Below are positions 1 through 64,000 of a stretch of DNA of 64,000 bases, one piece after another. The DNA lies in contig JAUSJX010000076.1 of the NCBI GenBank assembly GCA_030647435.1, positions 1 through 64,000 of the forward strand, given 5' to 3'. The notes under the pieces are model-generated. The model worked only from the letters and a program-made list of their open reading frames with translations, did no database searches and was not told where the DNA came from. A program made the translations under genes and the position numbers. Numbering within the stretch: the first letter of the stretch is position 1; the number at the start of each line of letters is the position of its first letter. The stretch is from Candidatus Rokuibacteriota bacterium. Its GTDB lineage: Bacteria > Methylomirabilota > Methylomirabilia > Rokubacteriales > CSP1-6.

Positions 1-125
1 TGCGCGTAGGTGTACTCGACGCCGTTTGGATGATAGGCCCGGCCGGGCGAGGGCGGCGCGCAGAGGAAGGCGTGGTCGGGCGCGGCCTTCGCGGTGGCCA
101 TGAAGGCGTCGAAGACCGTGTCCAT
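1..125 (-). CDS. N-terminus of a probable acyl-CoA synthetase / AMP ligase (cut by window edge)
   Basis: An ATG at 125 on the minus strand opens a frame that runs off the window after 41 codons. The peptide begins MDTVFDAFMATAKAAPDHAF and ends ...GVEYTYA. This resembles the N-terminal segment of ANL-superfamily adenylate-forming enzymes, where a 'tasks-of-the-day' helix (FxxxAxxxPDxxFL) is followed by a strand leading to the (Y/F)TY motif. The start overlaps the stop of the upstream oxidoreductase gene by one base (TGATG), so the two are probably translationally coupled. With so little sequence the substrate cannot be guessed, and the family call rests on the general pattern alone. Confidence 0.45.
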   Translation of the reverse strand, partial: MDTVFDAFMATAKAAPDHAFLCAPPSPGRAYHPNGVEYTYA

Positions 126-1357
126 CAGCGTGCGGGGGTCAAGGGCGCCAGGTACGGCGTGAGGTCCACGCGCCGTCCCTCCGCGGCGGAGAGATAGGCG
201 CCGTAGATGACCGCGATCACGTCGCGGGCCAGCGCGGCGCCGGAGAGCGGCTCGCGGTCGTGTACGATGGCCTCCACGAAGTCCTGGATCTCCTGCGGAT
301 AGCCGGTCATCCAGTCCTCGTCGGGCTGGGGCGCGCTCCAGCCCGCCTTGGTCTCGAGCTTCTCGACGAGATACTCGTCGCCGAACACGGCCGCGTCGGG
401 CGCATAGGCCTGGACCGAGTCGTTCGGATTGATATTGCACAAGACGACGGCACGCGCCGCGTAGATGCCAAGTTGGTTCCGGATGCCGCCCAGCACGGTG
501 TCGCCCCCAGTGATCTGCGCCACGGTGCCGTCGTCGAACGTGAGGAGCAGCGTCCCCCAGTCCTCCACGTCCGCGCCGACGACAGTGTTGAGGAAGGGCC
601 GCCCGGCCGCCGTGAAGGCCGCCGTCTCGGTGAGCTGGGCGGTCTCGGCCATGACGGCGCGCGGGCGCACGGGCCGGCCGCGGAGCCGGCGCCCTTCGTC
701 GACCTTCAGGTAGAGCGCGGCGCCGAGCGGGTGGCATCCCTTGCCGATGAGCGAGCCGCCGCCGCCCGTCTCCCAGCGCTTGTTGATGGGCGCGTGCGTC
801 CCGCCATGGCTTTCCTCGCCGACAATGCGAAGAATGGGACCACCCGCAGCGGTGAGCAGGCGCCGCGCCCGCTGGATGGGCGGGGCGTAGACCCAGTTCT
901 CCGCGTAGCAGAGCCGGACCCCGGCCTCCTGGCAGGCGGCGATGATCTCGTCGCAGGATGCCAAGGCGCGGCGGAGCATCTCGGCCCGCGGGGTCGCGGG
1001 CGGGGCGAAGCAGCCCGTGAGCGGCTTCTCGATGATCACGTGCTTGCCGGCCCGGGCCGCCGCGACGGCCAGCGGCGCGTGGAGCGACGTCGGGACGCAG
1101 AGGTCGACCACGTCCACGTCGGTCGCGGCAAGCACCTCCTCGGCGCTGGCCGCCACCGTGCTGACGCCGAACTCCGCGGCGAACCGCGCGGCCCGTTCCG
1201 GCCGGGCTGCCGCGACCCGCGTGAGCGCCACGTCCACGCCGCGGACCTGATGATAGGCCTCGGCGTGCAGCCGCGCCGAGAAACCGGCCCCGATGAAGCC
1301 AACCCTGAGCGTCGAGCCGCCGGCCTTCACCGCCCGAGTCTCGCCGGGCTCCCGCAC
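125..1357 (-). CDS. Gfo/Idh/MocA family oxidoreductase
   Basis: A 410-residue NAD(P)-dependent dehydrogenase of the Gfo/Idh/MocA family. A Rossmann fold starts at about residue 18 with VGFIGAGFSA, the dinucleotide-binding GxGxxA-type loop. The EKP signature that carries the family's catalytic lysine is at about residues 110-112 (HVIIEKPLTG). The C-terminal half is the usual alpha/beta substrate-binding domain. Members oxidise or reduce sugars, inositols and related polyols in the cytoplasm; the substrate is not evident here. Length is normal. Its stop overlaps the start of the putative acyl-CoA synthetase downstream, and it starts 4 nt after the HNH gene stop, so it sits in a minus-strand run. 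An internal start near residue 11-16 is also possible. Confidence 0.85.
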   Translation of the reverse strand: MREPGETRAVKAGGSTLRVGFIGAGFSARLHAEAYHQVRGVDVALTRVAAARPERAARFAAEFGVSTVAASAEEVLAATDVDVVDLCVPTSLHAPLAVAAARAGKHVIIEKPLTGCFAPPATPRAEMLRRALASCDEIIAACQEAGVRLCYAENWVYAPPIQRARRLLTAAGGPILRIVGEESHGGTHAPINKRWETGGGGSLIGKGCHPLGAALYLKVDEGRRLRGRPVRPRAVMAETAQLTETAAFTAAGRPFLNTVVGADVEDWGTLLLTFDDGTVAQITGGDTVLGGIRNQLGIYAARAVVLCNINPNDSVQAYAPDAAVFGDEYLVEKLETKAGWSAPQPDEDWMTGYPQEIQDFVEAIVHDREPLSGAALARDVIAVIYGAYLSAAEGRRVDLTPYLAPLTPAR

Positions 1358-1361
1358 CTTG

Positions 1362-2339
1362 TCAATCTAGGAAGCGCGAGCGTAACAAGACGCTCTCTCG
1401 GTGAAACTCTAGGTATCGGCGCTGGCCTTGGGAAAAGCTTCCAACATTGAATATGCGTGAGGTATTGAGGCCCATGCGGGCCAGCGAGTCCGCGTGCGCA
1501 ACTGGTGAGATCAGAACATCGCCATTGTCTTCGAACCCGATGAACCCACGGTCAAAGAGGTGGTCTGCATTCGGGGTCAAGAGCAGTCCATTCTCGCCGT
1601 CCAGCCGCTCTGCGTTGGTAGCGTCGCGCCAGGGCTTGCAGTGACTGGCCCTCAAGTGTTCTTCGCGGTTGACGCCGGTGATCCGACACGCGCTTTCTAT
1701 CTGCATTACGCGCTGCTTGAATAAGCCTTGGCCACGACGCGCCAGCACAACTGCCTGCCGCTCGGTTTCGGGTATCCCGAGATCTTCGCGTAGCCGACTC
1801 ATTTCGTGCTCTTCCCACTGGATCAAGCCAATCGCCGGCTGGATCGGCAGTTCCTCGCCAACGCGATACCCTCCTATAAGGTTTCGAGCCTCAATCTCAA
1901 TCAGATCGATCAGCGAGGACGCGAGTGTATCCGGCAATAGGGTCAGGTAAATGTTTTGCAGTCCACCCCCGGTGGGTCGTAAAGGCGAATAGCGCGTGGG
2001 CAAAAGGGGTGTCAGCACGCCCATGTGATCGGCGGGGCGGATCGGCAACTGCAACTCGGTGAATCGCACATCGACTCGCCAACCGATGGTTCCCCAATAG
2101 GCACCCACCTCGCCGAATTCAAGCGGCTTTGGTGCCTCATAGGCGCGCGAGGCGACAAAGCCTATCGCCTTGATCCATGTATCCGCGAAAGAGAGCACTA
2201 CATCGCCGGGCGCAACTTCGCGCATAAAGTCGTAGAACGGATTACGGCGGCCGTTAGCATTTCTCTTGGGTGACCACAGATAACCCCCGCGCACCTCGTG
2301 ACGATAGGTTTGATTCTGGTTAACCCACCAGTAGCGCAC
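1362..2339 (-). CDS. HNH endonuclease with N-terminal EVE-like domain
   Basis: About 325 residues from a GTG at 2339, chosen because the recognisable fold begins exactly there (VRYWWVNQNQTYRHE, the GTG being read as Met); an ATG at 2372 would add 11 unrelated residues. The N-terminal half (RGGYLWSPK, then PGDVVLSF) looks like an EVE/PUA-type module that reads modified bases. The C-terminal half has an HNH nuclease core: CRITG, then ASHCKPW, then NGLLLTPNADHLFDRG. Such proteins (COG3440-like) are predicted modification-dependent restriction nucleases. It is the last and only intact member of a three-gene minus-strand HNH cluster, and its first codons overlap the tail of the broken gene upstream. 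Confidence 0.75.
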   Translation of the reverse strand: MRYWWVNQNQTYRHEVRGGYLWSPKRNANGRRNPFYDFMREVAPGDVVLSFADTWIKAIGFVASRAYEAPKPLEFGEVGAYWGTIGWRVDVRFTELQLPIRPADHMGVLTPLLPTRYSPLRPTGGGLQNIYLTLLPDTLASSLIDLIEIEARNLIGGYRVGEELPIQPAIGLIQWEEHEMSRLREDLGIPETERQAVVLARRGQGLFKQRVMQIESACRITGVNREEHLRASHCKPWRDATNAERLDGENGLLLTPNADHLFDRGFIGFEDNGDVLISPVAHADSLARMGLNTSRIFNVGSFSQGQRRYLEFHRESVLLRSRFLD

Positions 2340-2694
2340 GCCGCTCGACCCCCAAGAAATACGCTGGCGCATGGGACGGACGAAGGCTGCTCCCTCGACC
2401 CCGCGCCGTGAGATCCGGCGGGCGGGATACGACCCTCCCTTCCACCCCGTCGTCGTACGGGCGGCCCTCGCCCTCGACAACTGGCACGGTCGTGACGCTG
2501 AGCGGCATCTCTGGCACGTCCGCAGGCTTGAAGATGCCCTGCGCCGCGATCAGCGGCACGCGCTGCCCTTCGAACTCGAAGCCTTTGGCAAGAACCTCGC
2601 GCAACAGCACCTCGTCCCCATGGAGCCCCGTTTGCTCCCTGAGGAACTGAAAAGCCCGCGCGCGGATCCGGATATCGAGATCTGCCTCAGCCAT
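2320..2694 (-). pseudogene. Truncated HNH-family restriction endonuclease (N-terminal remnant)
   Basis: An ATG at 2694 overlaps the stop of the preceding HNH gene by 8 nt and opens a 124-codon frame. The first ~90 residues (for example LREQTGLHGDEVLLRE, FEFEGQRVPLIAAQGIFKP and GEGRPYDDG) look like the N-terminal domain of a predicted HNH restriction-endonuclease family. Homologues are expected to be near 280-300 residues. Here the sequence degenerates after PYDDG, keeps a weak AYFLGVE echo, and stops where the next HNH gene begins, so the C-terminal HNH domain is missing. I infer a deletion that joined this gene to the downstream EVE-HNH gene. The family assignment is from memory of the motif order. 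Confidence 0.55.
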
Positions 2695-3602
2695 TGAAGA
2701 TGATATCCGCGTGCCACTCCAAGACCTCCCGACTCGGCTGATCGCGCGGATCCTTGGGAACCCACACGTCGACACGATCCAGCTGGAAGTAGTGCTCGCC
2801 GTTATGAAACTCTGCTTTCAGTTTTCGACTCACACGAAAATGATGGTCCGGTGTCACGGTCACATAACCGCGATCAAATAGAGTGTGGATGTCTGATCGC
2901 AAGAGCAACCCGTTATCTATCCGGTGGGTAGCGCCTCTTGCAACCGGCTGAATGTGCGCGGCCTCCAGCACTGGTAGGACCTTTCCCCGGGTCACAGCGC
3001 ACCGGCGTTGGTAGGTATCGGTAATCATCACCTGGAACGTGCCTTGTCCGAGCCGCCGTCTCACCCAGGCCTCCGTCCACTCGACCGGTTGGGCCGGCTC
3101 GGCAACACGTTGACCTGAAGCTGGCAGACGACTCATGACTGCCTGCCATAAGACCCGTCCCTCTGGCGAGTCAAGGCCGTAGCCCTTTCCCTGGACGGTC
3201 GAGCTTTGAAATCTCCGGGAGGCAGAATCCAATCTCTGTCCGTAAAAAAGAAGGGGGCCTCAAGGAGGATACATCCGATCTCATACCGTTCGTTCGGGGT
3301 TGTTGGCCCTTGCGATACTTCTCAATCCGACGACGCATCTCATCGTAGGAACGAGCGCCATTTTTCTCGCCGAAGGCATCCCAGGCTAACCGGGAGTCCA
3401 AGATTGACGAGTGCGCGAACATTCCCCCGCCAACGATTTTGTTCTCGGGATAATGGAGCTTGAAGAGGAAGGGCTCGCCAGGCTTCAGCGTTCTGAACAG
3501 CCGGTCGCCGCCGGGCTGCCAGAAGTTCACCTCGTCCAGGTCGGGGCGGTCCCGCAGGAAACGGTACCAGTCCCGGTCCGTGACGGCAACATAAGCGCGC
3601 AC
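2687..3602 (-). pseudogene. HNH restriction endonuclease with two compensating frameshifts
   Basis: A GTG at 3602 starts MRAYVAVTDRDWYRFLRD, an N-terminal domain of COG3440-type predicted restriction enzymes. That frame is lost near 3296-3304 (a CCCC run). The correct sequence then continues in a second frame as NERYEIGCILLEAPFFF, and near 3208-3214 (a TTT run) it moves to a third frame, FQSSTVQGKGYGL, which reads to the end at 2687. The last part carries the HNH core: RRCAVTRGK, EAAHIQPV, NGLLLRSDIHTLFDRGYV. The two shifts are about 90 nt apart and cancel. The gene is otherwise full length (about 300 codons), so this is either very recent inactivation or a homopolymer sequencing or assembly error. 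Confidence 0.7.
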
Positions 3603-3731
3603 GGGCGGGATTCTAGCAGAGTCGAGCTTGTTCCATTTTGTGGACCGACCCGCCGTATTCCCACTTCTTAGAGCTATGAAAGATGCTGAAACTGACTACC
3701 TTGGCCGGGTTTCTGCCACTCTCGGGCACCG

Positions 3732-4205
3732 GTGCTGTCAGTCATCGTCTGCTGGCTGACAGCTTCTCCTGATGCCGCCACCCAAGTAGCTGATTTGTGG
3801 AGGGTGGCTCCTGGCACTCGGCTTGCCCCTCTTGTGACCATGTGGCAGTCGTTTAGATGGTTGATCGGCGTGGCCGCAATCGTCGTCTCGGTCCTACGGC
3901 TCGCGCGCTGGCTTCTCGTCCCGGCGCCGGTGCTTCCGTTCGATCCAGTCGCCTACGACCAGCAGCGCGTGCGTGTTGAGGGCGCCGTGACAGCCCTCAA
4001 ATCGACCGTCTCGCATCGCGGCAATCCGTACTATTTCTTTGTCCTCGACACCAGGCGCGGCACAGTCGTCGTATTCAAGTTCGGCTCACCGAGATGTGCC
4101 GAGGGGCAGCGTGCCGCGGTCGAGGGTGTCTTCCATCATGTGTATCAGCGGGGCGGCAAGACGTTCACAGATGAAATCGACGCGGAGTTTGTCAGCTGCG
4201 AGTAG
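3732..4205 (+). CDS. Membrane-anchored OB-fold-like protein of unknown function
   Basis: A 157-residue frame. A more natural start may be the ATG at 3840 (MWQSFRWLIGVAAIVVSV), which places one transmembrane helix at the very N-terminus, followed by about 90 soluble residues. The soluble part (VRVEGAVTALKSTVS...YYFFVLDTRRGTVVVFKFG...AAVEGVFHHVYQRGGKTF) has the alternating strand pattern and the 'VEG' strand of OB-fold proteins, and ends EIDAEFVSCE. I do not recognise a named family. It is alone on the plus strand between the HNH cluster and the insertion sequence, so context gives no function. Confidence 0.6.
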   Translation: MLSVIVCWLTASPDAATQVADLWRVAPGTRLAPLVTMWQSFRWLIGVAAIVVSVLRLARWLLVPAPVLPFDPVAYDQQRVRVEGAVTALKSTVSHRGNPYYFFVLDTRRGTVVVFKFGSPRCAEGQRAAVEGVFHHVYQRGGKTFTDEIDAEFVSCE

Positions 4206-4273
4206 CGGGCTGCCCTTTGATCCTAACCGTCTGACGTTCCGCCGATCACCCTAGCCGTTCGGTAACACCTACT

Positions 4274-4301
4274 GGCCAAGTGTCAGTACCTCCCGGTCAC
4301 C
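4274..4301 (+). repeat. Left terminal inverted repeat of the IS481-like element
   Basis: 28 bases identical to the reverse complement of 5590-5617. The core reads TGTCAGTACCTCCCGGTCACC and lies just outside the transposase stop at 4313. Confidence 0.85.
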
Positions 4302-4312
4302 GGAATCGTCAA

Positions 4313-5491
4313 TCAGTGACGAGTGCCAGGACGTCCCGGTCGGTCGTGGAACCCACGGCGTGGGACGGCATAGGGCAGCTCTGCAAGCAGAGGTTGATCG
4401 TGCGGCGCGCGGCGACGAAGGGCATAACAACGCAGCCGTTGGGCGTCCAGATCGAATTCACAGCGCACCAGGCGAGACGACCACATGGGGTCCACGTCGA
4501 AAGTATGACCAAGGACGTTGACCGCCCCTCGCTCGGTAGTGCGGCGAACGTAGATCAGCACGCCGCGAGGGTGGGTCTGCAAGTCGAGCTGCCAGGTGAG
4601 CGGCATGGGGCGGCGCGCGGGAGCCGCTTCAATCCGGGGGGCGGACCGCTGTCGCGCGGCGGCCACGTATCGAGCGGAGCGCTCTTGAAGGGCCACCAGG
4701 CTCTCGTGCTCGAACCGGATCCACACCTTAGTCTGCCAGCGGCCATTGAAGGCTTCGATTGCCGCCTGAAAGCCGAGTCCGCGGGGCGGCGCAAACACGG
4801 GAACGACCCCGAGGCTCAGGCACATCCGCATCACGCGGCCGATCGAGTCCTGATGCTGATGGGCACCCTAAGAGATCGTGAGGTTGTCGAATTGCGCGTA
4901 CGCGGGCAAGCCGACCGCGCGCCAGTGCTCCAGTACCGCATCGACTGCCGCCCGGGCACTTACGATGGGCATCGGCCAGGACTGCACGAGGCCCCCATGC
5001 AGAGAGATGGCGTTGAGAATCTCAACGTGGGGCCCTCGCCGAATGGCGAGTCCTTCGATGATGTCGAAGCTGTCGACCTCGGCTTGGCCACGCGCGACGG
5101 CCGGCAGGTACCAGCCCAACGGCCGGGGCGGGCGGCGTACACGTCGACGTCCATCCAATGCCCCACGCCGGTCCAGAATGCGGCCGATGGTACGCAGCGA
5201 GGGCACCGCCGGCTGCGCCCAACTCATCAGCTCGGCGTGAATGGCGGCGGCACCAAATTCCCCCAGGTCGCTGACGTCTTTCAGTTGTTGTCGCACCTCG
5301 AGCACGAGATCCTCGACGCTCCTCGGCGTCCGTCGTGTCCCGTGCGGCTGAGAAGATCGATCCTGCCAGTCCAAGCGATCGAGCTCCTGCCCCCGAGCAC
5401 GCCCTACCCACAACTGCACCGTGGCCAGACTCACCCCCCATCGGCGCGCAACTTGCCGCAGGCCGCTGCCCGCATGAACCGCGGCCACCAT
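4313..5491 (-). pseudogene. IS481-like DDE transposase interrupted by an in-frame TAG
   Basis: The first 207 codons (from ATG 5491) contain a helix-turn-helix (RQVARRWGVSLATVQLW) and the start of an integrase core (DSFDIIEGL; AQFDN). A TAG at 4868-4870 then stops the frame, but the same frame continues without a gap: GAHQHQDSIGRVMRMCLSLG, then the catalytic glutamate region (GFQAAIEAFNGRWQ), to the stop at 4313. The three acidic residues of the DDE triad are all present when the TAG is ignored. The position corresponds to a glutamine I would expect before GAHQ, so CAG to TAG is the likely change. The homology upstream of 5491 (KKWRRDM in the same frame) suggests the true start is a few codons earlier. 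Confidence 0.75.
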
Positions 5492-5589
5492 GTCTCGCCG
5501 CCACTTCTTCGCCGCCCCTTTTTTGCCATCGCCTCTCCCTCGCCCCAGACTTTTCCGCGATCATACCGACCGGCAGGTCTTGGCATCTC

Positions 5590-5617
5590 GGTGACCGGGA
5601 GGTACTGACACTTGGCC
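5590..5617 (-). repeat. Right terminal inverted repeat of the IS481-like element
   Basis: 28 bases, the perfect reverse complement of the left end at 4274-4301. It lies upstream of the transposase start. Confidence 0.85.
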
Positions 5618-5657
5618 CGCTGCATGCGCCCGTTTCCGTGCGGCCTTTGACCCGCTC

Positions 5658-5990
5658 TCAACCGCGTGCGGCCGCATGGGGGGACCGGCGGTGTTGCCTG
5701 CCCTTCCAATGCTGAAGTGTACGCAGTGCCTTGAGCGTCTCCCCCACCTTTCCCTCGGCGAGACGCAGGTCGTAGAGGCTTTGAAGGTTGAGCCAGAATT
5801 CGGGGCTCGTGCGGAAGAAATGACCGAGGCGTAGCGCGGTATCGCCGGTGATGGCGCGCTGGCCATTCAGGATTCCGGTAACGCGATTAGTCGGTACCTT
5901 CAGCTGGCGCGCGAGCTCGGCAGCGCTCATGTGGAGCGCCTTCAGTTCTTCGGCGAGATGCTCGCCAGGGGGAATTGCGATGCGTGCCAT
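5658..5990 (-). CDS. higA: HigA-family addiction module antitoxin
   Basis: A 110-residue XRE-type DNA-binding protein. MARIAIPPGEHLAEELKAL is the standard HigA opening, followed by a helix-turn-helix (SAAELARQLKVPTNRVTGIL) and RAITGDTALRLGHFFRTSPEFWLNLQ, the family's hallmark. The last ~12 residues (RQHRRSPHAAARG) extend beyond the usual end. It neutralises and, with the toxin, represses the operon. It starts 10 nt after the true end of the higB frame, in the order toxin then antitoxin that is usual for higBA. It appears intact although the toxin upstream is interrupted. Confidence 0.9.
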   Translation of the reverse strand: MARIAIPPGEHLAEELKALHMSAAELARQLKVPTNRVTGILNGQRAITGDTALRLGHFFRTSPEFWLNLQSLYDLRLAEGKVGETLKALRTLQHWKGRQHRRSPHAAARG

Positions 5991-6000
5991 GTGTTTCTCC

Positions 6001-6285
6001 CTAGTGATAGTCTACGATTTCGACATTGACCGGCCCGGCCGAACCGTCTGGCTACTCGAAACAGATCCGCCACTGGTCGTTAATGCGAATGCTGTACGGG
6101 CCCTCCCGGTCGCCGCTCAGCGCTTCAAAACGGTTGCCCGGCAAGCCAGCAAGGTCCTCGAGTGCCGCGGCCGCCTCGAGACGGTCGAGCTTGAGTTGCG
6201 CGGACCGCTCAATCGCGGAGAACGCCTTGACTCGCTTACCGGCGGCGAAGGCTCTGGTTCGTTTGTCCCGATACCCCAGGATCAT
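6001..6285 (-). pseudogene. higB: HigB toxin (RelE/ParE superfamily) interrupted by in-frame TAG
   Basis: From ATG 6285 the frame reads a typical HigB mRNA-interferase: MILGYRDKRTRAFAAGKRV..., LPGNRFEALSGDREGPYSI, RINDQWRICFE. A TAG at 6052-6054 then cuts it at 77 codons. If the TAG is ignored the same frame continues PDGSAGPVNVEIVDYH and stops at 6001-6003, restoring the family's conserved C-terminus (DVEIVDYH in most members) and a normal length of about 94 residues. Homologues usually have an aromatic residue, often tryptophan, at this position, so TGG to TAG is a likely single-base cause. Loss of the last strand, which carries conserved residues, would probably abolish toxicity. Confidence 0.8.
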
Positions 6286-6290
6286 TTCGA

Positions 6291-6326
6291 ATGGTAGCGA
6301 GAAGTATGCGTTACGTCAAGCGTAAC
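6291..6326 (-). promoter_or_regulatory. Probable higBA promoter with inverted-repeat operator
   Basis: On the minus strand TTGACG (6319-6314) is followed after 17 bp by TACCAT (6296-6291), a good sigma-70-type pair. The -10 ends only 5 nt before the higB ATG at 6285, so a normal start site would give a leaderless or nearly leaderless transcript. An inverted repeat GTTAC (6310-6314) / GTAAC (6322-6326) overlaps the -35 and is a plausible HigA operator. Confidence 0.5.
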
Positions 6327-6430
6327 TACTGGGAGCCAGAGGGCAGCGCGCGCGACGCTCCGGTTAGCCCGTCGGACGTGAGGCACCAGCGTCTACTGCT
6401 GCCCAAGTTTCCCTGCGCTCCCGCGCCTTG

Positions 6431-7159
6431 TCAATGTCGCTGCGCGGATACATTTGCGGGCCCGGGTCGAACCATGCATTGGTGACTCAGGCCGCAAAAG
6501 GCCGGCACGTGCCAGATCTGGCGATCGCGTGGGTTGTAGTAGTTGGTGTTGAGCTTGTGCTCGTACAGGGGCTGGCCGCAGGCCGCGCAGCGGTTGTCAT
6601 TGGCGCAGCGGCAGTGGACGGTCATCAGTTTGGCGAAGAACTGAGGGGATGGGTCGAGGCAGTTCCCTCGCCACTCGCTGCACACCGGGCACCGCTCGAG
6701 ACCGCGGGGCGCGCCTTCAGGACCGGCACCCGCTAGTCGGGCCACATCATCGGCATTAGCCTCGCGGCCACCCTTGGTCAGGTCGCCGAGCGCGTAGCCG
6801 ATCTTCACGACGGACGCGTCGAGGCCGCGCTGCCGCGCCCGGAGATCCGCCGTATCAGGCCATGTCGCCGAGGGCTTGAGCCGGCCAGTGATGCGGACGC
6901 CGCCCCGGGGTGGCTTCGGGTCCAGCCGATCGATGCCGTCGGCGCTGATGTACAGGGCCCTCTCGGGTCCGATCACCAGGCACACGTCGAGTCGGTTGGC
7001 GCGCCACTGGGCCCTGGCGAGCAGCGAAAGTTCGAGCTCGCCCGAGCCGCCTGGCAGGAGCGTGATGTGATACAGCGTCGGTACCACCCGCGTGACGAGG
7101 TACGGGAAACCGTCGAAGAGCGGCAGCTGCGCAGCGGGAGTGGTCAATGCGGTGGCCAT
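6431..7159 (-). CDS. Uncharacterised protein with C-terminal zinc-ribbon cysteines
   Basis: A 242-residue protein from the ATG at 7159, chosen over upstream starts because it is preceded by a strong Shine-Dalgarno (AAAGGAGG, about 8 nt away). Residues 1-120 are predicted beta-rich (LPLFDGFPYLVTRVVPTLYH, ALYISADGIDRLDPKP). The C-terminal third carries clustered cysteines: CPVCSEWRGNC, then CRCANDNRCAACGQPLYEH, a likely zinc-binding domain of at least six cysteines. No known family is recognised. It is divergent from the DUF6883 gene and lies next to higBA in the accessory region. Confidence 0.65.
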   Translation of the reverse strand: MATALTTPAAQLPLFDGFPYLVTRVVPTLYHITLLPGGSGELELSLLARAQWRANRLDVCLVIGPERALYISADGIDRLDPKPPRGGVRITGRLKPSATWPDTADLRARQRGLDASVVKIGYALGDLTKGGREANADDVARLAGAGPEGAPRGLERCPVCSEWRGNCLDPSPQFFAKLMTVHCRCANDNRCAACGQPLYEHKLNTNYYNPRDRQIWHVPAFCGLSHQCMVRPGPANVSAQRH

Positions 7160-7218
7160 GGTGTTCCTCCTTTGGCGGGAGCACGCGGCCTCTGATGCGG
7201 TGGGGCTAGACACACCGA

Positions 7219-7238
7219 AGCCCCGCAGGCGCGGGGCT
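7219..7238. other. GC-rich hairpin in the 300-bp gap between divergent genes
   Basis: The 7160-7464 gap between divergent genes contains a perfect 8-bp stem AGCCCCGC / GCGGGGCT with a 4-nt loop. It has no T-tract on either side, so it is not a convincing intrinsic terminator. I see no gene or RNA family in the rest of the gap. Confidence 0.35.
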
Positions 7239-7396
7239 CGCGCCGTCCTTGCCCTCTTCGGGCCGCATCGCCCGCTCTCGCGGGCACCCACCCGGCTACG
7301 GCTTCGGGTTGGGGAGGCGCCGTACTCGACGCCTGCTCTTGATGCTATGTGCTGCCAGAGTACTCGAAGTCGCCGATTCACTCAAGATCCTTCAAC

Positions 7397-7442
7397 CGAT
7401 GTATCCAATCCACGGCATTGGCGTGACACCGGCCGAGTGCTA
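7397..7442 (+). repeat. ~45-bp repeat (copy 1), encodes MYPIHGIGVT if translated
   Basis: About 45 bp very similar to 9528-9572. Both share GATGTATCCAAT, GGCATTGGC and TGACAC in the same order and spacing. Copy 1 lies just upstream of the DUF6883 gene and in frame with it. Copy 2 lies between the divergent DUF2779 and NYN genes. Confidence 0.5.
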
Positions 7443-7464
7443 CTCAGGTGCGAGGCTCTGGCGC

Positions 7465-7806
7465 TTGCAGATCCCGAACGAGGATCGTGCTGTCATCGAC
7501 CCGGCGAAACTTCACGGGTACTTGCTCTCGCGCAATCATCCGGTCGGCCGGTTCAAGGCGGCATTCTTTCTGACGCTCGGATACTCTTCGGAGGGCTGGC
7601 GCCAGCTCGAGGCGGACCTCCGGAGCCAGCACCTCTCTCAAGATGCCACGCGCCGGGAGCAAACTCGGTACGGCCAGAAATACGCGATCCGGACTAGACT
7701 GGTTGGGCCATCGGGGAGCTCGGCGGAAGTGGTAGGCGTCTGGGTCGTGCGTACAGGCGAGGAGTTCCCCAGATTCCTGACGGCCTATCCGGAGGGCGAC
7801 AGATGA
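7465..7806 (+). CDS. DUF6883 family protein
   Basis: About 113 residues from a TTG at 7465 (LQIPNEDRAVIDPAKLHGYL). The conserved domain starts immediately at IPNEDRA, which is why this start is preferred; an in-frame ATG at 7399 (MYPIHGIGVT...) would add 22 residues from a repeated element. Further blocks are NHPVGRFKAAFFLTLGY, RYGQKYAIRTRLVGPSG and VWVVRTGEEFPRFLTAYP, typical of DUF6883 proteins. The function of the family is unknown. It ends in an ATGA-type overlap with a DUF4926 gene, a recurrent pairing. The 3' part is duplicated at 14237-14369. Confidence 0.7.
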   Translation: MQIPNEDRAVIDPAKLHGYLLSRNHPVGRFKAAFFLTLGYSSEGWRQLEADLRSQHLSQDATRREQTRYGQKYAIRTRLVGPSGSSAEVVGVWVVRTGEEFPRFLTAYPEGDR

Positions 7807-8039
7807 GGTACCAGGTTCTCGATACCATCGTTCTCGATCGTGACCTCGCCGAGCATGGGTTGCGCAAGGGCGACCTCGGCTCGGTGGTCGAAGTCTACGA
7901 GCCAGACGGGCTCGAGGTCGAGTTTGTGACCGCGTCCGGGCGAAGCGCAGCGCTGTTGACGCTGACCGGCCGGGACGTGCGCCCTGTATCAGATGACGAT
8001 TTGGTATCTGTCAGGCCGAAGGCATCAACTTCGGGCTAG
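7803..8039 (+). CDS. DUF4926 domain protein (copy 1)
   Basis: A 78-residue protein, MRYQVLDTIVLDRDLAEHGL then RKGDLGSVVEVYEPDGLEVEFVT, the compact beta-rich DUF4926 fold. It overlaps the DUF6883 stop by 4 nt, so the two are co-translated. Function is unknown. The tight pairing of two small proteins in an accessory island makes a toxin-antitoxin-like role conceivable, but nothing in the sequence shows it. The 3' end overlaps the convergent DUF2779 gene by 15 bp. A ~90-95 % identical copy lies at 14366-14599. Confidence 0.75.
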   Translation: MRYQVLDTIVLDRDLAEHGLRKGDLGSVVEVYEPDGLEVEFVTASGRSAALLTLTGRDVRPVSDDDLVSVRPKASTSG

Positions 8040-9500
8040 ATGTCGGAGACGCTCCAAGAGCTTCACCAAACCCCACGTGTCCTGGTGGCAGTAGCGGAGG
8101 AGATCGCTCCGCAGTTGGTCCTTGGCTTCCGGCGTCAGCTCGGCCTCCTGGAACAGCAGCCGCTCGAGCTCGAAACTAGCCGTCTCGCCGTCGCCGATCG
8201 GCAAGGTGTCGTAGCGGAGCTCGGGCACCATGGCCGGCAGGACGCTCTTGAGGCCGAAGCTGCCGCCGAAGTCCGGGTGATAGACGTGATTGCGCACCAC
8301 TGGGAGTAGATCCACCAGCCGGTCCGCGATGCTTCGAAGCGGCCCAGCCAGCGCGGGCAGCGCGTCGGCCATCCTCACGAGACATCCGCGCTCGAACCCC
8401 GCGTTGTAGGCCACCACACTGCGCCCGGGCTCACAGGCGCGGATCAGCCGCTCGGCCAGCGCCGGGCGCGGATCGCCGGGCCCCCCGGCCAGCCACTCGT
8501 GGTGGGTGACGCGGCCGCTGCCGTCTTCCGCGTGGCAGCTGAACTGGACGGGCACCTGGTCCCAGGGATGGCACCCGTTCCAGACTGGAATGGGCAGGCC
8601 GACGGTCTCGAAGTCCAGAAAGGCCAGGGGCGGCTGGAAGGCTCGGAGCGCCGCGGCCAATCCCGGTTCGACGATCAATTGCCCCGCTTGGACAGCGCGA
8701 CGCTGCCTGTCCTGGATGGCTCTGAGCTGGATGTCCTCGGGCAGGTCGTGAATCGTCGCATAGCCCTGCTCCTCGAGCAGCAGAGCCCGGCGGCCGGCAG
8801 AGTAGAGCGTGCTGACGTGATGGGGCGGGAGCGCCGGCCAGCAGCGGGCCATGAAGGGACACTCGTAGGGTTTCTTGCAGTGCTCGCCGATCGCCACGTT
8901 GGGGAGCGGGCCGGCCAGCATCATCAGCTGGTGCTGGATCGCGCCGGGCATCGCCTCGAGCGCGTCGTGGGCCTGCGCTGTCACGTCCGCGCGGGTGAAG
9001 AGATTGCTCAGGTCCGGATACGCGCAGGCCCGATTGAGGTGCATGATCTCCAGCCGCGAGGCCTCCACCCCGCGGTGACCGAGCACGTGCGCCTGCACCG
9101 CCACATCCGGCAGGTGCTGCACCTTCACGCTGGTCGTAGACTTCACTTCGATGACGCTGGCGCCCTCCGATCGGCTCTCCAGGATGTCCACCGAGACGAA
9201 GACCTGGCTGGCGCGGAACGAAGCCTCGTAGATGACCGGCGTTCTTTGCTGGAGGGCCGCTGTGGTGGCCGCAATGCGCTCGGCGTAGGCGTTGTACGGC
9301 AGATCGATCAGCGTGCCGCCGGGCACATAGGTGCGCGCCACCTCGCCCACCTGGGTACCTTCGTCGAACACGGCCTGCAGGGCCTCGTCCGGCTGCAGCT
9401 CCGGCGCGGTGGGCTCGTGCACGGTCCACCAGAGCCGCTTGTGGCACTGGAGGCCCGCCATCACGCGGGACTTGGAGAGACGTATGGCGCCGGGCGGCAT
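8025..9500 (-). CDS. DUF2779 protein: Cas4-like nuclease fused to DEDD exonuclease domain
   Basis: 491 residues from the ATG at 9500, where the conserved domain begins (IRLSKSRVMAGLQCHKRLW). The N-terminal half looks like a RecB/Cas4-type PD-(D/E)XK nuclease: a cysteine near the N-terminus (GLQC), a metal-site stretch IEVKSTTSVK, and three cysteines before the linker (EHCKKPYECPFMARCW), the four-cysteine pattern that holds a 4Fe-4S cluster in Cas4/AddB. The C-terminal half is RNase-H-like with DEDD-type motifs: LAFLDFETV, VVAYNAGFERG, FGLKSVLPAM and YCHQDTWGL. PF11074 (DUF2779) has this layout. It probably acts on nucleic acid; partner unknown. A decayed copy is at 11366-11750. Confidence 0.8.
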   Translation of the reverse strand: MPPGAIRLSKSRVMAGLQCHKRLWWTVHEPTAPELQPDEALQAVFDEGTQVGEVARTYVPGGTLIDLPYNAYAERIAATTAALQQRTPVIYEASFRASQVFVSVDILESRSEGASVIEVKSTTSVKVQHLPDVAVQAHVLGHRGVEASRLEIMHLNRACAYPDLSNLFTRADVTAQAHDALEAMPGAIQHQLMMLAGPLPNVAIGEHCKKPYECPFMARCWPALPPHHVSTLYSAGRRALLLEEQGYATIHDLPEDIQLRAIQDRQRRAVQAGQLIVEPGLAAALRAFQPPLAFLDFETVGLPIPVWNGCHPWDQVPVQFSCHAEDGSGRVTHHEWLAGGPGDPRPALAERLIRACEPGRSVVAYNAGFERGCLVRMADALPALAGPLRSIADRLVDLLPVVRNHVYHPDFGGSFGLKSVLPAMVPELRYDTLPIGDGETASFELERLLFQEAELTPEAKDQLRSDLLRYCHQDTWGLVKLLERLRHLARS

Positions 9501-9527
9501 GGCAGGAGCATAGGGCACGCGCGGCGG

Positions 9528-9572
9528 GGATGTATCCAATTCGAGGCATTGGCCTGACACGGTTCGAATGCT
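9528..9572 (+). repeat. ~45-bp repeat (copy 2)
   Basis: This is the second copy of the element at 7397-7442. If translated it reads MYPIRGIGLT, then a stop shortly after. Because both copies sit upstream of genes, it may be a shared regulatory element or a fragment of an older coding duplication. Confidence 0.5.
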
Positions 9573-9603
9573 AAGGGGAGGTATGTCGGCAACGATTCGG
9601 CTC

Positions 9604-9631
9604 TTGACGCGCAGGGCAGGTCTGCTAGACA
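9604..9631 (+). promoter_or_regulatory. Candidate promoter upstream of the NYN gene
   Basis: TTGACG (9604-9609) and TAGACA (9626-9631) are separated by 16 bp on the plus strand, about 80 bp upstream of the NYN start. The match to sigma-70 consensus is moderate and unsupported by other evidence. Confidence 0.3.
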
Positions 9632-9709
9632 CTGTTGGTACTTCCTCCCCGCTCGACATGCCGAAAGGCCTCGGGCGGGGTTATTTCTTTCCGACCGTCC
9701 GTCCCGCCG

Positions 9710-10327
9710 ATGCCCGCTGAGCCTGCGATAAGGCGCGCTGTGGCTTTCATCGATGGCCAGAACCTCTTCCACTCAGCACGCGCGGCCTTTGGCCACACCC
9801 ATCCGAACTATGATGTGCTCGCCCTAGCAGACCGTCTGTGCCGGCTACAGGGATGGCAGCTGGCCCAGGTGCGCTTCTACACGGGCATCCCGGCCAGAAC
9901 CGACGACCCGCGCTGGCACCGGTTCTGGTCCGCCAAGCTCGCTGTGATGGGACGCCCTGGCGTCCACGTCTACTCCCGGCCTCTCCGATACCGCACCAAG
10001 ACGGTACGTCTCCCGAATGGGATGGTGCTCACGTTCATGGCAGGCGAGGAGAAGGGCGTGGACGTCAGGATCGCGCTCGACGTCATCCGTCTCGCTCATC
10101 GGGACGGGTACGACGTGGCAGTGCTCTTCAGCCAGAATCAAGATCTTTCCGAGGTCGCCGAGGAAGTCAGGATCATTTCCGCGGAGCGGCGCCGCTGGCT
10201 CAAGATTGCTTGTGCCTTCCCCTCCAGCTCTACTAGCCGCAGTCGGCGCGGTATCGACAAGACCGATTGGATAAGGATCGACTGGGCCACCTATGATGCC
10301 TGCCTCGACAGCCGGGACTACCGGTAG
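9710..10327 (+). CDS. NYN domain protein (LabA/PIN-like RNase fold)
   Basis: 205 residues from the ATG at 9710 (MPAEPAIRRAVAFIDGQNLF). FIDGQNLF is the N-terminal acidic motif of NYN/LabA proteins. EEKGVDVRIALDVIRLA supplies the central acidic cluster, and VAVLFSQNQDLSEVAEEV the third motif. In most relatives the third motif reads S(Q/G)D(Q/S)D; here the first of those acidic positions is Asn, although the following Asp remains. The family is predicted to cleave RNA. The gene is divergent from the DUF2779 nuclease, with a ~210-bp gap between their starts holding a repeat and a possible promoter. Confidence 0.8.
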   Translation: MPAEPAIRRAVAFIDGQNLFHSARAAFGHTHPNYDVLALADRLCRLQGWQLAQVRFYTGIPARTDDPRWHRFWSAKLAVMGRPGVHVYSRPLRYRTKTVRLPNGMVLTFMAGEEKGVDVRIALDVIRLAHRDGYDVAVLFSQNQDLSEVAEEVRIISAERRRWLKIACAFPSSSTSRSRRGIDKTDWIRIDWATYDACLDSRDYR

Positions 10328-10433
10328 CCGTGGTCAGGTCTTGCAATCCGACATCCGGCCTCGGCAGATGGTCGATCGCCGCGGCGAAGTCCCGCGAACA
10401 GTGTAGGAAAGCAAAACCTGACCCTCGATCTCC

Positions 10434-10468
10434 TTGCGCGGGAGGACAATTGTCTATACATTATCCGG
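10434..10468 (+). promoter_or_regulatory. Probable brnTA promoter/operator
   Basis: TTGCGC (10434-10439) with TACATT (10457-10462) at 17-bp spacing lies directly before the brnT GTG at 10469. A small palindrome ACAATTGT (10446-10453) sits in the spacer and could bind BrnA, which represses its own operon. The short distance to the start codon suggests a leaderless message. Confidence 0.4.
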
Positions 10469-10747
10469 GTGCGGTTTGAGTGGGATCCGCGGAAGGCGGA
10501 TGCGAACCTCCGCGCTCACGGGATTGGCTTCGCGGAGGCCGTCACGGTCTTGGAAGACTCCTTCGCTCTGACCCGTGAGGATCCCGACGCCGTGGGAGAG
10601 CAGCGGTTCGCGACGCTGGGTTTGAGCGACCAGGCGAACCTGCTGGTGGTTGTATACGCGTACCGGGAGCCAGACATCGTCCGAATGCTCTCCGCGTGGA
10701 GGGCGAACAAGCGTCAGAGGGGGCTCTATGAAAAGGCTCGTAGCTGA
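10469..10747 (+). CDS. brnT: BrnT family toxin
   Basis: A 92-residue RelE-fold ribonuclease toxin starting at GTG 10469. The family blocks are clear: MRFEWDPRKADANLRAHGI, FAEAVTVLEDSFALTREDPD, EQRFATLGLS, LLVVVYAYRE and RMLSAWRANKRQRGLYE. BrnT inhibits translation by cleaving RNA until bound by BrnA. The gene overlaps brnA by 20 nt, giving translational coupling. All expected regions including the basic C-terminus are present, so it should be functional. Confidence 0.9.
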   Translation: MRFEWDPRKADANLRAHGIGFAEAVTVLEDSFALTREDPDAVGEQRFATLGLSDQANLLVVVYAYREPDIVRMLSAWRANKRQRGLYEKARS

Positions 10748-11063
10748 GAGGTATCGCGACCTAGATTTCTCGCGCGGGAAGCGCGGCCCGGTGATCAAGC
10801 CCGAGCCCGGCAAGACGAAGATTTCGATCCGGCTTGACAACGCCGTGCTCGAGCACTTTCGCGACTTGGTACACAAGGCCGGCGGCGGCAACTATCAGAC
10901 ATTGATCAACGACGCGCTCCTCGAGCACATCCAGCGGCGTTCCACCCTCGACGCCGTACGGCAGGTCGTCCGGGAAGCGCTCGCGCCCTATGGGCCCGCG
11001 CGGGGGAATCAGGACACGCGAAGCCGGAAGCGCCCGAGAGGGCGACGTCGAGTGGCTGGATAA
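10728..11063 (+). CDS. brnA: BrnA family antitoxin
   Basis: 111 residues from the ATG at 10728. The C-terminal half is a ribbon-helix-helix DNA-binding unit of the BrnA/CopG kind: KTKISIRLDNAVLEHFRDLV, then GGGNYQTLINDALLEHI. The N-terminal part (AERYRDLDFSRGKRGPVIKP) is the toxin-binding segment. The tail after residue ~90 is rich in Arg, Gly and Pro. It would neutralise BrnT and repress the operon through the AT-rich promoter. Confidence 0.88.
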   Translation: MKRLVAERYRDLDFSRGKRGPVIKPEPGKTKISIRLDNAVLEHFRDLVHKAGGGNYQTLINDALLEHIQRRSTLDAVRQVVREALAPYGPARGNQDTRSRKRPRGRRRVAG

Positions 11064-11125
11064 GGAGAAACCCATCCCCACCATGATGCTCGGCGGTAGC
11101 CGGGCTTGCGGCAAAGGCGGCGGCC

Positions 11126-11352
11126 ATGGAATGCGTGGTTTGTAAGCGCGGCGAGACTCGCCCGGGCACTGCGACGGTCACGGTGAAACGCAACTCCACG
11201 GTCTTGGTGATCAAGGGGGTCCCCGCCGAATCTGCGCCAATTGCGGTGAGGAGTACGTCGGTGAAGCCACGACGGCGCACCTGTTGCGCACCGCTGAAGA
11301 GGTGTCACGCGCAGGCGTTGAGGTAGACGTTCGCGAGTACGTGGGCCCGTGA
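11126..11352 (+). pseudogene. YgiT-type zinc-finger protein, frameshifted
   Basis: The first half (MECVVCKRGETRPGTATVTV, then VIKGVPAE) is the start of a YgiT-type zinc finger, usually the antitoxin partner of DUF4258/MqsR-like toxins. At about 11230 one base is missing. In the next frame the expected second half follows: CANCGEEYVGEATTAHLLRT, then EVSRAGVEVDVREYV, and a stop at 11350-11352. The two CxxC pairs that would bind zinc are thus split between frames. No partner toxin is visible in the ~60 bp upstream of it. Confidence 0.7.
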
Positions 11353-11365
11353 GCCTACGACCGCG

Positions 11366-11750
11366 TCAGCTCCGCCCTAGATATCGGAGACGCTCCAAGA
11401 GCTTCACGAGCCCCCACGTGTCCTGGTGGCAGTAGCGGAGAAGATCGCTCCGGAGCTGGGCCTTGGCCTCCGGCGTCAACTCACCCCCCTGGGAAATCAG
11501 CCGCTCGAGCTCGAGGCTGGCCGTCGCGCCGTCGCCGATCGCCAGGTTGTCATAGCGGAGCTCGGGCACCATGGCCGGCAGGACGCTCTTGAGGGTGAAG
11601 CTGCCTCCGAAGTCCGCGGGATCGACGTGATTGCGCACCAGCGGTGACAAGTCCACCAGCCGATCCGCGATGCTTCGAAGCGGCCCAGCCAGCGCAGGCA
11701 GCGCGGGGTGGCATGGGAGGAGCATGGGACAGGCGCGCAGCGGGCCGCAA
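11366..11750 (-). pseudogene. Internally deleted copy of the DUF2779 gene
   Basis: 11377-11703 matches the 3' end of the intact DUF2779 gene (8032-8370) at roughly 90 % and encodes its C-terminal ~110 residues (ADFGGSFTLKSVLPAMVPEL, DLLRYCHQDTWGLVKLLERL). At 11704 the similarity jumps to the start region of that gene: 11704-11750 resembles 9487-9535, including the original start-codon context. About 1.1 kb between the two is missing. The remnant therefore lacks the whole Cas4-like domain and most of the exonuclease domain. Confidence 0.75.
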
Positions 11751-11806
11751 TTGCCTCGTGGAAGAGATGCCCCGGTGAAAGGGCTCGCCCCGGCTACCAT
11801 AGCCGC

Positions 11807-12274
11807 ATGGCTCATCGGAGATCGCCTGCTACCGTTGCGGACCCCGCGCTCCTCGAGCGCGTCAAGGGAATCGTCCGCCGGGTCCTCGGCCACACGCCCG
11901 CCGATGTGTATCTCTTCGGATCCTGGGCCCGCGGGGCGCAGCGCCCCACAAGCGACATCGACGTAGCCATCGAGTCGGCGGAACTACTGCCTCGCGCCCT
12001 GCTCGCTTCCCTGCGGGAGGCGCTCGAGGAGAGCACCATCCCCAATCGCGTCGACGTGGTGGACCTGGCCGAAACGGATGTTGCGTTTCGCGACCGCGTT
12101 CACCGCGAGGGCATCCGTTGGATCCCCTCCGGCCGCGCCGATGACCGAAACCTCACGTCCCACACGTACAACGAGGGCCTCGCCGAGGCGATCTTCAAGA
12201 GGGCGCCGGGGCACTTGGCCACCCTCGAGGCGTGGTTGGGAGCGATGCAGAACCGGCTGCCGGCCAAGCCCTAG
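11807..12274 (+). CDS. Nucleotidyltransferase fused to the C-terminus of an HI0074/HepT-like partner
   Basis: 155 residues from the ATG at 11807. Residues ~1-110 are a minimal nucleotidyltransferase: VYLFGSWARGAQRPTSDIDV gives the GSxxxG...SDxD motif and NRVDVVDLAE the third acidic residue. This kind of protein (MNT) AMPylates or otherwise modifies the HepT RNase toxin. The last ~40 residues (NLTSHTYNEGLAEAIFKRAP) match the C-terminus of HI0074-type substrate-binding or HepT-like helical proteins, which are normally a separate neighbouring gene. I infer a deletion that removed most of the helical partner and fused its end to the transferase. Confidence 0.7.
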   Translation: MAHRRSPATVADPALLERVKGIVRRVLGHTPADVYLFGSWARGAQRPTSDIDVAIESAELLPRALLASLREALEESTIPNRVDVVDLAETDVAFRDRVHREGIRWIPSGRADDRNLTSHTYNEGLAEAIFKRAPGHLATLEAWLGAMQNRLPAKP

Positions 12275-12365
12275 GCAGGCGGCGCAAGCCAGTTCACTCT
12301 CTGGAGGTCCTGGACAGCTCCACGCTGCCCCGAGGGTAGTAGGCCGCCGCGGTGGTGCCGCCCGG

Positions 12366-13943
12366 CTACTTCCGCCGCCGGGCTACGCGCCGCTCGAGAG
12401 CCGCGCCCCAGGCGGCAAGGAAGGTCGTGAGGAAGGCGTGCTCTTTCGCCGGCTCCACCGCCAGCGGGGCCAGCGCCATGGCCGTGGCGAGGGCGACATG
12501 GTAGCCCTCGGATCGCGACGCCGTCGCGCGGCGGTAGGCCGGATGAGCCTCGTTGATCCAGACCGTCGTCTCGATCAGGCGCGCCAGCTCCGGATCGTCT
12601 GGCCGCGGCTCGAACTGGATGCTGAGCCCGTAGCGCGCCGGCTTGCGCGTGCCGCCCGCCGAGGGCAGCGCCACCTCGGATGACAGGGGCGCGGCGGGCT
12701 CCGCCACGCCGGGCGCGGGTGTCGTGGGCTCCTTGATCGGTCCGGCGTCTGCCACCGCATCCGGCGCGGCCTCGGCCGGCGCAACGGCGAGAGGGGCCGG
12801 ACCGGCCACGGACTCGGGCACGCCGGGTCCCCGGCCTGTCGGCAGTGCGCGCTGGCCTCCCGCTCGGCGTTCGACGAGCGCGGCCAGGAGCGGGAATTCC
12901 TCGGCGAGGTCCACGAGCACCGCCTCGAGGTCGCGCTCCACGGGCCGCGCCGCGCGCCGGCGCGCTTCGGCGCCCGCCTCGCGGAGGTCGCCCCATTCGG
13001 CGAGCTGGCGCGCCACGCTTTCCTGGATCGCCTTGCGGTAGGCAAGGTAGACGGCGCCGCGCGGGCCCGTCCGGATGAAGTCGGCCTTGTTGAGCGTGAG
13101 CGCCTGGGCCAGCGCGGGCACCTCGATCAGCCCGCCGACCCGGTCCGGCGAGGACGGCGCGAGACCGAGCCACTCCCAGCCGCGCTTGATCACCTTCCCG
13201 AATGTGCTGATGGCGAGGCCGCGGCGCTCTTCTCGAAGCGGCAGCCGGTCGCGTACCAGATAGCCCGACGCTGCGGGCTTCCGCTTCCGCGGCAGGCGCA
13301 CGGCGATGGACGCCCGCTCCGGCGCCTGCCACGCCTCGGGCGCGAGCGGCCGCCCGTTGACGGCGAAGCGCACGCCGCGAGGGTAGTGCTCGGCCAGGAT
13401 CTCCGACAGGTCCGGATCGAGCAGCGGCTGGAAGTGCCGTCGGAGCGCCGCCTCGATGAAGCCGGGGTCGAGAAGCGGCGAGAGCGGGTTCTTGAGCCGG
13501 AGGCGCACGGCCGTGCCGTGGTCGGCGACCAGGCCGGGCGGCGGGATCCACTTCCACGGCGCCCGGTGACGCGAGGAGAGGTGCCAGGTCGTGGCCGCGT
13601 GGTAACGGGCGCGCCGCGTCTCCGTCAACACCTCCTCGGAGACCAGCAGCCCGATCTTGATCCCCACCCCGGCGAACCCGATACCCTCACCGCGCACCTT
13701 GGTGGTGGCCGCCACGTCATGGTACCTGGCGAGGTCGCGGCGGCGCATGCCGCCCCCATCGTCCAGAATGGTGAGCGCGCTCTGAGCCGGGTCGGCGGTG
13801 AACGTCAGAACCGCCGCGCCTGAGTCGATGGCATTGGCGACCATCTCCGTCAGGATCGTCTCCTCGGCGGCGCCCGGATAGGCGTCGCGGAGGTCTTCGA
13901 GGAGGTGCAGGAGATCGACGCGCGTTTCGCCCATGGGCCCCAT
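12366..13943 (-). CDS. GHKL-type ATP-binding protein
   Basis: A 525-residue protein with an N-terminal Bergerat ATP-binding fold: an N-box (ILTEMVANAIDSGA, residues ~30), a G1 box (LTILDDGGGMRRRD) and a G2 box (GFAGVGIKIGLLVSEE). This is as in Hsp90, MutL, MORC and Zorya-like ATPases. The middle has a beta-rich second domain (VRFAVNGRPLAPEAW), and the C-terminal 200 residues are low-complexity Pro/Ala/Glu. No kinase or mismatch-repair motif is present. Such free-standing GHKL ATPases occur in defence-rich islands, but no specific role can be assigned. A second ATG three codons in is equally possible. Confidence 0.75.
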   Translation of the reverse strand: MGPMGETRVDLLHLLEDLRDAYPGAAEETILTEMVANAIDSGAAVLTFTADPAQSALTILDDGGGMRRRDLARYHDVAATTKVRGEGIGFAGVGIKIGLLVSEEVLTETRRARYHAATTWHLSSRHRAPWKWIPPPGLVADHGTAVRLRLKNPLSPLLDPGFIEAALRRHFQPLLDPDLSEILAEHYPRGVRFAVNGRPLAPEAWQAPERASIAVRLPRKRKPAASGYLVRDRLPLREERRGLAISTFGKVIKRGWEWLGLAPSSPDRVGGLIEVPALAQALTLNKADFIRTGPRGAVYLAYRKAIQESVARQLAEWGDLREAGAEARRRAARPVERDLEAVLVDLAEEFPLLAALVERRAGGQRALPTGRGPGVPESVAGPAPLAVAPAEAAPDAVADAGPIKEPTTPAPGVAEPAAPLSSEVALPSAGGTRKPARYGLSIQFEPRPDDPELARLIETTVWINEAHPAYRRATASRSEGYHVALATAMALAPLAVEPAKEHAFLTTFLAAWGAALERRVARRRK

Positions 13944-14108
13944 TTAGCCGGTTTCGGCGCCGATGATCAAGTCCCCAAGCGGCCCTTCTCGCCTCTGTGC
14001 CATCGGCTACCCCCGCCGGGCCCTCGCGCGCGCGCCGGCGCGAAAGGGCGAAGGGTGCCGCAGCGTCGGCGCCCCATCCCAGCGGCAACCTGTGACCCAA
14101 AGGAGAGC

Positions 14109-14189
14109 ATGGAGACGGAAGCAATCGGCCCGGTAAAGGCAGGCAGACCGGCGAACCGCAAGGTCTATGGCTACGTGAGCGCTGGCTGA
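14109..14189 (+). other. Short ORF with good Shine-Dalgarno (26 codons)
   Basis: METEAIGPVKAGRPANRKVY ends six residues later. It is preceded by AAAGGAGA at ideal spacing. It may be the 5' stub of a gene truncated by the rearrangement that brought in the adjacent DUF6883 remnant. Nothing else is recognisable between 13944 and 14236. Confidence 0.25.
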
Positions 14190-14236
14190 TCTCGCTCTGC
14201 TTCAGCGCGGGCGAAGAGCCCTTCCCGCCGGTACGG

Positions 14237-14369
14237 GCAGAAATACGCGATCCGGGCTACACTGGCTGGGCCATCGGGGAGCTCGGCGGAAGTGGTGAGC
14301 GTCTGGGTCGTGCGTACAGGTGAGGAGTTCCCCAGGTTCCTGACGGCCTATCCGGAGGGCGGCAGATGA
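14237..14369 (+). pseudogene. 3' remnant of a DUF6883 gene
   Basis: This encodes the C-terminal part only (GQKYAIRATLAGPSGSSAEV-like, then VRTGEEFPRFLTAYPEG) and overlaps the following DUF4926 start in the same way as the intact copy at 7465-7806. The N-terminal two thirds are absent. Confidence 0.65.
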
Positions 14370-14585
14370 GGTACCAGGTTCTCGACACTATCGTTCTCGA
14401 TCGCGACCTAGCTGAGCACGGGTTGCGCAAGGGCGATCTCGGCTCGGTGGTGGAAATCTACGAGCCAGATGGGCTCGAGGTCGAGTTTGTGACCGCGGCC
14501 GGGCGAAGCGCGGCGCTGTTGACGCTGAACGGCCGGGACGTGCGCCCTGTATCAGATGACGATTTGGTATCTACCAGATCGCGCC
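14237..14585 (+). repeat. Duplicated segment of the DUF6883-DUF4926 locus
   Basis: These ~349 bp match 7670-8010 at roughly 92-95 % by eye. They cover the last 45 codons of the DUF6883 gene and nearly all of the DUF4926 gene. Similarity begins abruptly at GGTACGG and ends at GATTTGGTATCT. Confidence 0.75.
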
Positions 14586-14599
14586 GTCGCTCGGCTTGA
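14366..14599 (+). CDS. DUF4926 domain protein (copy 2)
   Basis: 77 residues, nearly identical to the product at 7803-8039 (MRYQVLDTIVLDRDLAEHGL..., with EIYEPDG for EVYEPDG and LNGRD for LTGRD). Differences are mostly synonymous or conservative, and the C-terminus diverges after DDDLVS. The frame is preserved although its natural upstream partner is only a fragment, so it may be expressed or a recent orphan. Function unknown. Confidence 0.65.
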   Translation: MRYQVLDTIVLDRDLAEHGLRKGDLGSVVEIYEPDGLEVEFVTAAGRSAALLTLNGRDVRPVSDDDLVSTRSRRRSA

Positions 14600-14721
14600 C
14601 CCGACTCGGCCTTGCCCGGACTCTGTAACGCGGCAGCTCCTCGCGCTGCTCGCGCCGAAGGATGTCTTCCAGATTCGGCTTGGCCGATTCCGCAAAACTG
14701 GGAGGCATCGACTGTAGTCGT

Positions 14722-15291
14722 TCAGCCACGTGTGCGGCGGGGCGTCATCCGGCGGCGAATCCTGCTCGTCTCGGCGACGAACTGCTCAAATCCCTCGGCG
14801 AGACCCTCCGCGGTGCTCCACCGTTGAAGCGTGGCGAGATTCACACGGTTCCGGGCCGCGATCCACGCAGCAACCGTCAGGCTCTGCCGATCACCCCAGT
14901 GATAGAAAGCAGCGAGACGGTCCCGGCATGAGTCCGTGGCAGACAGCATCAGCACCCGCCCGTGCGACGTGGAACGCGTTACAGGGCGGATGCGGTACTC
15001 GCCGCCAATCGCAAGCGGGCCCCGCGGGAACTCGACGTAGAACCGGGCGCGCGGATGGACATAGCGATCGCGTCTTCGAGTGAACCCGATCGACTCCATG
15101 GCGGTGTCCATCTCTTTGCGGGTGGCGCTCTCGACCACGATGAAGTCCAGGTCCCTCGAATGGTAGGCCCCCTCGCTGTAGAGGGCCGCGCACGCTCCGC
15201 CCGTCAAGACGGCCCGAATCCTGTGGGTGCGCAGCACACCCGCTACCGCTGCTGCCACGGCGCCGAGGCTGGAGCGCCGAGACAGCCTCAC
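14722..15291 (-). CDS. Nucleotidyltransferase-fold protein (AbiEii-like), probably a toxin component
   Basis: 189 residues from a GTG at 15291 that overlaps the stop of the upstream wHTH gene by 4 nt (GTGA). RAVLTGGACAALYSEGAYHS, then RDLDFIVV is the GG...DxD core of nucleotidyltransferase-fold proteins related to AbiEii. YVHPRARFYVEFPRGPLAIG gives the third acidic strand. The C-terminal helical part includes SCRDRLAAFYHWGDRQSLTV. AbiEii-type enzymes are toxins that add nucleotides to tRNA, with a wHTH antitoxin encoded upstream. That arrangement is seen here, so a toxin-antitoxin pair is the best inference. Confidence 0.7.
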   Translation of the reverse strand: MRLSRRSSLGAVAAAVAGVLRTHRIRAVLTGGACAALYSEGAYHSRDLDFIVVESATRKEMDTAMESIGFTRRRDRYVHPRARFYVEFPRGPLAIGGEYRIRPVTRSTSHGRVLMLSATDSCRDRLAAFYHWGDRQSLTVAAWIAARNRVNLATLQRWSTAEGLAEGFEQFVAETSRIRRRMTPRRTRG

Positions 15292-15623
15292 AACGGCTTG
15301 CCCGTTCGCCGAGGCCGGCGGCGCAGCGCCGCGACCTGCCTTTGAAGTCCAACTTCGGGCTCCGTGAGCCGGAGCAGAAACTGCTTGAGGGCATCCCGAG
15401 CGAAATACCGAGGATCCAGCTGGAACACGCGGGTCCGCCCCACGGAGCGCCCGGCCACGATGCCATCCAGCTCGAGGCTCTGCAACGCCTTCTGAACACC
15501 GGATAGGGGGGCGTCCAGCACGCGCGAGAGCTCGCGGGGGTAGCTCTCGTCGAGCAGCGAAAGAGCGAGGAGCACCCGGGTGCGCGTTCCTCCTCCAAAT
15601 GGACTCGAGCTTGACACGACCAT
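15288..15623 (-). CDS. Winged helix-turn-helix regulator (probable antitoxin)
   Basis: 111 residues with an ArsR/MarR-like winged helix: TRTRVLLALSLLDESYPREL, then SRVLDAPLSGVQKALQSLEL and a wing DGIVAGRSVGRTRVFQLDP. No sensor or metal-binding domain is present. The gene is the first of a two-gene operon with the nucleotidyltransferase and overlaps it by 4 nt. Three GGTC(A/G)T repeats just upstream, one of them the palindrome GGTCATATGACC, are good candidates for its operator. Autoregulation and antitoxin function are inferred from this layout. Confidence 0.7.
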   Translation of the reverse strand: MVVSSSSPFGGGTRTRVLLALSLLDESYPRELSRVLDAPLSGVQKALQSLELDGIVAGRSVGRTRVFQLDPRYFARDALKQFLLRLTEPEVGLQRQVAALRRRPRRTGKPL

Positions 15624-15664
15624 AATTAGCGGTCATATGACCACCTTTAGTGGTCGTATGTCAA
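15611..15664 (-). promoter_or_regulatory. Promoter/operator of the wHTH-nucleotidyltransferase operon
   Basis: On the minus strand a perfect TTGACA (15664-15659) is followed after 18 bp by TCATAT. The -10 lies inside the 12-bp palindrome GGTCATATGACC (15631-15642). A half-site repeat TAGTGGTCGTATG is next to it, and the wHTH start itself reads ATGGTCGTG. On the opposite strand TTGACA (15611-15616) also faces the palindrome. Confidence 0.55.
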
Positions 15665-17370
15665 GTTCGGAGAGCATTGGAAGCATGAAGACTGTCGCCG
15701 GCACGCTCGTAGACGACGCGGCCACCCGCGACGGTGAGGTCGGCCACGATGCCCGGTAGGCGCTCCTCGGGCACCGTGAGGGGATCCTCGGACAGCACCA
15801 CGAAATCAGCGCGCTTACCCGGCTCGATGGAACCCTGCTCGCGCTCCTGGAAAGTGAGCCAGGCGCCCTCGATCGTGGCCGCGCGCAGGGCGGACTCGCG
15901 CGAAAGCCGCTGGGCCGGGCCCACCACGTCGCCCGTGGTGCGGTCCACGCGGGCGACGGCGTGCCACACGGGATGCCACAGCGAGGGGGGCACGTTATCC
16001 GTGGCCAGTGCCGTATGGACACCCGCCTCCACGAGGCTCCGAAGCGGCACCACCATGTCCTCGCCTGGAGCCGCGCGGGAGCGCAGGAGGGCGCCCTCTT
16101 TATAAATATAGCGGTTGGTGTGGGTCGTCACCACCACGCCGAGGTCTCTCATGCGGCGTATCTCGTCCGGCCTCACCAGGCTCACATGCGCGATCACCCA
16201 CCGGAGATCCCGGATAGGCGTCTCGCGGTCCACCTCCTCATAGAGGTCGAGGAGCCCAGTCCCGGCGCTCACCACCCTGATGCCGTGACGCGCCGCCGCG
16301 AGGAGCATCGCTTTGACCTGCGCCCGCGGCAGCCCTGCGCCGTAGCCGAAGCCCGCCCAGCCCGTGTAGGGCATGGCCCTGGCACGGATCGCGTCTTCCG
16401 GCGGCGGATCAGCCTCGGCGTGGAGGCCCGCGACGCGCAGCCACTCGTCGCCCAGGCCCCGGCCGGCGAGCCCGGCTCCCCAGGAGCCGAGGATGGCATC
16501 GAACGAGGTCCCACCAGGCGGGCTCCACCATGGGCTCGTCACCAAGTGGCTCCGCACCGTGAGGCCGCCCCGCTCCCACACCTCGCGGTAGACCCGCAGC
16601 ACCTCTGCTCCCACGCCGTGCCCCTCGAAGACCGTGGTCGTCCCGGCGGCGTTGTAGACTCGCTGCGATCCGGCGAGCCCGCGCACTCTGTCGGCGTGGG
16701 TGAAGCGCGTCGCCTCGGGCATCAGGACCAGCTCGACGATGGGCACGTAGGTGCGCTCGATGAAGATGCCGGTGGGCTCGCCTGTAGCGGGATCCCTGTC
16801 GATCTCGACGGCCGCGCAGGGCGGCTGCGTCTCGCGCGTGATGCCGGCGGCCTCGAGCGCCCGGCTGTTGGCGACCGACACCAGCGGCAGCGTGTGGCGC
16901 CAGTAGCCCCAGATGGCACGGATATACACCGGGTTCCGCGGCGAGACGCGATCGAGATCCCGGCGGTCGGGGAAGCGTTGCTCGCGGAGGTTCTGCGGCA
17001 CGTCCCAGTACTGCGGCGGGTCGCCCAGCGGCATGGTCACGATCCAGCGGCCCGGCTCGCTCTCGCGCACCAGGGCCTCGATGCGCTGCAGGACATCGTC
17101 GATGGACGAGCAGCCCTCGAGCGACGGGAGCAGTGCCTTGAGCCCTTCCCTGTCCATGTGGGCATGCCCATCCACGAGCCCCGGCATCACGGCCCTGCCG
17201 CCCACGTCCACCACGCGCGTCTCCGGCCCGACCAGCGCGCGCACGTGAGCGTCCTCCCCCACCATGGCAATGCGCCCGCCGCGCGCGGCGACGGCCCGGG
17301 CGAGACTGAAGTGCGGGTCCACTGTGATGATCTTGGCATTGACGAGGACGAGGTCGGCGGGGGCAGACAT
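15661..17370 (-). CDS. Amidohydrolase family protein (YtcJ-like)
   Basis: 569 residues from the ATG at 17370 (MSAPADLVLVNAKIITVDPH). The metal-dependent hydrolase fold is clear: the composite beta-domain start, VMPGLVDGHAHMD (HxH metal ligands, residues ~70-76), WVIAHVSLVRPDE (later His), ALATDN (catalytic Asp) and the closing GSIEPGKRADFVVLSEDPL. Members of the Amidohydro_3 group hydrolyse C-N bonds of amides or formyl compounds, and the substrate is unknown. Most of the length is normal for YtcJ-like enzymes. It is a single gene, divergent from the selenoprotein gene at 17466. Confidence 0.85.
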   Translation of the reverse strand: MSAPADLVLVNAKIITVDPHFSLARAVAARGGRIAMVGEDAHVRALVGPETRVVDVGGRAVMPGLVDGHAHMDREGLKALLPSLEGCSSIDDVLQRIEALVRESEPGRWIVTMPLGDPPQYWDVPQNLREQRFPDRRDLDRVSPRNPVYIRAIWGYWRHTLPLVSVANSRALEAAGITRETQPPCAAVEIDRDPATGEPTGIFIERTYVPIVELVLMPEATRFTHADRVRGLAGSQRVYNAAGTTTVFEGHGVGAEVLRVYREVWERGGLTVRSHLVTSPWWSPPGGTSFDAILGSWGAGLAGRGLGDEWLRVAGLHAEADPPPEDAIRARAMPYTGWAGFGYGAGLPRAQVKAMLLAAARHGIRVVSAGTGLLDLYEEVDRETPIRDLRWVIAHVSLVRPDEIRRMRDLGVVVTTHTNRYIYKEGALLRSRAAPGEDMVVPLRSLVEAGVHTALATDNVPPSLWHPVWHAVARVDRTTGDVVGPAQRLSRESALRAATIEGAWLTFQEREQGSIEPGKRADFVVLSEDPLTVPEERLPGIVADLTVAGGRVVYERAGDSLHASNALRT

Positions 17371-17465
17371 GGCGACGGCCCGCGAGTATACATTGTCCCC
17401 GGATTGCGGCTCGGCTATCATCCGGGCACCGTCAGCACCAACCCCGGCCTTCCTGGAGGATGCAC

Positions 17466-19139
17466 ATGGCTCGACTCGACATCGTCAACCCCGTCGCTAC
17501 CTGCGTCGAGCAGTCGGTCAAGCCGGCTGCTCGTCAGCGCGATCTCTCCAACGCCACCGTGGGGCTGTACTGGAACATGAAGTCAGGCGGCGATGCCGCG
17601 CTCGACCGCGCGGAACAGCGCCTCAGCGAGCGCTTCCCGGGAATGCGCTTCCGCCGCTACACGGGCTCAGTCGGGTTCATCATGCGCCACGCCACGGCCG
17701 ACGATGCCGACCGGATGGCCTCCGAGGTGCAGGCCGTGGTGGGCACCACAGCGGACTGAGGGTCCTGCACGTCGTGGGGTGCCCACGACATGGTGGAGAT
17801 GGAGCGGCGAGGGATCCCGACCGTGCTCTTCACGGCCAAGACCTTCGTCCACGACGCCGACCGAAGCGCGGCAAGCTTCGGCCTGCCGGGTCTGCCGCTG
17901 GCGGTGGTGCCGCTGCCGTTCACCAATCAGCGGCCTGAGGACATCCACCGGATGGTGGACGACGCCTTCGACCAGGTGGTGGCGGGCCTCACCCGTGATG
18001 TGGAAACGCCCGAGCGCTCCGAGGCGCCGCCGGCCGAGGAGACCCTCGCCTACGAGGGCACGGACCTGCTCGAGGCGTGGGAACGGATGAACCAGGACTT
18101 CCTCAAGCGTGGATGGTCCGACGGCTTCCCCCTGGTGGCGCCGACCAGGGCCGCGCTCGAGGCCATGCTAAAGGGCACACGGCGCGGCGCCGGCGACGTG
18201 ATCGCCACGCTCGAGCCCGGCTTCGGCCTGGCCACCGTGGAGAAGCTGGCGGCGAACGCGGTCATGGCGGGCTGCCGTCCCGCGCACCTGCCGCTCCTGA
18301 TCGCCGCCGTGCGCTGTCTCGCCGAGCCCAAGATGTATCTCCGCAACAAGGCCATGTCGACAGGACCCCATGCCCCGCTCGTGCTCGTCAACGGCCCGCG
18401 CGGCCGGGAGGCCGGCCTCAACTCGGGGATGTGCGCCCTCGGCCCCGGCGCCCCGTCGGCCTCCAACACGGTCCTCGGGCGCGCGCTGCGCCTCGTCATG
18501 ATGAACGTGGGGCACACGTACGTGGGCGTCTCCGACATGGACACCATCGGCTCGCCGCTGAAGTACAGCCTCTGCTGCGCCGAGAACGAGGCCCAGAGTC
18601 CATGGGAGCCCTACCACGTGGCCGCGCGCGGCCTCGCCCGCGAGGCGACCGCCGTCACCGTCCACTTTGCCTACGGGATGTGCGAGCTCCACGATTTCAG
18701 CAGCACCACGCCCGAGGGCCTCACCGAGGTGTTCGCCACCGCGGCCACCAACGTGGCCCAGGTGGGCACCGCGCTCTGGCTCATCGGCCGTCGCGCCGAC
18801 CCGCGCTACAAGACGGAGGAGAAGGAGCACAACATGCTCTTCATCTGCCCCGAGCACGCCCAGATCTTCGCCCGGGCCGGCTGGGGGCGGCGGCAGATCC
18901 AGGAGGCGCTCTATCGGCTGGCGCGCCTGCCCTTCCGCACCGCGATGCTCAACAAGGAAGCCAAGGCCATGGCCGCGGCCCACCCCGAGCTGGGTTTTCT
19001 CCACGACCACCCGGATCTGCCGATCCCCGTCGTCGAGACTCCGGACTGCTTCGACATCGCGGTCGTGGGCGGTGCCGCCGGGCGGGGCGCCTACTTCTAT
19101 GGCGCGGGTGAGCCCGTCACGATGCCCGTCGAGGAGTGA
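17466..19139 (+). CDS. UGSC-family selenoprotein fused to a large C-terminal domain
   Basis: One frame of 557 residues if TGA 17757-17759 is read as selenocysteine (codon 98). The ATG at 17466 is favoured because GGAGG (17455-17459) is 6 nt upstream; the ATG at 17460 abuts it. Residues 1-95 are a small alpha/beta domain ending GTTAD. Then comes U-G-S-C-T-S-W-G-A-H-D, the UGSC motif that names the family, and ERRGIPTVLFTAKTF. From ~190 onward is a second domain (RGWSDGFPLVAPT, ANAVMAGCRPAHLPLL, CCAENEAQSPWEPYH) homologous to the separate protein at 42636-43727. A stem-loop at 17771-17789 fits a bacterial SECIS. Reaction unknown; a redox role of the Sec/Cys pair is inferred. Confidence 0.88.
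17771..17789 (+). promoter_or_regulatory. Candidate bacterial SECIS hairpin (UGSC selenoprotein 1)
   Basis: GTCGTGGG (17771-17778) pairs perfectly with CCCACGAC (17782-17789), starting 11 nt after the TGA. Counting only the lower seven pairs, the five-base apex is GGTGC, which contains the GU of bacterial SECIS loops. Confidence 0.7.
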
Positions 19140-19156
19140 TCCGGCCGGCTCGAGGG

Positions 19157-19918
19157 CTACCTGCTCGACCGCCGGCGCCTCGCCCGCGCGCGACGCCAGA
19201 TGCCGACATTGGCCTCGAGCTCCGACACGGAGGTCATGCCGACGCAGGTGGCGTGGACGTAGGGAAAGCGGAAAGCGTAGCGCAGGGCCGCGGCCACCTC
19301 GGCCTGGCCCGTGACCTGGCCGCTGCCGAGAGCCTTCATGCCGTAGACGCCGCGGCCGCTCCGGTGAAGGCGCTTGACGGCTTCAGCCATCTCCTTCGGG
19401 GTGGCGTCCTTCATCCATCTCCCCGTCTGGTTGACGACCACCAGCGCGACGTCCACCGCTCGAAGATCGAGGAGTCGCGTCAGCACCTCGCGGCTGTGGC
19501 TCGAGACGCCGACGGCCCGCACCAGGCCTTCGGCCTTCGTCCGGGCGAGGGTCTCGAGGGCGGGCAGCTTGGCCTCGAGCTCCCCGGCCGAGTCCACCGC
19601 ATGGAGGAGGAAGATGTCGACCGCCTCCACCCGAAGCTCGCGCAGGGCCTTGGTAAGACTGCGGCGCGCGCCCGCGGCCGTGCTCGCGTAGGTCTTGGTG
19701 GTGACGACGATCTCGTCTCGGCCCACGTCGCGGAGCGCGCGGGCCACGTGCGGGTGGGTGCCGTAGTCGTCCGAGGTGTCCCAGAAGGTGACGCCGAGCT
19801 CGTAGGCCCGCGTCAGCAGGCGGGCGCCCGCCGCGACCGGACCGCTCATGTAGCCGGTCCCGAAGCAGAGAGTGGAAACGGTCAGCCCCGATCGGCCGAG
19901 CCGAGTCGTCGCGCCCAT
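19157..19918 (-). CDS. Aldo/keto reductase
   Basis: About 253 residues from the ATG at 19918; a GTG three codons earlier is possible. TTRLGRSGLTVSTLCFGTGY is the standard AKR start. The catalytic tetrad residues are visible: Asp/Tyr in FWDTSDDYGTH, Lys in VTTKTYAST and His in IFLLHAVDSAG. It reduces aldehydes or ketones with NADPH in a TIM barrel, and the substrate is unknown. It is slightly short compared with most AKRs (about 270-330), with an Arg-rich C-terminus (RRARARRRRSSR). The gene follows the quinone oxidoreductase gene by a few bases, so the two are probably one operon with the SDR upstream. Confidence 0.85.
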   Translation of the reverse strand: MGATTRLGRSGLTVSTLCFGTGYMSGPVAAGARLLTRAYELGVTFWDTSDDYGTHPHVARALRDVGRDEIVVTTKTYASTAAGARRSLTKALRELRVEAVDIFLLHAVDSAGELEAKLPALETLARTKAEGLVRAVGVSSHSREVLTRLLDLRAVDVALVVVNQTGRWMKDATPKEMAEAVKRLHRSGRGVYGMKALGSGQVTGQAEVAAALRYAFRFPYVHATCVGMTSVSELEANVGIWRRARARRRRSSR

Positions 19919-19928
19919 GACCGCCACC

Positions 19929-20891
19929 CTACGGGACCAGCACGATCTTGCCGTGGTGGCCCGACTCCATCACCGCCTCGTGGCTGCGCGCGGCCTGGGC
20001 GAGCGGCAGCTCCTGGGCGATGACCGGGTGGAGCGTGCCGTTGCGCAGCCCCTCCACGAGGGCGGCGTGGATGCCGGCAAGCTGGGGCGGGCTGGCGTGG
20101 TAGAGCGCCATGCCCAGGATGGCCGCGTCCTTGTTCATGGCCAGGCGGGCGTTGATCTCGACCGTGCCCCGGTTGCCGATGACGACGATGCGCCCGCGCA
20201 TGGCGATGACGCCGAGGTCCTTCTGGAGATTTGCGTTGGCCAGCATCTCCATGATGATGGCCGGCCCCTGCCCGCCGGTGAGCCACACGCACTCGTCGAG
20301 GTAGCCCGGGGCGCCGTGGTCGAGCACGTGGTGGGCGCCCTGCTCGAGCACCATGCGCCGGCCCCGCTCGGTGCCCGCGGTGCCGATCACGGTGAGGCCG
20401 CGCGCCCGCGCAAGCTGCACGGCGCCGATGCCCACGCCGCCGCTGGCGCCGTGGACGAGAACGGTCTCGCCCGCCTCGGCGTGCGCGCGATGGAAGAGCG
20501 CGTGGTAGGCCGTGGCGTAGGGGACGTTCATCGCCGCCCCCTGCGCGAAGCTGGCGTTGGCGGGCAAGGGATGCACCTGGCCCTGGTCGCAGAGGCAGAG
20601 CTCGGCGTAGGCGCCGCTCACCGTACCGCCCACGTAGACGCGATCGCCGGCCTTCACGGCCGTCACCCCGGGGCCGACCGCCTCCACAACCCCCGCCGCA
20701 TCCGCGCCCGGCGTGTAGGGCAGCTTGGGCCCGCGGTTGTCGGTGTTCGCGCGCAGGTAGGTGTCCACGGGGTTCACGCCGACAGCGTGGTTGCGCACGA
20801 GGACCTGGTTCGGCCCCGGCTGGGGCGTCGACACCTCCTCCACCTTCAGGACGGATGGGCCGCCGTACTCGGAGACGCGGATCGCCTTCAT
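19929..20891 (-). CDS. NADPH:quinone oxidoreductase (zinc-less MDR)
   Basis: 320 residues from the ATG at 20891, which is placed 8 nt after AAGGAG; the ATG two codons earlier is too close to that site. MKAIRVSEYGGPSVLKVEEV, then NPVDTYLRA and YTPGADAAGVVEAVGPGV are the quinone-reductase signatures. VLVHGASGGVGIGAVQLAR is the NADPH-binding loop. No zinc ligands are seen, as in QOR/zeta-crystallin proteins. Length is normal. It lies between an SDR and an AKR on the minus strand, suggesting a carbonyl or quinone redox operon. Confidence 0.88.
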   Translation of the reverse strand: MKAIRVSEYGGPSVLKVEEVSTPQPGPNQVLVRNHAVGVNPVDTYLRANTDNRGPKLPYTPGADAAGVVEAVGPGVTAVKAGDRVYVGGTVSGAYAELCLCDQGQVHPLPANASFAQGAAMNVPYATAYHALFHRAHAEAGETVLVHGASGGVGIGAVQLARARGLTVIGTAGTERGRRMVLEQGAHHVLDHGAPGYLDECVWLTGGQGPAIIMEMLANANLQKDLGVIAMRGRIVVIGNRGTVEINARLAMNKDAAILGMALYHASPPQLAGIHAALVEGLRNGTLHPVIAQELPLAQAARSHEAVMESGHHGKIVLVP

Positions 20892-20905
20892 GGGCATGAC
20901 TCCTT

Positions 20906-21646
20906 TCAAAGCCGCCCGCCTCGCAGGCTGATGAACTCGCCAGTCAGGTAGTCGGGCGCCTCGGCAACCAGGAACCGCACGACACGGGCGACTTCCTCCG
21001 GCCTGCCGAAGCGCCCGATGGGGAACTGGGCCATCGCGCGCGCGCGCGCCGCGGCATCGGGGGCGACCGCGTCCAGCATCTCGGTTTCGATGACCGACGG
21101 CAGCACCGCGTTGACCGCGATGCCCTCGCGGGCCAGCTCGCGGGCCGCCTTGGCCGTGAGCGCGAGCAATCCCGCCTTGCTGGCCGCGTAGTGCGCGCCG
21201 ATGGCCCCGCCCGTGTGCGCCGCGCCCGAAGAGATATTCACGATCCGTCCTCCACCGGCCGCCTGGAGCCGCGGAATGGCGGCGCGCATGCAGAAGAACG
21301 CGCCGTCCAGGTTCACGGCCAGCGTGCGCCGCCAAGTCTCGTCGTCGATGTCGGTCAGGCGATCGACCCGCCGGCCGATCCCGGCGTTGTTCACCAGGGC
21401 GTCGAGGCGGCCGAATCGCTCGTCGATCGCGTCGAACATCCCCGCCACAGCCGCGGCGTCGCTGACGTCCGCCTGCAAGGCGACCGCCGTCCCGCCCCCG
21501 GCGGCGATGGCGGCCGTCGTGGCATCGGCGTCCCCCCGCCGAGACGCGAAGTTGACAACGACGGCATACCCGGCCGCGGCCAGGGCTAGGGCGATGCTTC
21601 GCCCGATCCCGCGCGAGGCTCCGGTCACCAGCGCTACCTTGGTCAT
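20906..21646 (-). CDS. SDR family oxidoreductase
   Basis: 246 residues: MTKVALVTGASRGIGRSIAL (TGxxxGxG cofactor loop), DALVNNAGIG, IVNISSG and YAASKAG (YxxxK catalytic pair) make it a classical short-chain dehydrogenase of the FabG type. The C-terminus FISLRGGRL departs from the usual DGG. The cofactor preference is probably NADP(H), judged from NFASRRGD after strand 2. The gene starts the three-gene minus-strand operon with the quinone reductase and AKR. The substrate is not predictable. Confidence 0.88.
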   Translation of the reverse strand: MTKVALVTGASRGIGRSIALALAAAGYAVVVNFASRRGDADATTAAIAAGGGTAVALQADVSDAAAVAGMFDAIDERFGRLDALVNNAGIGRRVDRLTDIDDETWRRTLAVNLDGAFFCMRAAIPRLQAAGGGRIVNISSGAAHTGGAIGAHYAASKAGLLALTAKAARELAREGIAVNAVLPSVIETEMLDAVAPDAAARARAMAQFPIGRFGRPEEVARVVRFLVAEAPDYLTGEFISLRGGRL

Positions 21647-21745
21647 GCCCGTCGAGTATACGTCTTCGCCCATGCCTGCCGGTCTCGGCAGCGCGCTGTC
21701 GTTCTTCACTTTCCTGCGAGGCCTGCCCGGAGGATACTTGGTCCC

Positions 21746-22255
21746 GTGGCCCAGGTGACGATCCGCCAGCTGACAGTCGCCGACCGGAGCGCCGCGGTGG
21801 ACGTGATCAACACCGCCGCGCGCTGGTACCGGGACTTCCTCCCGCCCGACGAGCTCCACGACCCGGAGATGACGCCCGCCCAGTGGGATGACGAAGCCCG
21901 GCGCCTCGCGTGGTACGGCGGATTCCTGGACGGCGTCCTGGTCGCCGTGATGGGGCTCGAGTATGCGCGCGACGCGGCGCTCCTGCGCCACGCCTACATC
22001 CTGCCCGAGCACCAGCACCACGGCATCGGCCTCCGCCTGGCCGAGCATCTGGAGCGCGAGGCGGGGCGGGAAGGCGTGGCGCTTGGTGTCCGCCGGATCA
22101 TCGTGGGGACCTACGCGCGGAACTACAAGGCCCGGGGCGCGCTGGAGAAGGCGGGCTACTCCCTCTCGGCGGACTCCGGGGCGCTCCTGCGCGAGTACTA
22201 CGCCATCCCGGAAGACCGGCTCCGCGCCTCTGTCACGTACGAGAAACCCACCTAA
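21746..22255 (+). CDS. GNAT family N-acetyltransferase
   Basis: 169 residues from a GTG at 21746. The acetyl-CoA loop (motif A) is ILPEHQHHGIGLRLAEHLER, and the last strand region is GTYARNYKARGALEKAGY. It transfers acetyl from acetyl-CoA to an amine, acceptor unknown. A following PNPOx-like gene begins 8 nt after its stop, so they form a two-gene operon, divergent from the SDR operon. Confidence 0.82.
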   Translation: MAQVTIRQLTVADRSAAVDVINTAARWYRDFLPPDELHDPEMTPAQWDDEARRLAWYGGFLDGVLVAVMGLEYARDAALLRHAYILPEHQHHGIGLRLAEHLEREAGREGVALGVRRIIVGTYARNYKARGALEKAGYSLSADSGALLREYYAIPEDRLRASVTYEKPT

Positions 22256-22263
22256 GGAGAGCC

Positions 22264-22734
22264 ATGTCACGCCGTGCCGAGATCGCCATGTCACCCGAGG
22301 AGCTCCACGCCTTTCTCGACCAGGAGCTCACGCTGACCTGCGCCACCATCGGGCCCAATGGCCGGCCGCACCTGATGCCGCTCTGGTACGTCCGCCAGGG
22401 CGATGTGATCACCTGCTGGACCTACGGCGCCTCCCAGAAGGTGAAGAACCTGGAGCGGCTGCCCCAAGCAACCGTGCAGGTGGAGGCGGGGAAGAAATAC
22501 GAAGAGCTGCGCGGCGCCATGCTCGACTGCGACGTGGAGATCGTCCGCGACCGCGAGGCCATCCTCGACATCGGCGTGGCGCTGGCCTACCGCTACGGGC
22601 ATGCTCCGGCCGGCGCACCTCCCGAGCTGGTCCGGGCGGGCGCCGAGAAGCGCGGGGTCAAGCGCGTGGGCCTGCGCTTCCGTCCCACGCGCATCGTCTC
22701 CTGGGATCACCGCAAGCTCGGCGGCGCCCACTGA
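22264..22734 (+). CDS. Pyridoxamine 5'-phosphate oxidase-like flavin/F420-binding protein
   Basis: 156 residues with the split-barrel fold of PNPOx-like proteins: LTLTCATIGPNGRPHLMPLW, then WTYGASQKVKNLERLPQATV and a C-terminal strand VGLRFRPTRIVSWDHRKL. AAGGAGAG stands just before the ATG. In actinobacteria-like genomes this group binds F420 or FMN; which one applies here cannot be told. The LLM oxidoreductase at the other end of the window shows that F420-type chemistry is at least plausible in this genome. Confidence 0.8.
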   Translation: MSRRAEIAMSPEELHAFLDQELTLTCATIGPNGRPHLMPLWYVRQGDVITCWTYGASQKVKNLERLPQATVQVEAGKKYEELRGAMLDCDVEIVRDREAILDIGVALAYRYGHAPAGAPPELVRAGAEKRGVKRVGLRFRPTRIVSWDHRKLGGAH

Positions 22735-22773
22735 GCGGGCTGTTCCCGATGCAGCGGGCTGGACAGCGGGGAG

Positions 22774-23073
22774 TTACTGCGAGGGCTGGAGGTCCGCCGG
22801 GGTTGCCTTGACGAAGAAGAAGACCGGCCCGTCGTCGTCGCTTCGCCACACGATCGCTTCGACATCCATGGGGCGCCCTTCGGCCGGCGTGAAGTGGAGC
22901 GTCGCGGCGGTGCCCTCTTGCAGGCGCTCGTCGAGCCGAAGCTTGGCGCCGGATGGACCCAGGTTCAGCGTCTCGCCTTGAAGAATGCGGTTGCCCGCTT
23001 CGACGGTCACGGGGCAGGAGACCAGGCTCCGTGGGCGTCGACGGAACTCTTGCTATCGTGGTACGGTCACCAT
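22774..23073 (-). CDS. PilZ domain protein with an in-frame TAG at codon 7
   Basis: The natural start is the ATG at 23073, preceded by GGAGGA at 7 nt (MVTVPR). A TAG follows at 23053-23055, and the frame then continues QEFRRRPRSLVSCPVTVEAG, TLNLGPSGAKLRLDERLQEG and ends at 22774. RRRPRS is the c-di-GMP-binding RxxxR region and NLGPSGAKL the second motif ((D/N)xSxxG). A start at GTG 23010 would avoid the TAG but lose the arginines. So either the gene is inactivated or the amber is suppressed. With the TAG read through it is a complete single-domain PilZ protein of 99 residues. Confidence 0.65.
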
Positions 23074-23313
23074 GAGAGTTTCCTCCGGGCATCTCTACAG
23101 CAAAGGACGTGCCGCTCTCCGGGCGAAAACGGTGTCCTTCGAAGTCAGGTAATTGCCGCGCAGTCGTGCTGGCCTTCTACGGCCCGTGTGGCCCCCGTCG
23201 TCATATTCGCAACGATTTTGGGAGAGTCGGGCCAAGCCCGGGCGGAGCGGCCCGCGAGGTGCTACATTCTCTCCCGGCCGCGGATTCCTCTCTAGAACCG
23301 GAAAGGACGGACC

Positions 23314-24960
23314 ATGGGAACGATCACGGGCTCGGAAGTACTGGCGCAGTCGCTCCGGTCGCAGGGCACCGACACCCTCTTCTACCTGATGGGCGGGCCC
23401 ATGCTCGAGACCGAGGCGGCCTGCATCGCGCTCGGCATCCGGGCGATCGACACGCGGCACGAACAGGCGGCGGCGCTCGCGGCGCACGCCTGGACACGGG
23501 TGACGCGGAGGCCCGGCGTCTGCATGGGCTGCTCGGGCCCGGGCGCGACTAATTTATTGACGGGCGTCGCCAACGCTTTCACCGACGCCGCGCCGCTCGT
23601 GGCGATCGGCGGGTCGAGCCCCCGGGTCTTTCTCGGAATGGAGGCTTTCCAGGAGATCGACCAGGTCGCGGTCTTCCGCCCTGTCACAAAATGGGCGGAG
23701 CGGATCTACGACGCCAGGCGCATCCCCGACGTGGTCGCGACGGCGTTCCGACAGGCGACGACGGGGCGCCCCGGCCCGGTCTATCTGGATCTGCCGGGCG
23801 ACGTGCTGGGCGAAAAGGTGGAGGAAGAGAGCATCGTCTATCCGTCCGCGTGGCGCCCGGCGCCGCGCACGTTGGGCGATCCTGGAGCGATCCGCGAGGC
23901 GATCGCGCTCCTCGCGAAGGCCGAGCGCCCGGTGATCATCGCCGGCAGCGGCGTCTGGTGGTCCGACGGGGCGGCCGCGCTCCAGGCTTTCGTCGAGACC
24001 GCGGGCATCCCCTTCTACACGACGCCGATCTCGCGCGGGCTGATCCCCGAAGACCACGCGCTGGCGTTTCTCAACGCGCGGAGCAAGGCCTTCACCGAGG
24101 CGGATGTGGTGCTCGCGGTGGGCACGCGCTTCAACTGGGTCATCCAGTTCGGGCGCCCGCCGCGCTTCGCCGCCGACCTCAAGGTCATCCACGTGGACGT
24201 GAATCCGAGCCAGCTCGGCCACAACCGCGCCGTGGACGTGCCGATCGCGGGCGACGCGCGTGCGGTGCTCGAGCAGCTCCGAGCGGAAGCCGAGGGCAAG
24301 ATCGACCCGCGCCGCTATGCGGCCTGGACGGGCAAGCTCCGGACGCTCGACGCCGAAAAGTCGGCGGAGATGGACAAGGCCATGTCCGCGGACACGGCGC
24401 CCATCCATCCGCTCCGCCTCTGCAAGGAGGTGCGCGACTTCCTCCGGCGCGACGCGATCCTCATCGTGGACGGCCAGGAGATCCTCAACTACGGCCGGCA
24501 GGCGATCCCGACCTTCGTGCCCGGCCACCGGCTCAACTCGGGTGCGTTCGGGTGCATGGGTGTCGGCCTGCCCTTCGCAGTCGGCGCGAAGGTGGCCAAG
24601 CCGGACGCCCAGGTGGTCGTCCTCCACGGCGACGGCTCGTATGGCATCAACGCGATGGAGATCGACACGGCGGTCCGCCACAAGATCCCCATCGTGGTCG
24701 TCATCAGCAACAACGGCGGGTGGACGGCCAACACGCCGTGGACGCGCCCGCTGCCCAAGCCGGGGCGGAATCTCGGCCACACCCGCTACGACAAGATCGC
24801 GCAGGACCTGGGCGCCCACGGCGAGTTCGTGGAGAAGCCGCACGAGATCCGGCCGGCGCTCGAGCGCGCGTGGGCCTCGGGCAAGCCGGCCGTCGTCAAC
24901 GTCGTCACCGACGACCAGGCGCGGGCGCAGACGGTGCGCTTCTCCGCGTACACGACGTAA
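23314..24960 (+). CDS. Thiamine diphosphate-dependent enzyme (acetolactate synthase / oxalyl-CoA decarboxylase-like)
   Basis: 548 residues with the three-domain ThDP fold. The Pyr domain has TDTLFYLMGGPMLETEAACI and the activating glutamate in IDTRHEQAAALAAHAW. The central domain includes PVIIAGSGVWWSDGAAALQA. The PP domain has the ThDP motif VVLHGDGSYGINAMEIDTAV...NN (GDG...NN). It decarboxylates or ligates 2-oxo acids. The next gene is a CaiB-type CoA transferase, the arrangement seen for oxalyl-CoA decarboxylase with formyl-CoA transferase, so a CoA-thioester substrate is an attractive but unproved inference. AAAGGACGGACC lies before the ATG. Confidence 0.82.
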   Translation: MGTITGSEVLAQSLRSQGTDTLFYLMGGPMLETEAACIALGIRAIDTRHEQAAALAAHAWTRVTRRPGVCMGCSGPGATNLLTGVANAFTDAAPLVAIGGSSPRVFLGMEAFQEIDQVAVFRPVTKWAERIYDARRIPDVVATAFRQATTGRPGPVYLDLPGDVLGEKVEEESIVYPSAWRPAPRTLGDPGAIREAIALLAKAERPVIIAGSGVWWSDGAAALQAFVETAGIPFYTTPISRGLIPEDHALAFLNARSKAFTEADVVLAVGTRFNWVIQFGRPPRFAADLKVIHVDVNPSQLGHNRAVDVPIAGDARAVLEQLRAEAEGKIDPRRYAAWTGKLRTLDAEKSAEMDKAMSADTAPIHPLRLCKEVRDFLRRDAILIVDGQEILNYGRQAIPTFVPGHRLNSGAFGCMGVGLPFAVGAKVAKPDAQVVVLHGDGSYGINAMEIDTAVRHKIPIVVVISNNGGWTANTPWTRPLPKPGRNLGHTRYDKIAQDLGAHGEFVEKPHEIRPALERAWASGKPAVVNVVTDDQARAQTVRFSAYTT

Positions 24961-24974
24961 GGAGATCCGGCGCG

Positions 24975-26171
24975 ATGGCGAAAGCCCTCGACGGGATCCG
25001 CGTTCTCGACCTGACCCAGTACGAGGCGGGACCGAGCTGCACCCAGATGCTCGCGTGGCTCGGGGCCGACGTCATCAAGATCGAGGCGCCGGCGGGCGAG
25101 CCGGGCCGCACCGCGCTCTCCGACAAGCGCGGTGAGGACGCGTGGTTCTTCCTCCTGCTGAACTCCTGCAAGAAGGGCGTGACGCTCAACCTCAAGGCGC
25201 CGCGCGGCTGCGCGATGTTCAAGGAGATGGTGAAGCGCGCGGACGTCGTCGTGGAAAACCTGGGCCCGGGCGCCATGGACCGGCTCGGCCTGGGCTACGA
25301 CGCCCTCCGCAAGCTCAACCCGCGCGTCATTGCAGCCTCGGTGAAGGGCTTCGGCAGCGGCGGGCCGTACTCGGAGTACAAGAGCTTCGAGTGGATCGCG
25401 CAAGCAATGGCGGGCGCCATGAGCATGACGGGCTCGCCCGATGGGCCCCCCACGAAGGCGATCGGCGGCCTGGCCGACACGGGCGCCGGCCTGCACACGG
25501 TGATCGGCATCCTGGCGGCGATCATCCAGCGGCAGGCGACAGGCGTGGGGCAGCAGATCGAAGTCGCCCAGCAGGATTCGGTGGTGAACCTCCTGCGCAT
25601 CCACCTGCGCGACAGCTACGCGACGGGCAAACCGGTGCCGCGGCAGGGCAATAGCTCGCTGAACGCGGCCCCCTCGAACCTCTACCGCTGCCACCCCTTC
25701 GGACCGAACGACTACGTCTTCATCCACGTCGCCACCGTGGAGATGTGGAAAACGCTGACCACGATCCTCGGCCGCCCCGAGCTGGGCGACGATCCGCGCT
25801 ACGCCGACCGGCGCGACCGCGTCCAGTTCATCGACGAGATCGACCCGATGATCGAGGCGTGGACGGAGAAGCGCACGAAGCACGAGGTGCTGGAGATCCT
25901 CGCTCCCCGGGGCGTCCCGTGCGGGGCCGTCCTCGACTCGACCGAGATCCTGGCGGACCCGCACCTGCGCCAGCGCGGCATGATCGTCGAGCTGGAGCAC
26001 CCGAGCCGCGGCGCCTACCCGATGCCCGCGAACCCGGTGCGCCTGTCCGACTCGCCCACCGACGTGACGCGCGCGCCGCTCCTCGGCGAGCACAACACGG
26101 AGATCTACGGCGAGCTGCTCGGCTACGGCAGCGCGGAGCTCGACGCCCTCCGCCGCGACGGCGTCATCTAA
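24975..26171 (+). CDS. CaiB/BaiF family CoA-transferase (class III)
   Basis: 398 residues: LDGIRVLDLTQYEAGPSCTQ, then WLGADVIKIEAPAGEPGR, the standard N-terminus. The catalytic aspartate lies in IEVAQQDSVVNLL (about residue 200), and the C-terminus has LLGEHNTEIYGELLGY. These enzymes move CoA between carboxylic acids. The gene begins 14 nt after the ThDP enzyme and is followed 11 nt later by an amidohydrolase, a three-gene operon. The carboxylate is unknown; oxalate/formate is one option because of the ThDP enzyme upstream. Confidence 0.87.
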   Translation: MAKALDGIRVLDLTQYEAGPSCTQMLAWLGADVIKIEAPAGEPGRTALSDKRGEDAWFFLLLNSCKKGVTLNLKAPRGCAMFKEMVKRADVVVENLGPGAMDRLGLGYDALRKLNPRVIAASVKGFGSGGPYSEYKSFEWIAQAMAGAMSMTGSPDGPPTKAIGGLADTGAGLHTVIGILAAIIQRQATGVGQQIEVAQQDSVVNLLRIHLRDSYATGKPVPRQGNSSLNAAPSNLYRCHPFGPNDYVFIHVATVEMWKTLTTILGRPELGDDPRYADRRDRVQFIDEIDPMIEAWTEKRTKHEVLEILAPRGVPCGAVLDSTEILADPHLRQRGMIVELEHPSRGAYPMPANPVRLSDSPTDVTRAPLLGEHNTEIYGELLGYGSAELDALRRDGVI

Positions 26172-26182
26172 GGAGGCTCTCC

Positions 26183-27301
26183 ATGGCACGCGCGTACAAC
26201 GTGATCGACGCCGATGGACACGTGCTCGAGCCGCTGGACATCTGGGACAAGTACATCGACCCGGCGTACCGCGGCTTAGCACCTCGGCTCATCGCGGACA
26301 CCGACGGCAAGGAGCGCCTGCTCATCGAGGGCCAGGTGCTGGGCAGCACGAAGGGCTTCGGCGTCGTCGGGGCCATCGGCTCCCGCGACGGCGTCGCCGG
26401 CGACGAATCCACCATGAAATACACGGACGGCCGCAAGGGCGGCTTCGACCCCCACGCGCGGATCCCGGACATGGATCTCGACGGCATCGACGCGGCTTTC
26501 CTGTATCCGAGCGTCGGCCTCTTCGCCGGCGCGATCCAGGACCCCGGGCTCGCCGCGGCCGTGTGCCGGGCGTACAACCGCTGGCTCGCCGATTACTGCC
26601 GCCCCTACCCCGACCGCCTCTTCGGCGTGGCCATGCTGCCCATGCAGTCGATTGACCTGGCCATCGCGGAGATGCGCAACGCGCGGAAGGAGCTCGGCAT
26701 GCGGGCCGCCTTCGTCCGCCCCAATCCGTACAACGGCCGCATGCTGCACCATCCGGACTACGAGCGCTTCTGGAACGCGGTCGAGGAGCTCGACATCGCG
26801 ATCGGCCTGCACGAGGGCGCCAGCGGCGGGATGCCGCAGGTGGGCGTCGACCGCTTCGAGACGCGCGGGGCCCGGCACATCATCTCGCACACGCTGGAGA
26901 TGATGCTGGCCGCGATGAGCGTGATCTGGGAGGGTGTCTGCGACCGTCACCCGAAGGTGCGCATCGCCTTTCTGGAATCAGGCGGCGGGTGGATCGCGCC
27001 CTGGCTCGACCGCATGGATCGCCACTTCGACGACAAGGGCTTCAACGACTCAGGATTGTCCATGCGCCCGACCGAGCTGTTCCGGCGCAACTGCTGGATC
27101 TCGTTCGAGCCGGTCGAGGGCAGTCTCTCCGTCCTCGCGGACTACATCGGCCCGCACAAGATCCTGTGGGCGACCGACTACCCGCATCCCGACGGCTTCT
27201 TCCCCGGCGCCCCGAAGCTGATCGCCGACCGGCCGGAGCTGTCTGCGGAGACGAAGCGCCAGATTCTCGCGGGCGGCGCGAAGGGGTTCTACAGGCTCTA
27301 G
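26183..27301 (+). CDS. ACMSD-type amidohydrolase / decarboxylase
   Basis: 372 residues of the amidohydrolase-2 family. VIDADGHVLEPLDIWDKYID gives the DxH N-terminal metal site, GLHEGASGG and IISHTLEMM later ligands, AFLESGGGWIAPWLDRMDRH a conserved helix and ILWATDYPHPDGFFPG the catalytic Asp region. Relatives decarboxylate or hydrolyse aromatic and aliphatic carboxylates. It is the last gene of the ThDP/CoA-transferase operon, and its TAG stop overlaps the stop of the convergent ThDP gene. An AAGGAGGCT site lies before the ATG. Confidence 0.83.
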   Translation: MARAYNVIDADGHVLEPLDIWDKYIDPAYRGLAPRLIADTDGKERLLIEGQVLGSTKGFGVVGAIGSRDGVAGDESTMKYTDGRKGGFDPHARIPDMDLDGIDAAFLYPSVGLFAGAIQDPGLAAAVCRAYNRWLADYCRPYPDRLFGVAMLPMQSIDLAIAEMRNARKELGMRAAFVRPNPYNGRMLHHPDYERFWNAVEELDIAIGLHEGASGGMPQVGVDRFETRGARHIISHTLEMMLAAMSVIWEGVCDRHPKVRIAFLESGGGWIAPWLDRMDRHFDDKGFNDSGLSMRPTELFRRNCWISFEPVEGSLSVLADYIGPHKILWATDYPHPDGFFPGAPKLIADRPELSAETKRQILAGGAKGFYRL

Positions 27302-29031
27302 AGCTGCCAGTCCTGATACCAGGTCGAGTCGGCGCCGATGCCCTCGCGCGCCACCGACACTTCGACCAAGTACGGCCGGTTCTCGCGGGTAACCCGGTCC
27401 AAGCCTCGCCGCAGCGCCGGCTCCAGCTCCTTTGGGCTCGTGACAGCCTCGCCGTCCACGCCCTGGGAGCGGGCCAGCCCGACGTAGTCGGTCGCGGGCG
27501 CGCTCAGATAGAGCCCCGGATACTTGCCTTCCAGGATCATCTTGCTGTCCGGCATGTCCTTCGCCCAGTTGTGCCGCACGATCTGGTAGCTCTCGTTGTT
27601 CGAGACGATGGTCAGCACGGCGGTGTTGTAGCGGGCCATCGTCCAGAAGCCGGCGGCGCTGTACGTGAGCGCGCCATCGCCTAGGTGAAGCACGACGGGC
27701 CGCTCGCGCCCGACGGCGAGCTTGGCGCCGATGGCGGCGCCCACGCCGAAGCCGAGTGAGCCGCCCCCGCTGCGTGTCCAGGCCATCGCGTCGTGCCCGA
27801 AGGACATGAGCGTCGTCCGTGCGGTCGAGCTCTCCTGGACCATGACGGTATTGCGCGGCAAAAGGTTTGCGAGCTGCGCTTCGAGCAGGCTCGGATGCAC
27901 CGTCGTGTCGTGCTCGTGCTCACGCACCAGGTCTTCCTCACGCTGGATCAGCCGCTTGGCGTAGGCGCGCACCTGCACCCGCTCGCGCTTCCAGGCCGCC
28001 GCCCGATCGGCGGGATAGAGGCGCGTCAGCGCCGCCGTGAGGCTCGACAACGTCTCTCGCAGCTCGCACTGGGCCGCGACGTCGAGCGGATAGTGGCGGC
28101 CCATCAGCACCGGGTTCGGCCCGATCTGCATCACGTTGGGTTCCGTGACGGGGCCGTGCACGCCCTGGCAGCCGACCAGGAAAATCAGGTCCGGCTCGAG
28201 CCCCGTGGTCTTTTTAAACTCCGCCGACACCGGGTACATGCCGCAGTAGAGCGGATGGCGCGAGGGGAAGTTGACGAAGATCTGCCGGCTGCTGAACACG
28301 GGGGTTTCGAGCGCCTCGGCCAGGCGCACGGCTTCGGCCCCAGCGCCCTCGCGCCAGACGTCGTCGCCGAACATCAGCACCGGGCAGCGCGCCGCGCCGA
28401 GCCGCCGGGCGATCGCCTCGATCGTCTGCGGACGCGCCGGCCCCGGCCGGTCGATCTGGTACTGCGCGGCTTCCCCGATCTGGGCTTCCAGCCCATCGCG
28501 ATTCAGGAGCTCCGCGCTGATGGAGAGGTACACCGGGCCCGTCGGCGGCGTCGTGGCTTCGCGCAGGGCGCGCGCGGTGGCGACCGTGATGGCCGCCGGG
28601 TTCGCGTGCACCTGGTACGCGCAGCGCGCCTCCTTGGTCAGTGGGCGCATCGACTCGGCCTGGCTCAAGCCAGGAAACGGCGCCAGCCCGCGATAGTCCT
28701 GGAGCTCGGACGCCCAGTCCCCGGCGATGACCAGCAACGACGAGCCGGCGACCTGCGCGTTGAAGAGCTGACCGGCCAGCTGGTACGATCCGCCCATCAC
28801 GTGGGCGATGATGACGCCGACCTTCCCGCTGAAGCGGTGGTAGCCGTCCGCCATCGCCGCCACCAGCCCCTCGTGCTTGCCGACCACCAGCCGCTGGGCG
28901 CCGTCTTCGGCGAGCGCGGCGAAGATGCCGGTCTCCGCGGAGCCGGGGTTCGTGAAGAGGTACTCGACCCCCGCGTCCTTCAGGGTCTGGAGCAGCAGCA
29001 TGCCGCCGGTGCCGGTGATCGTCTTCCGCAT
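27298..29031 (-). CDS. Thiamine pyrophosphate-requiring enzyme (second, benzoylformate-decarboxylase-like)
   Basis: 577 residues from the ATG at 29031. The Pyr domain has VEYLFTNPGSAETGIFAALA and the glutamate in VVGKHEGLVAAMADGYHRFS. The central domain has CPVLMFGDDVWREGAGAEAV. The PP domain has LHLGDGALTYSAAGFWTMAR...SNN, the ThDP-Mg motif. The ending STWYQDWQL is characteristic of this group of uncharacterised decarboxylase-like proteins. It differs clearly from the enzyme at 23314 and is transcribed toward it, so the cluster holds two ThDP enzymes. Reaction unknown. Confidence 0.82.
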   Translation of the reverse strand: MRKTITGTGGMLLLQTLKDAGVEYLFTNPGSAETGIFAALAEDGAQRLVVGKHEGLVAAMADGYHRFSGKVGVIIAHVMGGSYQLAGQLFNAQVAGSSLLVIAGDWASELQDYRGLAPFPGLSQAESMRPLTKEARCAYQVHANPAAITVATARALREATTPPTGPVYLSISAELLNRDGLEAQIGEAAQYQIDRPGPARPQTIEAIARRLGAARCPVLMFGDDVWREGAGAEAVRLAEALETPVFSSRQIFVNFPSRHPLYCGMYPVSAEFKKTTGLEPDLIFLVGCQGVHGPVTEPNVMQIGPNPVLMGRHYPLDVAAQCELRETLSSLTAALTRLYPADRAAAWKRERVQVRAYAKRLIQREEDLVREHEHDTTVHPSLLEAQLANLLPRNTVMVQESSTARTTLMSFGHDAMAWTRSGGGSLGFGVGAAIGAKLAVGRERPVVLHLGDGALTYSAAGFWTMARYNTAVLTIVSNNESYQIVRHNWAKDMPDSKMILEGKYPGLYLSAPATDYVGLARSQGVDGEAVTSPKELEPALRRGLDRVTRENRPYLVEVSVAREGIGADSTWYQDWQL

Positions 29032-29179
29032 GGTCGCCCTCACGCTCGAGTAGGGTTCACGGTCGCATGCCCCAAGGAGACGCCACCATAGTCGATCTTC
29101 GCGGGGGGCGCAAACCGGCCGGCGGCCTTGTAATCCGCAGAGCCGTGCCGATGAGGTATCCTCTGCGCCGGGGGGTGCC

Positions 29180-29545
29180 ATGGCAAAGATCTGGCGCGTG
29201 TACAGCGGGGCCGACGGACAGTCGCACATCGCCGAAGAGACGCTGCCGATGAAGCCCTTCCTCGACACCGAAGGCGCTCACGGGGAAACAACTCCGACGC
29301 AGCCCACGGCGGGCATCGCGTTCCGCCTCGCGCCGCCGGGGTACGTGCTCGACTGGCATTGCGCGCCGCGCCGGCAGTACTCGATCTCGCTGTCGGGGGC
29401 CGCCGAGATCGAGGTGGGCGACGGCACGGTAGCGCGGATCGGCCCTGGCGACGTCGTCCTGGCCGAAGACCTGACCGGCCAGGGGCACATCACCCGCGTG
29501 ATTGGCGCAGAGCCGCGCTTCTACGCTATCGTGCCCCTCGGATGA
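29180..29545 (+). CDS. Cupin domain protein
   Basis: 121 residues with a single cupin barrel: GIAFRLAPPGYVLDWHCAPR, then RQYSISLSGAAEIEVGDGTV and ARIGPGDVVLAEDLTGQGH. The first His and the final His could bind metal. Such proteins often serve as small dioxygenases or sensors; none can be assigned. It is divergent from the second ThDP enzyme, separated by ~150 bp. Confidence 0.75.
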   Translation: MAKIWRVYSGADGQSHIAEETLPMKPFLDTEGAHGETTPTQPTAGIAFRLAPPGYVLDWHCAPRRQYSISLSGAAEIEVGDGTVARIGPGDVVLAEDLTGQGHITRVIGAEPRFYAIVPLG

Positions 29546-29566
29546 CGATGCTAGAATGACGACCCC

Positions 29567-29608
29567 ATGACGGAATACGAGCTCGTCGTCCTCGGCAGAA
29601 GAACATGA
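29567..29608 (+). other. Short 5' fragment resembling an FAD-dependent oxidoreductase start
   Basis: MTEYELVVLGRRT is 13 codons. MTEYDLVVLGAGAAG is the typical opening of mercuric-reductase/dihydrolipoamide-dehydrogenase-like flavoproteins. Here the frame breaks after VLG and ends in an ATGA overlap with the next ORF. I infer a deletion remnant, though a leader peptide cannot be excluded. Confidence 0.3.
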
Positions 29609-29883
29609 TCACCGTTCCGGGCATTTCCGCGGGCAATGCGGACGTCGCCCGCAGCCTGCTTGCCACCACCGCCGACGCTGCCGTGTCCACCGGCGCGCGC
29701 GCGGCCGCCTCGGGCGCCAAGCGGACCGGCGACGTCGAAGCCTGGACCTTTCAGCGGGTCGAGGACGTCGAGTCGCTCCTCGCGCTGCTCGAAGATCTCC
29801 GGAAACACGGGACGCTCGGCCAAGACGCGATCCACGCGGTCGATCGCCTCATCGCGACACTGACGGCCGCGTGTAGAGCCTAG
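29605..29883 (+). CDS. Small hypothetical protein
   Basis: 92 residues: MITVPGISAGNADVARSLLA, an Ala-rich segment, then EAWTFQRVEDVESLLALLED and TLGQDAIHAVDRLIATLTAA. The predicted structure is helical. No named family is recognised. It starts at an ATG that overlaps the end of the 13-codon fragment before it, with no Shine-Dalgarno of its own. It precedes the Xre-RES toxin pair but is separated from it by that pair's own promoter. Confidence 0.45.
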   Translation: MITVPGISAGNADVARSLLATTADAAVSTGARAAASGAKRTGDVEAWTFQRVEDVESLLALLEDLRKHGTLGQDAIHAVDRLIATLTAACRA

Positions 29884-29925
29884 GGGAGCAGATCGGCTGC
29901 GGAGACGCGTGCCGAAGCGCCGCCC

Positions 29926-29962
29926 TTGACGCTCATGCCATATGGCAGTATCATCACTGCCA
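29926..29962 (+). promoter_or_regulatory. Promoter and operator of the Xre-RES operon
   Basis: TTGACG (29926-29931) and TATCAT (29949-29954) are exactly 17 bp apart. The -10 lies in the centre of a perfect inverted repeat TGGCAGT (29943-29949) / ACTGCCA (29956-29962). An AGGAGG site follows before the ATG at 29979. Binding of the antitoxin here would block RNA polymerase. Confidence 0.7.
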
Positions 29963-29978
29963 GATTGCAGGAGGCGTT

Positions 29979-30413
29979 ATGGTCACAGCCACGACGATCG
30001 CGGAGACGCTCGGGGGAAGGAGTGTCCTGAAGGAGCGGCTGGCCGACTACACCGCCGTCATCCATCGGGCGCGCTCCGGCCTTCCATTCGCCTCACTCGC
30101 CGCCGTCGGCACGCGGTACGACATTCCCCTGCTCACGCTGGCGCGGGTGGTCGGCCTGCCTGCCCGCACCTTGGCCCGGCGGAAGAAGGAGCGGCGCCTC
30201 CGAGCGGACGAGTCGGACCGGCTGCTGCGTCTGGCACGCGTGGCGGCCGTCGCCGAGGATGTGTTGGGAGCGCAAGACAAGGCCGGGCGATGGCTCCAGA
30301 AGCCGAACCGCGCGCTGGGCGGCATCGCCCCACTCGATCTGCTGGACACCGATCTCGGCGCCGAGGAAGTCGTGACCGTCCTGGGCCGGATCGAGCACGG
30401 CGTGTACAGCTGA
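29979..30413 (+). CDS. Xre/MbcA/ParS family antitoxin (DUF2384)
   Basis: 144 residues. An N-terminal region with a helix-turn-helix (FASLAAVGTRYDIPLLTLAR, then GLPARTLARRKKERRLRADE) precedes the C-terminal toxin-binding domain LRLARVAAVAEDVLGAQDKA...WLQKPNRALGGIAPLDLLDT, the hallmark of MbcA/ParS/Xre antitoxins. It binds the RES toxin and the operator upstream. Its stop overlaps the RES start (CTGA), so translation is coupled. Intact. Confidence 0.87.
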   Translation: MVTATTIAETLGGRSVLKERLADYTAVIHRARSGLPFASLAAVGTRYDIPLLTLARVVGLPARTLARRKKERRLRADESDRLLRLARVAAVAEDVLGAQDKAGRWLQKPNRALGGIAPLDLLDTDLGAEEVVTVLGRIEHGVYS

Positions 30414-30871
30414 TCCGGGTCTGGCGTCTCGCCCAGCCCCGCACCGCGGCCTTTGACGGCGAGGGAGCCAGAATGTACGGCGGCAGGTGGAACCATCGTG
30501 GAACTCCTGTCGTGTACACGTCCTCCACGCTTTCGCTTGCGGTCCTGGAGCTGCTGGTGCACCTGGACGACGACGACCTCGCGAAAGACTGCGTCGGCAT
30601 CCCGGCGGACATTCCGGACCCGGAGGAGATCACCCTCATCCGAACCTCGGGTCTCCCACGGGAGTGGCGAAACCTTCCGCGGCCGCAGGCTCTCGCCGAT
30701 CTGGGTAGCCGCTGGGCCGCGGCGCGTAAGACCGCAGTGCTGGCAGTGCCATCCGCGATCGTTCCCCACGAGTTGAACTATCTGCTGAACCCGCTGCATC
30801 CACACTTCAAACGCATCCGCATCGGCCAGCCGGAGCCGTTCTCCTTCGATCCGCGGCTCTGGAAGCCGTGA
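30410..30871 (+). CDS. RES family NAD+-degrading toxin
   Basis: 153 residues starting at a CTG (30410) that overlaps the antitoxin stop; no ATG, GTG or TTG is in frame nearby. RVWRLAQPRTAAFDGEGARM, then YGGRWNHRGTPVVYTSSTLS and LAVLELLVHLD carry the Arg, Tyr and Glu of the RES active site (R-x(n)-Y-x(n)-E). The C-terminus FDPRLWKP is typical. RES toxins lower cellular NAD+ by phosphorolysis or hydrolysis. It forms a module with the Xre-type antitoxin before it. Confidence 0.85.
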   Translation: MIRVWRLAQPRTAAFDGEGARMYGGRWNHRGTPVVYTSSTLSLAVLELLVHLDDDDLAKDCVGIPADIPDPEEITLIRTSGLPREWRNLPRPQALADLGSRWAAARKTAVLAVPSAIVPHELNYLLNPLHPHFKRIRIGQPEPFSFDPRLWKP

Positions 30872-30877
30872 TACCAT

Positions 30878-30917
30878 CCGGCTCGTTCCGCGAATGGCCG
30901 GCTCGTTCCGCGAATGG
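30878..30917 (+). repeat. Perfect tandem duplication of a 20-bp unit
   Basis: CCGGCTCGTTCCGCGAATGG occurs twice back to back (30878-30897, 30898-30917) between the RES stop and the start of the glutaredoxin-DinB selenoprotein. It reaches into that gene's ribosome-binding region (GGGAGGG at 30916-30922). Confidence 0.9.
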
Positions 30918-30925
30918 GAGGGCCC

Positions 30926-31672
30926 ATGGATACTCCGCGCGTCTACTACCGGCAGGGCTGAAGCTCCTGCGCCAAGACGAAAGAGTTGCTTTCGTCATGG
31001 GGAGTGACGTTCGAGGGGTTCGACGTCGAAGCCGAGCCCGAGCGGCGGCGTGACCTCGAGCCGTTCGGCGTCGCCCGCGTGCCGGCGACGATCGTCGGCG
31101 ACCGCGTGGTCCACGGCTGGAACCCGAAGGCGCTCGCCGAGCTGGTGGGGGCGCGCTACGCGGAGTGCCTACAGCTGGCGCCGGCCGAGCTGGCGCGGCG
31201 GCTCGACACCGTGCTGGCGGCGACCCAGCGCGCGATCCGCCAGGTCCCGCGCGAGCACCTCGGCATGAAGGCGCCGGGGCGCGACCGGTCGGTGCGCCAG
31301 CTGGGCTTCCACGTCTTCCGCCTGAGCGCGGCCTTCGTCGATACGCGCGAGGAGGGGCACCTGTCCGAGCACGTGTTCGACGAACAGGCGCCGGCAGAGA
31401 TGGTGGACGGCGACGCCGTCGCCCGCTACGGCGAGACGGTGCGGCGGCGGCTCGCCGCGTACTGCGCGCGGCCGGGCTGGTGCGACGGCAGCGTCAGCAC
31501 GTACTACGGCCCGCAGTCGGCCCACGATTTCATGGAGCGCACGACGTGGCACGCCGCCCAGCACCTGCGCCAGATCTACTGGTTCCTGGACCGAATGGGC
31601 GGGCGGGCCGACGGGCCGCTGCCCGACGCCGACCTCGACGGGCTGCCGATTCCAATCGACGTCTGGTCTTAG
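30926..31672 (+). CDS. Glutaredoxin(UxxC)-DinB fusion selenoprotein
   Basis: 248 residues if TGA 30959-30961 is read as selenocysteine (codon 12). ATG 30926 follows GGGAGGG. Residues 1-75 are a thioredoxin/glutaredoxin fold: MDTPRVYYRQG, then U-S-S-C, AKTKELLSSWGVTFEGFDVE and the cis-Pro strand ARVPATIVGDRVVHGWNPKA. Sec replaces the first cysteine of the usual CxxC. From ~85 onward is a DinB-type four-helix bundle with metal-ligand histidines (LGFHVFRL; TWHAAQHLRQIYWFLDRM). A stem-loop follows the TGA at 14 nt. DinB proteins include thiol-dependent transferases, so a thiol-redox reaction is inferred. It heads a plus-strand run with SDR, hydrolase and molybdenum hydroxylase genes; the SDR starts 9 nt after its stop. 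Confidence 0.87.
30976..30996 (+). promoter_or_regulatory. Candidate bacterial SECIS hairpin (glutaredoxin-DinB)
   Basis: GACGAAAG (30976-30983) pairs perfectly with CTTTCGTC (30989-30996), leaving the loop AGTTG. It begins 14 nt after the TGA. AGT at the start of the loop matches the apex seen downstream of the UGSC gene at 43724-44254. Confidence 0.72.
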
Positions 31673-31681
31673 GACGGACAG

Positions 31682-32506
31682 ATGGCCATCCCTGAATACG
31701 ATCTGACCGGCAAGGTGGCGTTCGTGACGGGCGCGGGCCGCGGCATCGGCAAGGGCATCGCCCAGGCCCTCGCCGAGGCCGGCGCGGACGTCATCATTAA
31801 CAGCCTGACCGACAAGCACGTGACGAGCCTCGCGGCCGACATCGCCAAGGCGACGGGCCGGCGCGTGGTGCCCCTCGTCGCGGACGTGACCAAGTCGGAC
31901 GAGGTGGAGCGCGCGATGAGCCGCATCCTCAAGGAGTTCGGCGCCCTCGACGTGCTCGTCAACAACCTCGGCGACTCCATCCGGAAGCCGCTGGTGCCCC
32001 TGCCGGGCCCCCTATCGGATCAAGCAGCGAAGGCGCCCGGTCCGCTGACCCCCGGCCCGCTGACCGATGACGAATACCGCCTCATCCTCGATCTCAACCT
32101 GACTGAGGCCGTGCTCTGCAGTCGGGCCGCGGGCCCGCACATGCTGGCCAGGCGCTCCGGCAAGATCATCAACATCGGCTCGTTCGCCTCCGCCCGCGGC
32201 GGCGTCAACCTGACGATCTATGCCGCCGCGAAGACGGCGCTCGTCGGGTTCACCCGGGCGCTGGCGCTCGAGTGGGCGCCCTACGGCGTCCAGGTGAATT
32301 CGATCGCGCCCGGGCTCTTCCCCGACGCGGTGACCGCAGGCGAGGCGGGCTACGCCGAGGCGGTCCGCCGCGCCCAGCAGACCGTGCCGCTCCAGCGAGA
32401 GGGACGGCTCCGCGAGGTCGGCCTCCTCGCCGTCTACCTGGCTTCGGCGGCGGCCGACTACATGACCGGCCAGACACTCTACCTGGACGGGGGGCTGACG
32501 CTGTGA
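31682..32506 (+). CDS. SDR family oxidoreductase
   Basis: 274 residues. VAFVTGAGRGIGKGIAQALA is the cofactor loop, LDVLVNNLGDSIRKPL has NNLG in place of the usual NNAG, and IINIGSF plus YAAAKTALVGF hold the catalytic Ser and YxxxK. An insertion of ~15 residues rich in Pro-Gly-Pro-Leu (PGPLTPGPLTDDEY) follows the NNLG motif. The C-terminus YLDGGLTL is standard. The gene begins 9 nt after the selenoprotein stop, so they are almost certainly co-transcribed. Substrate unknown. Confidence 0.87.
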   Translation: MAIPEYDLTGKVAFVTGAGRGIGKGIAQALAEAGADVIINSLTDKHVTSLAADIAKATGRRVVPLVADVTKSDEVERAMSRILKEFGALDVLVNNLGDSIRKPLVPLPGPLSDQAAKAPGPLTPGPLTDDEYRLILDLNLTEAVLCSRAAGPHMLARRSGKIINIGSFASARGGVNLTIYAAAKTALVGFTRALALEWAPYGVQVNSIAPGLFPDAVTAGEAGYAEAVRRAQQTVPLQREGRLREVGLLAVYLASAAADYMTGQTLYLDGGLTL

Positions 32507-32667
32507 GCGCGGCGTGCGCGGTCATGTGCGGCTGCGTCGCGGCCGCGGCTCCACGCGGGCATGGACGCCCGACGGCGCCCGCCGCGCGTGGACGGCGCGC
32601 CGAAGGCCCGGCGCGCGAGCCCGCCGCGAACACGGGAGTCCGCGGGTACTCTCCCCCTCCACCGCCC

Positions 32668-33531
32668 GTGAGCCCCATCCGCGGCCTGATCGACTTTCAC
32701 ACGCACGCGGCGCCCGACGTCTTCGGCCGCTCCGTGGACGATGACGAGCTGGCCGCGCTGGCCGCCGCGCGGCAAATGGAAGCGGTGGTGTTCAAGAGCC
32801 ACGTCACCCTCACCGCCGATCGCGCGTGGCTCGCGCGCAAGCACGTGCCCGGAGTGAAGATCTTCGGCGGCGTCACGCTGAACGGCGCCGTCGGCGGGCT
32901 CAACCCGCAGGCCGTGGAGTGGATGTGGCGGATGCAGGGCGGCTACGGCCGCGTCGTGTGGTTCCCGACCTTCGACGCCGACAACCACGTGCGCCGCGCG
33001 GGCACGGCGCCGGCGGGCATCAGCATAGTGAACGAGCGCGGCGCGGTGCTGCCGGCGGCGCGAGAGGTGCTGAAGGTCTGCGCCGCCCAGCGGCTCGTGG
33101 TCCACACGGGGCACGCCTCGGCCGAGCAGGCGCTGGCGTTGATCGCGGCCGCGCGCGAGGAGGGGTGCGACCGCATCGTCGTCACCCATGCGCAGTTCGA
33201 CGTCGTCGGGATGACGCCCGCGCACATGAAGAAGGCGGCGGCCATGGGGGCGAAGATGGAGCTGTGCGCGCTGGGCATCCTGGTGGGGCCGGAGAGCGTG
33301 CTCGAGTTCATGCGCCACTCGCCGCGCGTGCCGCTCGCGGTGACCGCGGCGTGCATCAAGAGCGTGGGCGCAGAGCACTTCGTGCTCGGCACGGACCTCG
33401 GCCAGGCGGGTAACCCGACGCCCGCGGATGGTCTCCAGATGTTCGTGGCGGGGCTTCAGGCCGAGGGTATCAGCCGGGAGCAGATCCAGAGGATGGGGCG
33501 CGAGGTGCCGGGCGCGCTCCTGATGGGCTAG
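32668..33531 (+). CDS. DUF6282-like metal-dependent hydrolase
   Basis: About 287 residues from a GTG at 32668, the codon just before the conserved domain (SPIRGLIDFHTHAAPDVFGR). HxH (DFHTH), LVVHTGHAS, IVVTHAQFD and FVLGTDLGQ are placed as the metal ligands and catalytic Asp of the amidohydrolase superfamily. The protein resembles the DUF6282 group. Substrate unknown. The 160 bp before it, after the SDR stop, are extremely GC-rich; an ATG at 32524 in the same frame would add 48 low-complexity residues and is less likely. Confidence 0.7.
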   Translation: MSPIRGLIDFHTHAAPDVFGRSVDDDELAALAAARQMEAVVFKSHVTLTADRAWLARKHVPGVKIFGGVTLNGAVGGLNPQAVEWMWRMQGGYGRVVWFPTFDADNHVRRAGTAPAGISIVNERGAVLPAAREVLKVCAAQRLVVHTGHASAEQALALIAAAREEGCDRIVVTHAQFDVVGMTPAHMKKAAAMGAKMELCALGILVGPESVLEFMRHSPRVPLAVTAACIKSVGAEHFVLGTDLGQAGNPTPADGLQMFVAGLQAEGISREQIQRMGREVPGALLMG

Positions 33532-33542
33532 CGGCGGCGGGA

Positions 33543-34430
33543 GTGAAGCCGGCCCCGTTCCGGTACGCGCGTCCCCAGAACCTCGCCGACGCGGTGGAGC
33601 TCCTCGCCTCCGCCGACCATGACGTCAAGATCCTGGCGGGCGGGCAGAGCCTGGTGCCGATGCTCAACCTGCGCCTCGTGCGCCCGGCGGTGCTGATCGA
33701 TCTCAACGGCGTGCCGGGGCTCGATCACATCACGCTCAGCGCCGACGGCGGTCTCAGCATCGGCGCCCTCGTACGCCACGCCGCGCTCGCGGACTCCGCC
33801 GCCGTGATCGAGCGGGCACCGCTCCTCGCCGAGGCCGCGCGCCATGTAGGCCACGCGGCCATCAGGCATCGCGGCACGCTCGGCGGCAGCCTCGCGCACG
33901 CCGATCCCGCCGCGGAGCTGCCGGCCGCGCTGGTCGCGCTCGGCGCGGAGCTCCGCCTCCACGGCGCTCGCGGCTCGCGGACGATCCAGGCCTCGGAGTT
34001 CTTTCTCGGCCTGATGACGACCGCGCTGGCGCCGGACGAGATCCTGCTGGAGATCCGCGTCCCGCCGCAGGGCCCTGGCTGGGGCTTCGCCGAAGTCGTG
34101 CGCCGGGCGGGCGACTTTGCCTTGGCCGGCGTGGTGGCTCTCGTGGGCCGGGCGGCCGGGCCGTCGGGACGCTGCGAGTCCGCGTGGCTCGTGGGTTTCG
34201 GAGTGGGCGACCGGCCCGTGCGGTTCGCCGCAGCGGAGGAGATTCTCACGAGCCAAGGCCTCGACCCGAGCGCCGCATTAGCGAGGGCGGCAGCGGCCGC
34301 TGCCGAGGCGTGCGATCCGCCGGATGACGTCCACGCCTCGGCGGAGTATCGCCGCCATCTCGCGGCGGTATTGACCGAAGACGCCGTGAGCCAGGCGCTC
34401 ACGCGGCTCGACGGCGCGCGCCCTGCATGA
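33543..34430 (+). CDS. FAD-binding (CoxM-type) subunit of a molybdenum hydroxylase
   Basis: 295 residues from a GTG at 33543. VKILAGGQSLVPMLNLRLVR is the first FAD loop (AGGxSL). AIRHRGTLGGSLAHADPAAE is the TxGGxxxxAdP signature that holds the FAD pyrophosphate. The subunit carries electrons between the FeS subunit and the electron acceptor. It begins the M-S-L gene order with 4-nt overlaps between each gene, the classic xanthine dehydrogenase/CO dehydrogenase-family operon. Confidence 0.9.
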   Translation: MKPAPFRYARPQNLADAVELLASADHDVKILAGGQSLVPMLNLRLVRPAVLIDLNGVPGLDHITLSADGGLSIGALVRHAALADSAAVIERAPLLAEAARHVGHAAIRHRGTLGGSLAHADPAAELPAALVALGAELRLHGARGSRTIQASEFFLGLMTTALAPDEILLEIRVPPQGPGWGFAEVVRRAGDFALAGVVALVGRAAGPSGRCESAWLVGFGVGDRPVRFAAAEEILTSQGLDPSAALARAAAAAAEACDPPDDVHASAEYRRHLAAVLTEDAVSQALTRLDGARPA

Positions 34431-34930
34431 TCGCGCCGGCCGAGCGCCTGTCGATCCGGCTCACCGTCAACGGCCGCGGGGTCGAGCGCGAGATCTCGGC
34501 ACGCCGGTCCCTCGCCGATTTCCTGCGTGAAGACCTCGGGCTCACCGGCACGCACGTGGGCTGCGAGCACGGCGTGTGCGGCGCCTGCACGGTGTTCGTC
34601 GACGGGGAGAGCGCACGGAGCTGCCTGGTCTTTGCGGTCCAGCTGGACGGCGCCACCGTGACAACGATCGAGGGCTTGACCCCGCCCGAGGGGCTGAGCC
34701 CGCTCCAGCAGGCCTTCTGCGCCACGCACGCGATGCAGTGCGGGTTCTGCACGCCCGGCATGATCGTCACTGCCACCGAGCTCTTGGCGTCCAATCCCGC
34801 GCCGTCGCCCGACGAGATCCGCCTAGCCCTGGCCGGCCAGCTCTGCATGTGCACGGGCTACGTCAATATCGTGCGCGCCGTCACCCAGGCCGCGGCGGCC
34901 CTCCGCGGCGGCGCCGGAGAAACCGCGTGA
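34427..34930 (+). CDS. 2Fe-2S (CoxS-type) subunit of the molybdenum hydroxylase
   Basis: 167 residues with two [2Fe-2S] sites. The plant-type N-terminal cluster is in THVGCEHGVCGACTVFVDGE plus RSCLVF. The C-terminal four-helix cluster is in AMQCGFCTPGMIV plus QLCMCTGYVNIV. It overlaps both neighbours (ATGA and GTGA). Length is normal. Confidence 0.92.
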   Translation: MIAPAERLSIRLTVNGRGVEREISARRSLADFLREDLGLTGTHVGCEHGVCGACTVFVDGESARSCLVFAVQLDGATVTTIEGLTPPEGLSPLQQAFCATHAMQCGFCTPGMIVTATELLASNPAPSPDEIRLALAGQLCMCTGYVNIVRAVTQAAAALRGGAGETA

Positions 34931-37404
34931 GCGAGCCCACCGGAGCCGCGCGCTGGGTCGGCACCGCCCTGCCGCTCAAGGAAGACGTCCGCCTCGTCGC
35001 GGGCCGCGGCCGTTTCATCGACGACCTCGGCCAGCCGGGGCAGCTCCACGCCGCGATCTTGAGAAGCCCGCATGCCCACGCCCGGATCGTGTCCATCGAC
35101 ACGCGCGCGGCCGCCGCGCGCCCGGGTGTGGCCGCCGTGCTGACGGGCGCGGACGCCGCGCGCCTTTCCGGACCGATCCGGCCGCTTATCCCAACGACCG
35201 CCGTCGTGTCGGACTACTGCCTGGCGGTGGACCGCGCGCGGTATGTCGGCGAGCCCGTGGCGGCGGTGGCGGCCGTCGATCGGGCGACGGCCGAGGACGC
35301 GCTCGAGCTGATCCGCGTCGAGTACGACCCGCTCCTGGCCGTGGTGGATCCCGAGGAAGCTCTGCGGCCCGGCGCGACTCTCCTCTATCCGGAGCTCGGC
35401 TCGAATGTCGTCTGGCACGACACGCTCACGTATGGCGACGTCGACGGCGCGATGGCGCGGGCCCACGGCGTCCTCCGCGAGCGATTCACGATCCAGCGCT
35501 ACGCCTCGACACCGCTCGAGACGTTCGGCGCCATCGCCGCCTACGACGCGGGGACGGACAGCTTCGAGTTCTGGACGAACGACCAGCGGCCCGGGCTGAC
35601 CATCTCGATCCTCGCGGCCTCGCTGGCCGTCCCCCTGTCTCGCATCCGGTTGAGCTGCCCCGACATCGGCGGCGGCTTCGGCAACAAGCGGCGGCCGGCA
35701 TATCTCCTGATCTGCGCGCTCCTGGCGCGGGCGGCGGGCCGCCCCGTCAAGTGGATCGAGGACCGGATCGAGAACCTCACCGCCCTCATGCATGCCTGTA
35801 ACGGAGTGATGGACGTCGAGCTGGCGTACCGGGCGGACGGCACGCTGCTCGCGTTGAGCGTTCGCGACGTCGCCGACGAGGGGAAAAACCTCGTCACCCC
35901 GAGCCAGCACAACCTCATCAAGCTGGGGAACATCGCCAACGGCTACCGCATCCCCGCCATTCGCTACGAGGCCTGGTCGGTGCTGACCACCAAGTGCCCG
36001 AGCGGGGCCAACCGCGGGATCGGTAAGCCCTTCATGTGCTTCGCGATCGAGCGCTCGATGGCACTCCTCGCCCGCCGGCTCGGCTTGGATCCAGCGGAGC
36101 TCCGCCTGCGCAACTACGTCACGGCGGACGAGATGCCCTACACGACGCCGCCGGGCGCCCAGTACGACAGCGGCGACTACCCGGCGACGCTCCGCCGCGC
36201 GCTGGAAAGCTTCGACTACGCGGGCTGGCGCGCCGAGCAGGCCCGCGCGCGCCGCGAGGGGCGACTCCTCGGCATCGGGATCGCCACGTCGATCGAGCCC
36301 GCGGGGACGAATCTCGCCTCGTACGAGCTCCTCACCGGACGGCGGACCGTGTCGGGATCCGCCGAGGCCGCGATGGTCCGGATGGAACCGGACGGGCACG
36401 TCCGCGTGGCCATCGGTGACCCGTCCAGCGGTCAGGGATACGAGACCGTGATCGCGCAGATCGTGGGCGACGAGCTTGGGCTCACCCCGGAGACCGTCGT
36501 GGTCGCCCGGGGGTTCGACTCGGCGACGACACCCTGGCTCTACCTCTCGGGCAACTACTCGAACAAGTTCTCCGTCACGGATGTCGGCGCGATCGTGGGC
36601 GCAGCCCGGCGGGTGGCGGACAAGCTCCGCCGGCTGGCCGCGCATCGGCTGGAGATCGACCCGGCCGACTTGGAGCTGCGCGACGGCGCCGTCGTCGTGC
36701 GGGGCGCGCCGGACCGGCGCGTCAGCTTCGCCGAGCTCGCGCGGACCGCGTACGCCGACGTGCTCGGCCTCCCGCCGGGCGAAGAGCCCGGGATCGAGGC
36801 GCGCCACGCGTACCAGAATCCCCTCGCGGCGCCCGTCGACGCCCAGCGGCGCGTGCGCTCCCAGCTCGTCTTCTCGAACGCGGCGCACTGCTGCCTGGTC
36901 GAGGTGCACCCGCGCACCGGGGTGGTCAAGATCCTGAAGTACCTCGTTGCTCACGACTGCGGCCGCGAGCTCAATCCGCTCATCGTGGAGGGCATGGTGC
37001 ACGGCTCGACCGTGCACGGCATCGGCGCCGCGCTCCTGGAGGAATTCCGCTACGACGCGCAGGGGCAGCTCCTCACGTCCACCTTCCTCGACTACCTGAA
37101 ACCGACGGCCACCGACGTGCCCATGATCGAGGTGGAGCGGCTCGAGCATCCGTCACCGTTCACGCCGCTCGGCGCCAAGGGCGTCGGGGAGGGCGGCGCC
37201 ATTCCAGGACCGGCGGCGGTGGCCAACGCCGTGGAGGACGCGCTGACTCCGTTCGGCGTGACGATCCGGTCGCTGCCCATCACCCCCGAGCGCGTGTGGC
37301 GGTGGATGAGGCCCGGGCGCCGCTTGATTTCGCGGGAGGCCGGGACTACGCTCGGGTCCGCACAGCCGCACACCACCGACCCACACGACACGGAGGCTTC
37401 ATAA
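34927..37404 (+). CDS. Molybdopterin-binding (CoxL-type) large subunit
   Basis: 825 residues from the GTG at 34927. VGTALPLKEDVRLVAGRGRF, then DDLGQPGQLHAAILRSPHAH is the family N-terminus. CPDIGGGFGNKRRPAYLLIC is the pterin-binding GGGFG loop. The active-site glutamate lies in LGAKGVGEGGAIPGPAAV. The region where CO dehydrogenase has AYRCSFR reads KCPSGANRGIGKPFM, so this is not form I CO dehydrogenase but a general aldehyde or heterocycle hydroxylase. It binds the Mo-dinucleotide cofactor and hydroxylates the substrate with water. The downstream amidohydrolase suggests a cyclic amide or N-heterocycle substrate, which is inference. Confidence 0.9.
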   Translation: MSEPTGAARWVGTALPLKEDVRLVAGRGRFIDDLGQPGQLHAAILRSPHAHARIVSIDTRAAAARPGVAAVLTGADAARLSGPIRPLIPTTAVVSDYCLAVDRARYVGEPVAAVAAVDRATAEDALELIRVEYDPLLAVVDPEEALRPGATLLYPELGSNVVWHDTLTYGDVDGAMARAHGVLRERFTIQRYASTPLETFGAIAAYDAGTDSFEFWTNDQRPGLTISILAASLAVPLSRIRLSCPDIGGGFGNKRRPAYLLICALLARAAGRPVKWIEDRIENLTALMHACNGVMDVELAYRADGTLLALSVRDVADEGKNLVTPSQHNLIKLGNIANGYRIPAIRYEAWSVLTTKCPSGANRGIGKPFMCFAIERSMALLARRLGLDPAELRLRNYVTADEMPYTTPPGAQYDSGDYPATLRRALESFDYAGWRAEQARARREGRLLGIGIATSIEPAGTNLASYELLTGRRTVSGSAEAAMVRMEPDGHVRVAIGDPSSGQGYETVIAQIVGDELGLTPETVVVARGFDSATTPWLYLSGNYSNKFSVTDVGAIVGAARRVADKLRRLAAHRLEIDPADLELRDGAVVVRGAPDRRVSFAELARTAYADVLGLPPGEEPGIEARHAYQNPLAAPVDAQRRVRSQLVFSNAAHCCLVEVHPRTGVVKILKYLVAHDCGRELNPLIVEGMVHGSTVHGIGAALLEEFRYDAQGQLLTSTFLDYLKPTATDVPMIEVERLEHPSPFTPLGAKGVGEGGAIPGPAAVANAVEDALTPFGVTIRSLPITPERVWRWMRPGRRLISREAGTTLGSAQPHTTDPHDTEAS

Positions 37405-37405
37405 C

Positions 37406-39091
37406 GTGCACGATCTTGTCATTGACAATGCGCGTATCATCGACGGTCTGGGCGCCCCGGAGCGCGCCGGAGGCGTCGCGGTCACGGGCGGCAGGATCGT
37501 CGGTGTCGGCGGCAACCTGGGGCCGGCCAGGCAAACGGTTGACGCGCAGGGACTGGTGCTGGCCCCGGGCATCGTGGACATCCACACGCACTACGACGCC
37601 CAGCTGACCTGGGATCCCTTCGCGACGCCGTCCACGGCGCTGGGCGTGACCACGGTGGTGATCGGCAACTGCGGGTTCACCATCGCGCCCTGCCGGCCGC
37701 AGCACCGCGACGTGATCATGCGCAACCTGACGCACGTCGAGGGCATGTCGCTGGACGCGATGCGCGCGGGGATCCAGTGGGATTTCGAAAGCTATCCGGA
37801 GTACCTCGGCTCGATCGAGCGGCGCGGAATCGTCCCGAACGTGGCGTCCTTCGTCGGGCATTCGTCGGTGCGGACGTATGTGCTGGGCGAGGACGCGGCC
37901 AAGCGCGCGGCGACGGACGCCGAGATCGCGGAGATGCGGCGCATCGTGCTCGAGGCGGTCAAGGCGGGCGCCATCGGCTTCGCGACCTCCACGCTCGAGC
38001 AGCACAACGGTGAAGGCGGCATCCCGATGCCCTCCCGGCTGGCGGACGAGAAGGAGATGCTGGCGCTCACGGGCGCGCTCGGCGAGGCCAAGCGCGGCGT
38101 CTTCATGCTGACCAAGGGCATGACCTCCACCATCCCCTGGCTCGAGAAGATCGCGGGCGCCAACGGCCGGCCCGTCATGATCGCGGCCATGTTCGTGGAC
38201 CCGGGCGATCCCACGCGCGTCTTCAAGGAGCTGGGCGAGATCGAGCAGGCGCGCACCCGCGGCCGCGAGCTCTGGGCGCAGGTGGGCTGCTTCCCGCTCG
38301 GCATGGAGTTCACGCTGCGCCACCCCTACCCGCTCGAGGCACTGATGGCCTGGCGGCCCGCGATGACGGCGCCCGACCAGGCGCGCTACCGCCAGATCCT
38401 GGCCGATCCGGGCTTCCGCCGCGCGCTGATCCACGAGATGGGGCAGCCCGGCGTGCCGAACCGGATCAGCAACAAGAACTGGGACTACCTGACGGTGATG
38501 GAGGTGAAGAAGCCTTCGCTGCGGTCGCTGGAGGGCAAGACGATCGGCGAGCTGGCGCGGGACCGAAAGCGGGAGCCCTGGGACGTCTTCCTCGACCTGG
38601 GGCTCGACGACGACCTCGACACGATGTTTGACTGCCGGCTCTTCAACACGGACGAGAAGAAGGTCTCCGAGCTGCTGCGCCACCCCTGCGCGGCCATCGC
38701 GCTGTCCGATGCGGGCGCGCACCTCTCCTTCCTCTGCGACGCTGGCTTCGGCCTTCACCTCTTCGGCCACTGGGTGCGCGAGCGCGGCGACATGACGCTC
38801 CCGCAGGCGGTGCGCGCCGTGACGAGCACGGTGGCGGACGCGTATCGCATCAAGGACCGCGGCCGCATCGCGCCCGGCGCGTGGGCCGACCTGATGCTGT
38901 TCGATCCGTCCACGGTGGCGCGGGGCCCGAAGCGCCGCGTCAACGACCTGCCCACCGGCGCGTCACGCCTCGACACGCCGGCCGTGGGGCTCCACGGCGT
39001 GTGGGTCAACGGCGTCCGCGCGGTGGACCCGCGGGGCGTGATCGCCGACTGCGGCCGCCCGGGCCGAGTCCTGCGCGAGTTTTCCTCCTAG
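37406..39091 (+). CDS. N-acyl-D-amino-acid deacylase family hydrolase
   Basis: 561 residues from a GTG at 37406, 1 nt after the CoxL-type stop. HDLVIDNARIIDGLGAPERA opens the beta-sandwich. APGIVDIHTHYDAQLTWDPF is the HxH motif of D-aminoacylases, TTVVIGNCGFTIAPC carries the bridging Cys, FVGHSSVR is a later metal site and LSDAGAHLSFLCDA the catalytic Asp. The end RGRIAPGAWADLMLFDP is standard. It removes acyl groups from D-amino acids or opens related amides. It is the last gene of the plus-strand run that begins at 30926, and an inverted-repeat element follows its stop immediately. Confidence 0.88.
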   Translation: MHDLVIDNARIIDGLGAPERAGGVAVTGGRIVGVGGNLGPARQTVDAQGLVLAPGIVDIHTHYDAQLTWDPFATPSTALGVTTVVIGNCGFTIAPCRPQHRDVIMRNLTHVEGMSLDAMRAGIQWDFESYPEYLGSIERRGIVPNVASFVGHSSVRTYVLGEDAAKRAATDAEIAEMRRIVLEAVKAGAIGFATSTLEQHNGEGGIPMPSRLADEKEMLALTGALGEAKRGVFMLTKGMTSTIPWLEKIAGANGRPVMIAAMFVDPGDPTRVFKELGEIEQARTRGRELWAQVGCFPLGMEFTLRHPYPLEALMAWRPAMTAPDQARYRQILADPGFRRALIHEMGQPGVPNRISNKNWDYLTVMEVKKPSLRSLEGKTIGELARDRKREPWDVFLDLGLDDDLDTMFDCRLFNTDEKKVSELLRHPCAAIALSDAGAHLSFLCDAGFGLHLFGHWVRERGDMTLPQAVRAVTSTVADAYRIKDRGRIAPGAWADLMLFDPSTVARGPKRRVNDLPTGASRLDTPAVGLHGVWVNGVRAVDPRGVIADCGRPGRVLREFSS

Positions 39092-39343
39092 CAGGCGGCT
39101 GAAAAACTCGCAGGCTGCTCAAAAAGGTCCAGATGCGAGGCGGCGCCCCGCCCTTCGAGTTGAGCGACGGCCTGTGCCGTCGCGAGACGAGGGCTGGGTT
39201 GATTCCGCAGGCGAGGCGTACGACTGTCTCAGCCCTCGCCTCGGGGCTCCGCCCCTCAGCTCGAACAGCCACGAGCCTGCGGCCGAGGGCGCCCCAACAG
39301 TCTTTGCTAAATGGCGCAGATGGGCCTTTTTCAGCAGCCTGCC
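39092..39343. repeat. ~250-bp MITE-like inverted-repeat element (copy 1)
   Basis: Left arm 39110-39137 begins GCAGGCTGCTCAAAAAGGTC. Right arm 39315-39342 is its reverse complement with about four mismatches, ending TTTTTCAGCAGCCTGC. An extra partial left end (GCAGGCGGCTGAAAAA) precedes it. The interior is non-coding. The element begins at the base after the D-aminoacylase stop and ends 6 bp before the convergent DUF3300 stop, and its arms would form a long terminator-like stem with T-rich flanks. A second copy near 59462 holds a group II intron. Confidence 0.75.
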
Positions 39344-39348
39344 CCGGC

Positions 39349-40719
39349 TCATCGCCGCGCCCCGCCGCCCTGGACGCCGCCGTTCAAGGCGCTTGCGCTG
39401 CTCGCTTCATGGACGCTTCCAGTCGTGACGGTCGCCACGGGCGCACTCCGCACGGCGGGACTGGGCGGCGCGACACTCTCCCGGTCCTCATGACCGCGCT
39501 CGCCGGGTTCCCGTCGCTGGCCCTGCGCAGGGGCGGGGCTCGCCTGGACGCGCGCCTGCGCGCGCGGCGAGTCTCCCGGATTCGGCCGGCTGGACTCGGG
39601 CCGTGGCGCCGGCTGGACGCTCGGCCGGATCGCTTCCTGTCCGCCGCGCCCTGGCTGCGGCCGTCCCTGCTCCGCTCGCGGCTGGTCAGCTCGCGGTTGC
39701 TCCACCCGCGGCTGCTCCGCCCGCGGTTGTGCCGCCCGCGGCTGTTCCACTCGTGGCTGCTCCACCCGCGGTTGTGCCGCCCGCGGCTGCTCTACACGAC
39801 TCCGGAAGGGCTCACGGGACTGGATAACCGCCGGCCTCGGAGTCGTCACGGGCTGTTGCGCCGCCGTATGCCGGACCTCCACGCTCTCCCGATGACGGAC
39901 GTCGTGCTGCCACGCCAGCCGATCACCCTCGCGCGGCCCGATCCTCCCCCGCTCGATCTCGCCCCGTCGTCCTTCGACGTTCACGACTTCGGTGAAGCGG
40001 CGATACCGGGCAACATCGACGAAGACGACGTGGCGGTGCCAGTCGCAAGTTCCCCAGAGCCCGAACCCGACGAAGATGCCGCCGCCAAAGGAGTAGAAGC
40101 CTCTCCCCACGGGCAATCCGATCGGGTAGTAGTAGTACGGCCGATGGGCAGGATAGGGCCACGGCCCGTAGACGATGAGAGGGTTGTAGACCGGCACGTA
40201 GATCACCTGCGGGCTGGCCGGCTCGATGTAGATGTAGGGGGCCTGCACCCTCACGACCTGCTGCGGTGAGCTGGTGAGCGTGCCTTGCGCCTGCGCCCTG
40301 GCGCGGAGCACCTGCACGGCGTCCATCAGACCCTGCTCCTGAGCCAGGAAGGCGTCGCCGAGCTGCTGGGTCCAGTCGAGCTTGTCGTCCATCATGTCGA
40401 GGATCTGCGGGAACTGAGCGAGCGCCTTCACGCTGTCGTCCCAGTTCTGGTACGTGAGCGCCTCGTCCAGCCGGCTATCCCTAAGAGTGGGATTGGCCTG
40501 AACGAACCGGGCCGCCTGCACGACCTCGACGGGGTAGGTGGCGGCCATCAACACCTGCGCCAGCAGCGGGTCCGGATAGAGCGCGACCGGCGCGGCGATC
40601 TGTTCGAGCTCCTCGGTCGAGAACAAGATGCGCGGTGGCAGCTCCTGGGCGAGGAGTGTCGCGGGGATCGTTAGAACGACGGCGACCACGGCCGCCACGA
40701 TTTTCTTCAAGATTCTCAT
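39349..40719 (-). CDS. DUF3300 exported protein with C-terminal QPR repeats
   Basis: 456 residues from the ATG at 40719, preceded by AGGAGG. A signal peptide (MRILKKIVAAVVAVVLTIPA, then TLLAQ) is followed by the DUF3300 domain: LFSTEELEQIAAPVALYPDP, LLAQVLMAATYPVEVVQAAR, QNWDDSVKALAQFPQILDMM and YIYIEPASPQVIYVPVYNP. After ~290 residues comes a disordered tail with about a dozen RVEQP/RAAQP pentapeptides. The family is periplasmic or surface-exposed with unknown function. The stop lies beside the inverted-repeat element. Confidence 0.82.
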   Translation of the reverse strand: MRILKKIVAAVVAVVLTIPATLLAQELPPRILFSTEELEQIAAPVALYPDPLLAQVLMAATYPVEVVQAARFVQANPTLRDSRLDEALTYQNWDDSVKALAQFPQILDMMDDKLDWTQQLGDAFLAQEQGLMDAVQVLRARAQAQGTLTSSPQQVVRVQAPYIYIEPASPQVIYVPVYNPLIVYGPWPYPAHRPYYYYPIGLPVGRGFYSFGGGIFVGFGLWGTCDWHRHVVFVDVARYRRFTEVVNVEGRRGEIERGRIGPREGDRLAWQHDVRHRESVEVRHTAAQQPVTTPRPAVIQSREPFRSRVEQPRAAQPRVEQPRVEQPRAAQPRAEQPRVEQPRADQPRAEQGRPQPGRGGQEAIRPSVQPAPRPESSRPNPGDSPRAQARVQASPAPAQGQRREPGERGHEDRESVAPPSPAVRSAPVATVTTGSVHEASSASALNGGVQGGGARR

Positions 40720-40963
40720 CGCATGCCTCCTGGGGCCCGCTCGGCCCCTGCCTTCCATGCTCCCCTTCGCACCCCACCAACGCGGACGGCTGATGCCGAT
40801 CCGTCCCTGTCGGGTAGACGAGGTTGCGCGGTCATCCATTTACATGGGAGCGGGGCGGGCCGAGAAAGTCCGGGGCTTGGCGTATGTAAACGGATACACC
40901 CGGGCCGGCGTCGTAGGGGGCAAGCAGGTAAACGCCCCTTAGAGGGCAGAGGAGGATAACGCC

Positions 40964-41839
40964 ATGCATCGATTCACGTGGCTCGTGGGAGGCGCGATCG
41001 TGACGGTCGCGCTGTGGGCACCTGTCGTGGGCGCCCAGAACATCAATCAGGATCAGCCGAAGCTCTCCACGCAGGACACGCCCGTGGTTTCGACGAACCC
41101 GCAGAACATCCGTCAGGACAACCGAGAGATCCGCCAGGACCGTGGGGAGGTTGCGCGTGATGTCCGGGAAGTCCGGCAGGATGAGCGCAATCTCGGCCGT
41201 GACAATCGCGAGATCCAGCAGGACCGCCGGGAGATCGCCGGCGACAAGCAGGAGATCCGCCGGGACCAGTGGCAGATCGGCCGGGACGAGCGCGAGATCG
41301 CCCAGGACCGCAACAGGCTCCGCCAGGACATGAGGGCCGGCGACTGGAGGGCTGTCGCCGTCGACCGCGCCGAGCTGAACAAGGACCAGCGCGCGCTCTC
41401 CCAGGATCGCCGGGAGCTGGGCCGCGACGAGCGGGAGCTTCGCAGCGACCGGCAGGAGCTGCGCCACGACGTGCAGGACCGTTACCGCGACCGGCGCGAG
41501 CTCGTCCAGGATCGCCGGAATCTCGCCGGCGACCGGCGCGACCTGCACCAGGACTACCGCAACCGCTTCTCGAATCGCCCCACCGCGCAGGGCCAGTACT
41601 ACGGACAGCGTCAGGCCGGCGGCCCGCGCCTGAATTACCCCCAGCATCAGGGCTATGGCCAGACGCCAGGCTCCAGCGCCGCGCCGGGTTCGACGCCGGG
41701 CTACGGCCAGCATCAGGGCACCAGCCAGACGCCGAGCTTCGCCCAGCGTCAGAGCGCGGTCCAGGCGCCTCAGCAGTACGCCCGGTCTTCCGGGATGCCC
41801 ACGGCCGCCCGCAGCATGCAGGCGCGCGCGCGTAGGTAG
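40964..41839 (+). CDS. Exported repeat protein of charged 7-residue units
   Basis: 291 residues: a signal peptide (MHRFTWLVGGAIVTVALWAP, then VVGAQ) and, from residues ~48 to 200, some 20 imperfect heptads of the form REI-x-QDR or REL-x-xDR (IRQDNREIRQDRGEVARDVR). These should form a long highly charged helix or coiled coil. The last 80 residues are Gln/Gly/Pro-rich (YGQRQAGGPRLNYPQHQGYG). GAGGAGGATAACGCC precedes the ATG. No domain name is recognised. It is divergent from the DUF3300 gene and close to another exported protein, so a cell-envelope role is likely. Confidence 0.7.
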   Translation: MHRFTWLVGGAIVTVALWAPVVGAQNINQDQPKLSTQDTPVVSTNPQNIRQDNREIRQDRGEVARDVREVRQDERNLGRDNREIQQDRREIAGDKQEIRRDQWQIGRDEREIAQDRNRLRQDMRAGDWRAVAVDRAELNKDQRALSQDRRELGRDERELRSDRQELRHDVQDRYRDRRELVQDRRNLAGDRRDLHQDYRNRFSNRPTAQGQYYGQRQAGGPRLNYPQHQGYGQTPGSSAAPGSTPGYGQHQGTSQTPSFAQRQSAVQAPQQYARSSGMPTAARSMQARARR

Positions 41840-42011
41840 ACCACGCCGCCACTCGCCCGGCGGAGCACGATAAGACGCTCCGCCCGGCGATGCCGTAAAC
41901 AGACCGGATGCAGAACGCGTCGTACTGGCGGAAGGCGAGCCAGGGCCGCAGATCGTGCGGCCTCTGCGCCCCGCATGCAGTAGGCCCGAAGGTGGCAGGG
42001 AGGATACGCTG

Positions 42012-42596
42012 ATGCTTCGGCAGATGTTCGTGGGCAGCGTGATGGCTGTCGTAGCGCTCGTCGGCTCTGCAAGCGCCGGGCACGCCGGGGTGAGCGTGGA
42101 CCTCGGAATCCATCTGGGATCTCCCCCGCAGTTCGTGCAAGTGCCGGAAACCCCCGTCTCTTACGCTCCGGCCGTCGGGGCGAACCTCTTCTTGTACGCC
42201 GGGCAGTTCTTCGCCTTCCGCGGCGGCGTGTGGTTCGCGGGCCCCGGGTACGAGGGACCTTGGTCGGAGGTGCGGCCCGAGTACGTGCCGCGGCCGATCC
42301 TCGCGGTACCGGTGCAGTACTATCGCGTGCCGCCGCGGGAATGGTCGCACTGGCGGCGCGAGACGGCGCCGCGGTGGGGATCGACGTGGGGCCGGCGCTG
42401 GGAGGAACGGCGTCCGGAGCATCCCGCGGTCTACCGGGATGACCATCGCGGTGAGCATCATACGGCGTACCGGGACGACCATCGCGGCGACCGGCCGCCC
42501 TCCCACCGGGACGACTTCCGTGACGAGCGTCACGGCGACCGTGTGCGTGCGTATCGGGACGAGCACCGCAATGGGCGATACGACGACCGGCGGTAA
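42012..42596 (+). CDS. Exported protein with Arg/Asp/His-rich repeats
   Basis: 194 residues from the ATG at 42012 (GGGAGG upstream). Signal peptide MLRQMFVGSVMAVVALVGSA, then SAGHAG. The middle (FAFRGGVWFAGPGYEGPWSE, VPRPILAVPVQYYRVPP) resembles the YXWGXW-like domain found in small periplasmic proteins of proteobacteria. The tail has four or more YRDDHRG/HRDDFRD units. It follows the heptad-repeat protein in the same direction with a 170-bp gap where I see nothing else. Confidence 0.65.
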   Translation: MLRQMFVGSVMAVVALVGSASAGHAGVSVDLGIHLGSPPQFVQVPETPVSYAPAVGANLFLYAGQFFAFRGGVWFAGPGYEGPWSEVRPEYVPRPILAVPVQYYRVPPREWSHWRRETAPRWGSTWGRRWEERRPEHPAVYRDDHRGEHHTAYRDDHRGDRPPSHRDDFRDERHGDRVRAYRDEHRNGRYDDRR

Positions 42597-42635
42597 CGCA
42601 CCGGTCCGCATGAGCTGACGGCGCAGCCCCCGTCG

Positions 42636-43727
42636 CTAGCGCTTGAGGTCGGTGATGCTCCGCAAGGGCGTCCCGTCCCTGCGCGCGATGGGGCGCCGCA
42701 CCGGCGCGGTCTGATCGCCGAAGGTCGGCTGCCAGCAGGAGTGCTTCCCGGCCCCGCCGACGACGATCACCGAGATGTCCTCGGGCGATCTGACGATCGG
42801 CAGGAGGGTATCGGGCGAATCCACCGCGTGCCGGTCGTCAACGTGCAGGCGCCGGTACTCCTCGCCGAGCCGGCCGAGCGGAAAGCGCGCGTGCTCGAAG
42901 ATGAACTCCTTGACCTGTCGCTTGGTGTAGCCGTCGCCCGCGATGGTGGCGGCGTGCTCGGGCCCGAGCGATAGCAGCGGGTGGCCAAAGGCGAGGAGGT
43001 TGTTACTGCCAGCCTGGCCCATCGCGCCGGCGATGATCTTGAGGACCCCCAGACCCGTGTAGCTGTAGTGGTCCTGGATGTTGTGCGGGCCCTCGCAGCC
43101 GATCGCGGTGACGGTGCTCACGTCGGCCGGGAAGCCGTGCTCCACGTGGAGCGGCTCCCACGGATTCGCCGCTTCGTTCTCCGCCACGCAGTAAGCGATC
43201 TTGGCCGGGCTGCCTTGGGTGGACCGATCACCGGTCCCCGGCAGCCCGCCGCCCACGTTCATGAGCAAGAGCCGCACGGCGCGGCCGATGGTCATGTTGG
43301 CGCGGAAGCCCTGGCCGAACGCGTTGTAGCCCGCGTTGATCTCGAGCTCGCGCGCGATGGGGCCGTTGACGATGATGAGCGGCGCCACGGGATGCGTCGT
43401 GGCCTGGATCGAGTCGAGGTTGAAGGCCGGATCCGCGAGGGCTTCGATGGCGGTGATGACGACCGGCAGGTACTCGGGCCTGCAGCCCGCCATGACGGCG
43501 TTGACCGCGATCCGCTCGACCGTGGCCTCGCCCTGCCGCGGCGGCAGGACGGCAACGACGTCGCGCGGCTCGCGGTCCGTGAACCGCAAGGACTCGCGCA
43601 CGAGGTCGTCCGTGGGCGGAACGATCGGAAGCCCGTCGGTCCAGCCGCGCTCCTGGTAGAGGCGGTTGATGGCCGTGTAGGAGCCGTCCAGGCGAAAGGT
43701 CTTGGCCGCGGGGCCCGGCGCGGTCAC
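42636..43727 (-). CDS. Partner protein of the split UGSC selenoprotein locus
   Basis: 363 residues homologous along its length to the C-terminal domain of the fused selenoprotein at 17466-19139. Shared blocks are RGWTDGLPIVPPT, VNAVMAGCRPEYLPVV, PLIIVNGPIARELEINAGYN, MTIGRAVRLLLMNVGG and VAENEAANPWEPLH. A C-terminal block (SVIVVGGAGKHSCWQP) also corresponds to VVGGAAGRGAYFY in the fusion. No known cofactor motif is visible. The start overlaps the UGSC gene stop by 4 nt (ATGA), so the two subunits are made together. Reaction unknown; a complex with the selenoprotein is strongly suggested by the fusion elsewhere in the window. Confidence 0.8.
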   Translation of the reverse strand: MTAPGPAAKTFRLDGSYTAINRLYQERGWTDGLPIVPPTDDLVRESLRFTDREPRDVVAVLPPRQGEATVERIAVNAVMAGCRPEYLPVVITAIEALADPAFNLDSIQATTHPVAPLIIVNGPIARELEINAGYNAFGQGFRANMTIGRAVRLLLMNVGGGLPGTGDRSTQGSPAKIAYCVAENEAANPWEPLHVEHGFPADVSTVTAIGCEGPHNIQDHYSYTGLGVLKIIAGAMGQAGSNNLLAFGHPLLSLGPEHAATIAGDGYTKRQVKEFIFEHARFPLGRLGEEYRRLHVDDRHAVDSPDTLLPIVRSPEDISVIVVGGAGKHSCWQPTFGDQTAPVRRPIARRDGTPLRSITDLKR

Positions 43728-44254
43728 GCCTTGGTCACCGCGCGAACGACGATATCGATGACGAGGTCCGCCTTGCGCACGACCTCCTCCTCACGGATGC
43801 CGCCCAAGGGATGCGGGATGAGGGCAAGAGGCAGGTCGGCGAGACCCCGGTTCCGTGCCTCGAGCGTGGCCAGCGTCTCGAACTCCTTGGTGCCCATGAC
43901 GACGGTCGGGATGCCGTGCTGCTCCAGCACGATGGCGCCGTGGATACTCCACGACGTGCACGACCCTCAGTCGGCGCTGCCGACCAGAACGAAGTCGCAC
44001 GTCGTCAGATCGGCGAGAATGGCGGGCGAGGGCGGCCCCGCGATGCCCTTCTCGCGCTTGACGACGTCGCGGACGCCGTAGCGCTCCTTGAGACGCTGGA
44101 CCACCGCCAGCATCAGCGTGCCGGCGTTGGCCTTGCTGTTGTCGAGGATGCCGGCGCGCGTGCCTTCGAGGCTCGCCAGCCGCGGCGCCAGCCCCGCGGC
44201 CAGGATCCGCGGCTCGGCCGTCGGGTCGTACAGCAGATCACCCTTGTCGGTCAT
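43724..44254 (-). CDS. UGSC-family selenoprotein (stand-alone)
   Basis: 176 residues if TGA 43969-43967 is selenocysteine (codon 96). The ATG at 44254 is chosen because AGGAG lies ~8 nt upstream. EGTRAGILDNSKANAGTLML, then ATCDFVLVGSAD-like sequence (TCDFVLVGSAD) lead to U-G-S-C-T-S-W-S-I-H-G, then EQHGIPTVVMGTKEFETLAT and LALIPHPLGGI. The same motif and spacing occur in the fused protein at 17466. A stem-loop at 43937-43955 begins 11 nt after the TGA. It overlaps the partner gene downstream by 4 nt. Function unknown; the Sec and nearby Cys make a redox or thiol-dependent step likely. Confidence 0.88.
43937..43955 (-). promoter_or_regulatory. Candidate bacterial SECIS hairpin (UGSC selenoprotein 2)
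   Basis: On the minus strand GTCGTGG (43955-43949) pairs with CCACGGC (43943-43937), six Watson-Crick pairs and one G-U, around the loop AGTAT. Compared with the hairpin at 17771-17789, the base pair closing the loop changes from G-C to A-U, a compensatory change. Confidence 0.7.
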
Positions 44255-44353
44255 TGGTCCATCTCCTCTTGGGGTCGATCTCCTCTCGGGACCGATCTCC
44301 TCGTGGGTTGTCGAGGCGGAAGTCACGACGCGTAGTCTACCACCGACCGTCCT

Positions 44354-46798
44354 ATGCTAGGTTGGGGCCGACATGAGGATCGCGGCCTGATCGCCCTGCT
44401 CCTGCTCTTTGCTGTCACGATGTTCGCCGGCGCCACGCTGCTGTTCGTGGTGCAGCCGATGGTGGGCAAGATGGTCCTGCCGCTCCTCGGGGGCACGCCG
44501 GCCGTGTGGAGCACGTGCATGGTCTTCTTCCAGGCCGTGCTCCTCGGCGGCTACGCCTACGCCCACGCGAGCACGGCCTGGCTCGGCATCCGCCGCCAGA
44601 TGCTCCTGCACCTGGCCCTGCTCGTCCTGCCGCTTGGAGTCCTGCCGCTGGCCGTGAACCCGGCGTACCTTCACGGCGGCGGCACCAACCCGGTTTTCGA
44701 CGTGCTGCTCCTGCTCTCGGTCTCGGTCGGACTGCCCTTCCTCGTGGTCAGCGCCACTGCCCCGCTGCTCCAGAAGTGGTTCGAAAGCACGGATCACCCG
44801 GCCGCGGGGGACCCTTATTTTCTCTACGCCGCGAGCAACCTCGGCAGCATGCTGGCCCTGCTGAGCTATCCGACCCTCATCGAGCCGAGGCTCCAGCTCA
44901 GGGGCGATGATTGGCTGACGCAGACGCGCCTCTGGACCCTCGGCTATTTCGCGCTCGCCGTCCTGATCGGCCTCTGCGCGATGACCCTCTGGCGGCGCGG
45001 CCCCAAGCCCGCGGGCGCAGGGCCGGAGGACGGCGCGGGCCCCGGTGATCCCCCCGGCGATCCCCCCGGTGTTCCCTATATCGCGCCGCCTGAGCCGCCG
45101 CCGAGCTGGACCCTATGCCTGCACTGGATCGCCCTGGCGTTCGTGCCGTCGAGCCTCCTGCTCGGCGTGACCACGTACATCACGACGGATATCGCCGCCG
45201 TACCCCTGCTCTGGGTACTACCGCTGGCCATCTATCTCCTGACCTTCATCCTGGCCTTCGGCCGCTTGCCGGCGCGCCTGCATCGCCTGGTCGCGGCGGC
45301 GACCACCCCGCTCGTCCTCGTCGTCTTCTTCCTCATGCTCTCCCGCTTCAAGCAGCGCATCCTGATCACGGTGCTCTGGCACCTCCTGCTGCTCTTCGTG
45401 GTCGCCCTCGCCTGCCACGGCAAGCTGGCGCTCACGCGCCCCTCGTCGCGGTATCTGACCCAGTTCTATCTCCTGCTCTCGGTGGGCGGCGTGCTCGGCG
45501 GGCTCTGCAACGCGCTGATCGCCCCTCTCGTCTTCAGCTCGCTCGCGGAGTACCCGCTCGTGATGGCGCTCAGCTGCCTGCTCCTGGAAGGCCCGCGGCC
45601 GGCGTCGGCATGGACCCTGCGCTCCCTCGTGAGGGACGCGGGCTTGGCTTTCGCAGTGGGCGCGGCGGCTCTCGTCCTCTACGCGGACTTCGTCACGCTC
45701 CGGCTCGACACAGGGTTCTTCACCACGCTGCTCAAGATCCCCACGGAGATGGTCGAGAAATGGGTCACGCCCGCGGAGCTCCAGGCCAATACCATCCTGG
45801 GATACGGCCTGCCGCTCGTCGCGCTCTTCTTCATGCGGCGGCGCCCGGTGGCCCTGGCATTGGGCCTCTGCGCCGTCCTGATCGTGGGGGACTTCGTGGA
45901 CGCGCGGAACAGCAACCAGATCCTCCAGGCGCGAAGCTTCTTCGGAGTCCTGCGCGTCACACGTGACAAAAGTCTCACGGGCTATACCGAGCTCCGCCAC
46001 GGCACCACGGCGCATGGCCGGCAGAGCCTCGATCCCGAGCGGCACCAAGAGCCGCTCGCCTACTACCACCGCGGCAGCCCCATCGGGCTCGTGATGGCCG
46101 AGCTGGATCGGCGCAGCTCGGCGCTCCGCGTGGCCGTGATCGGACTCGGGACGGGCACGATGGCCGCCTACGCCCGGCCGGGCGACATCATGACGTTCTA
46201 CGAGATCGATCCCCTCGTGCGCGACATCGCGACCAACCGCTTCTACTTCGCCTACGTGCCCGACGCGATCCAGCGGGGCGCGACGGTGCGCATCGAGATG
46301 GGCGACGCCCGCATCCGCATGGCCCAGGTGCGGAAGGAGCGCCCCGGAGAGCGCTACGACCTCATCGTCGTGGACGCGTTCAGCTCGGACGCCATTCCGG
46401 TGCACCTGCTGACGCGCGAAGCTTTCCGTCTCTATTTCGAGATGCTGAACCTCAACGGCCTGCTCGCCCTCCATCTCTCGAACCGGTATCTCGCGCTCGC
46501 ACCGGTGGTGGCGAGCCTCGCCGAGGATGCCAAGCTCGGCGGCCGGCTGATCCGCGACGACTCATCGCCGGATGCCGAAGGCTCGAGCGCCTCCATCTGG
46601 GCCGTGCTGGCCCGGACGCCGGAGGCGCTCGGCAAGCTCGCGCGTGACCCAGACTGGACGGCCACGAAGCTCGAGACGCGCCCCCGGGTCGGCGTCTGGA
46701 CCGACGACTTCCACAATCTGCTCGCGGTCTTCGACCGGTCGGAGACGTGGCGATTCCGGGACAGCCTGCGTCTGGACGAGCAACCCGGCAAGATGTAG
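44354..46798 (+). CDS. Membrane protein fused to a spermidine synthase-like domain
   Basis: 814 residues. Residues ~10-530 contain about 12 hydrophobic helices (LIALLLLFAVTMFAGATLLF; MLLHLALLVLPLGVLPLAV; LPLAIYLLTFILAFGRL), similar to MFS-like membrane regions. Residues ~590-760 form an SAM-binding Rossmann fold: VAVIGLGTGTMAAYARPGDI, FYEIDPLVRDIA and YDLIVVDAFSSDAIPVHLLT, as in spermidine synthases. Fusions of this type are common in Rokubacteria- and Deltaproteobacteria-like genomes; their product is uncertain. It starts about 100 bp from the divergent UGSC locus. Confidence 0.82.
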   Translation: MLGWGRHEDRGLIALLLLFAVTMFAGATLLFVVQPMVGKMVLPLLGGTPAVWSTCMVFFQAVLLGGYAYAHASTAWLGIRRQMLLHLALLVLPLGVLPLAVNPAYLHGGGTNPVFDVLLLLSVSVGLPFLVVSATAPLLQKWFESTDHPAAGDPYFLYAASNLGSMLALLSYPTLIEPRLQLRGDDWLTQTRLWTLGYFALAVLIGLCAMTLWRRGPKPAGAGPEDGAGPGDPPGDPPGVPYIAPPEPPPSWTLCLHWIALAFVPSSLLLGVTTYITTDIAAVPLLWVLPLAIYLLTFILAFGRLPARLHRLVAAATTPLVLVVFFLMLSRFKQRILITVLWHLLLLFVVALACHGKLALTRPSSRYLTQFYLLLSVGGVLGGLCNALIAPLVFSSLAEYPLVMALSCLLLEGPRPASAWTLRSLVRDAGLAFAVGAAALVLYADFVTLRLDTGFFTTLLKIPTEMVEKWVTPAELQANTILGYGLPLVALFFMRRRPVALALGLCAVLIVGDFVDARNSNQILQARSFFGVLRVTRDKSLTGYTELRHGTTAHGRQSLDPERHQEPLAYYHRGSPIGLVMAELDRRSSALRVAVIGLGTGTMAAYARPGDIMTFYEIDPLVRDIATNRFYFAYVPDAIQRGATVRIEMGDARIRMAQVRKERPGERYDLIVVDAFSSDAIPVHLLTREAFRLYFEMLNLNGLLALHLSNRYLALAPVVASLAEDAKLGGRLIRDDSSPDAEGSSASIWAVLARTPEALGKLARDPDWTATKLETRPRVGVWTDDFHNLLAVFDRSETWRFRDSLRLDEQPGKM

Positions 46799-46841
46799 GA
46801 TAGGCGCCGGCAGCCACCCCCCGACACAAGGAGCCCCGACC

Positions 46842-47765
46842 GTGAGCGGCAAAGATCGCATCACCGGTGTCCTCTCCCCCGTTGTCACCCCCTTCAAGGC
46901 CGACCTCACCCCTGATCCGGAGCGGTTCGCGCGGCAGTGCCGCTGGCTGCTCTCCCAGGACGTGGGATTGGCGGTCTTCGGGACCAACTCGGAGGCCAAC
47001 TCGCTCTCCACCGACGAGAAGGTCGAGCTGCTGGACCGCCTGGTGGGCGCGGGTGTGGACGCAGGCCGGATGATGCCGGGCACCGGCTGCTGCGCGCTGA
47101 CCGACTCGGTGCGGCTGACGGCGCACGCGATGAAGCTCGGCTGCGGCGGCGTGCTCATGCTGCCGCCCTTCTACTACAAGGGCGTCTCGGACGACGGGCT
47201 CTTCAAGAACTTCGCGGAGGTGATCGAGCGCGTCAGCGACCGTCGGCTGCGGATCTACCTGTACCACATCCCGCCGGTCTCTCAGGTGGCGATCACCCTT
47301 CCTCTCATAGAGCGGCTGCTCAAGGCCTACCCTGGCATCATCGCGGGCGCCAAGGATTCCTCCGGCGACTGGAACAACACGCAGGCGTATCTCGACAACT
47401 TCGCCAAGCAGGGCTTCGACGTCTTCCCTGGGAGCGAGACCTTCCTGCTCCAGGGCATGCGCGGGGGCGGCGTCGGCTGCATCAGCGCTACAGCCAACGT
47501 CAACCCGAGGGCGATCGCGCGGCTCTTTGCGACGTGGCGGGCGGCGGACGCCGACACGCAGCAGGAGCGTCTGAACGAAATCCGCGGCATCTTCGCCAAG
47601 CATCCGATGATCCCGGCCCTCAAGGCCGCCATCGCGCATTACGGCGGCGACGCGTCCTGGGTGACGGTGCGCCCGCCGCTGGTGGAGTTGACGCGGGAAC
47701 AACAGACGGCCCTGGCGGCTGACCTCGACGGCGCCGGCTTCACCATGCCAGGGTTGAAAGGCTGA
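46842..47765 (+). CDS. DapA/dihydrodipicolinate synthase family lyase-aldolase
   Basis: 307 residues from a GTG at 46842 with AAGGAG 9 nt before it. [40 protein letters not shown], the tyrosine in [12 protein letters not shown] and the Schiff-base lysine in [13 protein letters not shown] are the family's catalytic residues. Class I aldolases of this group split or form 2-oxo acids. It is followed 1 nt later by the IorA-type gene, so it may supply or use the oxidoreductase's product. True DapA is unlikely because of that context. Confidence 0.87.
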
Positions 47766-47766
47766 C

Positions 47767-48237
47767 ATGGCCACGTTCGCGCTGATCGTCAACGGCAAAA
47801 CCTGCCAGATCGATGCCTCGCCCGACATGCCGCTGCTGTGGGCGATCCGGGAGCAGGTCGGGCTCACCGGCACCAAGTTCGGCTGCGGGGCCGCGCACTG
47901 CGGCGCCTGCACCGTGCACGTGGACGGCAAGGCGGTCCGCTCGTGCAACGTGTCCGTCCTCGAGGCGACGGGCAAGAGGATCACCACGATCGAAGGCCTC
48001 TCCGACAGGACCGACCATCCCGTGCAGAAGGCGTGGATCGAGATCGACGTGCCCCAGTGCGGTTACTGCCAGTCGGGACAGATCATGTCCGCCGCGGCGC
48101 TCCTCGCGGAGAAGCCCTCGCCGACGGACGCCGATATCGACCGCGCCATGAGCGGGAACATCTGCCGCTGCGGGACCTACACGCGCATCCGCGCCGCCAT
48201 CCACCGCGCGGCCCAGATGAAGAAGGGAGGCGCGTGA
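47767..48237 (+). CDS. 2Fe-2S subunit of an IorAB-type oxidoreductase
   Basis: 156 residues with two [2Fe-2S] clusters: [20 protein letters not shown] with RSCNVS, and [18 protein letters not shown] with [12 protein letters not shown]. The [10 protein letters not shown] form is typical of isoquinoline 1-oxidoreductase alpha subunits rather than xanthine dehydrogenase. It overlaps the large subunit by 4 nt (GTGA). Confidence 0.9.
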
Positions 48238-50393
48238 TAGCTACCGCGCGGGGGAAGATCAGCCGCCGGACCCTTCTGAAAGGTGGGCTCGCTGTGGGGG
48301 CGGGCCTCGTCGTGGGCTTCCAGGTACCGCTCGCGGGCCGCACGGCCTCGGCGCAGCAGTCGCCGGGGCTCTTCACGCCCAGCCAGTGGATCACGATCGA
48401 CCGCAACGGCCTCGTTACCTTCATCAACTCCGTAGTCGAGATGGGCCAGGGGTCGCTGACGACCATGCCGATGATCGTGGCCGACGAGCTCGATGCCGAC
48501 TTGGGCCGCCTCAAGGTCCAGCAGGCGCCCGCCAACCCCGCGCTCTACGCCAACCCGGTGACGAAGTCGCAGTCCTACGGCGGCAGCCGCGGCGTGCGGG
48601 ATCATTTCCAGATGCTACGCAAGGCGGGGGCCGCCGCGCGCGAGATGCTGATGCAGGCCGCGGCCAACGAGTGGGGCGTGGCCGTGGCAGAGGTGACGAC
48701 GGAGCCCGGCGTGGTCATCCACAGGCCGACGGGGCGGCAGCTCCAGTACGGCCAGCTCGTCGATCAGGCTGCCCAGCTGCCGGTGCCGCAGAACCCCAAG
48801 CTCAAGACGCCCGACCAGTTCCGCTACATCGGCAAGATCGTCGGGCGGCGCGATACGCCGCTCAAGGTCAACGGCAGCGCGATCTTCGGCGCGGACGTGC
48901 AGGTGCCGGGGATGCTCACCGCGTCGATCGAGCGTAGCCCCGTTTTCGGAGGCGAGGTGAAGAACTTCGACGCGGCGGCGGCCAAGCGCATCAAGGGCGT
49001 CTCACACGTGATCAAGGTGTCGAACGGCATCGCGGTCGTGGCCGATTCCTTCTGGACGGCGCTCCAGGGCCGCAAGGCGCTCAAGGTCACGTGGGACGAG
49101 GGATCGCTCGCCACGCTGAGCAGCGAGCGGATCAGCAGCGGCTACAAGACCGCGTCCTCCCAGCCTGGACAGGAAGCGCGGAGGGACGGCGACGCGGGCA
49201 AGGCGCTCGCCTCGGGCGCCAAGATCGTCGAGGCCGTCTACGAGGTGCCCTTCCTCGAGCACGCTTGCATGGAGCCGATGAACGCGACGGCGCACGTGCG
49301 CCCGAATTCCTGCGAGATCTGGGCGCCGACGCAGAATCCCGGCGGCACTCAGGCGACGGGTGCTCGCCTGACGGGGCTACCGGCGAACAAGGTGATCGTC
49401 AACACCACCTTCCTCGGCGGCGGCTTCGGCCGGCGCGGTGAGCAGGACTTCATCACCGACGCGGTCGAGACCTCCAAGGCCGTGGGCAAGCCCGTCAAGG
49501 TGATGTGGACGCGCGAGGACGACATCCAGCACGGCTTCTACCGCCCGGCGACCTACAACGTCTTCAAGGCCGCACTCGACGACAAGGGCATGCCCGTCGC
49601 GTGGTGGAATCGCATCGTGGGCCCGGGGCTCCAGGTCCAGAAGGGGCGCGTGCCGGCGTACAGCCTCGACGCGACGGCGCTCGCGGGCGCGCGCGACATG
49701 CCCTACGACGTGCCGAACGTCCTTGTCGAGTGGGTCCACAAGGACTTCGGCATCCCGGTGGGCTTCTGGCGCTCGGTCGGCTCCTCGCAAAACATCTACA
49801 TCGTCGAGGGCTTCGTGGACGAGCTGGCGCACGCGGCGGGCAAGGACCCCTTCGAGTACCGCCGAGCGCTCTTAGGCAAGTCACCCCGCCACAAGGCGGT
49901 GCTCGAGCTGGCGGCGCAGAAGGCCAACTGGGGCGCGCCGCTGCCGGCCGGCCGCGCGCGCGGCATCGCCGTCGCCTTCTCGTACGGCAGCTATGCGGCC
50001 CACGTTGCCGAGGTTTCCGTGGCACCCACCGGCAAGGTGCGCGTCCACAAGATCGTGGGCGCCATCGACGCGGGCATCGCGGTCAACCCCGACCAGGTCA
50101 AAGCCCAGATGGAGGGCGGCGCGATCTACGCGCTGACCTCCGTCTTCTACGGCGAGATCACCATCGACCGCGGGCGCGTGAAGCAGTCGAACTTCCACGA
50201 CTACCGGATGCTGCGGATCGACGAGGCGCCCGAGATCGAGGTGCACATCCTGGACTCGGGCGAGGCGCCGGGCGGGCTCGGCGAGCCGGGCGTGCCGACG
50301 GTGGCGCCGGCCGTGTGCAACGCGATCTTTGCCTTGACGGGCAAGCGCATCCGCAAGCTCCCGCTCGAGCCTTACGTAGCCAGGCGCGCGTAG
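48234..50393 (+). CDS. Molybdopterin-dependent large subunit, IorB type, Tat-exported
   Basis: 719 residues from the GTG at 48234. A twin-arginine signal ([20 protein letters not shown]) shows that the folded enzyme is exported with its partner. Family motifs: [60 protein letters not shown] and the glutamate in [18 protein letters not shown]. No FAD subunit gene is present, as usual for IorAB or aldehyde dehydrogenases that pass electrons to cytochromes. It oxidises N-heterocycles or aldehydes in the periplasm. This is the second molybdenum hydroxylase of the window. Confidence 0.9.
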
Positions 50394-50417
50394 CCCGGGA
50401 GCGGTGCAGAGCGCGCG

Positions 50418-50864
50418 CTATTGGCTCGGCGGCCCCGGGGGCGGTGGCGGCGCGGCAGGCACCCAGACCCATTGGTATGCGACGGTCACGCCGTCCCCCT
50501 GGAGACGGTAGCACCCGCCGACGTAGCAAACCTCCCGCTGGACTGGCGGGGCCAGGTACTCCTGCGTCTGCGGCTGATAGGCCGGAACGGGCACGTAGAC
50601 AGGCTCCCGGTAGACCGGGTACGGATACCCATAGGACCGGTAGTACGGGTACGCGTAGTACGGGTAGGCGAGCACCGAGCCTAGGAACAGCCCGCCGACG
50701 AAGGCACCACCCCAACGGGAGCCGCGATGAAAGCCGCCTCCAGGATGGAAGCCCCCATGCCCACCTTGGAAGCCACCCCCGTGTGCCCTGCCCGCAGACA
50801 CCGGGGCGGCGAGCGCGAGGGATAACATCGCCGCAAGGGCGAGACTGAAGATCTTCTGGATCAT
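50418..50864 (-). CDS. Small exported Gly/His/Tyr-rich protein
   Basis: 148 residues: signal peptide MIQKIFSLALAAMLSLALAA, then PVSAGRA, a Gly/His segment (HGGGFQGGHGGFHPGGGF), a hydrophobic stretch (GGAFVGGLFLGSVLAYPYY), a Tyr/Pro-rich segment and a C-terminal piece VCYVGGCYRLQGDGVTVAYQ, then WVWVPAAPPPPPGPPSQ. Similar small surface proteins occur in groups; this one has two Cys close to the end. No function can be assigned. Confidence 0.65.
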   Translation of the reverse strand: MIQKIFSLALAAMLSLALAAPVSAGRAHGGGFQGGHGGFHPGGGFHRGSRWGGAFVGGLFLGSVLAYPYYAYPYYRSYGYPYPVYREPVYVPVPAYQPQTQEYLAPPVQREVCYVGGCYRLQGDGVTVAYQWVWVPAAPPPPPGPPSQ

Positions 50865-50913
50865 AGGGCACCTCCCCTAGTGACTTCTCAATTACACCAG
50901 CCGGCGGCAGCTG

Positions 50914-51474
50914 CTAGCGCGCAGGCCCAGGCGGCGGTGGCGGCGGCGGCCCGGCGGGCGGTGGCGGCACCCCCGGAGGCGGCGGTGGTGGCGGAGGCGG
51001 CGGAGGCGCCGATGACCTGTATCCCGGCTGCAGGCCCCTAGAGACCGGAACCTGATTGCCGTTGGCGTACATGCACTGCACGTACGCGATGTCGTAGCGC
51101 CTCTGTACCGAGATGCCGGCGCCGTAGGCATTGCCGGCGCCCACCATCGTCCCGCCGAGGAGTCCAGCGCCTGCGCCCACGGCCGCGCCGGTTGCCGGGC
51201 TACCCGAAGCGGCACCGATGGCAGCCCCGAGCCCGGCGCCGACCACCGTGCCGACCACCGCGCCTGTCACGGTGCTGGCCGCCCCGGCTTGGTTGGGCGT
51301 GATGCCGGTCTGCTGCAGCGCCCACTGCCGGCACAGCGCGTCATCAGCCTGGAACTGATCGAAGTTCTTCCCGTTGCCCGGCAGCACCATGACGCTCGGC
51401 CCCGTAGGCACCGTCGCGCACGCCGTCAGCAGGAGCGAGGCGCTGACCGACACGATGACCCTTTTCGCTGTCAT
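50914..51474 (-). CDS. Lipoprotein with glycine-zipper domain and polyproline tail
   Basis: 186 residues from the ATG at 51474. VIVSVSASLLLTAC is a signal with lipobox (LTAC). The domain DDALCRQWALQQTG precedes a glycine zipper (GAVVGTVVGAGLGAAIGAAS, then GAAVGAGAGLLGGTMVGAGN), then YDIAYVQCMYANGNQVP. The last 40 residues are runs of up to eleven prolines. Glycine-zipper lipoproteins sit in the outer membrane. It overlaps the upstream gene by 4 nt. Confidence 0.78.
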   Translation of the reverse strand: MTAKRVIVSVSASLLLTACATVPTGPSVMVLPGNGKNFDQFQADDALCRQWALQQTGITPNQAGAASTVTGAVVGTVVGAGLGAAIGAASGSPATGAAVGAGAGLLGGTMVGAGNAYGAGISVQRRYDIAYVQCMYANGNQVPVSRGLQPGYRSSAPPPPPPPPPPPGVPPPPAGPPPPPPPGPAR

Positions 51475-51821
51475 GGCGCCCTCGGTGAGACCTTTACCCA
51501 CGGCTCAGGGCAGCTTTGGACCTGTGGGTAATAGCCTTGGGCGCTCGGGCAGTAGTACCAGTAGACCGGCGTGGCCGGGGGCAACGGCGCCTGCTGGACG
51601 TAGATCGGGGGTTCCTCGACGATGACCTGTGCGGGCGGGTAGTAATACGGCGGATACGAGTAGTACGGATAGGGCGGACCCCACCAGAACGCGGGCCCGA
51701 CCTCGATAAAGACGGCGCCCCCTCCACGATGGTGCCAAGCGTAACCCGGTGCGGCATGGAGGACCAGGAGTCCAACCACCAACCCTACGACCAGGAGCCA
51801 TATCCAGGCTGGCCTTCTCAT
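51471..51821 (-). CDS. Small exported Tyr/Pro-rich protein
   Basis: 116 residues from the ATG at 51821, preceded by AGGAGG. The hydrophobic signal (WIWLLVVGLVVGLLVLHAAP, then GYAWHHRGGG) is followed by FWWGPPYPYYSYPPYYYPPA and a conserved end VYWYYCPSAQGYYPQVQSCP. YYC...YYPxVxxC with P-W-V is common in small proteobacterial exported proteins of unknown function. It is translationally coupled to the lipoprotein gene. Confidence 0.72.
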   Translation of the reverse strand: MRRPAWIWLLVVGLVVGLLVLHAAPGYAWHHRGGGAVFIEVGPAFWWGPPYPYYSYPPYYYPPAQVIVEEPPIYVQQAPLPPATPVYWYYCPSAQGYYPQVQSCPEPWVKVSPRAP

Positions 51822-52020
51822 GACCGCCTCCTGCGAAGAACCATAGCCAACTACCCTCAGGATACAGCCAAGCACACCTCAACGCCACTCAAGCATGGCA
51901 GGCGTCCACGAAGGTGAGGTGAGCCGCGGGTAAACCGGAATTCCCCGGTCTCGTGCGCGACGAGGCGAGCGCACGTCGGCCGTCATCACGGCGTACGCCG
52001 ACGGCCCCGCCGGACTCGCT

Positions 52021-53412
52021 CTAGTCGACCTTCGGGTGGCGCGTGTGCCAGTCTGTCAGCGACTGGTACGCCCGCGCCCCGGCGAGGATGGTGTTCTCCT
52101 CCCAAGCGCGCCCCATAAACTGGATGCTCGTGGGCAGCCCCCGCGCGCCGAAGCCGTTGGGCACGCAGACGGCGGGCAGCCCTGCGCCGTTGCCGACGGC
52201 GCCCATGACGTCCTTCGCGGTGGCGCGGATCGCGCTCCTGAACTCCTGGCCGAGCACCGGCGCCTCGTTGGTCCGCCCCGGCGCCACCAGCGCGTCGAAG
52301 CTCCCGAGCACGCGGTCGATCTCCCTCGCCATAACGCCGCGGAGCCGCATGGCCTTGACGTAGTCCTTGGCGAGGATGGCGTCGCGCGCGTATGGCGTAT
52401 GGCGGTCCTCGGGCGCGGTCAGCCCGGCGATCCCGCCCGATTCGATCAGGTCCTCGAAGGCGGCCGCCGCTTCGACCTGGAGAATGGTCCGCGTGATCTG
52501 CTCGTACGGCAGGTCGGGCAGCGTGATCTCCTCCACCGTGCCCATCTTCCTCAGCACTCCCAGAGACCGCGCGAAGTTCTCGGTGACGGCGTCCTCGCAG
52601 CCGTCAGTGACGTTCGTGATGACCCCGAAGCGGAACCCCTTGCGATCAGCGGCGTCGTAGCGGTACGGCCGGTCGCTCGCGGTCGGATCCTTCGGATCCC
52701 GCCCGGCCATCGCATCGAGGACCAGGCCGCAGTCGTCCGCCGTCTGGGCGAGCGGCCCCAGCTTGTCGAGAGTCCAGCAGAGCGCCATGGCGCCGTGGCG
52801 GCTCACCCGCCCGTACGTCGGCCGCAGGCCCACGAGGCCGCAGTAGCCGGCGGGCGAGAGGATGGAGCCCCACGTCTCCGATCCGATCGCGAACGGAACA
52901 AGTCCGGCGGCGACGGCGGCGCCCGAGCCGCTCGACGACCCGCCGGTCCACGCGTTCGCGTCCCATGGGTTGATGCAGGGCCCCGTGAACGACGCGGTGG
53001 GCTGGCGATAGCCCATGCCGCCAGCGAGCTCGATCATGGCGAGCTTGGCCACGAGCACGGCGCCCGCCTCCTCGAGCTTGCGGATCACCGTCGCGTTGAA
53101 GTCGAAGCGCTGGTCCTTGTACGGCGCGGCGCCCCAGGTCGTCGGCGCGCCCGCCGTCGCGAGGAGATCCTTCGCGCCGTACGGGATGCCGTGGAGGGGC
53201 CCGCGGTAGAGGCCCGCCGCGATCTCGCCCTCGGCGCGCCGCGCCTGGCTGAGCGCGTGCTCGCGCATGACGGTCACGACGGCGTTGTACTTGGGACCGA
53301 GGCGCTCGAGGCGATCGAGATAGAGCTCGGCGAGCTCGACGGGCAGGAGCTTCCGCGTCTTCAGGAGGGCACCCAGCTCGCGGAGCGGCGTGAAGAGCAC
53401 CTCCGCCTTCAT
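52021..53412 (-). CDS. Amidase signature enzyme
   Basis: 463 residues with the complete Ser-cisSer-Lys triad: Lys in GIPYGAKDLLATAGAPTTWG, cis-Ser and Ser in NAWTGGSSSGSGAAVAAGLV and GSETWGSILSPAGYCGLVG. It hydrolyses an amide bond in the cytoplasm. The gene is the last of a six-gene minus-strand operon with hydantoinase subunits, overlapping the 70-residue gene by 4 nt, so it probably completes the breakdown of a cyclic or linear amide. Confidence 0.9.
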   Translation of the reverse strand: MKAEVLFTPLRELGALLKTRKLLPVELAELYLDRLERLGPKYNAVVTVMREHALSQARRAEGEIAAGLYRGPLHGIPYGAKDLLATAGAPTTWGAAPYKDQRFDFNATVIRKLEEAGAVLVAKLAMIELAGGMGYRQPTASFTGPCINPWDANAWTGGSSSGSGAAVAAGLVPFAIGSETWGSILSPAGYCGLVGLRPTYGRVSRHGAMALCWTLDKLGPLAQTADDCGLVLDAMAGRDPKDPTASDRPYRYDAADRKGFRFGVITNVTDGCEDAVTENFARSLGVLRKMGTVEEITLPDLPYEQITRTILQVEAAAAFEDLIESGGIAGLTAPEDRHTPYARDAILAKDYVKAMRLRGVMAREIDRVLGSFDALVAPGRTNEAPVLGQEFRSAIRATAKDVMGAVGNGAGLPAVCVPNGFGARGLPTSIQFMGRAWEENTILAGARAYQSLTDWHTRHPKVD

Positions 53413-53621
53413 GGCTCGGCCCGGTACGGCGCGAAAGGCTGCATGGGCTCGTCGGCGTTGGTGAGCCGCATCAGGCGGAGCACGCGCGCGGCCTCGACCT
53501 GCGCCTGCACGATCCGGCTAAGCTCGTCCAGCTGCTCCCGCGTCAGGCGATCGCCGTAGCGCTGGCGCACGATCTCGAAGAGCGCATCGGCCTCCGGATC
53601 GGGCTTCGCGGGTTCGCTCAT
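53409..53621 (-). CDS. 70-residue protein between hydantoinase B and amidase
   Basis: MSEPAKPDPEADALFEIVRQ, then RYGDRLTREQLDELSRIVQA is a short helical protein with a GGAAGGAGAG site before its ATG. It overlaps both neighbours by 4 nt, which shows it is part of the operon. The pattern 'RYG..L...QL..L' resembles small proteins placed next to amidases in other genomes, where they may be an accessory or chaperone-like subunit. Function unknown. Confidence 0.75.
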   Translation of the reverse strand: MSEPAKPDPEADALFEIVRQRYGDRLTREQLDELSRIVQAQVEAARVLRLMRLTNADEPMQPFAPYRAEP

Positions 53622-55237
53622 CTCCTCTCCTTCCCCCTCCCAGAGTAGCCGAGCGCCGCGTCGCGCTTTCGCAGCACCTGGGCGCGAACGCGCGCCGGCC
53701 CGTAGCCGCCGCCGCCCGGAGTGCTGACGAGCACGGTGTCTCCGTGCGCAAGCACGTGCTGGCGGCGGTGGTCCACCTTCTTGCCGTTGATCCTGACGTC
53801 GCCGATGCCGCCGGGTCCTCCCCCGGCGAGACCCGGAGCGGGGACGCGCGTGCGCTCGGCCATGAAGCTCAGCACGATCGGCCGCCGCGAGCGGCTCTCG
53901 AAGAGCACGTCCTGGCCGAGGCCGCCGCGGAAGCGCCCCTGCCCGCCCGAGGCCTCGCGCATGCGCTTGTGGCGGAAGAAGAGCGGGCTGTTGCGCTCCG
54001 CGATCTCGACGGGCGTGCTCGAGATGTTGCTCGGCCAGGAGAGCACGTGCTCGCCGTCTTTCACCGCCGTCGCGCCCATGCCGCCGTTGAAGAAGAGGAC
54101 GTTGGTGTACGGGCGCCCGTCGTCGCGAGTGCCGGACTGCGCCACGGCCCAGAGCGGCGAGCCCGCGCCCGCCATGACCTTGTCGGGAATGACCTGGTGG
54201 AGCGCGCCCAGGACCAGCACGGGCACGTAGTGGCCCGTCTGGGCGCGGCTGACGACGGCGGCGGGAAACTTCGGGTTCAGGAGACAGCCCTCGGGCGCCT
54301 CGACCTTGACCGGGCGGTACATGCCCTCGTTGTTCGGCAGGCCGGGGAGGAGAGCGCAGCGCACCGCGTAGGCCGTCATTGCATAGGTGTACGCCATGAC
54401 ACAGTTGATCGCGCGCGGCTGGGCGGGCGACGTGCCCGTGTAGTCCGCGATGATCTCGTCTCCCCTGACCGTGAGCGCGATCTTGAACAGGTAGGGCTTC
54501 TCGAAGCCGTCGGTCTCGAACGCGAAACGGTAGGTGCCGTCCGGCACAGCGGCAATCGCGCGCCGCATCGCGCGCTCGGACCTCGAGAACAGCTCGTCGC
54601 CCACCGCGTCGAGGGAGGTCAGATCGTAGTCGTCCATCAGCCGCGTAACGCGGTTGTCCATCAGCTCGTTGGCGCTCACCTGCGCCCAGATGTCGCCCAT
54701 GGTCTGGTCCGGCGTGCGGACGTTGGCGCGGATCAGCTGGATCATCGTCGCGTCGGCCGCTCCGTCCCGGCGGAGCCGGCTCAGCGGGATGTGCAGGCCT
54801 TCCTCGAAGAGCTCGCGCGCCTCGATGGCGCGTATGCGCCCGCCGATGTCGGGCATGTGCGAGGTGGTGGCCGCGAAGGCGACGAGCCGGTCCCGGTGGA
54901 AGATCGGCTTCACGAGACAGACGTCGCTCATGTGGCCCGTGCCCTGCCAGGGGTCGTTGGTGATGAAGACATCGCCCGGCTTCATGCCGCCGGCGCCGAA
55001 CTCGCCGAGGAAGTGGCGGACGGTGGCGGGCAGCGTGCCGATGAAGGACGGGATGCTGCCGGAATTCTGCGCGAGGGCGAAGCCCCGCGCGTCGGTCAGG
55101 ACGCAGGCGAAGTCGTTGGCCTCGTTGGAGAGCGTGGAAAAGGACGTCCGCACGATGGCCTTGGCCGCCTCGTCGACGACGGAGATGAGCCGCGTCCAGA
55201 GCACCTCGAGCGTGATGGCGTCGAAGCGGGGCGTCAT
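53618..55237 (-). CDS. Hydantoinase B / oxoprolinase subunit
   Basis: 539 residues: FDAITLEVLWTRLISVVDEA, then FACVLTDARGFALAQNSGSI, DVFITNDPWQGTGHMSDVCL and PGGGGYGPARVR at the end are HyuB signatures. With HyuA it hydrolyses cyclic amides such as hydantoins or 5-oxoproline, driven by ATP. Length is normal. The gene encoding HyuA is separated from it by a GNAT gene, which is unusual since hyuA and hyuB usually adjoin. Confidence 0.9.
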   Translation of the reverse strand: MTPRFDAITLEVLWTRLISVVDEAAKAIVRTSFSTLSNEANDFACVLTDARGFALAQNSGSIPSFIGTLPATVRHFLGEFGAGGMKPGDVFITNDPWQGTGHMSDVCLVKPIFHRDRLVAFAATTSHMPDIGGRIRAIEARELFEEGLHIPLSRLRRDGAADATMIQLIRANVRTPDQTMGDIWAQVSANELMDNRVTRLMDDYDLTSLDAVGDELFSRSERAMRRAIAAVPDGTYRFAFETDGFEKPYLFKIALTVRGDEIIADYTGTSPAQPRAINCVMAYTYAMTAYAVRCALLPGLPNNEGMYRPVKVEAPEGCLLNPKFPAAVVSRAQTGHYVPVLVLGALHQVIPDKVMAGAGSPLWAVAQSGTRDDGRPYTNVLFFNGGMGATAVKDGEHVLSWPSNISSTPVEIAERNSPLFFRHKRMREASGGQGRFRGGLGQDVLFESRSRRPIVLSFMAERTRVPAPGLAGGGPGGIGDVRINGKKVDHRRQHVLAHGDTVLVSTPGGGGYGPARVRAQVLRKRDAALGYSGRGKERR

Positions 55238-55788
55238 GGGCGCTCCCCTGTCTCCTTGATGCGGGCGAAGCTCCAGACATCGCGCGGTACCGGGCCCAGG
55301 TTCGGGAAGACCAGCCAGCGTCGGAGCACGCCTTCCCTGACCATGCCGACCTTCTCGAGTACACGCTGGGATGCAACGTTGTCGAGATCCACCGTCGCCC
55401 ACACACGATGGATCTCCGGTTGGGCGATCACCCACTCGACCACAGCGCCTGCCGCCTCCGTCATGAGACCGTGGCCCCAGTAGCGCTGAGCGAGCACGTA
55501 TCCCACCTCAGCGCGGCTGGCGGTGAGGCGAAAGTCGATCATCCCCGCGACGTATCCGCCCTCCGACATCGTGATGAGCCAGGAAAACACCGTCCCCGCC
55601 TTCCGCCCCGCCTCGCAGTACTGCTCGAGGAACTTCCGCGTTTCATCCAGGCTCCTGTGCGGCGACCACGAGGTGTACCGCGCGACCTCCGCATCCTGCG
55701 TATACGCGTCGAAGATTGCCGGGGCGTCCTCAACCACCGGCGCGCGAAGCCGGAGCCGAGGTGTCTCGAGCACAGCCGGTGGATTCAC
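55234..55788 (-). CDS. GNAT (RimJ/RimL-like) N-acetyltransferase
   Basis: 184 residues from a GTG at 55788 that overlaps the hydantoinase A stop. LETPRLRLRAPVVEDAPAIF, then EVGYVLAQRYWGHGLMTEAA (acetyl-CoA loop) and NVASQRVLEKVGMVREGVLR are RimJ/RimL features. It overlaps the hydantoinase B start by 4 nt. Its tight placement inside the hydantoinase operon suggests that it modifies an amine released by the pathway, an inference from position only. Confidence 0.85.
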   Translation of the reverse strand: MNPPAVLETPRLRLRAPVVEDAPAIFDAYTQDAEVARYTSWSPHRSLDETRKFLEQYCEAGRKAGTVFSWLITMSEGGYVAGMIDFRLTASRAEVGYVLAQRYWGHGLMTEAAGAVVEWVIAQPEIHRVWATVDLDNVASQRVLEKVGMVREGVLRRWLVFPNLGPVPRDVWSFARIKETGERP

Positions 55789-57878
55789 GGCCCGCCCAGC
55801 GTCAGGACGATGTTGCCGCTCGACGCCACGTGGGCGCTACCGCCTGGGCCGACGACGAGCGTCGAGCCCTCCTCCTCGAGGACGGCGGGGCCCTCCATCT
55901 CGTCGCCGACGCCGAGACGGTAGCGGTCGTAGACCGCCGTCTCGACGAAGCCGCCCGCCTCGCTGAAGTACGCCGGGCGCTTCCCCTTGAGCGCGGCGGA
56001 GGCGCCCATGCCCTTCCTGCCCCGGAGCACGACCTCGCTGCCGGACACGGGCGCGCGCGCGGACACGCGGATGTTGAGGAACTCCACGGCGACACCCGGC
56101 GGCGTCAGCGTGAATTTCTCGCGGTACGCCGACTCGAACGCCGCCGTCAGCTTCGTGCGGCTTAGGGCGCCGTCGTCATAGGGGCCGTCGGGCAGCTCGA
56201 CGACCAGGTCGAAGCCCTGGCCCAGGAAGCGGCCGTCCGCGAGGCGCTTCACGGTCGCCGTCTCGAGCTTGAGGCCGGTGTCGGCCATGACCGCCCGGGC
56301 CTCGTCTTCGAGGCGCGTGAACGCGGCCTCGAGCGACGTGAGGCTGCCCGTGTCGAGACGAACCCCGACCGTGGCCACGCGGTCGACGCGCGCCGGCGCG
56401 ACGAGGAGACCCAGGGCCGACGCGACGCCGGCCGAGGGCGGGCAGATCACCCGGGAGATCCCGAGCTTTCGCGCGACCTGCTGGGCGTGGACGGGCCCCG
56501 CGCCGCCGGTGCAGAGGAGCGCGTAGTCGCGAGGGTCCCGCCCGCGTTCGGCGATGTGCACGCGCGCGGCAGAGACCATGTTCTCGTTGACGATGTCGTG
56601 TATGCCCCACGCGACCTTGACAGGCTCGAGCCCCAGCGTGCCGGCCAGCCTCTCGATCGCCTGTCGCGCCGCCGCGACATCCGCCTTGACCTCGCCGCCG
56701 GCGAAGTAGCCGGGATTGAGATAGCCCAGGAGGAAATCCGCGTCGGTCACCGTGGGCTCGGTCCCGCCGAGGCCGTAGGAGGCGGGACCGGGCTGGGAGC
56801 CCGCGCTCCGCGGCCCGACCTTGAGGAGCCCGATCTCGTCCACGGAGGCGATGCTGCCACCGCCCGCGCCGATCTCGATCAGCTCGATCGTCGAGATTCG
56901 GATGGGCAGGCCGCTGCCTTCCATGAAGCGCTTCTGGCGCGCCGCCTCGAAGCTGTAGGCCGTGAGCGGCTCGCCGTCGTCGACGAGCGAGAGCTTGGCG
57001 GTGGTACCGCCCATGTCGAAGGCCAGGAGGCGGCCGTTGCCGTCGGCGCGGCCGAAGAAGGCGCCCGCGAGCGCACCGGCCGCGGGGCCGGACTCGAGCA
57101 TCTGCACCGGTGTCCGCTGGGCCTCTGCGACGTGGGTCAGCCCGCCGCTCGACAGCATGAGGAGAAGCGGAGCCGGAATGCCGAGGCCGTCGAGGCGCTT
57201 CGCCATCAGCGCGAGGTAGCGGTGGGCGAGCGGCTTGATATACGCGTTGGCGACCGTCGTCGAGGCGCGCTCATACTCGCGGATCTCGGGCGCGACCTCG
57301 TGGGACGTCGTGACCGCGATCTTCGGATGGCGCTTCGCGATGATGCGCGCGGCCTGCGCCTCGTGGCGCGGGTTGGCGTAGGCGTGGAGGAAGACCACCG
57401 CGATGGACTCGACCCCGGCCTGGACCAGCGCCCGGGCGCGGCTCTCGAGCTGCGCCGTGTCGAGGCGGCGCTCGATACCGCCGTCGGCGCGAGAGCGCTC
57501 GGCGACTTCGAGGCGCAGGTTGCGCGGGACCAGGGGCTCGGGCCTGGCGATCTGGAGGTCGTACAGCTCGTACTTGCGCTCGCGGCCGATCTCGAGCGTG
57601 TCGGCGAAGCCCGCCGTTGTGATGAGGCCGGTAGGCGCGCCCTTGCGCTCGATCAGCGCGTTGGTAAAGAGCGTAGTGGCGTGGACGACGCGGGTGAAGT
57701 GCTCCGGAGCCAGCCGCCCCTCTCCAAGAAGCCCGGCGACGCCCGCCGCCACGGCGCGGGCCGGATCCTCGTGGGTGGTGAGGACCTTGCGGCTCCACTG
57801 GCGCCCGCTGTCATGGTCGTAGACCACGATATCGGTGAAGGTGCCGCCGATGTCGATCCCGAGCGAGTGGTGCGGCAC
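55785..57878 (-). CDS. Hydantoinase A / oxoprolinase subunit
   Basis: 697 residues from a GTG at 57878. LGIDIGGTFTDIVVYDHDSG is the phosphate-1 loop of the actin-like ATPase fold. FTRVVHATTLFTNALIERKG, LLMLSSGGLTHVAEAQ, LLAFDMGGTTAKLSLVDDGE (phosphate 2) and LLCTGGAGPVHAQQVARKLG (adenosine) complete it. It provides the ATPase of the cyclic-amide hydrolase. It begins 3 nt after the solute-binding protein gene stop, so uptake and hydrolysis are in one operon. Confidence 0.92.
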   Translation of the reverse strand: MPHHSLGIDIGGTFTDIVVYDHDSGRQWSRKVLTTHEDPARAVAAGVAGLLGEGRLAPEHFTRVVHATTLFTNALIERKGAPTGLITTAGFADTLEIGRERKYELYDLQIARPEPLVPRNLRLEVAERSRADGGIERRLDTAQLESRARALVQAGVESIAVVFLHAYANPRHEAQAARIIAKRHPKIAVTTSHEVAPEIREYERASTTVANAYIKPLAHRYLALMAKRLDGLGIPAPLLLMLSSGGLTHVAEAQRTPVQMLESGPAAGALAGAFFGRADGNGRLLAFDMGGTTAKLSLVDDGEPLTAYSFEAARQKRFMEGSGLPIRISTIELIEIGAGGGSIASVDEIGLLKVGPRSAGSQPGPASYGLGGTEPTVTDADFLLGYLNPGYFAGGEVKADVAAARQAIERLAGTLGLEPVKVAWGIHDIVNENMVSAARVHIAERGRDPRDYALLCTGGAGPVHAQQVARKLGISRVICPPSAGVASALGLLVAPARVDRVATVGVRLDTGSLTSLEAAFTRLEDEARAVMADTGLKLETATVKRLADGRFLGQGFDLVVELPDGPYDDGALSRTKLTAAFESAYREKFTLTPPGVAVEFLNIRVSARAPVSGSEVVLRGRKGMGASAALKGKRPAYFSEAGGFVETAVYDRYRLGVGDEMEGPAVLEEEGSTLVVGPGGSAHVASSGNIVLTLGGP

Positions 57879-57881
57879 TGG

Positions 57882-59414
57882 TTACTTCTTGAGCCTCAGG
57901 TCCTCGAAGGGCGCGGAGTAGGCGAACCCGGGAATAAGGCCCGCGCCGGATTCCTCGACGCGCGGTCCCACGCCCCAAATGAACGCCAGGTCGTAGATCG
58001 GGATGTTGACGACCTGCTCGTGGATCCGCTTCTGGATCTGGTGCACCAGCGCCTCGCGCTTCTTCCCATCGAGCTCCCTGCCCTGGCGCACGTAGAGGTC
58101 GTCGATGTCGGGCAGGCTGCCGTAGGCGTAGATGCCGTTCTTCGTCGCGTAGGGCTCGATCCGCGTCGCCGCATTGCCGAACGTGGCGGTGACGACGAGG
58201 ATCACGCCGTGCAGCTTCTTCTCGCGCCAGGCCGAGAAGTAGGCGGCGCGCTCCATCGTGCGCTGGCGCGTGCGGATCCCGACGGCCTGGAAATATCCCT
58301 GGATGGCCTCGCCCATGGAGTTGTAGGGCGGGAAGGGGGTGAAGTCGCCGCCGTCGAAGCCGTTCGGGTACCCGGCCTCGGCGAGGAGCTTTCGGGCGCG
58401 CTCGGGATCGTAGGCGGGCGCCTCGAAGGTGAGCGCGTACTGGAAGATCCGCGGGACGAAATTCCCAGTGAGCCGCGAGAACCCGAGCGTCTCGGCCTTG
58501 TTCACCGCCTGGCGGTCAATGGCATGGCTCGCGGCCAGCCGCACGCGCCGGTCCGCCCACGGCGACTTCGGATCCCACTGGTCCGGCAGCTCGAGCCAGA
58601 AGGCCCCTGAGAGCAGCGGCGCCACAACCTTGAAGCCGGGTGCCTTCTGCACCGCCTCGGCCGTCGGGCCCGTGAGAAGGTAGACGAGGTCCACCTCGCC
58701 GTTCCGGAGCGCCGCGGCGCGTGTCGACTCCTCCGGCAGCGAGCGCATGACGAGCCGCTTTATCGAGGGCGCCTTGCGCCAGTAGCTGTCGAATGCCTCG
58801 AGCACCAGCTCTACGCCGGGCTTGAACGAGACGACCCGATAGGGACCGGCGCCGACGGGCGCCGCCTTGAAGCCGTCCTCGCCGACTTTCTCCACGTACT
58901 TCTTGGGGACGATCCACGCTGCGCCCGAGGCGGTCGTGCCGTAGAACGTCATGAAATCCGGCCAGGGCTCCTTGAGGACGAAGCGCACCTGGGTAGGCGA
59001 GAGCGCCTGCACCTCCTTGACCTTGTCCTTGAGGAGAGTAGCGGAGGCGCCCTTGTAGCGCTCGAAGGAGAACTTGACGTCGTCCGCGGTGACGGGCTCT
59101 CCGTTGTGGAAGCGCGCGTTCTTCCTCAGCGTAAACGTATAGGTCAAGTGGTCCTTGGATTCCGTCCACGACTCCGCCAGGCTCGGCGTGTTGAGCCCCG
59201 CCGGCATCGGCTTCACCACGGCGTCGTGCACCGCGTAGAGCACCATGAACGGGGTGTTGAACGCCTCCGTCTCCGCAGGGTCGAGCCACTTGGGCGCCAG
59301 CGTCACGTGCAATCCCCAGCGCATCTCGCCCTCCGCGGCGGCGGCGACGGCGGCGGGCGTAGCGACAAGCAGGGTCAGGGCAAGGGCGAGGCGGCGCACA
59401 TTGAGGGTTCTCAT
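57882..59414 (-). CDS. ABC transporter solute-binding protein, family 5
   Basis: 510 residues. Signal peptide (VRRLALALTLLVATPAAVAA, then AAEGEMRW) and the SBP_bac_5 domain: KWLDPAETEAFNTPFMVLYA, LAESWTESKDHLTYTFTLRK, ARFHNGEPVTADDVKFSFER and VGAGPYRVVSFKPGVELVLE. It binds peptides or other organic compounds in the periplasm. No permease or ATPase genes follow, so it may work with a transporter encoded elsewhere or act as a scavenger. It heads the hydantoinase-amidase operon and probably marks the substrate class as an amide or peptide-like compound. Confidence 0.88.
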   Translation of the reverse strand: MRTLNVRRLALALTLLVATPAAVAAAAEGEMRWGLHVTLAPKWLDPAETEAFNTPFMVLYAVHDAVVKPMPAGLNTPSLAESWTESKDHLTYTFTLRKNARFHNGEPVTADDVKFSFERYKGASATLLKDKVKEVQALSPTQVRFVLKEPWPDFMTFYGTTASGAAWIVPKKYVEKVGEDGFKAAPVGAGPYRVVSFKPGVELVLEAFDSYWRKAPSIKRLVMRSLPEESTRAAALRNGEVDLVYLLTGPTAEAVQKAPGFKVVAPLLSGAFWLELPDQWDPKSPWADRRVRLAASHAIDRQAVNKAETLGFSRLTGNFVPRIFQYALTFEAPAYDPERARKLLAEAGYPNGFDGGDFTPFPPYNSMGEAIQGYFQAVGIRTRQRTMERAAYFSAWREKKLHGVILVVTATFGNAATRIEPYATKNGIYAYGSLPDIDDLYVRQGRELDGKKREALVHQIQKRIHEQVVNIPIYDLAFIWGVGPRVEESGAGLIPGFAYSAPFEDLRLKK

Positions 59415-59713
59415 GGCGAGACCCTAGGCCCGGGAGCGCGAAAGGTCAAGCCCCTGGCGTAGTAGGCGGCTCAAAAAGGTCCAGATGCGAGGCGGCGCCC
59501 GACGGCGCAGGCCGGCGAGAAGGGTCCAGATGCGAGGCGGCGAGGGATGCGACGAGCGAGGCGTACTCTCCGTACGTTGAGCGAGGAGCGACCGAGCCAA
59601 CGGTCGGGTCGAGGATTGGCGCGGTACCTCTTAGGCTCCCCTTGGCTGTATCCGCCGTTTCCAGCTTCGTGCCCGTGTAGGTTTGCCGTGAGCCCGTCTC
59701 CAACCCCCGCCAC

Positions 59714-59750
59714 CTCAAACGGCGCAGACGGATTTCCCGTACGCCGCTTC
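59714..59750 (-). ncRNA. Group II intron domain V
   Basis: On the minus strand AAGCGGCG pairs with CGCCGTTT, including the catalytic AGC triad. The upper stem ACGG/CCGT is closed by a GAAA-type loop (CGGGAAATCCG). This is the standard 34-37-nt domain V hairpin and lies 50 nt after the maturase stop, as expected. Confidence 0.8.
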
Positions 59751-59801
59751 CCTGGTAGCTTCGCGTCAAGGGTTATGCGACCTATCCGCCGGCGAGCGCT
59801 T

Positions 59802-61088
59802 TCAGGCATTGGCCCGATACTGCACTCGGTAGTCTCCGAAGAGCCCGAGCGCCTCATGCAGCCACGCCGTACTCCACCTCGTCCAGCCGAAGCCCCCGCG
59901 ATTTCTCGCCCGCATCATGTGCCGCCGCACCTTCTTCTCGACCCACAGTTTCACGTAGGCCAAGCCGCGACTCGCGTGCCCGATCCGGACGTAGGCCACC
60001 CAGCCGCGCAGGATGGGGTTGATCTCGGCGATCACCCCCCGGATCGGCTGGGAGTCCGAGCGTTGGCACACCGCCTTGAGCTTTTGCAGCACCGCCGTCC
60101 GCTGTGTCAGCTTGGGCGTGTACTGCGGCCGCCACGCGCCCCGTCGCGAGCGGACGCGCCGGAAGTCAAACCCCAAGAAGCCAAAGCTCTCCCCCTGGCT
60201 CAGGTCCACGATCCGGGTCTTGTCTGCGTTCACCCGCAGATGGAGTTTCGCGAGCTCCTCATGGAGCCGCTGGTGCGCCGCCTGCAGCAGCCGGTCATGA
60301 TGACGGTATCCGTCCACGAGGATCACCAGATCGTCGGCGTAGCGCGCGTACTCGAGGTACGTGTACCGGCCGTTCCGGGTCTCCTCCTTGGCCCGCTCCA
60401 GCATCGCGTCCACCTCGGTCAGGTAGACGTTCGCCAGCAGCGGCGAGATCACCCCGCCTTGGGGCACCCCGCGTTTCCCAGAGGCTTTCAGCATCCGCTT
60501 CACCAAGTGCAGGATCTCGCCGTCTTGGACCCGGCGCGCGACCTTCCCGAGCCGCACGTCATGCCGCACGGTATCGAAGAACGCCGCCACGTCCACGTCG
60601 ATCACCCGCGTCTTGTGCTGCACGATTGCCTGGGCCACCCGGTGCACCGCCTCATGCGCCGACCGCTGCGGACGATACCCATACGACCCGTCGCAGAAGT
60701 CCGCTTCGACGATCGGCTCCAGAATGAGTTTGAGCGCACCTTGGACCACCCGGTCCCGAATCGCCGGAATCCCCAGGACGCGGACCTTGCCGCCATCTTT
60801 CGGGATCTCCACGTGCCGGTTCCTGAGCGGCCGGTAGGTGCGAGCGACCAGCGCGTCCCGCAATTCCGCCAGAAACTGCTCCACCCCGGCCCCCTCGATC
60901 GCCGCAAACGTCACCCCGTCGAGACCCGGGGCCCCGTTGTTCTTCTTGGCGACCTCGTACGCCGTGCGCAGCGTCTCCAGCTTCGTCACATGCACGTACA
61001 GGCCCCAACACCGCCAGTCCTTCTCAGCCTTCGCCTTGCCGTAGAGCCTCCGTCTCAGGTCTTGCAGACTGATGGGTACGGTTGTCAT
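59802..61088 (-). CDS. ltrA: Group II intron reverse transcriptase/maturase
   Basis: 428 residues from the ATG at 61088 (MTTVPISLQDLRRRLYGKAK). The reverse transcriptase fold is complete: PGLDGVTFAAIEGAGVEQFL (RT0/1), RVLGIPAIRDRVVQGALKLI, VIDVDVAAFFDTVRHDVRLG (catalytic Asp), GVPQGGVISPLLANVYLTEV, YARYADDLVILVD (YxDD) and FGFLGFDFRRVRS. The GIIM/X maturase domain ends LRGWVAYVRIGHASRG. There is no HNH endonuclease domain. It helps splice the intron and copies it into new sites. Length is typical of this widespread class, and the gene is intact. Confidence 0.92.
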   Translation of the reverse strand: MTTVPISLQDLRRRLYGKAKAEKDWRCWGLYVHVTKLETLRTAYEVAKKNNGAPGLDGVTFAAIEGAGVEQFLAELRDALVARTYRPLRNRHVEIPKDGGKVRVLGIPAIRDRVVQGALKLILEPIVEADFCDGSYGYRPQRSAHEAVHRVAQAIVQHKTRVIDVDVAAFFDTVRHDVRLGKVARRVQDGEILHLVKRMLKASGKRGVPQGGVISPLLANVYLTEVDAMLERAKEETRNGRYTYLEYARYADDLVILVDGYRHHDRLLQAAHQRLHEELAKLHLRVNADKTRIVDLSQGESFGFLGFDFRRVRSRRGAWRPQYTPKLTQRTAVLQKLKAVCQRSDSQPIRGVIAEINPILRGWVAYVRIGHASRGLAYVKLWVEKKVRRHMMRARNRGGFGWTRWSTAWLHEALGLFGDYRVQYRANA

Positions 61089-61630
61089 CGCACCCCTGCC
61101 TTCCATGTCGTTGGAGGCGTTGCCGACCAGTAGGGCTCCTTCGCTCCACTGGCATGACCCCGCTTCCCCGCTACTACGAGCCCGTCCTCCACCCTCTCGC
61201 CTTCCGCCCACTTCCCAGGGACACTGGTTATAGAGCGTACCTGGCTCCGCCGCTTTCCCGGCGGGACGAGGAGGGCTTCTCCAGTTGCTCGGCGCGTCCT
61301 GGTCACCGTGCTGTCGCTCCTACCCCGCCGGAGTGCCCCGCCGCGTCAGCCACGCTGCGACGGGTCATGCGGCCTTCGCCCTCTGCATGCGGGCTCGGCC
61401 TCCGGGGTTTGGTCCTTTCGGGGCCTGCTCGGCGTTCACTCACGTTACGGCCCGGTGACTCACTCACCACCCTTTCGATGGCTTTGTCGGTGGGCTTCAG
61501 GGCCTTGATCTCTCTCCGCCCTGCCACCCGAGTTACGGGGGGTTGGCTTTTCCCCCGGCGGGTCTGCCTCCCGCTGAACGCGCCAGCCTTCACTGGACGC
61601 ACATGCAGATGGGCCCTTATCGGCGGCCTG

Positions 61631-62410
61631 CTAGAAGATGACGTAGCCACCGTCGATCACGAAGGTGTCGCCGGTGTGGTAGCGGCTGGCGTCGCTGGCA
61701 AGATAGACGGCGACGCCGCCGAAATCGTCGCCGACGCCCCAGCGCCGCAGCGGCACGCGCGGCAGCACCTTGCCCTTGAACGCCTCGCCGTGGAGCGCCG
61801 CTTCCGTCATCGGCGTGTCGATCCAGCCCGGCACGATGGTGTTGGCGCGGATCTGGTGCCGCGCCAGCTCCACCGCCATGGACCGTGTCATGGCCATGAG
61901 CGCGCCCTTGGTGGCGGAGTAGTGCTCGCTGCGCGCCGCGCCCATGACGGCCGCCAGGCTCGCCGTCGAGACGAGCGAGCCGCCGCCGCCGCGCTCGACC
62001 ATGTGCCGCGCGGCCGCGCGGAGGCTGAAGAATGTCCCGTCCAGGTTCACGCTCATCACCCGCCGCCACTCGGCCGTGGACATCTGGGTGAAGCCGCCGG
62101 ACGCGCCGCCGCGCCCGCTGACGCCTGCGTTGGCGAAGAACGCGTCCACCCGGCCCAGCGCCTTGACGGTCTCGGCGAAGCTGCGGTCCACCGCGCCCTC
62201 GTCGCTGACGTCGCAGCGGATCGCCAGCGCCTTGCCGCCGTGCCCTTGGAGCCGCTTGAGCGCCGTCGCGTTCTTGCCCTCGTTGGTGCCCCAGATGCAG
62301 ACGGCGGCGCCCGCCTGCGCCATCGCCTCGGCCATGCCGAGCCCGATACCGCTGTTGCCGCCCGTGACGAGCGCCACCTTGCCGCTGAGATCCAATGCCT
62401 TGTACGCCAT
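61631..62410 (-). CDS. SDR family oxidoreductase
   Basis: 259 residues. LSGKVALVTGGNSGIGLGMA (TGxxxGxG), DAFFANAGVSG (NAG), SLVSTASLAAV and YSATKGALMAM (YxxxK) are classical. The end DTFVIDGGYVIF is typical of the FabG-like group. Cofactor NAD(P); substrate unknown. The stop codon lies within the right end of the inverted-repeat element. The gene starts 27 nt after the LLM oxidoreductase gene, so the two are co-transcribed. Confidence 0.88.
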   Translation of the reverse strand: MAYKALDLSGKVALVTGGNSGIGLGMAEAMAQAGAAVCIWGTNEGKNATALKRLQGHGGKALAIRCDVSDEGAVDRSFAETVKALGRVDAFFANAGVSGRGGASGGFTQMSTAEWRRVMSVNLDGTFFSLRAAARHMVERGGGGSLVSTASLAAVMGAARSEHYSATKGALMAMTRSMAVELARHQIRANTIVPGWIDTPMTEAALHGEAFKGKVLPRVPLRRWGVGDDFGGVAVYLASDASRYHTGDTFVIDGGYVIF

Positions 62411-62437
62411 GGAGGTCCTTTCGCTATGAGAGCGCGC

Positions 62438-63265
62438 TCAGCCCGCGAGGAGGCGGGCTGCGGCGCGGATCTGGGACGGGTCGTAGGGCGGCTCCGTCAA
62501 CAGGATGACGCGGTCGACGCCCACGCGCTCGAGGGCGGCACGGTTCTCGGAATCGGCGCGGAGCCAGGCGGGCGCCCAGCCCGCGAAGACGCTCAGGCTG
62601 AAGCGTGCGGGGTCGCGCCCCGTCGCCTTGTGCTCGCCGCGCGCGATCTGCGCCAGCTCCGCGAGCCGCGGGTGGCGCGCCTGAGTGTTGAAGCCGTCGC
62701 CGTGCTTCCCGGCGATGGCCGCCATGCGCGGCCCGAAGCCGCCGATGACGATGGGCGGCGGGGGATCGGCCCGCAGATAGCCCTCCGGCTTGTCGAGGCG
62801 GTAGTGCGAGCCGGTGAAGCTCGCGCGATCACCCGACCAGAGACGGCGGAGGATCTGCGCGGCCTCGGCCACGCGCTGGGCGCGCACGGCGTCTGGCTCG
62901 ACCACGAGGCCGAGCGCCTCCTGCTCCCGCGCATAGGGCGTGGCCTTGCTCCCTCCGGCGCCGAGTCCAAGGATGAGACGCCCGCCCGACACCTGCTGGA
63001 TCGTGGCCGCCATGTTTGCGAGGAGCCCCGGGTGGCGGCTCGACACGTTGAGCACGAGAGGTCCGAGCGCCACGCGCTTGGTCACCTCGGCGAGCGCGGC
63101 GAGAGTGGTCAGGCACTCAGGCACGCCCGCGGGGTCGCCGTCGGGGTCGCGCAGATGGTCCCAGGTCCAGATGCCGTCGAAGCCCGCCTCGTCGGCGGCC
63201 ACGGCCGCGGCGCGGACCCCGGCCCAGCGCGCGCCCATGGGAATGAGGAGCAGGTCGGTCTTCAC
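62438..63265 (-). CDS. LLM class (F420- or flavin-dependent) oxidoreductase
   Basis: 275 residues from a GTG at 63265 (MKTDLLLIPMGARWAGVRAA). GFDGIWTWDHLRDPDGDPAG, then VALGPLVLNVSSRHPGLLAN and GGRLILGLGAGGSKATPYAR, plus PPPPIVIGGFGPRMAAIAGK are luciferase-like monooxygenase blocks. It uses reduced F420 or FMN to act on an organic substrate. It is slightly shorter than average. It is upstream of, and co-directional with, the SDR gene. Confidence 0.85.
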   Translation of the reverse strand: MKTDLLLIPMGARWAGVRAAAVAADEAGFDGIWTWDHLRDPDGDPAGVPECLTTLAALAEVTKRVALGPLVLNVSSRHPGLLANMAATIQQVSGGRLILGLGAGGSKATPYAREQEALGLVVEPDAVRAQRVAEAAQILRRLWSGDRASFTGSHYRLDKPEGYLRADPPPPIVIGGFGPRMAAIAGKHGDGFNTQARHPRLAELAQIARGEHKATGRDPARFSLSVFAGWAPAWLRADSENRAALERVGVDRVILLTEPPYDPSQIRAAARLLAG

Positions 63266-63328
63266 CGCCGGGAGTATATCCCGCCTGGAACTTGCTAGAC
63301 TACCAGCCATGAACAATTCCTGGCTGCC

Positions 63329-63661
63329 ATGAAGGATTCGCGTCGCGTGTACTCGACCGAGAAGGGCCGCATCAGCCGGCACGCTCCCCCGCGCGCACCG
63401 GCGCCCGCCGGCCCGAAGGCGCCGAACGACGGCGTGGTGCGCATCTTCCGCGATCGCAACGGGAGGAACGGCAAGGTGGTGACCGTGATCCGCGGTCTGC
63501 CCGCTCGCGAGCTCGAGGAGCGCGTGTCCGATCTCAAGCGAGCCTGCGGCGCCGGCGGCGCCGTCAAGGAGGGCGCCGTCGAGATCCAGGGCGACCACCG
63601 CGAGCGCATCGCAGCACGCCTTCGCGGCCTGGGCTACACGGCCAAGCTGGCGGGCGGTTAG
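63329..63661 (+). CDS. SUI1/eIF1-like translation factor (YciH type)
   Basis: 110 residues. The N-terminal 40 are basic and Pro-rich (RVYSTEKGRISRHAPPRAPA). The SUI1 domain is VRIFRDRNGRNGKVVTVIRG, then LERVSDLKRACGAGGAVKE-like sequence (RACGAGGAVKEGAVEIQGDH) and RLRGLGYTAKLAGG. Bacterial YciH-type proteins influence start-site selection on the ribosome. The gene ends 2 nt before the methyltransferase start. Confidence 0.9.
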   Translation: MKDSRRVYSTEKGRISRHAPPRAPAPAGPKAPNDGVVRIFRDRNGRNGKVVTVIRGLPARELEERVSDLKRACGAGGAVKEGAVEIQGDHRERIAARLRGLGYTAKLAGG

Positions 63662-63663
63662 TC

Positions 63664-64000
63664 ATGACCCAGTATGGGCGGCAGAGCCTCTGGCGGGACA
63701 CGGCTGGTCTCGACGCGGGGAGAGCCCGCGAGCTTGCCGACCGGCTCGAGCTCCGCGCCAAAACCCAGGACGAGATCGAGGCGCGGGCGGCCTACCTCGA
63801 CCTGCTCGGCGTGACGGCAGGCGAGCGCGTGCTCGACGTCGGCTGCGGCAGCGGCGTCGTCACGCGCGACATCGCCCGACGCGTCGGCCCGGGCGGGCGC
63901 GCAGTCGGCGTCGACCAGAGCCCGCAGTTCCTCGCCGTGGCGCACGAGCTCGCGGAGGGGGCGGGGCTCGGCGGCCGCGTAGAATTCCTCGAGGGCAGCG
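63664..64000 (+). CDS. SAM-dependent methyltransferase (cut by window edge)
   Basis: The frame runs from ATG 63664 to the window end (112 codons). RVLDVGCGSGVVTRDIARRV is motif I of class I methyltransferases, preceded by KTQDEIEARAAYLDLLGVTA. AVGVDQSPQFLAVAHELA provides the acidic ribose contact. The C-terminal part is missing, so the substrate is unknown. It is likely co-transcribed with the SUI1 gene. Confidence 0.85.
   Translation, partial: MTQYGRQSLWRDTAGLDAGRARELADRLELRAKTQDEIEARAAYLDLLGVTAGERVLDVGCGSGVVTRDIARRVGPGGRAVGVDQSPQFLAVAHELAEGAGLGGRVEFLEGS

What the first reader, a model, noticed from the sequence alone, without database searches (positions are those of the whole stretch)
17466..19139. 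UGSC selenoprotein fused to its partner domain
The frame is continuous through TGA 17757, which is followed by GGG TCC TGC, giving U-G-S-C. This is the motif that defines the UGSC family of (seleno)proteins (established knowledge). Here the UGSC domain and a ~350-residue second domain are one polypeptide, while at 42636-44254 they are two overlapping genes. The fusion is Rosetta-stone evidence that the two parts act together. Conventional gene callers would split this gene into two wrong ORFs (17460-17759 and 17790-19139).
Basis: partly seen in the sequence, partly recalled or inferred. Interest (0 to 1): 0.82.

Follow-up and report, generated by a model that had tools for sequence, protein, structure and literature searches.

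The report
Selenium enzyme fused to partner domain
This gene reads through a UGA codon as selenocysteine and joins a selenium-containing domain, related to the active part of glycine and proline reductases, to a partner domain that normally comes from the gene next door; such fusions have been reported before, but the partner has no family name and the function is still unknown.

Summary
Window 17466-19139 is one frame of 557 residues with a single in-frame TGA (17757), giving U-G-S-C. The genome has tRNA-Sec, SelA, SelB and SelD. It carries 12 UGSC genes, and all 12 have TGA at the aligned position. A hairpin 11 nt after UGA covaries. All 24 aligned copies of the fusion (window plus 23 orthologs) have TGA in that column. 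Among named genomes, 80 of 84 UGSC genes that cover the site have TGA and 4 have Cys; no other residue occurs. The partner domain sits within 500 nt of UGSC in 83 of 93 cases, in either order, and is fused in 34. The link is therefore real, but the fusion is widespread, and a UGSC/"Unknown_1" fusion was reported in 2008. New here: the UGSC domain is a remote relative of the Sec domain of GrdB/PrdB (profile-profile E 4e-10, Sec on Sec). Its predicted fold is flavodoxin/B12-like, not thioredoxin-like as suggested in 2008. The partner has no Pfam or NCBIfam model and no confident PDB fold match. I infer a GrdB-like Sec reductase for a small organic substrate. Substrate and electron donor are unknown.

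The parts
17455..17459 (+). GGAGG, Shine-Dalgarno-like, 6 nt before ATG 17466
   Evidence: read from the sequence
17466..19139 (+). fused UGSC-partner selenoprotein gene (557 residues, Sec98)
17466..18020 (+). UGSC domain (residues 1-185), predicted flavodoxin/B12-binding-like alpha/beta fold
   Evidence: PF24696 residues 6-176; model; fold comparison
17757..17759 (+). Sec codon TGA of the U-G-S-C motif
17771..17789 (+). bacterial SECIS-like hairpin, 8 bp with GTG loop, 11 nt after the Sec codon
18033..19136 (+). partner domain (residues 190-557), family without a Pfam or NCBIfam model
   Evidence: model
43724..44254 (-). second UGSC gene of the window, separate from its partner, also with in-frame TGA
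43967..43969 (-). Sec codon TGA of the second UGSC gene
43936..43956 (-). SECIS-like hairpin of the second UGSC gene
42636..43727 (-). separate partner gene of the second UGSC, overlapping it at GTGA

Best explanation
17466-19139 encodes one selenoprotein, made by reading UGA 17757 as selenocysteine. Its N-terminal UGSC domain is a remote relative of the Sec domain of the GrdB/PrdB (protein B) reductases. It carries the likely catalytic pair Sec98-Cys101 at the N-terminus of a helix that follows a strand of the central sheet. The C-terminal partner domain is a near-obligate companion, supplied by a neighbouring gene in most paralogs. It probably binds the substrate or closes the active site. 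Inferred cycle: the selenolate attacks a bound small organic (acid-like) substrate, a bond is cleaved reductively, a Sec98-Cys101 selenenylsulfide forms, and a thioredoxin-type donor resets it. Shown at sequence level: the Sec codon, SECIS-like hairpin, Sec machinery, homology to GrdB/PrdB and physical linkage to the partner. Inferred: catalysis, substrate type, the partner's role and the electron donor.
For: One TGA in 12 of 12 paralogs; TGA/Cys exchange, 80 and 4 of 84. tRNA-Sec with anticodon TCA, SelB over its cut-off, SelA read by eye, SelD over its cut-off. Hairpin covariation: 13 both-sided cells, 0 of 500 shuffles reach the score. GrdB link: profile-profile E 4.1e-10, probability 96.7%, Sec column on Sec column, against 0.03 for reversed GrdB. 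In NCBIfam, 42 of 42 UGSC members match NF041046, and the next five families are all protein-B reductases (TIGR01917 in 8 of 42, best E 2.1e-6; TIGR04483 PrdB in 2 of 42). Two domains in one confident model: pLDDT 90.7, pTM 0.92. Linkage. Catabolic or uptake co-directional neighbours: TctC 15, Amidohydro_2 7, MmgE_PrpD 3 of 116.
Against: No substrate, activity or peptide is known. Neighbours of the fused gene are not conserved: no tblastn hit of the window's neighbours in the 24 ortholog loci L094-L117 with flanks of up to 1.5 kb. The partner shows no reliable homology to the GrdB N-terminal part (47 columns, probability 34.6%), and none of 58 partner sequences has a convincing Pfam hit. TctC receptors are numerous in Betaproteobacteria (recalled), so their count may be background. 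Cys forms occur in a cultured haloarchaeon and an actinobacterium, so Sec is not essential in every lineage. The GrdB comparison tests one pair of profiles only.
Confidence: 0.55

Rival explanations
1. A thioredoxin-like selenoprotein for thiol redox or antioxidant work, as the 2008 survey supposed; the partner is an accessory domain.
For: UxxC motif; [quoted passage not shown]
Against: The model's UGSC part matches flavodoxin, B12-binding and Mmp7-type alpha/beta folds (VIA Z up to 11.1); no thioredoxin chain is among the 50 rows shown. Profile matches go to protein-B reductases. The MAGC cysteine of the partner is Ala in two fused paralogs of this genome.
Confidence: 0.15
2. The partner domain is the catalyst (hydratase-, lyase- or cyclic-amide-hydrolase-like) and UGSC only supplies reducing power or regulation.
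For: The partner has 25 invariant columns in 14 own-genome copies. Its weak fold matches are fumarate hydratases and Toblerone-fold hydrolases.
Against: All those matches are weak (best Foldseek E 0.010, best Z 6.0). UGSC is the part with a reactive Sec and known catalytic relatives.
Confidence: 0.2
3. UGA 17757 is a true stop; two ORFs are made, and the rest of the frame is chance or a decaying gene.
For: Table 11 gives two ORFs.
Against: TGA kept in 24 of 24 aligned copies, with purifying selection on both sides; Cys in 4 of 84 relatives at that site; Sec machinery present; hairpin covariation.
Confidence: 0.02

Closest known systems
UGSC family (Pfam PF24696, NCBIfam NF041046)
   Same: Motif, length and TGA position; 119.5 bits against the Pfam cut-off of 25.
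   Different: Below the NCBIfam cut-off (103.3 against 125); carries an extra C-terminal domain of about 350 residues.
UGSC/Unknown_1 fusion of the GOS survey (PMC2398784, Fig. S1A)
   Same: A UGSC selenoprotein fused with an unknown domain, reported in 2008 (passages).
   Different: Cannot be compared: the supplementary figure was not readable here. Homology of UGSC to GrdB was not among the passages seen.
Protein B of glycine/sarcosine/betaine reductase (GrdB) and PrdB of D-proline reductase
   Same: Sec domain homologous by profile, Sec on Sec, with the following ...E..GIP/GLP... segment.
   Different: Scores far below the curated cut-offs (TIGR01917 19 against 602 bits); no detectable GrdB N-terminal part; the partner matches no Pfam model.
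McrC-like protein Mmp7 of the MCR activation complex (PDB 8s7v chain H; chain identity inferred from its length)
   Same: Best VIA match of the UGSC domain, Z 11.1, rmsd 2.9, 131 aligned.
   Different: Common alpha/beta arrangement; B12-binding folds follow at Z about 10; 11% identity. No claim of kinship.

Membership tests
UGSC family (seleno)protein | Match to Pfam PF24696 above its cut-off | tested here: met
   119.5 bits against 25
UGSC family (seleno)protein | Match to NCBIfam NF041046 above its cut-off | tested here: not met
   103.3 bits (fusion) and 107.1 (domain alone) against 125; filed under the Pfam family PF24696, not as an NF041046 equivalog
UGSC family (seleno)protein | U-G-S-C (or C-G-S-C) at the conserved site | tested here: met
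Bacterial selenoprotein gene | In-frame UGA followed by a SECIS-like hairpin | tested here: met
   11 nt spacing; 88.9% of cells paired in 12 paralogs against 21-47% when slid; 57 non-redundant sites 80.3% paired, 0 of 1000 shuffles as high
Bacterial selenoprotein gene | SelA, SelB, SelD and tRNA-Sec in the genome | tested here: met
   SelA only by eye
Bacterial selenoprotein gene | Se shown in the protein | not testable with these tools
   none
GrdB/PrdB protein-B reductase | Curated score of TIGR01917/TIGR01918 (PrdB TIGR04483) | tested here: not met
   Weak matches only, best 19.2 bits against 602.2 for TIGR01917
GrdB/PrdB protein-B reductase | Homologous Sec domain with Sec in register | tested here: met
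   hhalign E 4.1e-10; reversed control 0.03
UGSC/Unknown_1 fusion (2008) | Partner equals Unknown_1 | not testable with these tools
   Supplement not available; only main-text passages were read
Mmp7/McrC-like fold | Specific structural kinship | tested here: inconclusive
   Z 11.1 but a common fold

The most novel reading that the evidence does not exclude
UGSC plus partner is a distinct and widespread class of Sec-dependent reductases: a stand-alone protein-B Sec domain paired with a so far unnamed, possibly new-fold substrate domain. It has diversified into paralog sets (12 UGSC and 14 partner copies in this genome) for different small organic substrates, and works without the GrdE-type pyruvoyl subunit of glycine reductase.
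Probability: 0.35. Interest if true: 0.75.

Novelty: new member of a known kind. Interest (0 to 1): 0.52.

Why it matters
[quoted passage not shown] A defined, near-obligate partner, a fusion that fixes the stoichiometry in one chain, Cys versions in a cultured actinobacterium and a haloarchaeon, and a link to the glycine/proline reductase Sec domain make its chemistry directly testable. The partner family is common yet has no Pfam or NCBIfam model.

Tried and rejected
True stop at 17757: rejected on conservation, Cys exchange and machinery. Thioredoxin fold for UGSC: not supported by the model. Partner as GrdB N-terminal domain: hhalign 47 columns, probability 34.6%, rejected. Partner related to UGSC: E 0.79, no. 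PDB sequence search with the partner (best E 0.52) and with the UGSC profile (best E 0.16, FtsZ): nothing. PHROGs: nothing. Fold of the partner alone: best Foldseek E 0.010, best VIA Z 6.0, which does not show a new fold. Conserved gene neighbourhood of the fused gene: none found. SelB in Cys-form genomes: none over the cut-off in 3 of 4 (present in the MAG of L127); in TGA-form genomes over the cut-off in 6 of 9, one more just below (233.9 against 242.25), and two without a SelB-like match, both MAGs. Hairpin in Cys forms: still partly pairable, 5 to 7 of 9 pairs, so the hairpin alone does not separate Sec from Cys forms.

A first alignment of partners (A2) held one row in a wrong frame (L060); it was corrected in A4. 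In one search two ortholog loci were left out: L113 (partial) and L118 (frame broken); both carry UGSC. One search printed nothing because of a faulty pattern and was replaced.

Full report
What is there. With TGA read as Sec, window 17466-19139 is a single frame of 557 residues with Sec at position 98 in D-U-G-S-C-T-S-W. Residues 6-176 match Pfam UGSC (PF24696) at 119.5 bits against a cut-off of 25. NCBIfam NF041046 gives 103.3 bits, below its 125-bit cut-off. The remaining 350 or so residues match no Pfam or NCBIfam family. The second window copy (42636-44254, minus strand) has the same two parts as genes overlapping at GTGA, and its UGSC also carries TGA. The window lies in a 5.8 Mb, 98% complete genome. 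A Candidatus Rokubacteria MAG as nearest named relative of the second partner (L134, 81%) suggests that phylum (inference).

Is UGA read as Sec. The genome has tRNA-Sec with anticodon TCA (71.3 bits), SelB (380 bits), a SelA-like gene between them (read by eye) and SelD, which itself contains a TGA. It has 12 UGSC genes over the Pfam cut-off, each with exactly one TGA; two further matches at 13 bits, below the cut-off, have none. At the aligned site the 12 read UGSC in nine, UGAC in two and USTC in one. In 95 genomes of the phylum, 72 have UGSC, and every row listed shows one TGA; the list was cut by the tool. For the fusion itself, 24 of 24 aligned sequences (the window and 23 orthologs at 55-81% identity; two incomplete loci left out) have TGA there, and pN/pS is 0.43, 0.32 and 0.31 before the codon, after it and in the partner. 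In 80 loci from named genomes, 84 UGSC hits cover the site: 80 TGA, 4 Cys (Nonomuraea corallina, an Actinomycetes MAG, Natrialba asiatica, a Sphingomonas MAG), none other. These loci are the best 80 of 576 found with the partner profile, so they are not a random sample. SelB is missing over the cut-off in 3 of the 4 Cys genomes and present over it in 6 of 9 TGA genomes tested.

SECIS. A hairpin begins 11 nt after UGA at the same place in most paralogs. In 12 paralogs 88.9% of the cells of a 9-pair stem are standard pairs, against 21-47% when slid; 13 cells changed on both sides, and 0 of 500 shuffles reach the covariation score. RNAalifold finds the six inner pairs, four of them with compensatory change. 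In 57 non-redundant sites 80.3% are paired, and 0 of 1000 shuffles are as high. The minimum energy of single sites is not extreme (z -0.8 to -2.0). Cys versions still keep 5-7 of 9 pairs, so coding constraint contributes to the pattern.

The partner. This genome has 14 partner domains: three fused to UGSC (window, C137:29550, C29:100561), nine within 1 kb of a UGSC and two without one nearby. In the named loci 83 of 93 partners have a UGSC within 500 nt on the same strand, 68 with UGSC first and 15 with UGSC second, and 34 are one frame with it. On a tree of 114 partners the window's copy lies in a set of 23 rows, all fused (97% SH-aLRT), with Chloroflexi, Betaproteobacteria and Actinobacteria. 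Fused versus separate needs at least 9 changes by parsimony with the 12 'alone' rows left out; well-supported branches force only 2. None of 58 partner sequences has a convincing Pfam or NCBIfam match. The partner model is confident (pLDDT 95.2), but the best PDB matches are weak (Foldseek E 0.010, VIA Z 6.0). That neither shows nor excludes a new fold.

What UGSC is. The fused model has pLDDT 90.7 and pTM 0.92, so the two domains are predicted to pack as one body; a high score is not proof. Sec98 precedes the helix 99-114 that follows strand 90-94. The UGSC part matches flavodoxin-, B12-binding- and receiver-like folds, best a chain of the MCR activation complex, probably the McrC-like Mmp7, at Z 11.1, not a thioredoxin fold as guessed in 2008 (PMC2398784, passages). 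By sequence, the relatives that stand out are protein-B reductases: TIGR01917 in 8 of 42 UGSC members, best E 2.1e-6, and PrdB in 2 of 42. The Pfam GRDB model stops just before the Sec. Reading on through TGA in 19 GrdB-like genes of this group, all 19 continue with U-G. Aligning these with UGSC gives E 4.1e-10 and 96.7% probability, Sec on Sec; the reversed control gives 0.03. In reviews seen as passages, UGSC stands as a separate family of unknown function. I found no statement of the GrdB link in the passages read from the papers listed by searches for UGSC with selenoprotein, UGSC alone, and UGSC with SAR202; whole texts were not read.

Mechanism. GrdB binds glycine and releases ammonia (PMC13188914, passages). 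A GrdB-like pair was proposed for fluoroacetate C-F cleavage (PMC10838667, passages). By homology, the Sec of UGSC most likely attacks a small organic substrate and the UxxC pair closes to a selenenylsulfide that a thiol donor resets. The partner, being near-obligate and well conserved, most likely shapes the substrate site. Co-directional neighbours (116 genes from the 80 loci) are often catabolic or uptake genes, with TctC receptors in 15, amidohydrolases in 7, and MmgE/PrpD and luciferase-like enzymes in 3 each, which fits small organic acids but is weak evidence. The fused gene has no conserved neighbours.

Verdict. The find is a well-supported member of a known selenoprotein family and of a kind of fusion reported in 2008. 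What raises it above routine is the near-obligate unnamed partner, the paralog expansion (12 copies, the most among the 95 genomes of the phylum) and the GrdB/PrdB relation, which gives a testable mechanism.

Noticed in passing
window 61440-61576 (-): Group II intron RNA (Rfam RF02003, 111 bits); its ORF was not examined.
   Followed up: no
G000 contig C106, L208 (about 47718-52286 of the contig): A GrdB-like gene and a GrdA selenoprotein (NF040748, 189.7 bits, cut-off 130; TGA inside) lie about 4 kb apart, so the genome probably has a glycine/sarcosine/betaine-type reductase as well.
   Followed up: partly
19 loci among L203 and L210-L231: Pfam GRDB (PF07355) ends just before the Sec; a 'no stop inside' result with that model hides the TGA. 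All 19 genes examined go on with U-G.
   Followed up: yes
G000:C98:94090-95046: SelD of this genome contains an in-frame TGA, i.e. is itself a likely selenoprotein.
   Followed up: no
L063 (C29:14670) and L064 (C156:27840): Two partner genes in this genome with no UGSC detected near them.
   Followed up: partly
L177:6027-6857 and two more loci of the neighbour set: DUF6282 genes directly beside UGSC-partner pairs in 3 of 116 co-directional neighbours, including the Cys-form pair of Natrialba.
   Followed up: no
L123:2614-7858: The Cys-form fusion of cultured Nonomuraea corallina lies between GntR/FCD and IclR regulators and a glyoxalase-family gene: a cultured place to look for the substrate.
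   Followed up: partly

Follow-up and report, generated by a model that had tools for sequence, protein, structure and literature searches.

A predicted selenocysteine-containing glutaredoxin-DinB fusion protein encoded across an in-frame UGA in Rokubacteria and other bacterial phyla

The window analyzed here is a stretch of 64,000 nucleotides from a contig of a Candidatus Rokuibacteriota bacterium, a soil or groundwater member of the Rokubacteria. The features of interest in the window are as follows.

30926 to 31672, forward strand: gene for the predicted selenocysteine (Sec) glutaredoxin-DinB protein, with orthologues; 248 aa, UGA at codon 12, stop codon TAG
30935 to 31153, forward strand: NrdH-like glutaredoxin domain, residues ~4-76; UxxC at 12-15, conserved Pro53; PF00462 at 3.3e-9; PDB 1h75, 4hs1 and 7c10
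30959 to 30961, forward strand: predicted Sec codon TGA (U of U-S-S-C); TGA in 92/92 loci, TGC or TGT in Pseudomonadota homologues
30976 to 30996, forward strand: bSECIS-like hairpin; 8-bp stem, 5-nt loop AGUUG, G within the first two loop bases
31172 to 31600, forward strand: DinB/YfiT (S-transferase-like) helical domain, residues ~83-225; AlphaFold2 model, Foldseek matches 6iz2, 3dka and 1rxq, and DinB_2
31310 to 31312, forward strand: His129, predicted metal ligand (YfiT H67); invariant, from the 1rxq alignment
31550 to 31552, forward strand: His209, predicted metal ligand (YfiT H160); invariant in the family alignment and kept in Cys homologues, from the 1rxq alignment
31562 to 31564, forward strand: His213, predicted metal ligand (YfiT H164); invariant, from the 1rxq alignment
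31682 to 32506, forward strand: SDR oxidoreductase gene, 9 nt 3' of the glutaredoxin-DinB gene; Pfam adh_short_C2 at 8.6e-56

When TGA was translated as U, the frame from 30926 to 31672 gave a product of 248 aa which began MDTPRVYYRQG-U-SSCAKTKELLSSWG... and ended in VWS. As the sequence-only reading had proposed, the frame held a single internal TGA, at codon 12, where the first Cys of a CxxC motif would be expected (RQG-U-SSC). The frame closed with TAG. A Shine-Dalgarno-like GGGAGG lies directly 5' of the ATG and makes a good ribosome-binding site. Immediately 5' of this site is a perfect 20-bp tandem duplication (CCGGCTCGTTCCGCGAATGG, 30878-30917), and just 5' of the gene is a type II RES/Xre toxin-antitoxin pair (29979-30871; Xre NF049845 at 119.5 bits, RES PF08808 at 1.3e-29). 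Standard ORF calling yielded only a 228-aa ORF from a TTG start at 30986. Downstream of the TGA, dN/dS against orthologues of 75-84% identity was 0.19-0.25, a range which excludes the very closest pair as having too few changes for an estimate and which indicates purifying selection.

The glutaredoxin model PF00462 matched residues 6-62 with 37.2 bits against a gathering cut-off of 22.9 (3.3e-9), and this match spans the TGA, in agreement with the earlier claim that a single glutaredoxin is encoded in one frame on both sides of the codon. Foldseek matched the N-terminal part to the NrdH structures 1h75 and 4hs1. Residues R9, G11, U12, C15, P53, G64, H129, H209, H213 and Q216 were invariant or nearly so in the family; the invariance of U12, C15 and P53 gives the (U/C)xxC motif and cis-Pro region by which a glutaredoxin is recognized. 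Other glutaredoxins with an in-frame TGA were also observed. The source genome encodes a stand-alone, Uxx-star-like UGPC glutaredoxin (G000:C98:82974-83183) with a similar hairpin past its TGA, and several loci in Acidobacteriota genomes (L147-L153) encode small glutaredoxin proteins with TGA in UAGC, UPVC, UQSC, UMAC and UPPC motifs; these Uxx-star-like proteins are possibly under-annotated.

With respect to the C-terminal half, an AlphaFold2 model of the fusion, built from 41 natural sequences with Cys modelled for Sec, had a pLDDT of 92.1 and a pTM of 0.88. Foldseek matched this half to the DinB/YfiT proteins DR0053 (6iz2), YjoA (3dka) and YfiT (1rxq). The DinB_2 model scored 16.1 bits in the source protein, below its cut-off of 24.8, and the best relative gave 4.4e-11. 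The C-terminal DinB domain with conserved histidines that had been read from the sequence was borne out by the model, with the four-helix fold and the three conserved histidines that define the DinB/STL superfamily, these histidines aligning with H67, H160 and H164 of YfiT. The latter are the sole residues completely conserved among the eight B. subtilis bacillithiol transferases that depend on a metal (PMC5815605). Judged from sequence and model, the product is an NrdH-like glutaredoxin (U-S-S-C) fused to a DinB/YfiT putative metal-binding domain. The source genome also carries a stand-alone DinB paralogue (G000:C6:15168-15683) which is 47% identical over the DinB part and has the three histidines and no glutaredoxin, and such paralogues occur in other members of the genus as well.

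Codon 12 was TGA in all of the approximately 60 genomes with close or moderate homologues, and homologues bearing TGA were found in Methylomirabilota, Binatota, SAR324, Acidobacteriota and Tectomicrobia. Among 95 genomes searched within the phylum, about 50 encoded a full-length or nearly full-length protein with an internal TGA in each match; one fragment at a contig end carried a TAG besides the TGA. All 49 phylum loci that were extracted had TGA at the same codon, as did 43/43 loci from a scan of 84,980 species genomes, most of these being from Rokubacteria and the rest from Binatota, SAR324, Terriglobia, Blastocatellia and Tectomicrobia. The two sets overlap, and the combined 92 loci represent 50 distinct sequences around the codon. 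Searches of 396 Acidobacteriota and 52 SAR324-group genomes recovered the fusion in its TGA form only, and a search of viral contigs for relatives of the fusion gave no match. A very divergent Sec form (G001:C206), 30% identical and with the motif U-T-N-C, has Gln in place of the first His of HxxxH; its host belongs to a Methylomirabilota family encoding bshC.

The sequence-only reading had suggested a search for homologues with TGC or TGT at this codon, and these were found by tblastn on plasmids, where 13 full-length homologues were present in the Pseudomonadota Caballeronia, Variovorax, Roseomonas and Rhizobium. Of these 13, five were examined, and in each the position of the Sec codon was occupied precisely by TGC or TGT, within a PGCSSC or TGCSSC motif. 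In the tree the Cys forms grouped together (96/84 support) beside a divergent Sec form (genome G525), and a single change between Sec and Cys would suffice to account for it. The TGA forms and the plasmid-borne Cys-codon homologues constitute a classical Sec/Cys pair. As some 60 related genomes keep the TGA and other bacteria have Cys in its place, the sequences point to a real selenoprotein family.

Folding of the 52 nt from the TGA onward gave -20.5 kcal/mol against -12.5 for shuffled sequences (z -3.5), with 0/200 shuffles as stable. The hairpin described in the sequence-only reading was found as reported, with arms GACGAAAG (30976-30983) and CTTTCGTC (30989-30996) forming a perfect 8-bp stem around the loop AGTTG, 14 nt past the TGA. 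Under a register-specific null which preserved both the protein and the family codon usage, the 8/8 stem pairs of the source gene had p = 0.006, and across 50 distinct sequences 7.22 of 8 pairs were observed where 4.71 were expected. The hairpin is more than chance. In an alignment of 44 distinct sequences the 8-bp stem was formed in 91% of cells, and sliding the partner by 1-3 columns reduced this to 40-63%. One stem pair alternated between A-U and C-G among these sequences, and the pair at columns 29-39 was broken in 23/44. The stem is preserved by rare and by compensating codons, the rare ones being AAA, TTG and CTT in a GC-rich genome. Arg codons opposite Ser TCG were AGA or AGG in 4/4 cases and those opposite Ala GCG were CGG or CGA in 7/7, these being states common to related sequences and not independent events. 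When the synonymous-codon test was based on fold energy the signal was weak (mean z -0.8), and some distant relatives formed only 6-7 of the 8 pairs, so the strength of the SECIS varies. An Rfam search of the hairpin returned nothing meaningful and no matching model. Placed just 3' of the UGA, the hairpin is predicted to direct Sec decoding.

The source genome (5.79 Mb, 98% complete) contains all of the selenocysteine machinery for which the sequence-only reading had recommended a search. A tRNA-Sec with UCA anticodon scored 71 bits, and selA and selB, both above their cut-offs, are adjacent on the same contig as this tRNA. The selD gene, also above cut-off, has an in-frame TGA of its own (Sec-SelD; G000:C98:94090-95046), and shares its contig with the UGPC glutaredoxin. 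Outside Methylomirabilota selA was above cut-off in 7/8 carriers; within the phylum almost every genome has selA, and its co-occurrence therefore carries no information. The organism's own tRNA-Sec, SelA, SelB and SelD are predicted to decode UGA codon 12 as selenocysteine.

If the TGA were instead a normal stop, or a sequencing error or pseudogene lesion, the locus would encode an 11-residue peptide and a headless DinB ORF from the internal TTG at 30986, and indeed standard ORF calling gives the TTG-started 228-aa ORF alone and stand-alone DinB paralogues without glutaredoxin exist in the same genus. Against this, ~60 independent assemblies have TGA at the codon without exception and no other stop, the glutaredoxin motif continues in frame on both sides with purifying selection downstream, and homologues carry a Cys codon. 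The Sec/Cys pair and the conservation refute a normal stop, to which we give almost no weight; an assembly error or pseudogene was likewise rejected, as dozens of independent assemblies share the same TGA. It is similarly very improbable that the UGA is read as Trp or Cys by reassignment or a suppressor tRNA with no involvement of selenium. Genomes that recode UGA do exist, as is generally known, and homologues do have Cys at the site, but neighbouring genes end in TGA, as do about half of the orthologues themselves (26/48 of those in the phylum whose stop could be read), which shows that the code has not been reassigned, and this candidate was rejected; moreover the Sec machinery is complete and the hairpin is preserved through rare codons. 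The outcomes which the sequence-only reading had named as speaking against selenocysteine, namely homologues that all stop here, absent machinery or an assembly error, were not encountered, the homologues reading through and the TGA recurring. The gene almost certainly encodes a selenoprotein, as far as can be judged from its sequence and those of its relatives.

The SDR gene at 31682-32506 is probably co-transcribed with the glutaredoxin-DinB gene. The same SDR neighbour was found at one further locus (L075), and different SDRs adjoin the gene at two others (L095 and L113). At most Rokubacteria loci an enoyl-CoA hydratase gene lies 5' on the same strand, within ~25 nt in about a dozen and farther in many more. 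Across many Rokubacteria (L098-L135) the order is GAF histidine kinase, enoyl-CoA hydratase and glutaredoxin-DinB, followed by membrane protein, FGE-sulfatase and aminotransferase genes; the FGE-sulfatase gene near many of these copies is downstream and convergent, and is not universal. The Cys version in Variovorax has SDR, TPP enzyme, MaoC and CoA-transferase genes as neighbours. Conservation of the gene neighbourhood does not extend across phyla, and a functional operon deduced from synteny was rejected, the neighbourhood of enoyl-CoA hydratase, FGE-sulfatase and histidine kinase being confined to Rokubacteria.

Among 57 genomes of the glutaredoxin-DinB family, none had the bacillithiol marker bshC and none had the mycothiol marker mshC above cut-off, while matches resembling glutathione synthetase occurred in a few genomes and not in the source genome; the absence of low-molecular-weight thiols is thus defined by these three marker families only. 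We propose that the fusion would act as a metal-assisted thiol/selenol transferase or reductase, in which the glutaredoxin Sec and a metal bound by the DinB domain would make up one enzyme. The metal site (His129, His209 and His213) would bind and polarize an electrophilic or thiol-bearing organic substrate, and Sec12 of the tethered glutaredoxin would serve as the nucleophile, or would exchange with or resolve a thiol adduct. Cys15 would then resolve the adduct and close a selenenylsulfide, which a thioredoxin-type system would reduce to reset the enzyme. The selenol of the protein itself may in this way replace the diffusible low-molecular-weight thiol of YfiT/BstA and of the mycothiol-dependent DinB enzymes, and the absence of bshC and mshC, with few matches resembling glutathione synthetase, fits such a built-in selenol. 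Such an enzyme would likely serve to catabolize or detoxify organic acids, enoyl-CoA or carbonyl compounds; the enoyl-CoA hydratase, the SDR and the Variovorax neighbours make a role of this kind plausible. The handling of thiol adducts, which had been suggested from the sequence at the outset, is likewise something that we infer.

That the locus encodes a selenoprotein glutaredoxin-DinB fusion, with this mechanism as the leading hypothesis, is a statement which we make with considerable confidence. The Sec/metal-site mechanism taken by itself is tentative, and we place it a little short of an even call. More doubtful is the wider proposal that the thiol cofactor has been internalized, a selenol being delivered to the DinB metal site so as to allow chemistry of the thiol-transferase type without glutathione, bacillithiol or mycothiol. 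The selenoprotein might alternatively be an ordinary reductase of glutaredoxin/NrdH type acting on protein or small disulfides, with the DinB part as a binding or structural module only. The best scores do fall on the glutaredoxin domain and its UxxC motif, DinB similarity is weak in the source protein and the same genome has a stand-alone Sec glutaredoxin; however, the three histidines and the WHAAQHLRQ around them equal the redox motif in invariance and are kept in the Cys homologues, and the fusion is preserved across several phyla, and we consider this explanation rather unlikely. Mycothiol or bacillithiol is used by DinB/STL enzymes (PMC5815605), and it is also conceivable, if unlikely, that the selenoprotein is a thiol transferase dependent on an external low-molecular-weight thiol whose mixed disulfides are reduced by the glutaredoxin, as by mycoredoxin or bacilliredoxin. 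A thiol outside the marker set, such as CoA, ergothioneine or another, could serve in this role, but the family lacks bshC, mshC and, for the most part, gshB.

To our knowledge no Sec-dependent member of the DinB/S-transferase-like superfamily has been described, and this protein would be the first should the internalized-thiol proposal be true. The family is widely conserved, has a clear cross-phylum Sec/Cys pair and is cut short by standard ORF calling, and it would tie selenium to this large superfamily and provide a testable idea for thiol-transfer chemistry in bacteria which apparently lack the usual low-molecular-weight thiols. Sec-glutaredoxins, Uxx-star glutaredoxin selenoproteins and DinB/STL enzymes are already known. 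A family scan of NCBIfam found no model above cut-off for either the Sec protein or the Cys forms and none which describes the fusion, and a full-text literature search combining selenoprotein or selenocysteine with glutaredoxin and DinB gave nothing relevant. The 119 prokaryotic selenoprotein families of a 2026 inventory include no listed DinB or glutaredoxin-DinB selenoprotein (PMC13188914); a Methylomirabilota genome with 63 predicted selenoproteins (Deng et al. 2026) is cited there. The glutaredoxin-DinB selenoprotein family is apparently undescribed, with the reservation that existing selenoprotein lists of this kind may already include it without a name. The earlier remark that this exact domain pair belonged to no described family stood in part: no description of a DinB selenoprotein was found, and the pair also occurs outside selenoproteins, in Cys versions that have been annotated without a family name.

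These Cys proteins of Pseudomonadota (WP_244817409.1, WP_207446294.1, WP_162571355.1 and UIJ89411.1) share the full-length two-domain architecture and the three histidines at 28-36% identity, but have CSSC in place of USSC, with a TGC or TGT codon and no Sec; their NCBI annotation says no more than 'glutaredoxin domain-containing' or 'DinB family' and gives no family name. NrdH and selenocysteine glutaredoxins, of which one from Clostridium oremlandii is listed in PMC13188914, have the glutaredoxin fold and the U/CxxC active site in common with the fusion but lack a DinB domain, and may differ from it in reductant and substrate. The Uxx-star (seleno)proteins (NF041212, NF041211 and NF047338) likewise place Sec first in a glutaredoxin UxxC or UxxX motif; unlike the fusion described here they are single-domain proteins or are joined to other domains such as HUGP (NF045501), and the glutaredoxin-DinB protein scored 29.6 bits with NF041212 against a curated cut-off of 66. 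The YfiT/BstA bacillithiol transferases of the DinB/STL superfamily (1rxq, 6iz2 and 3dka) share the four-helix fold and the three metal-binding histidines, whereas they have no glutaredoxin domain, need an external thiol and are not selenoproteins. EgtB is a sulfoxide synthase composed of a DinB and an FGE-sulfatase domain. It too joins a three-His DinB metal site to a second catalytic domain, the partner being FGE in EgtB and glutaredoxin in the protein encoded here.
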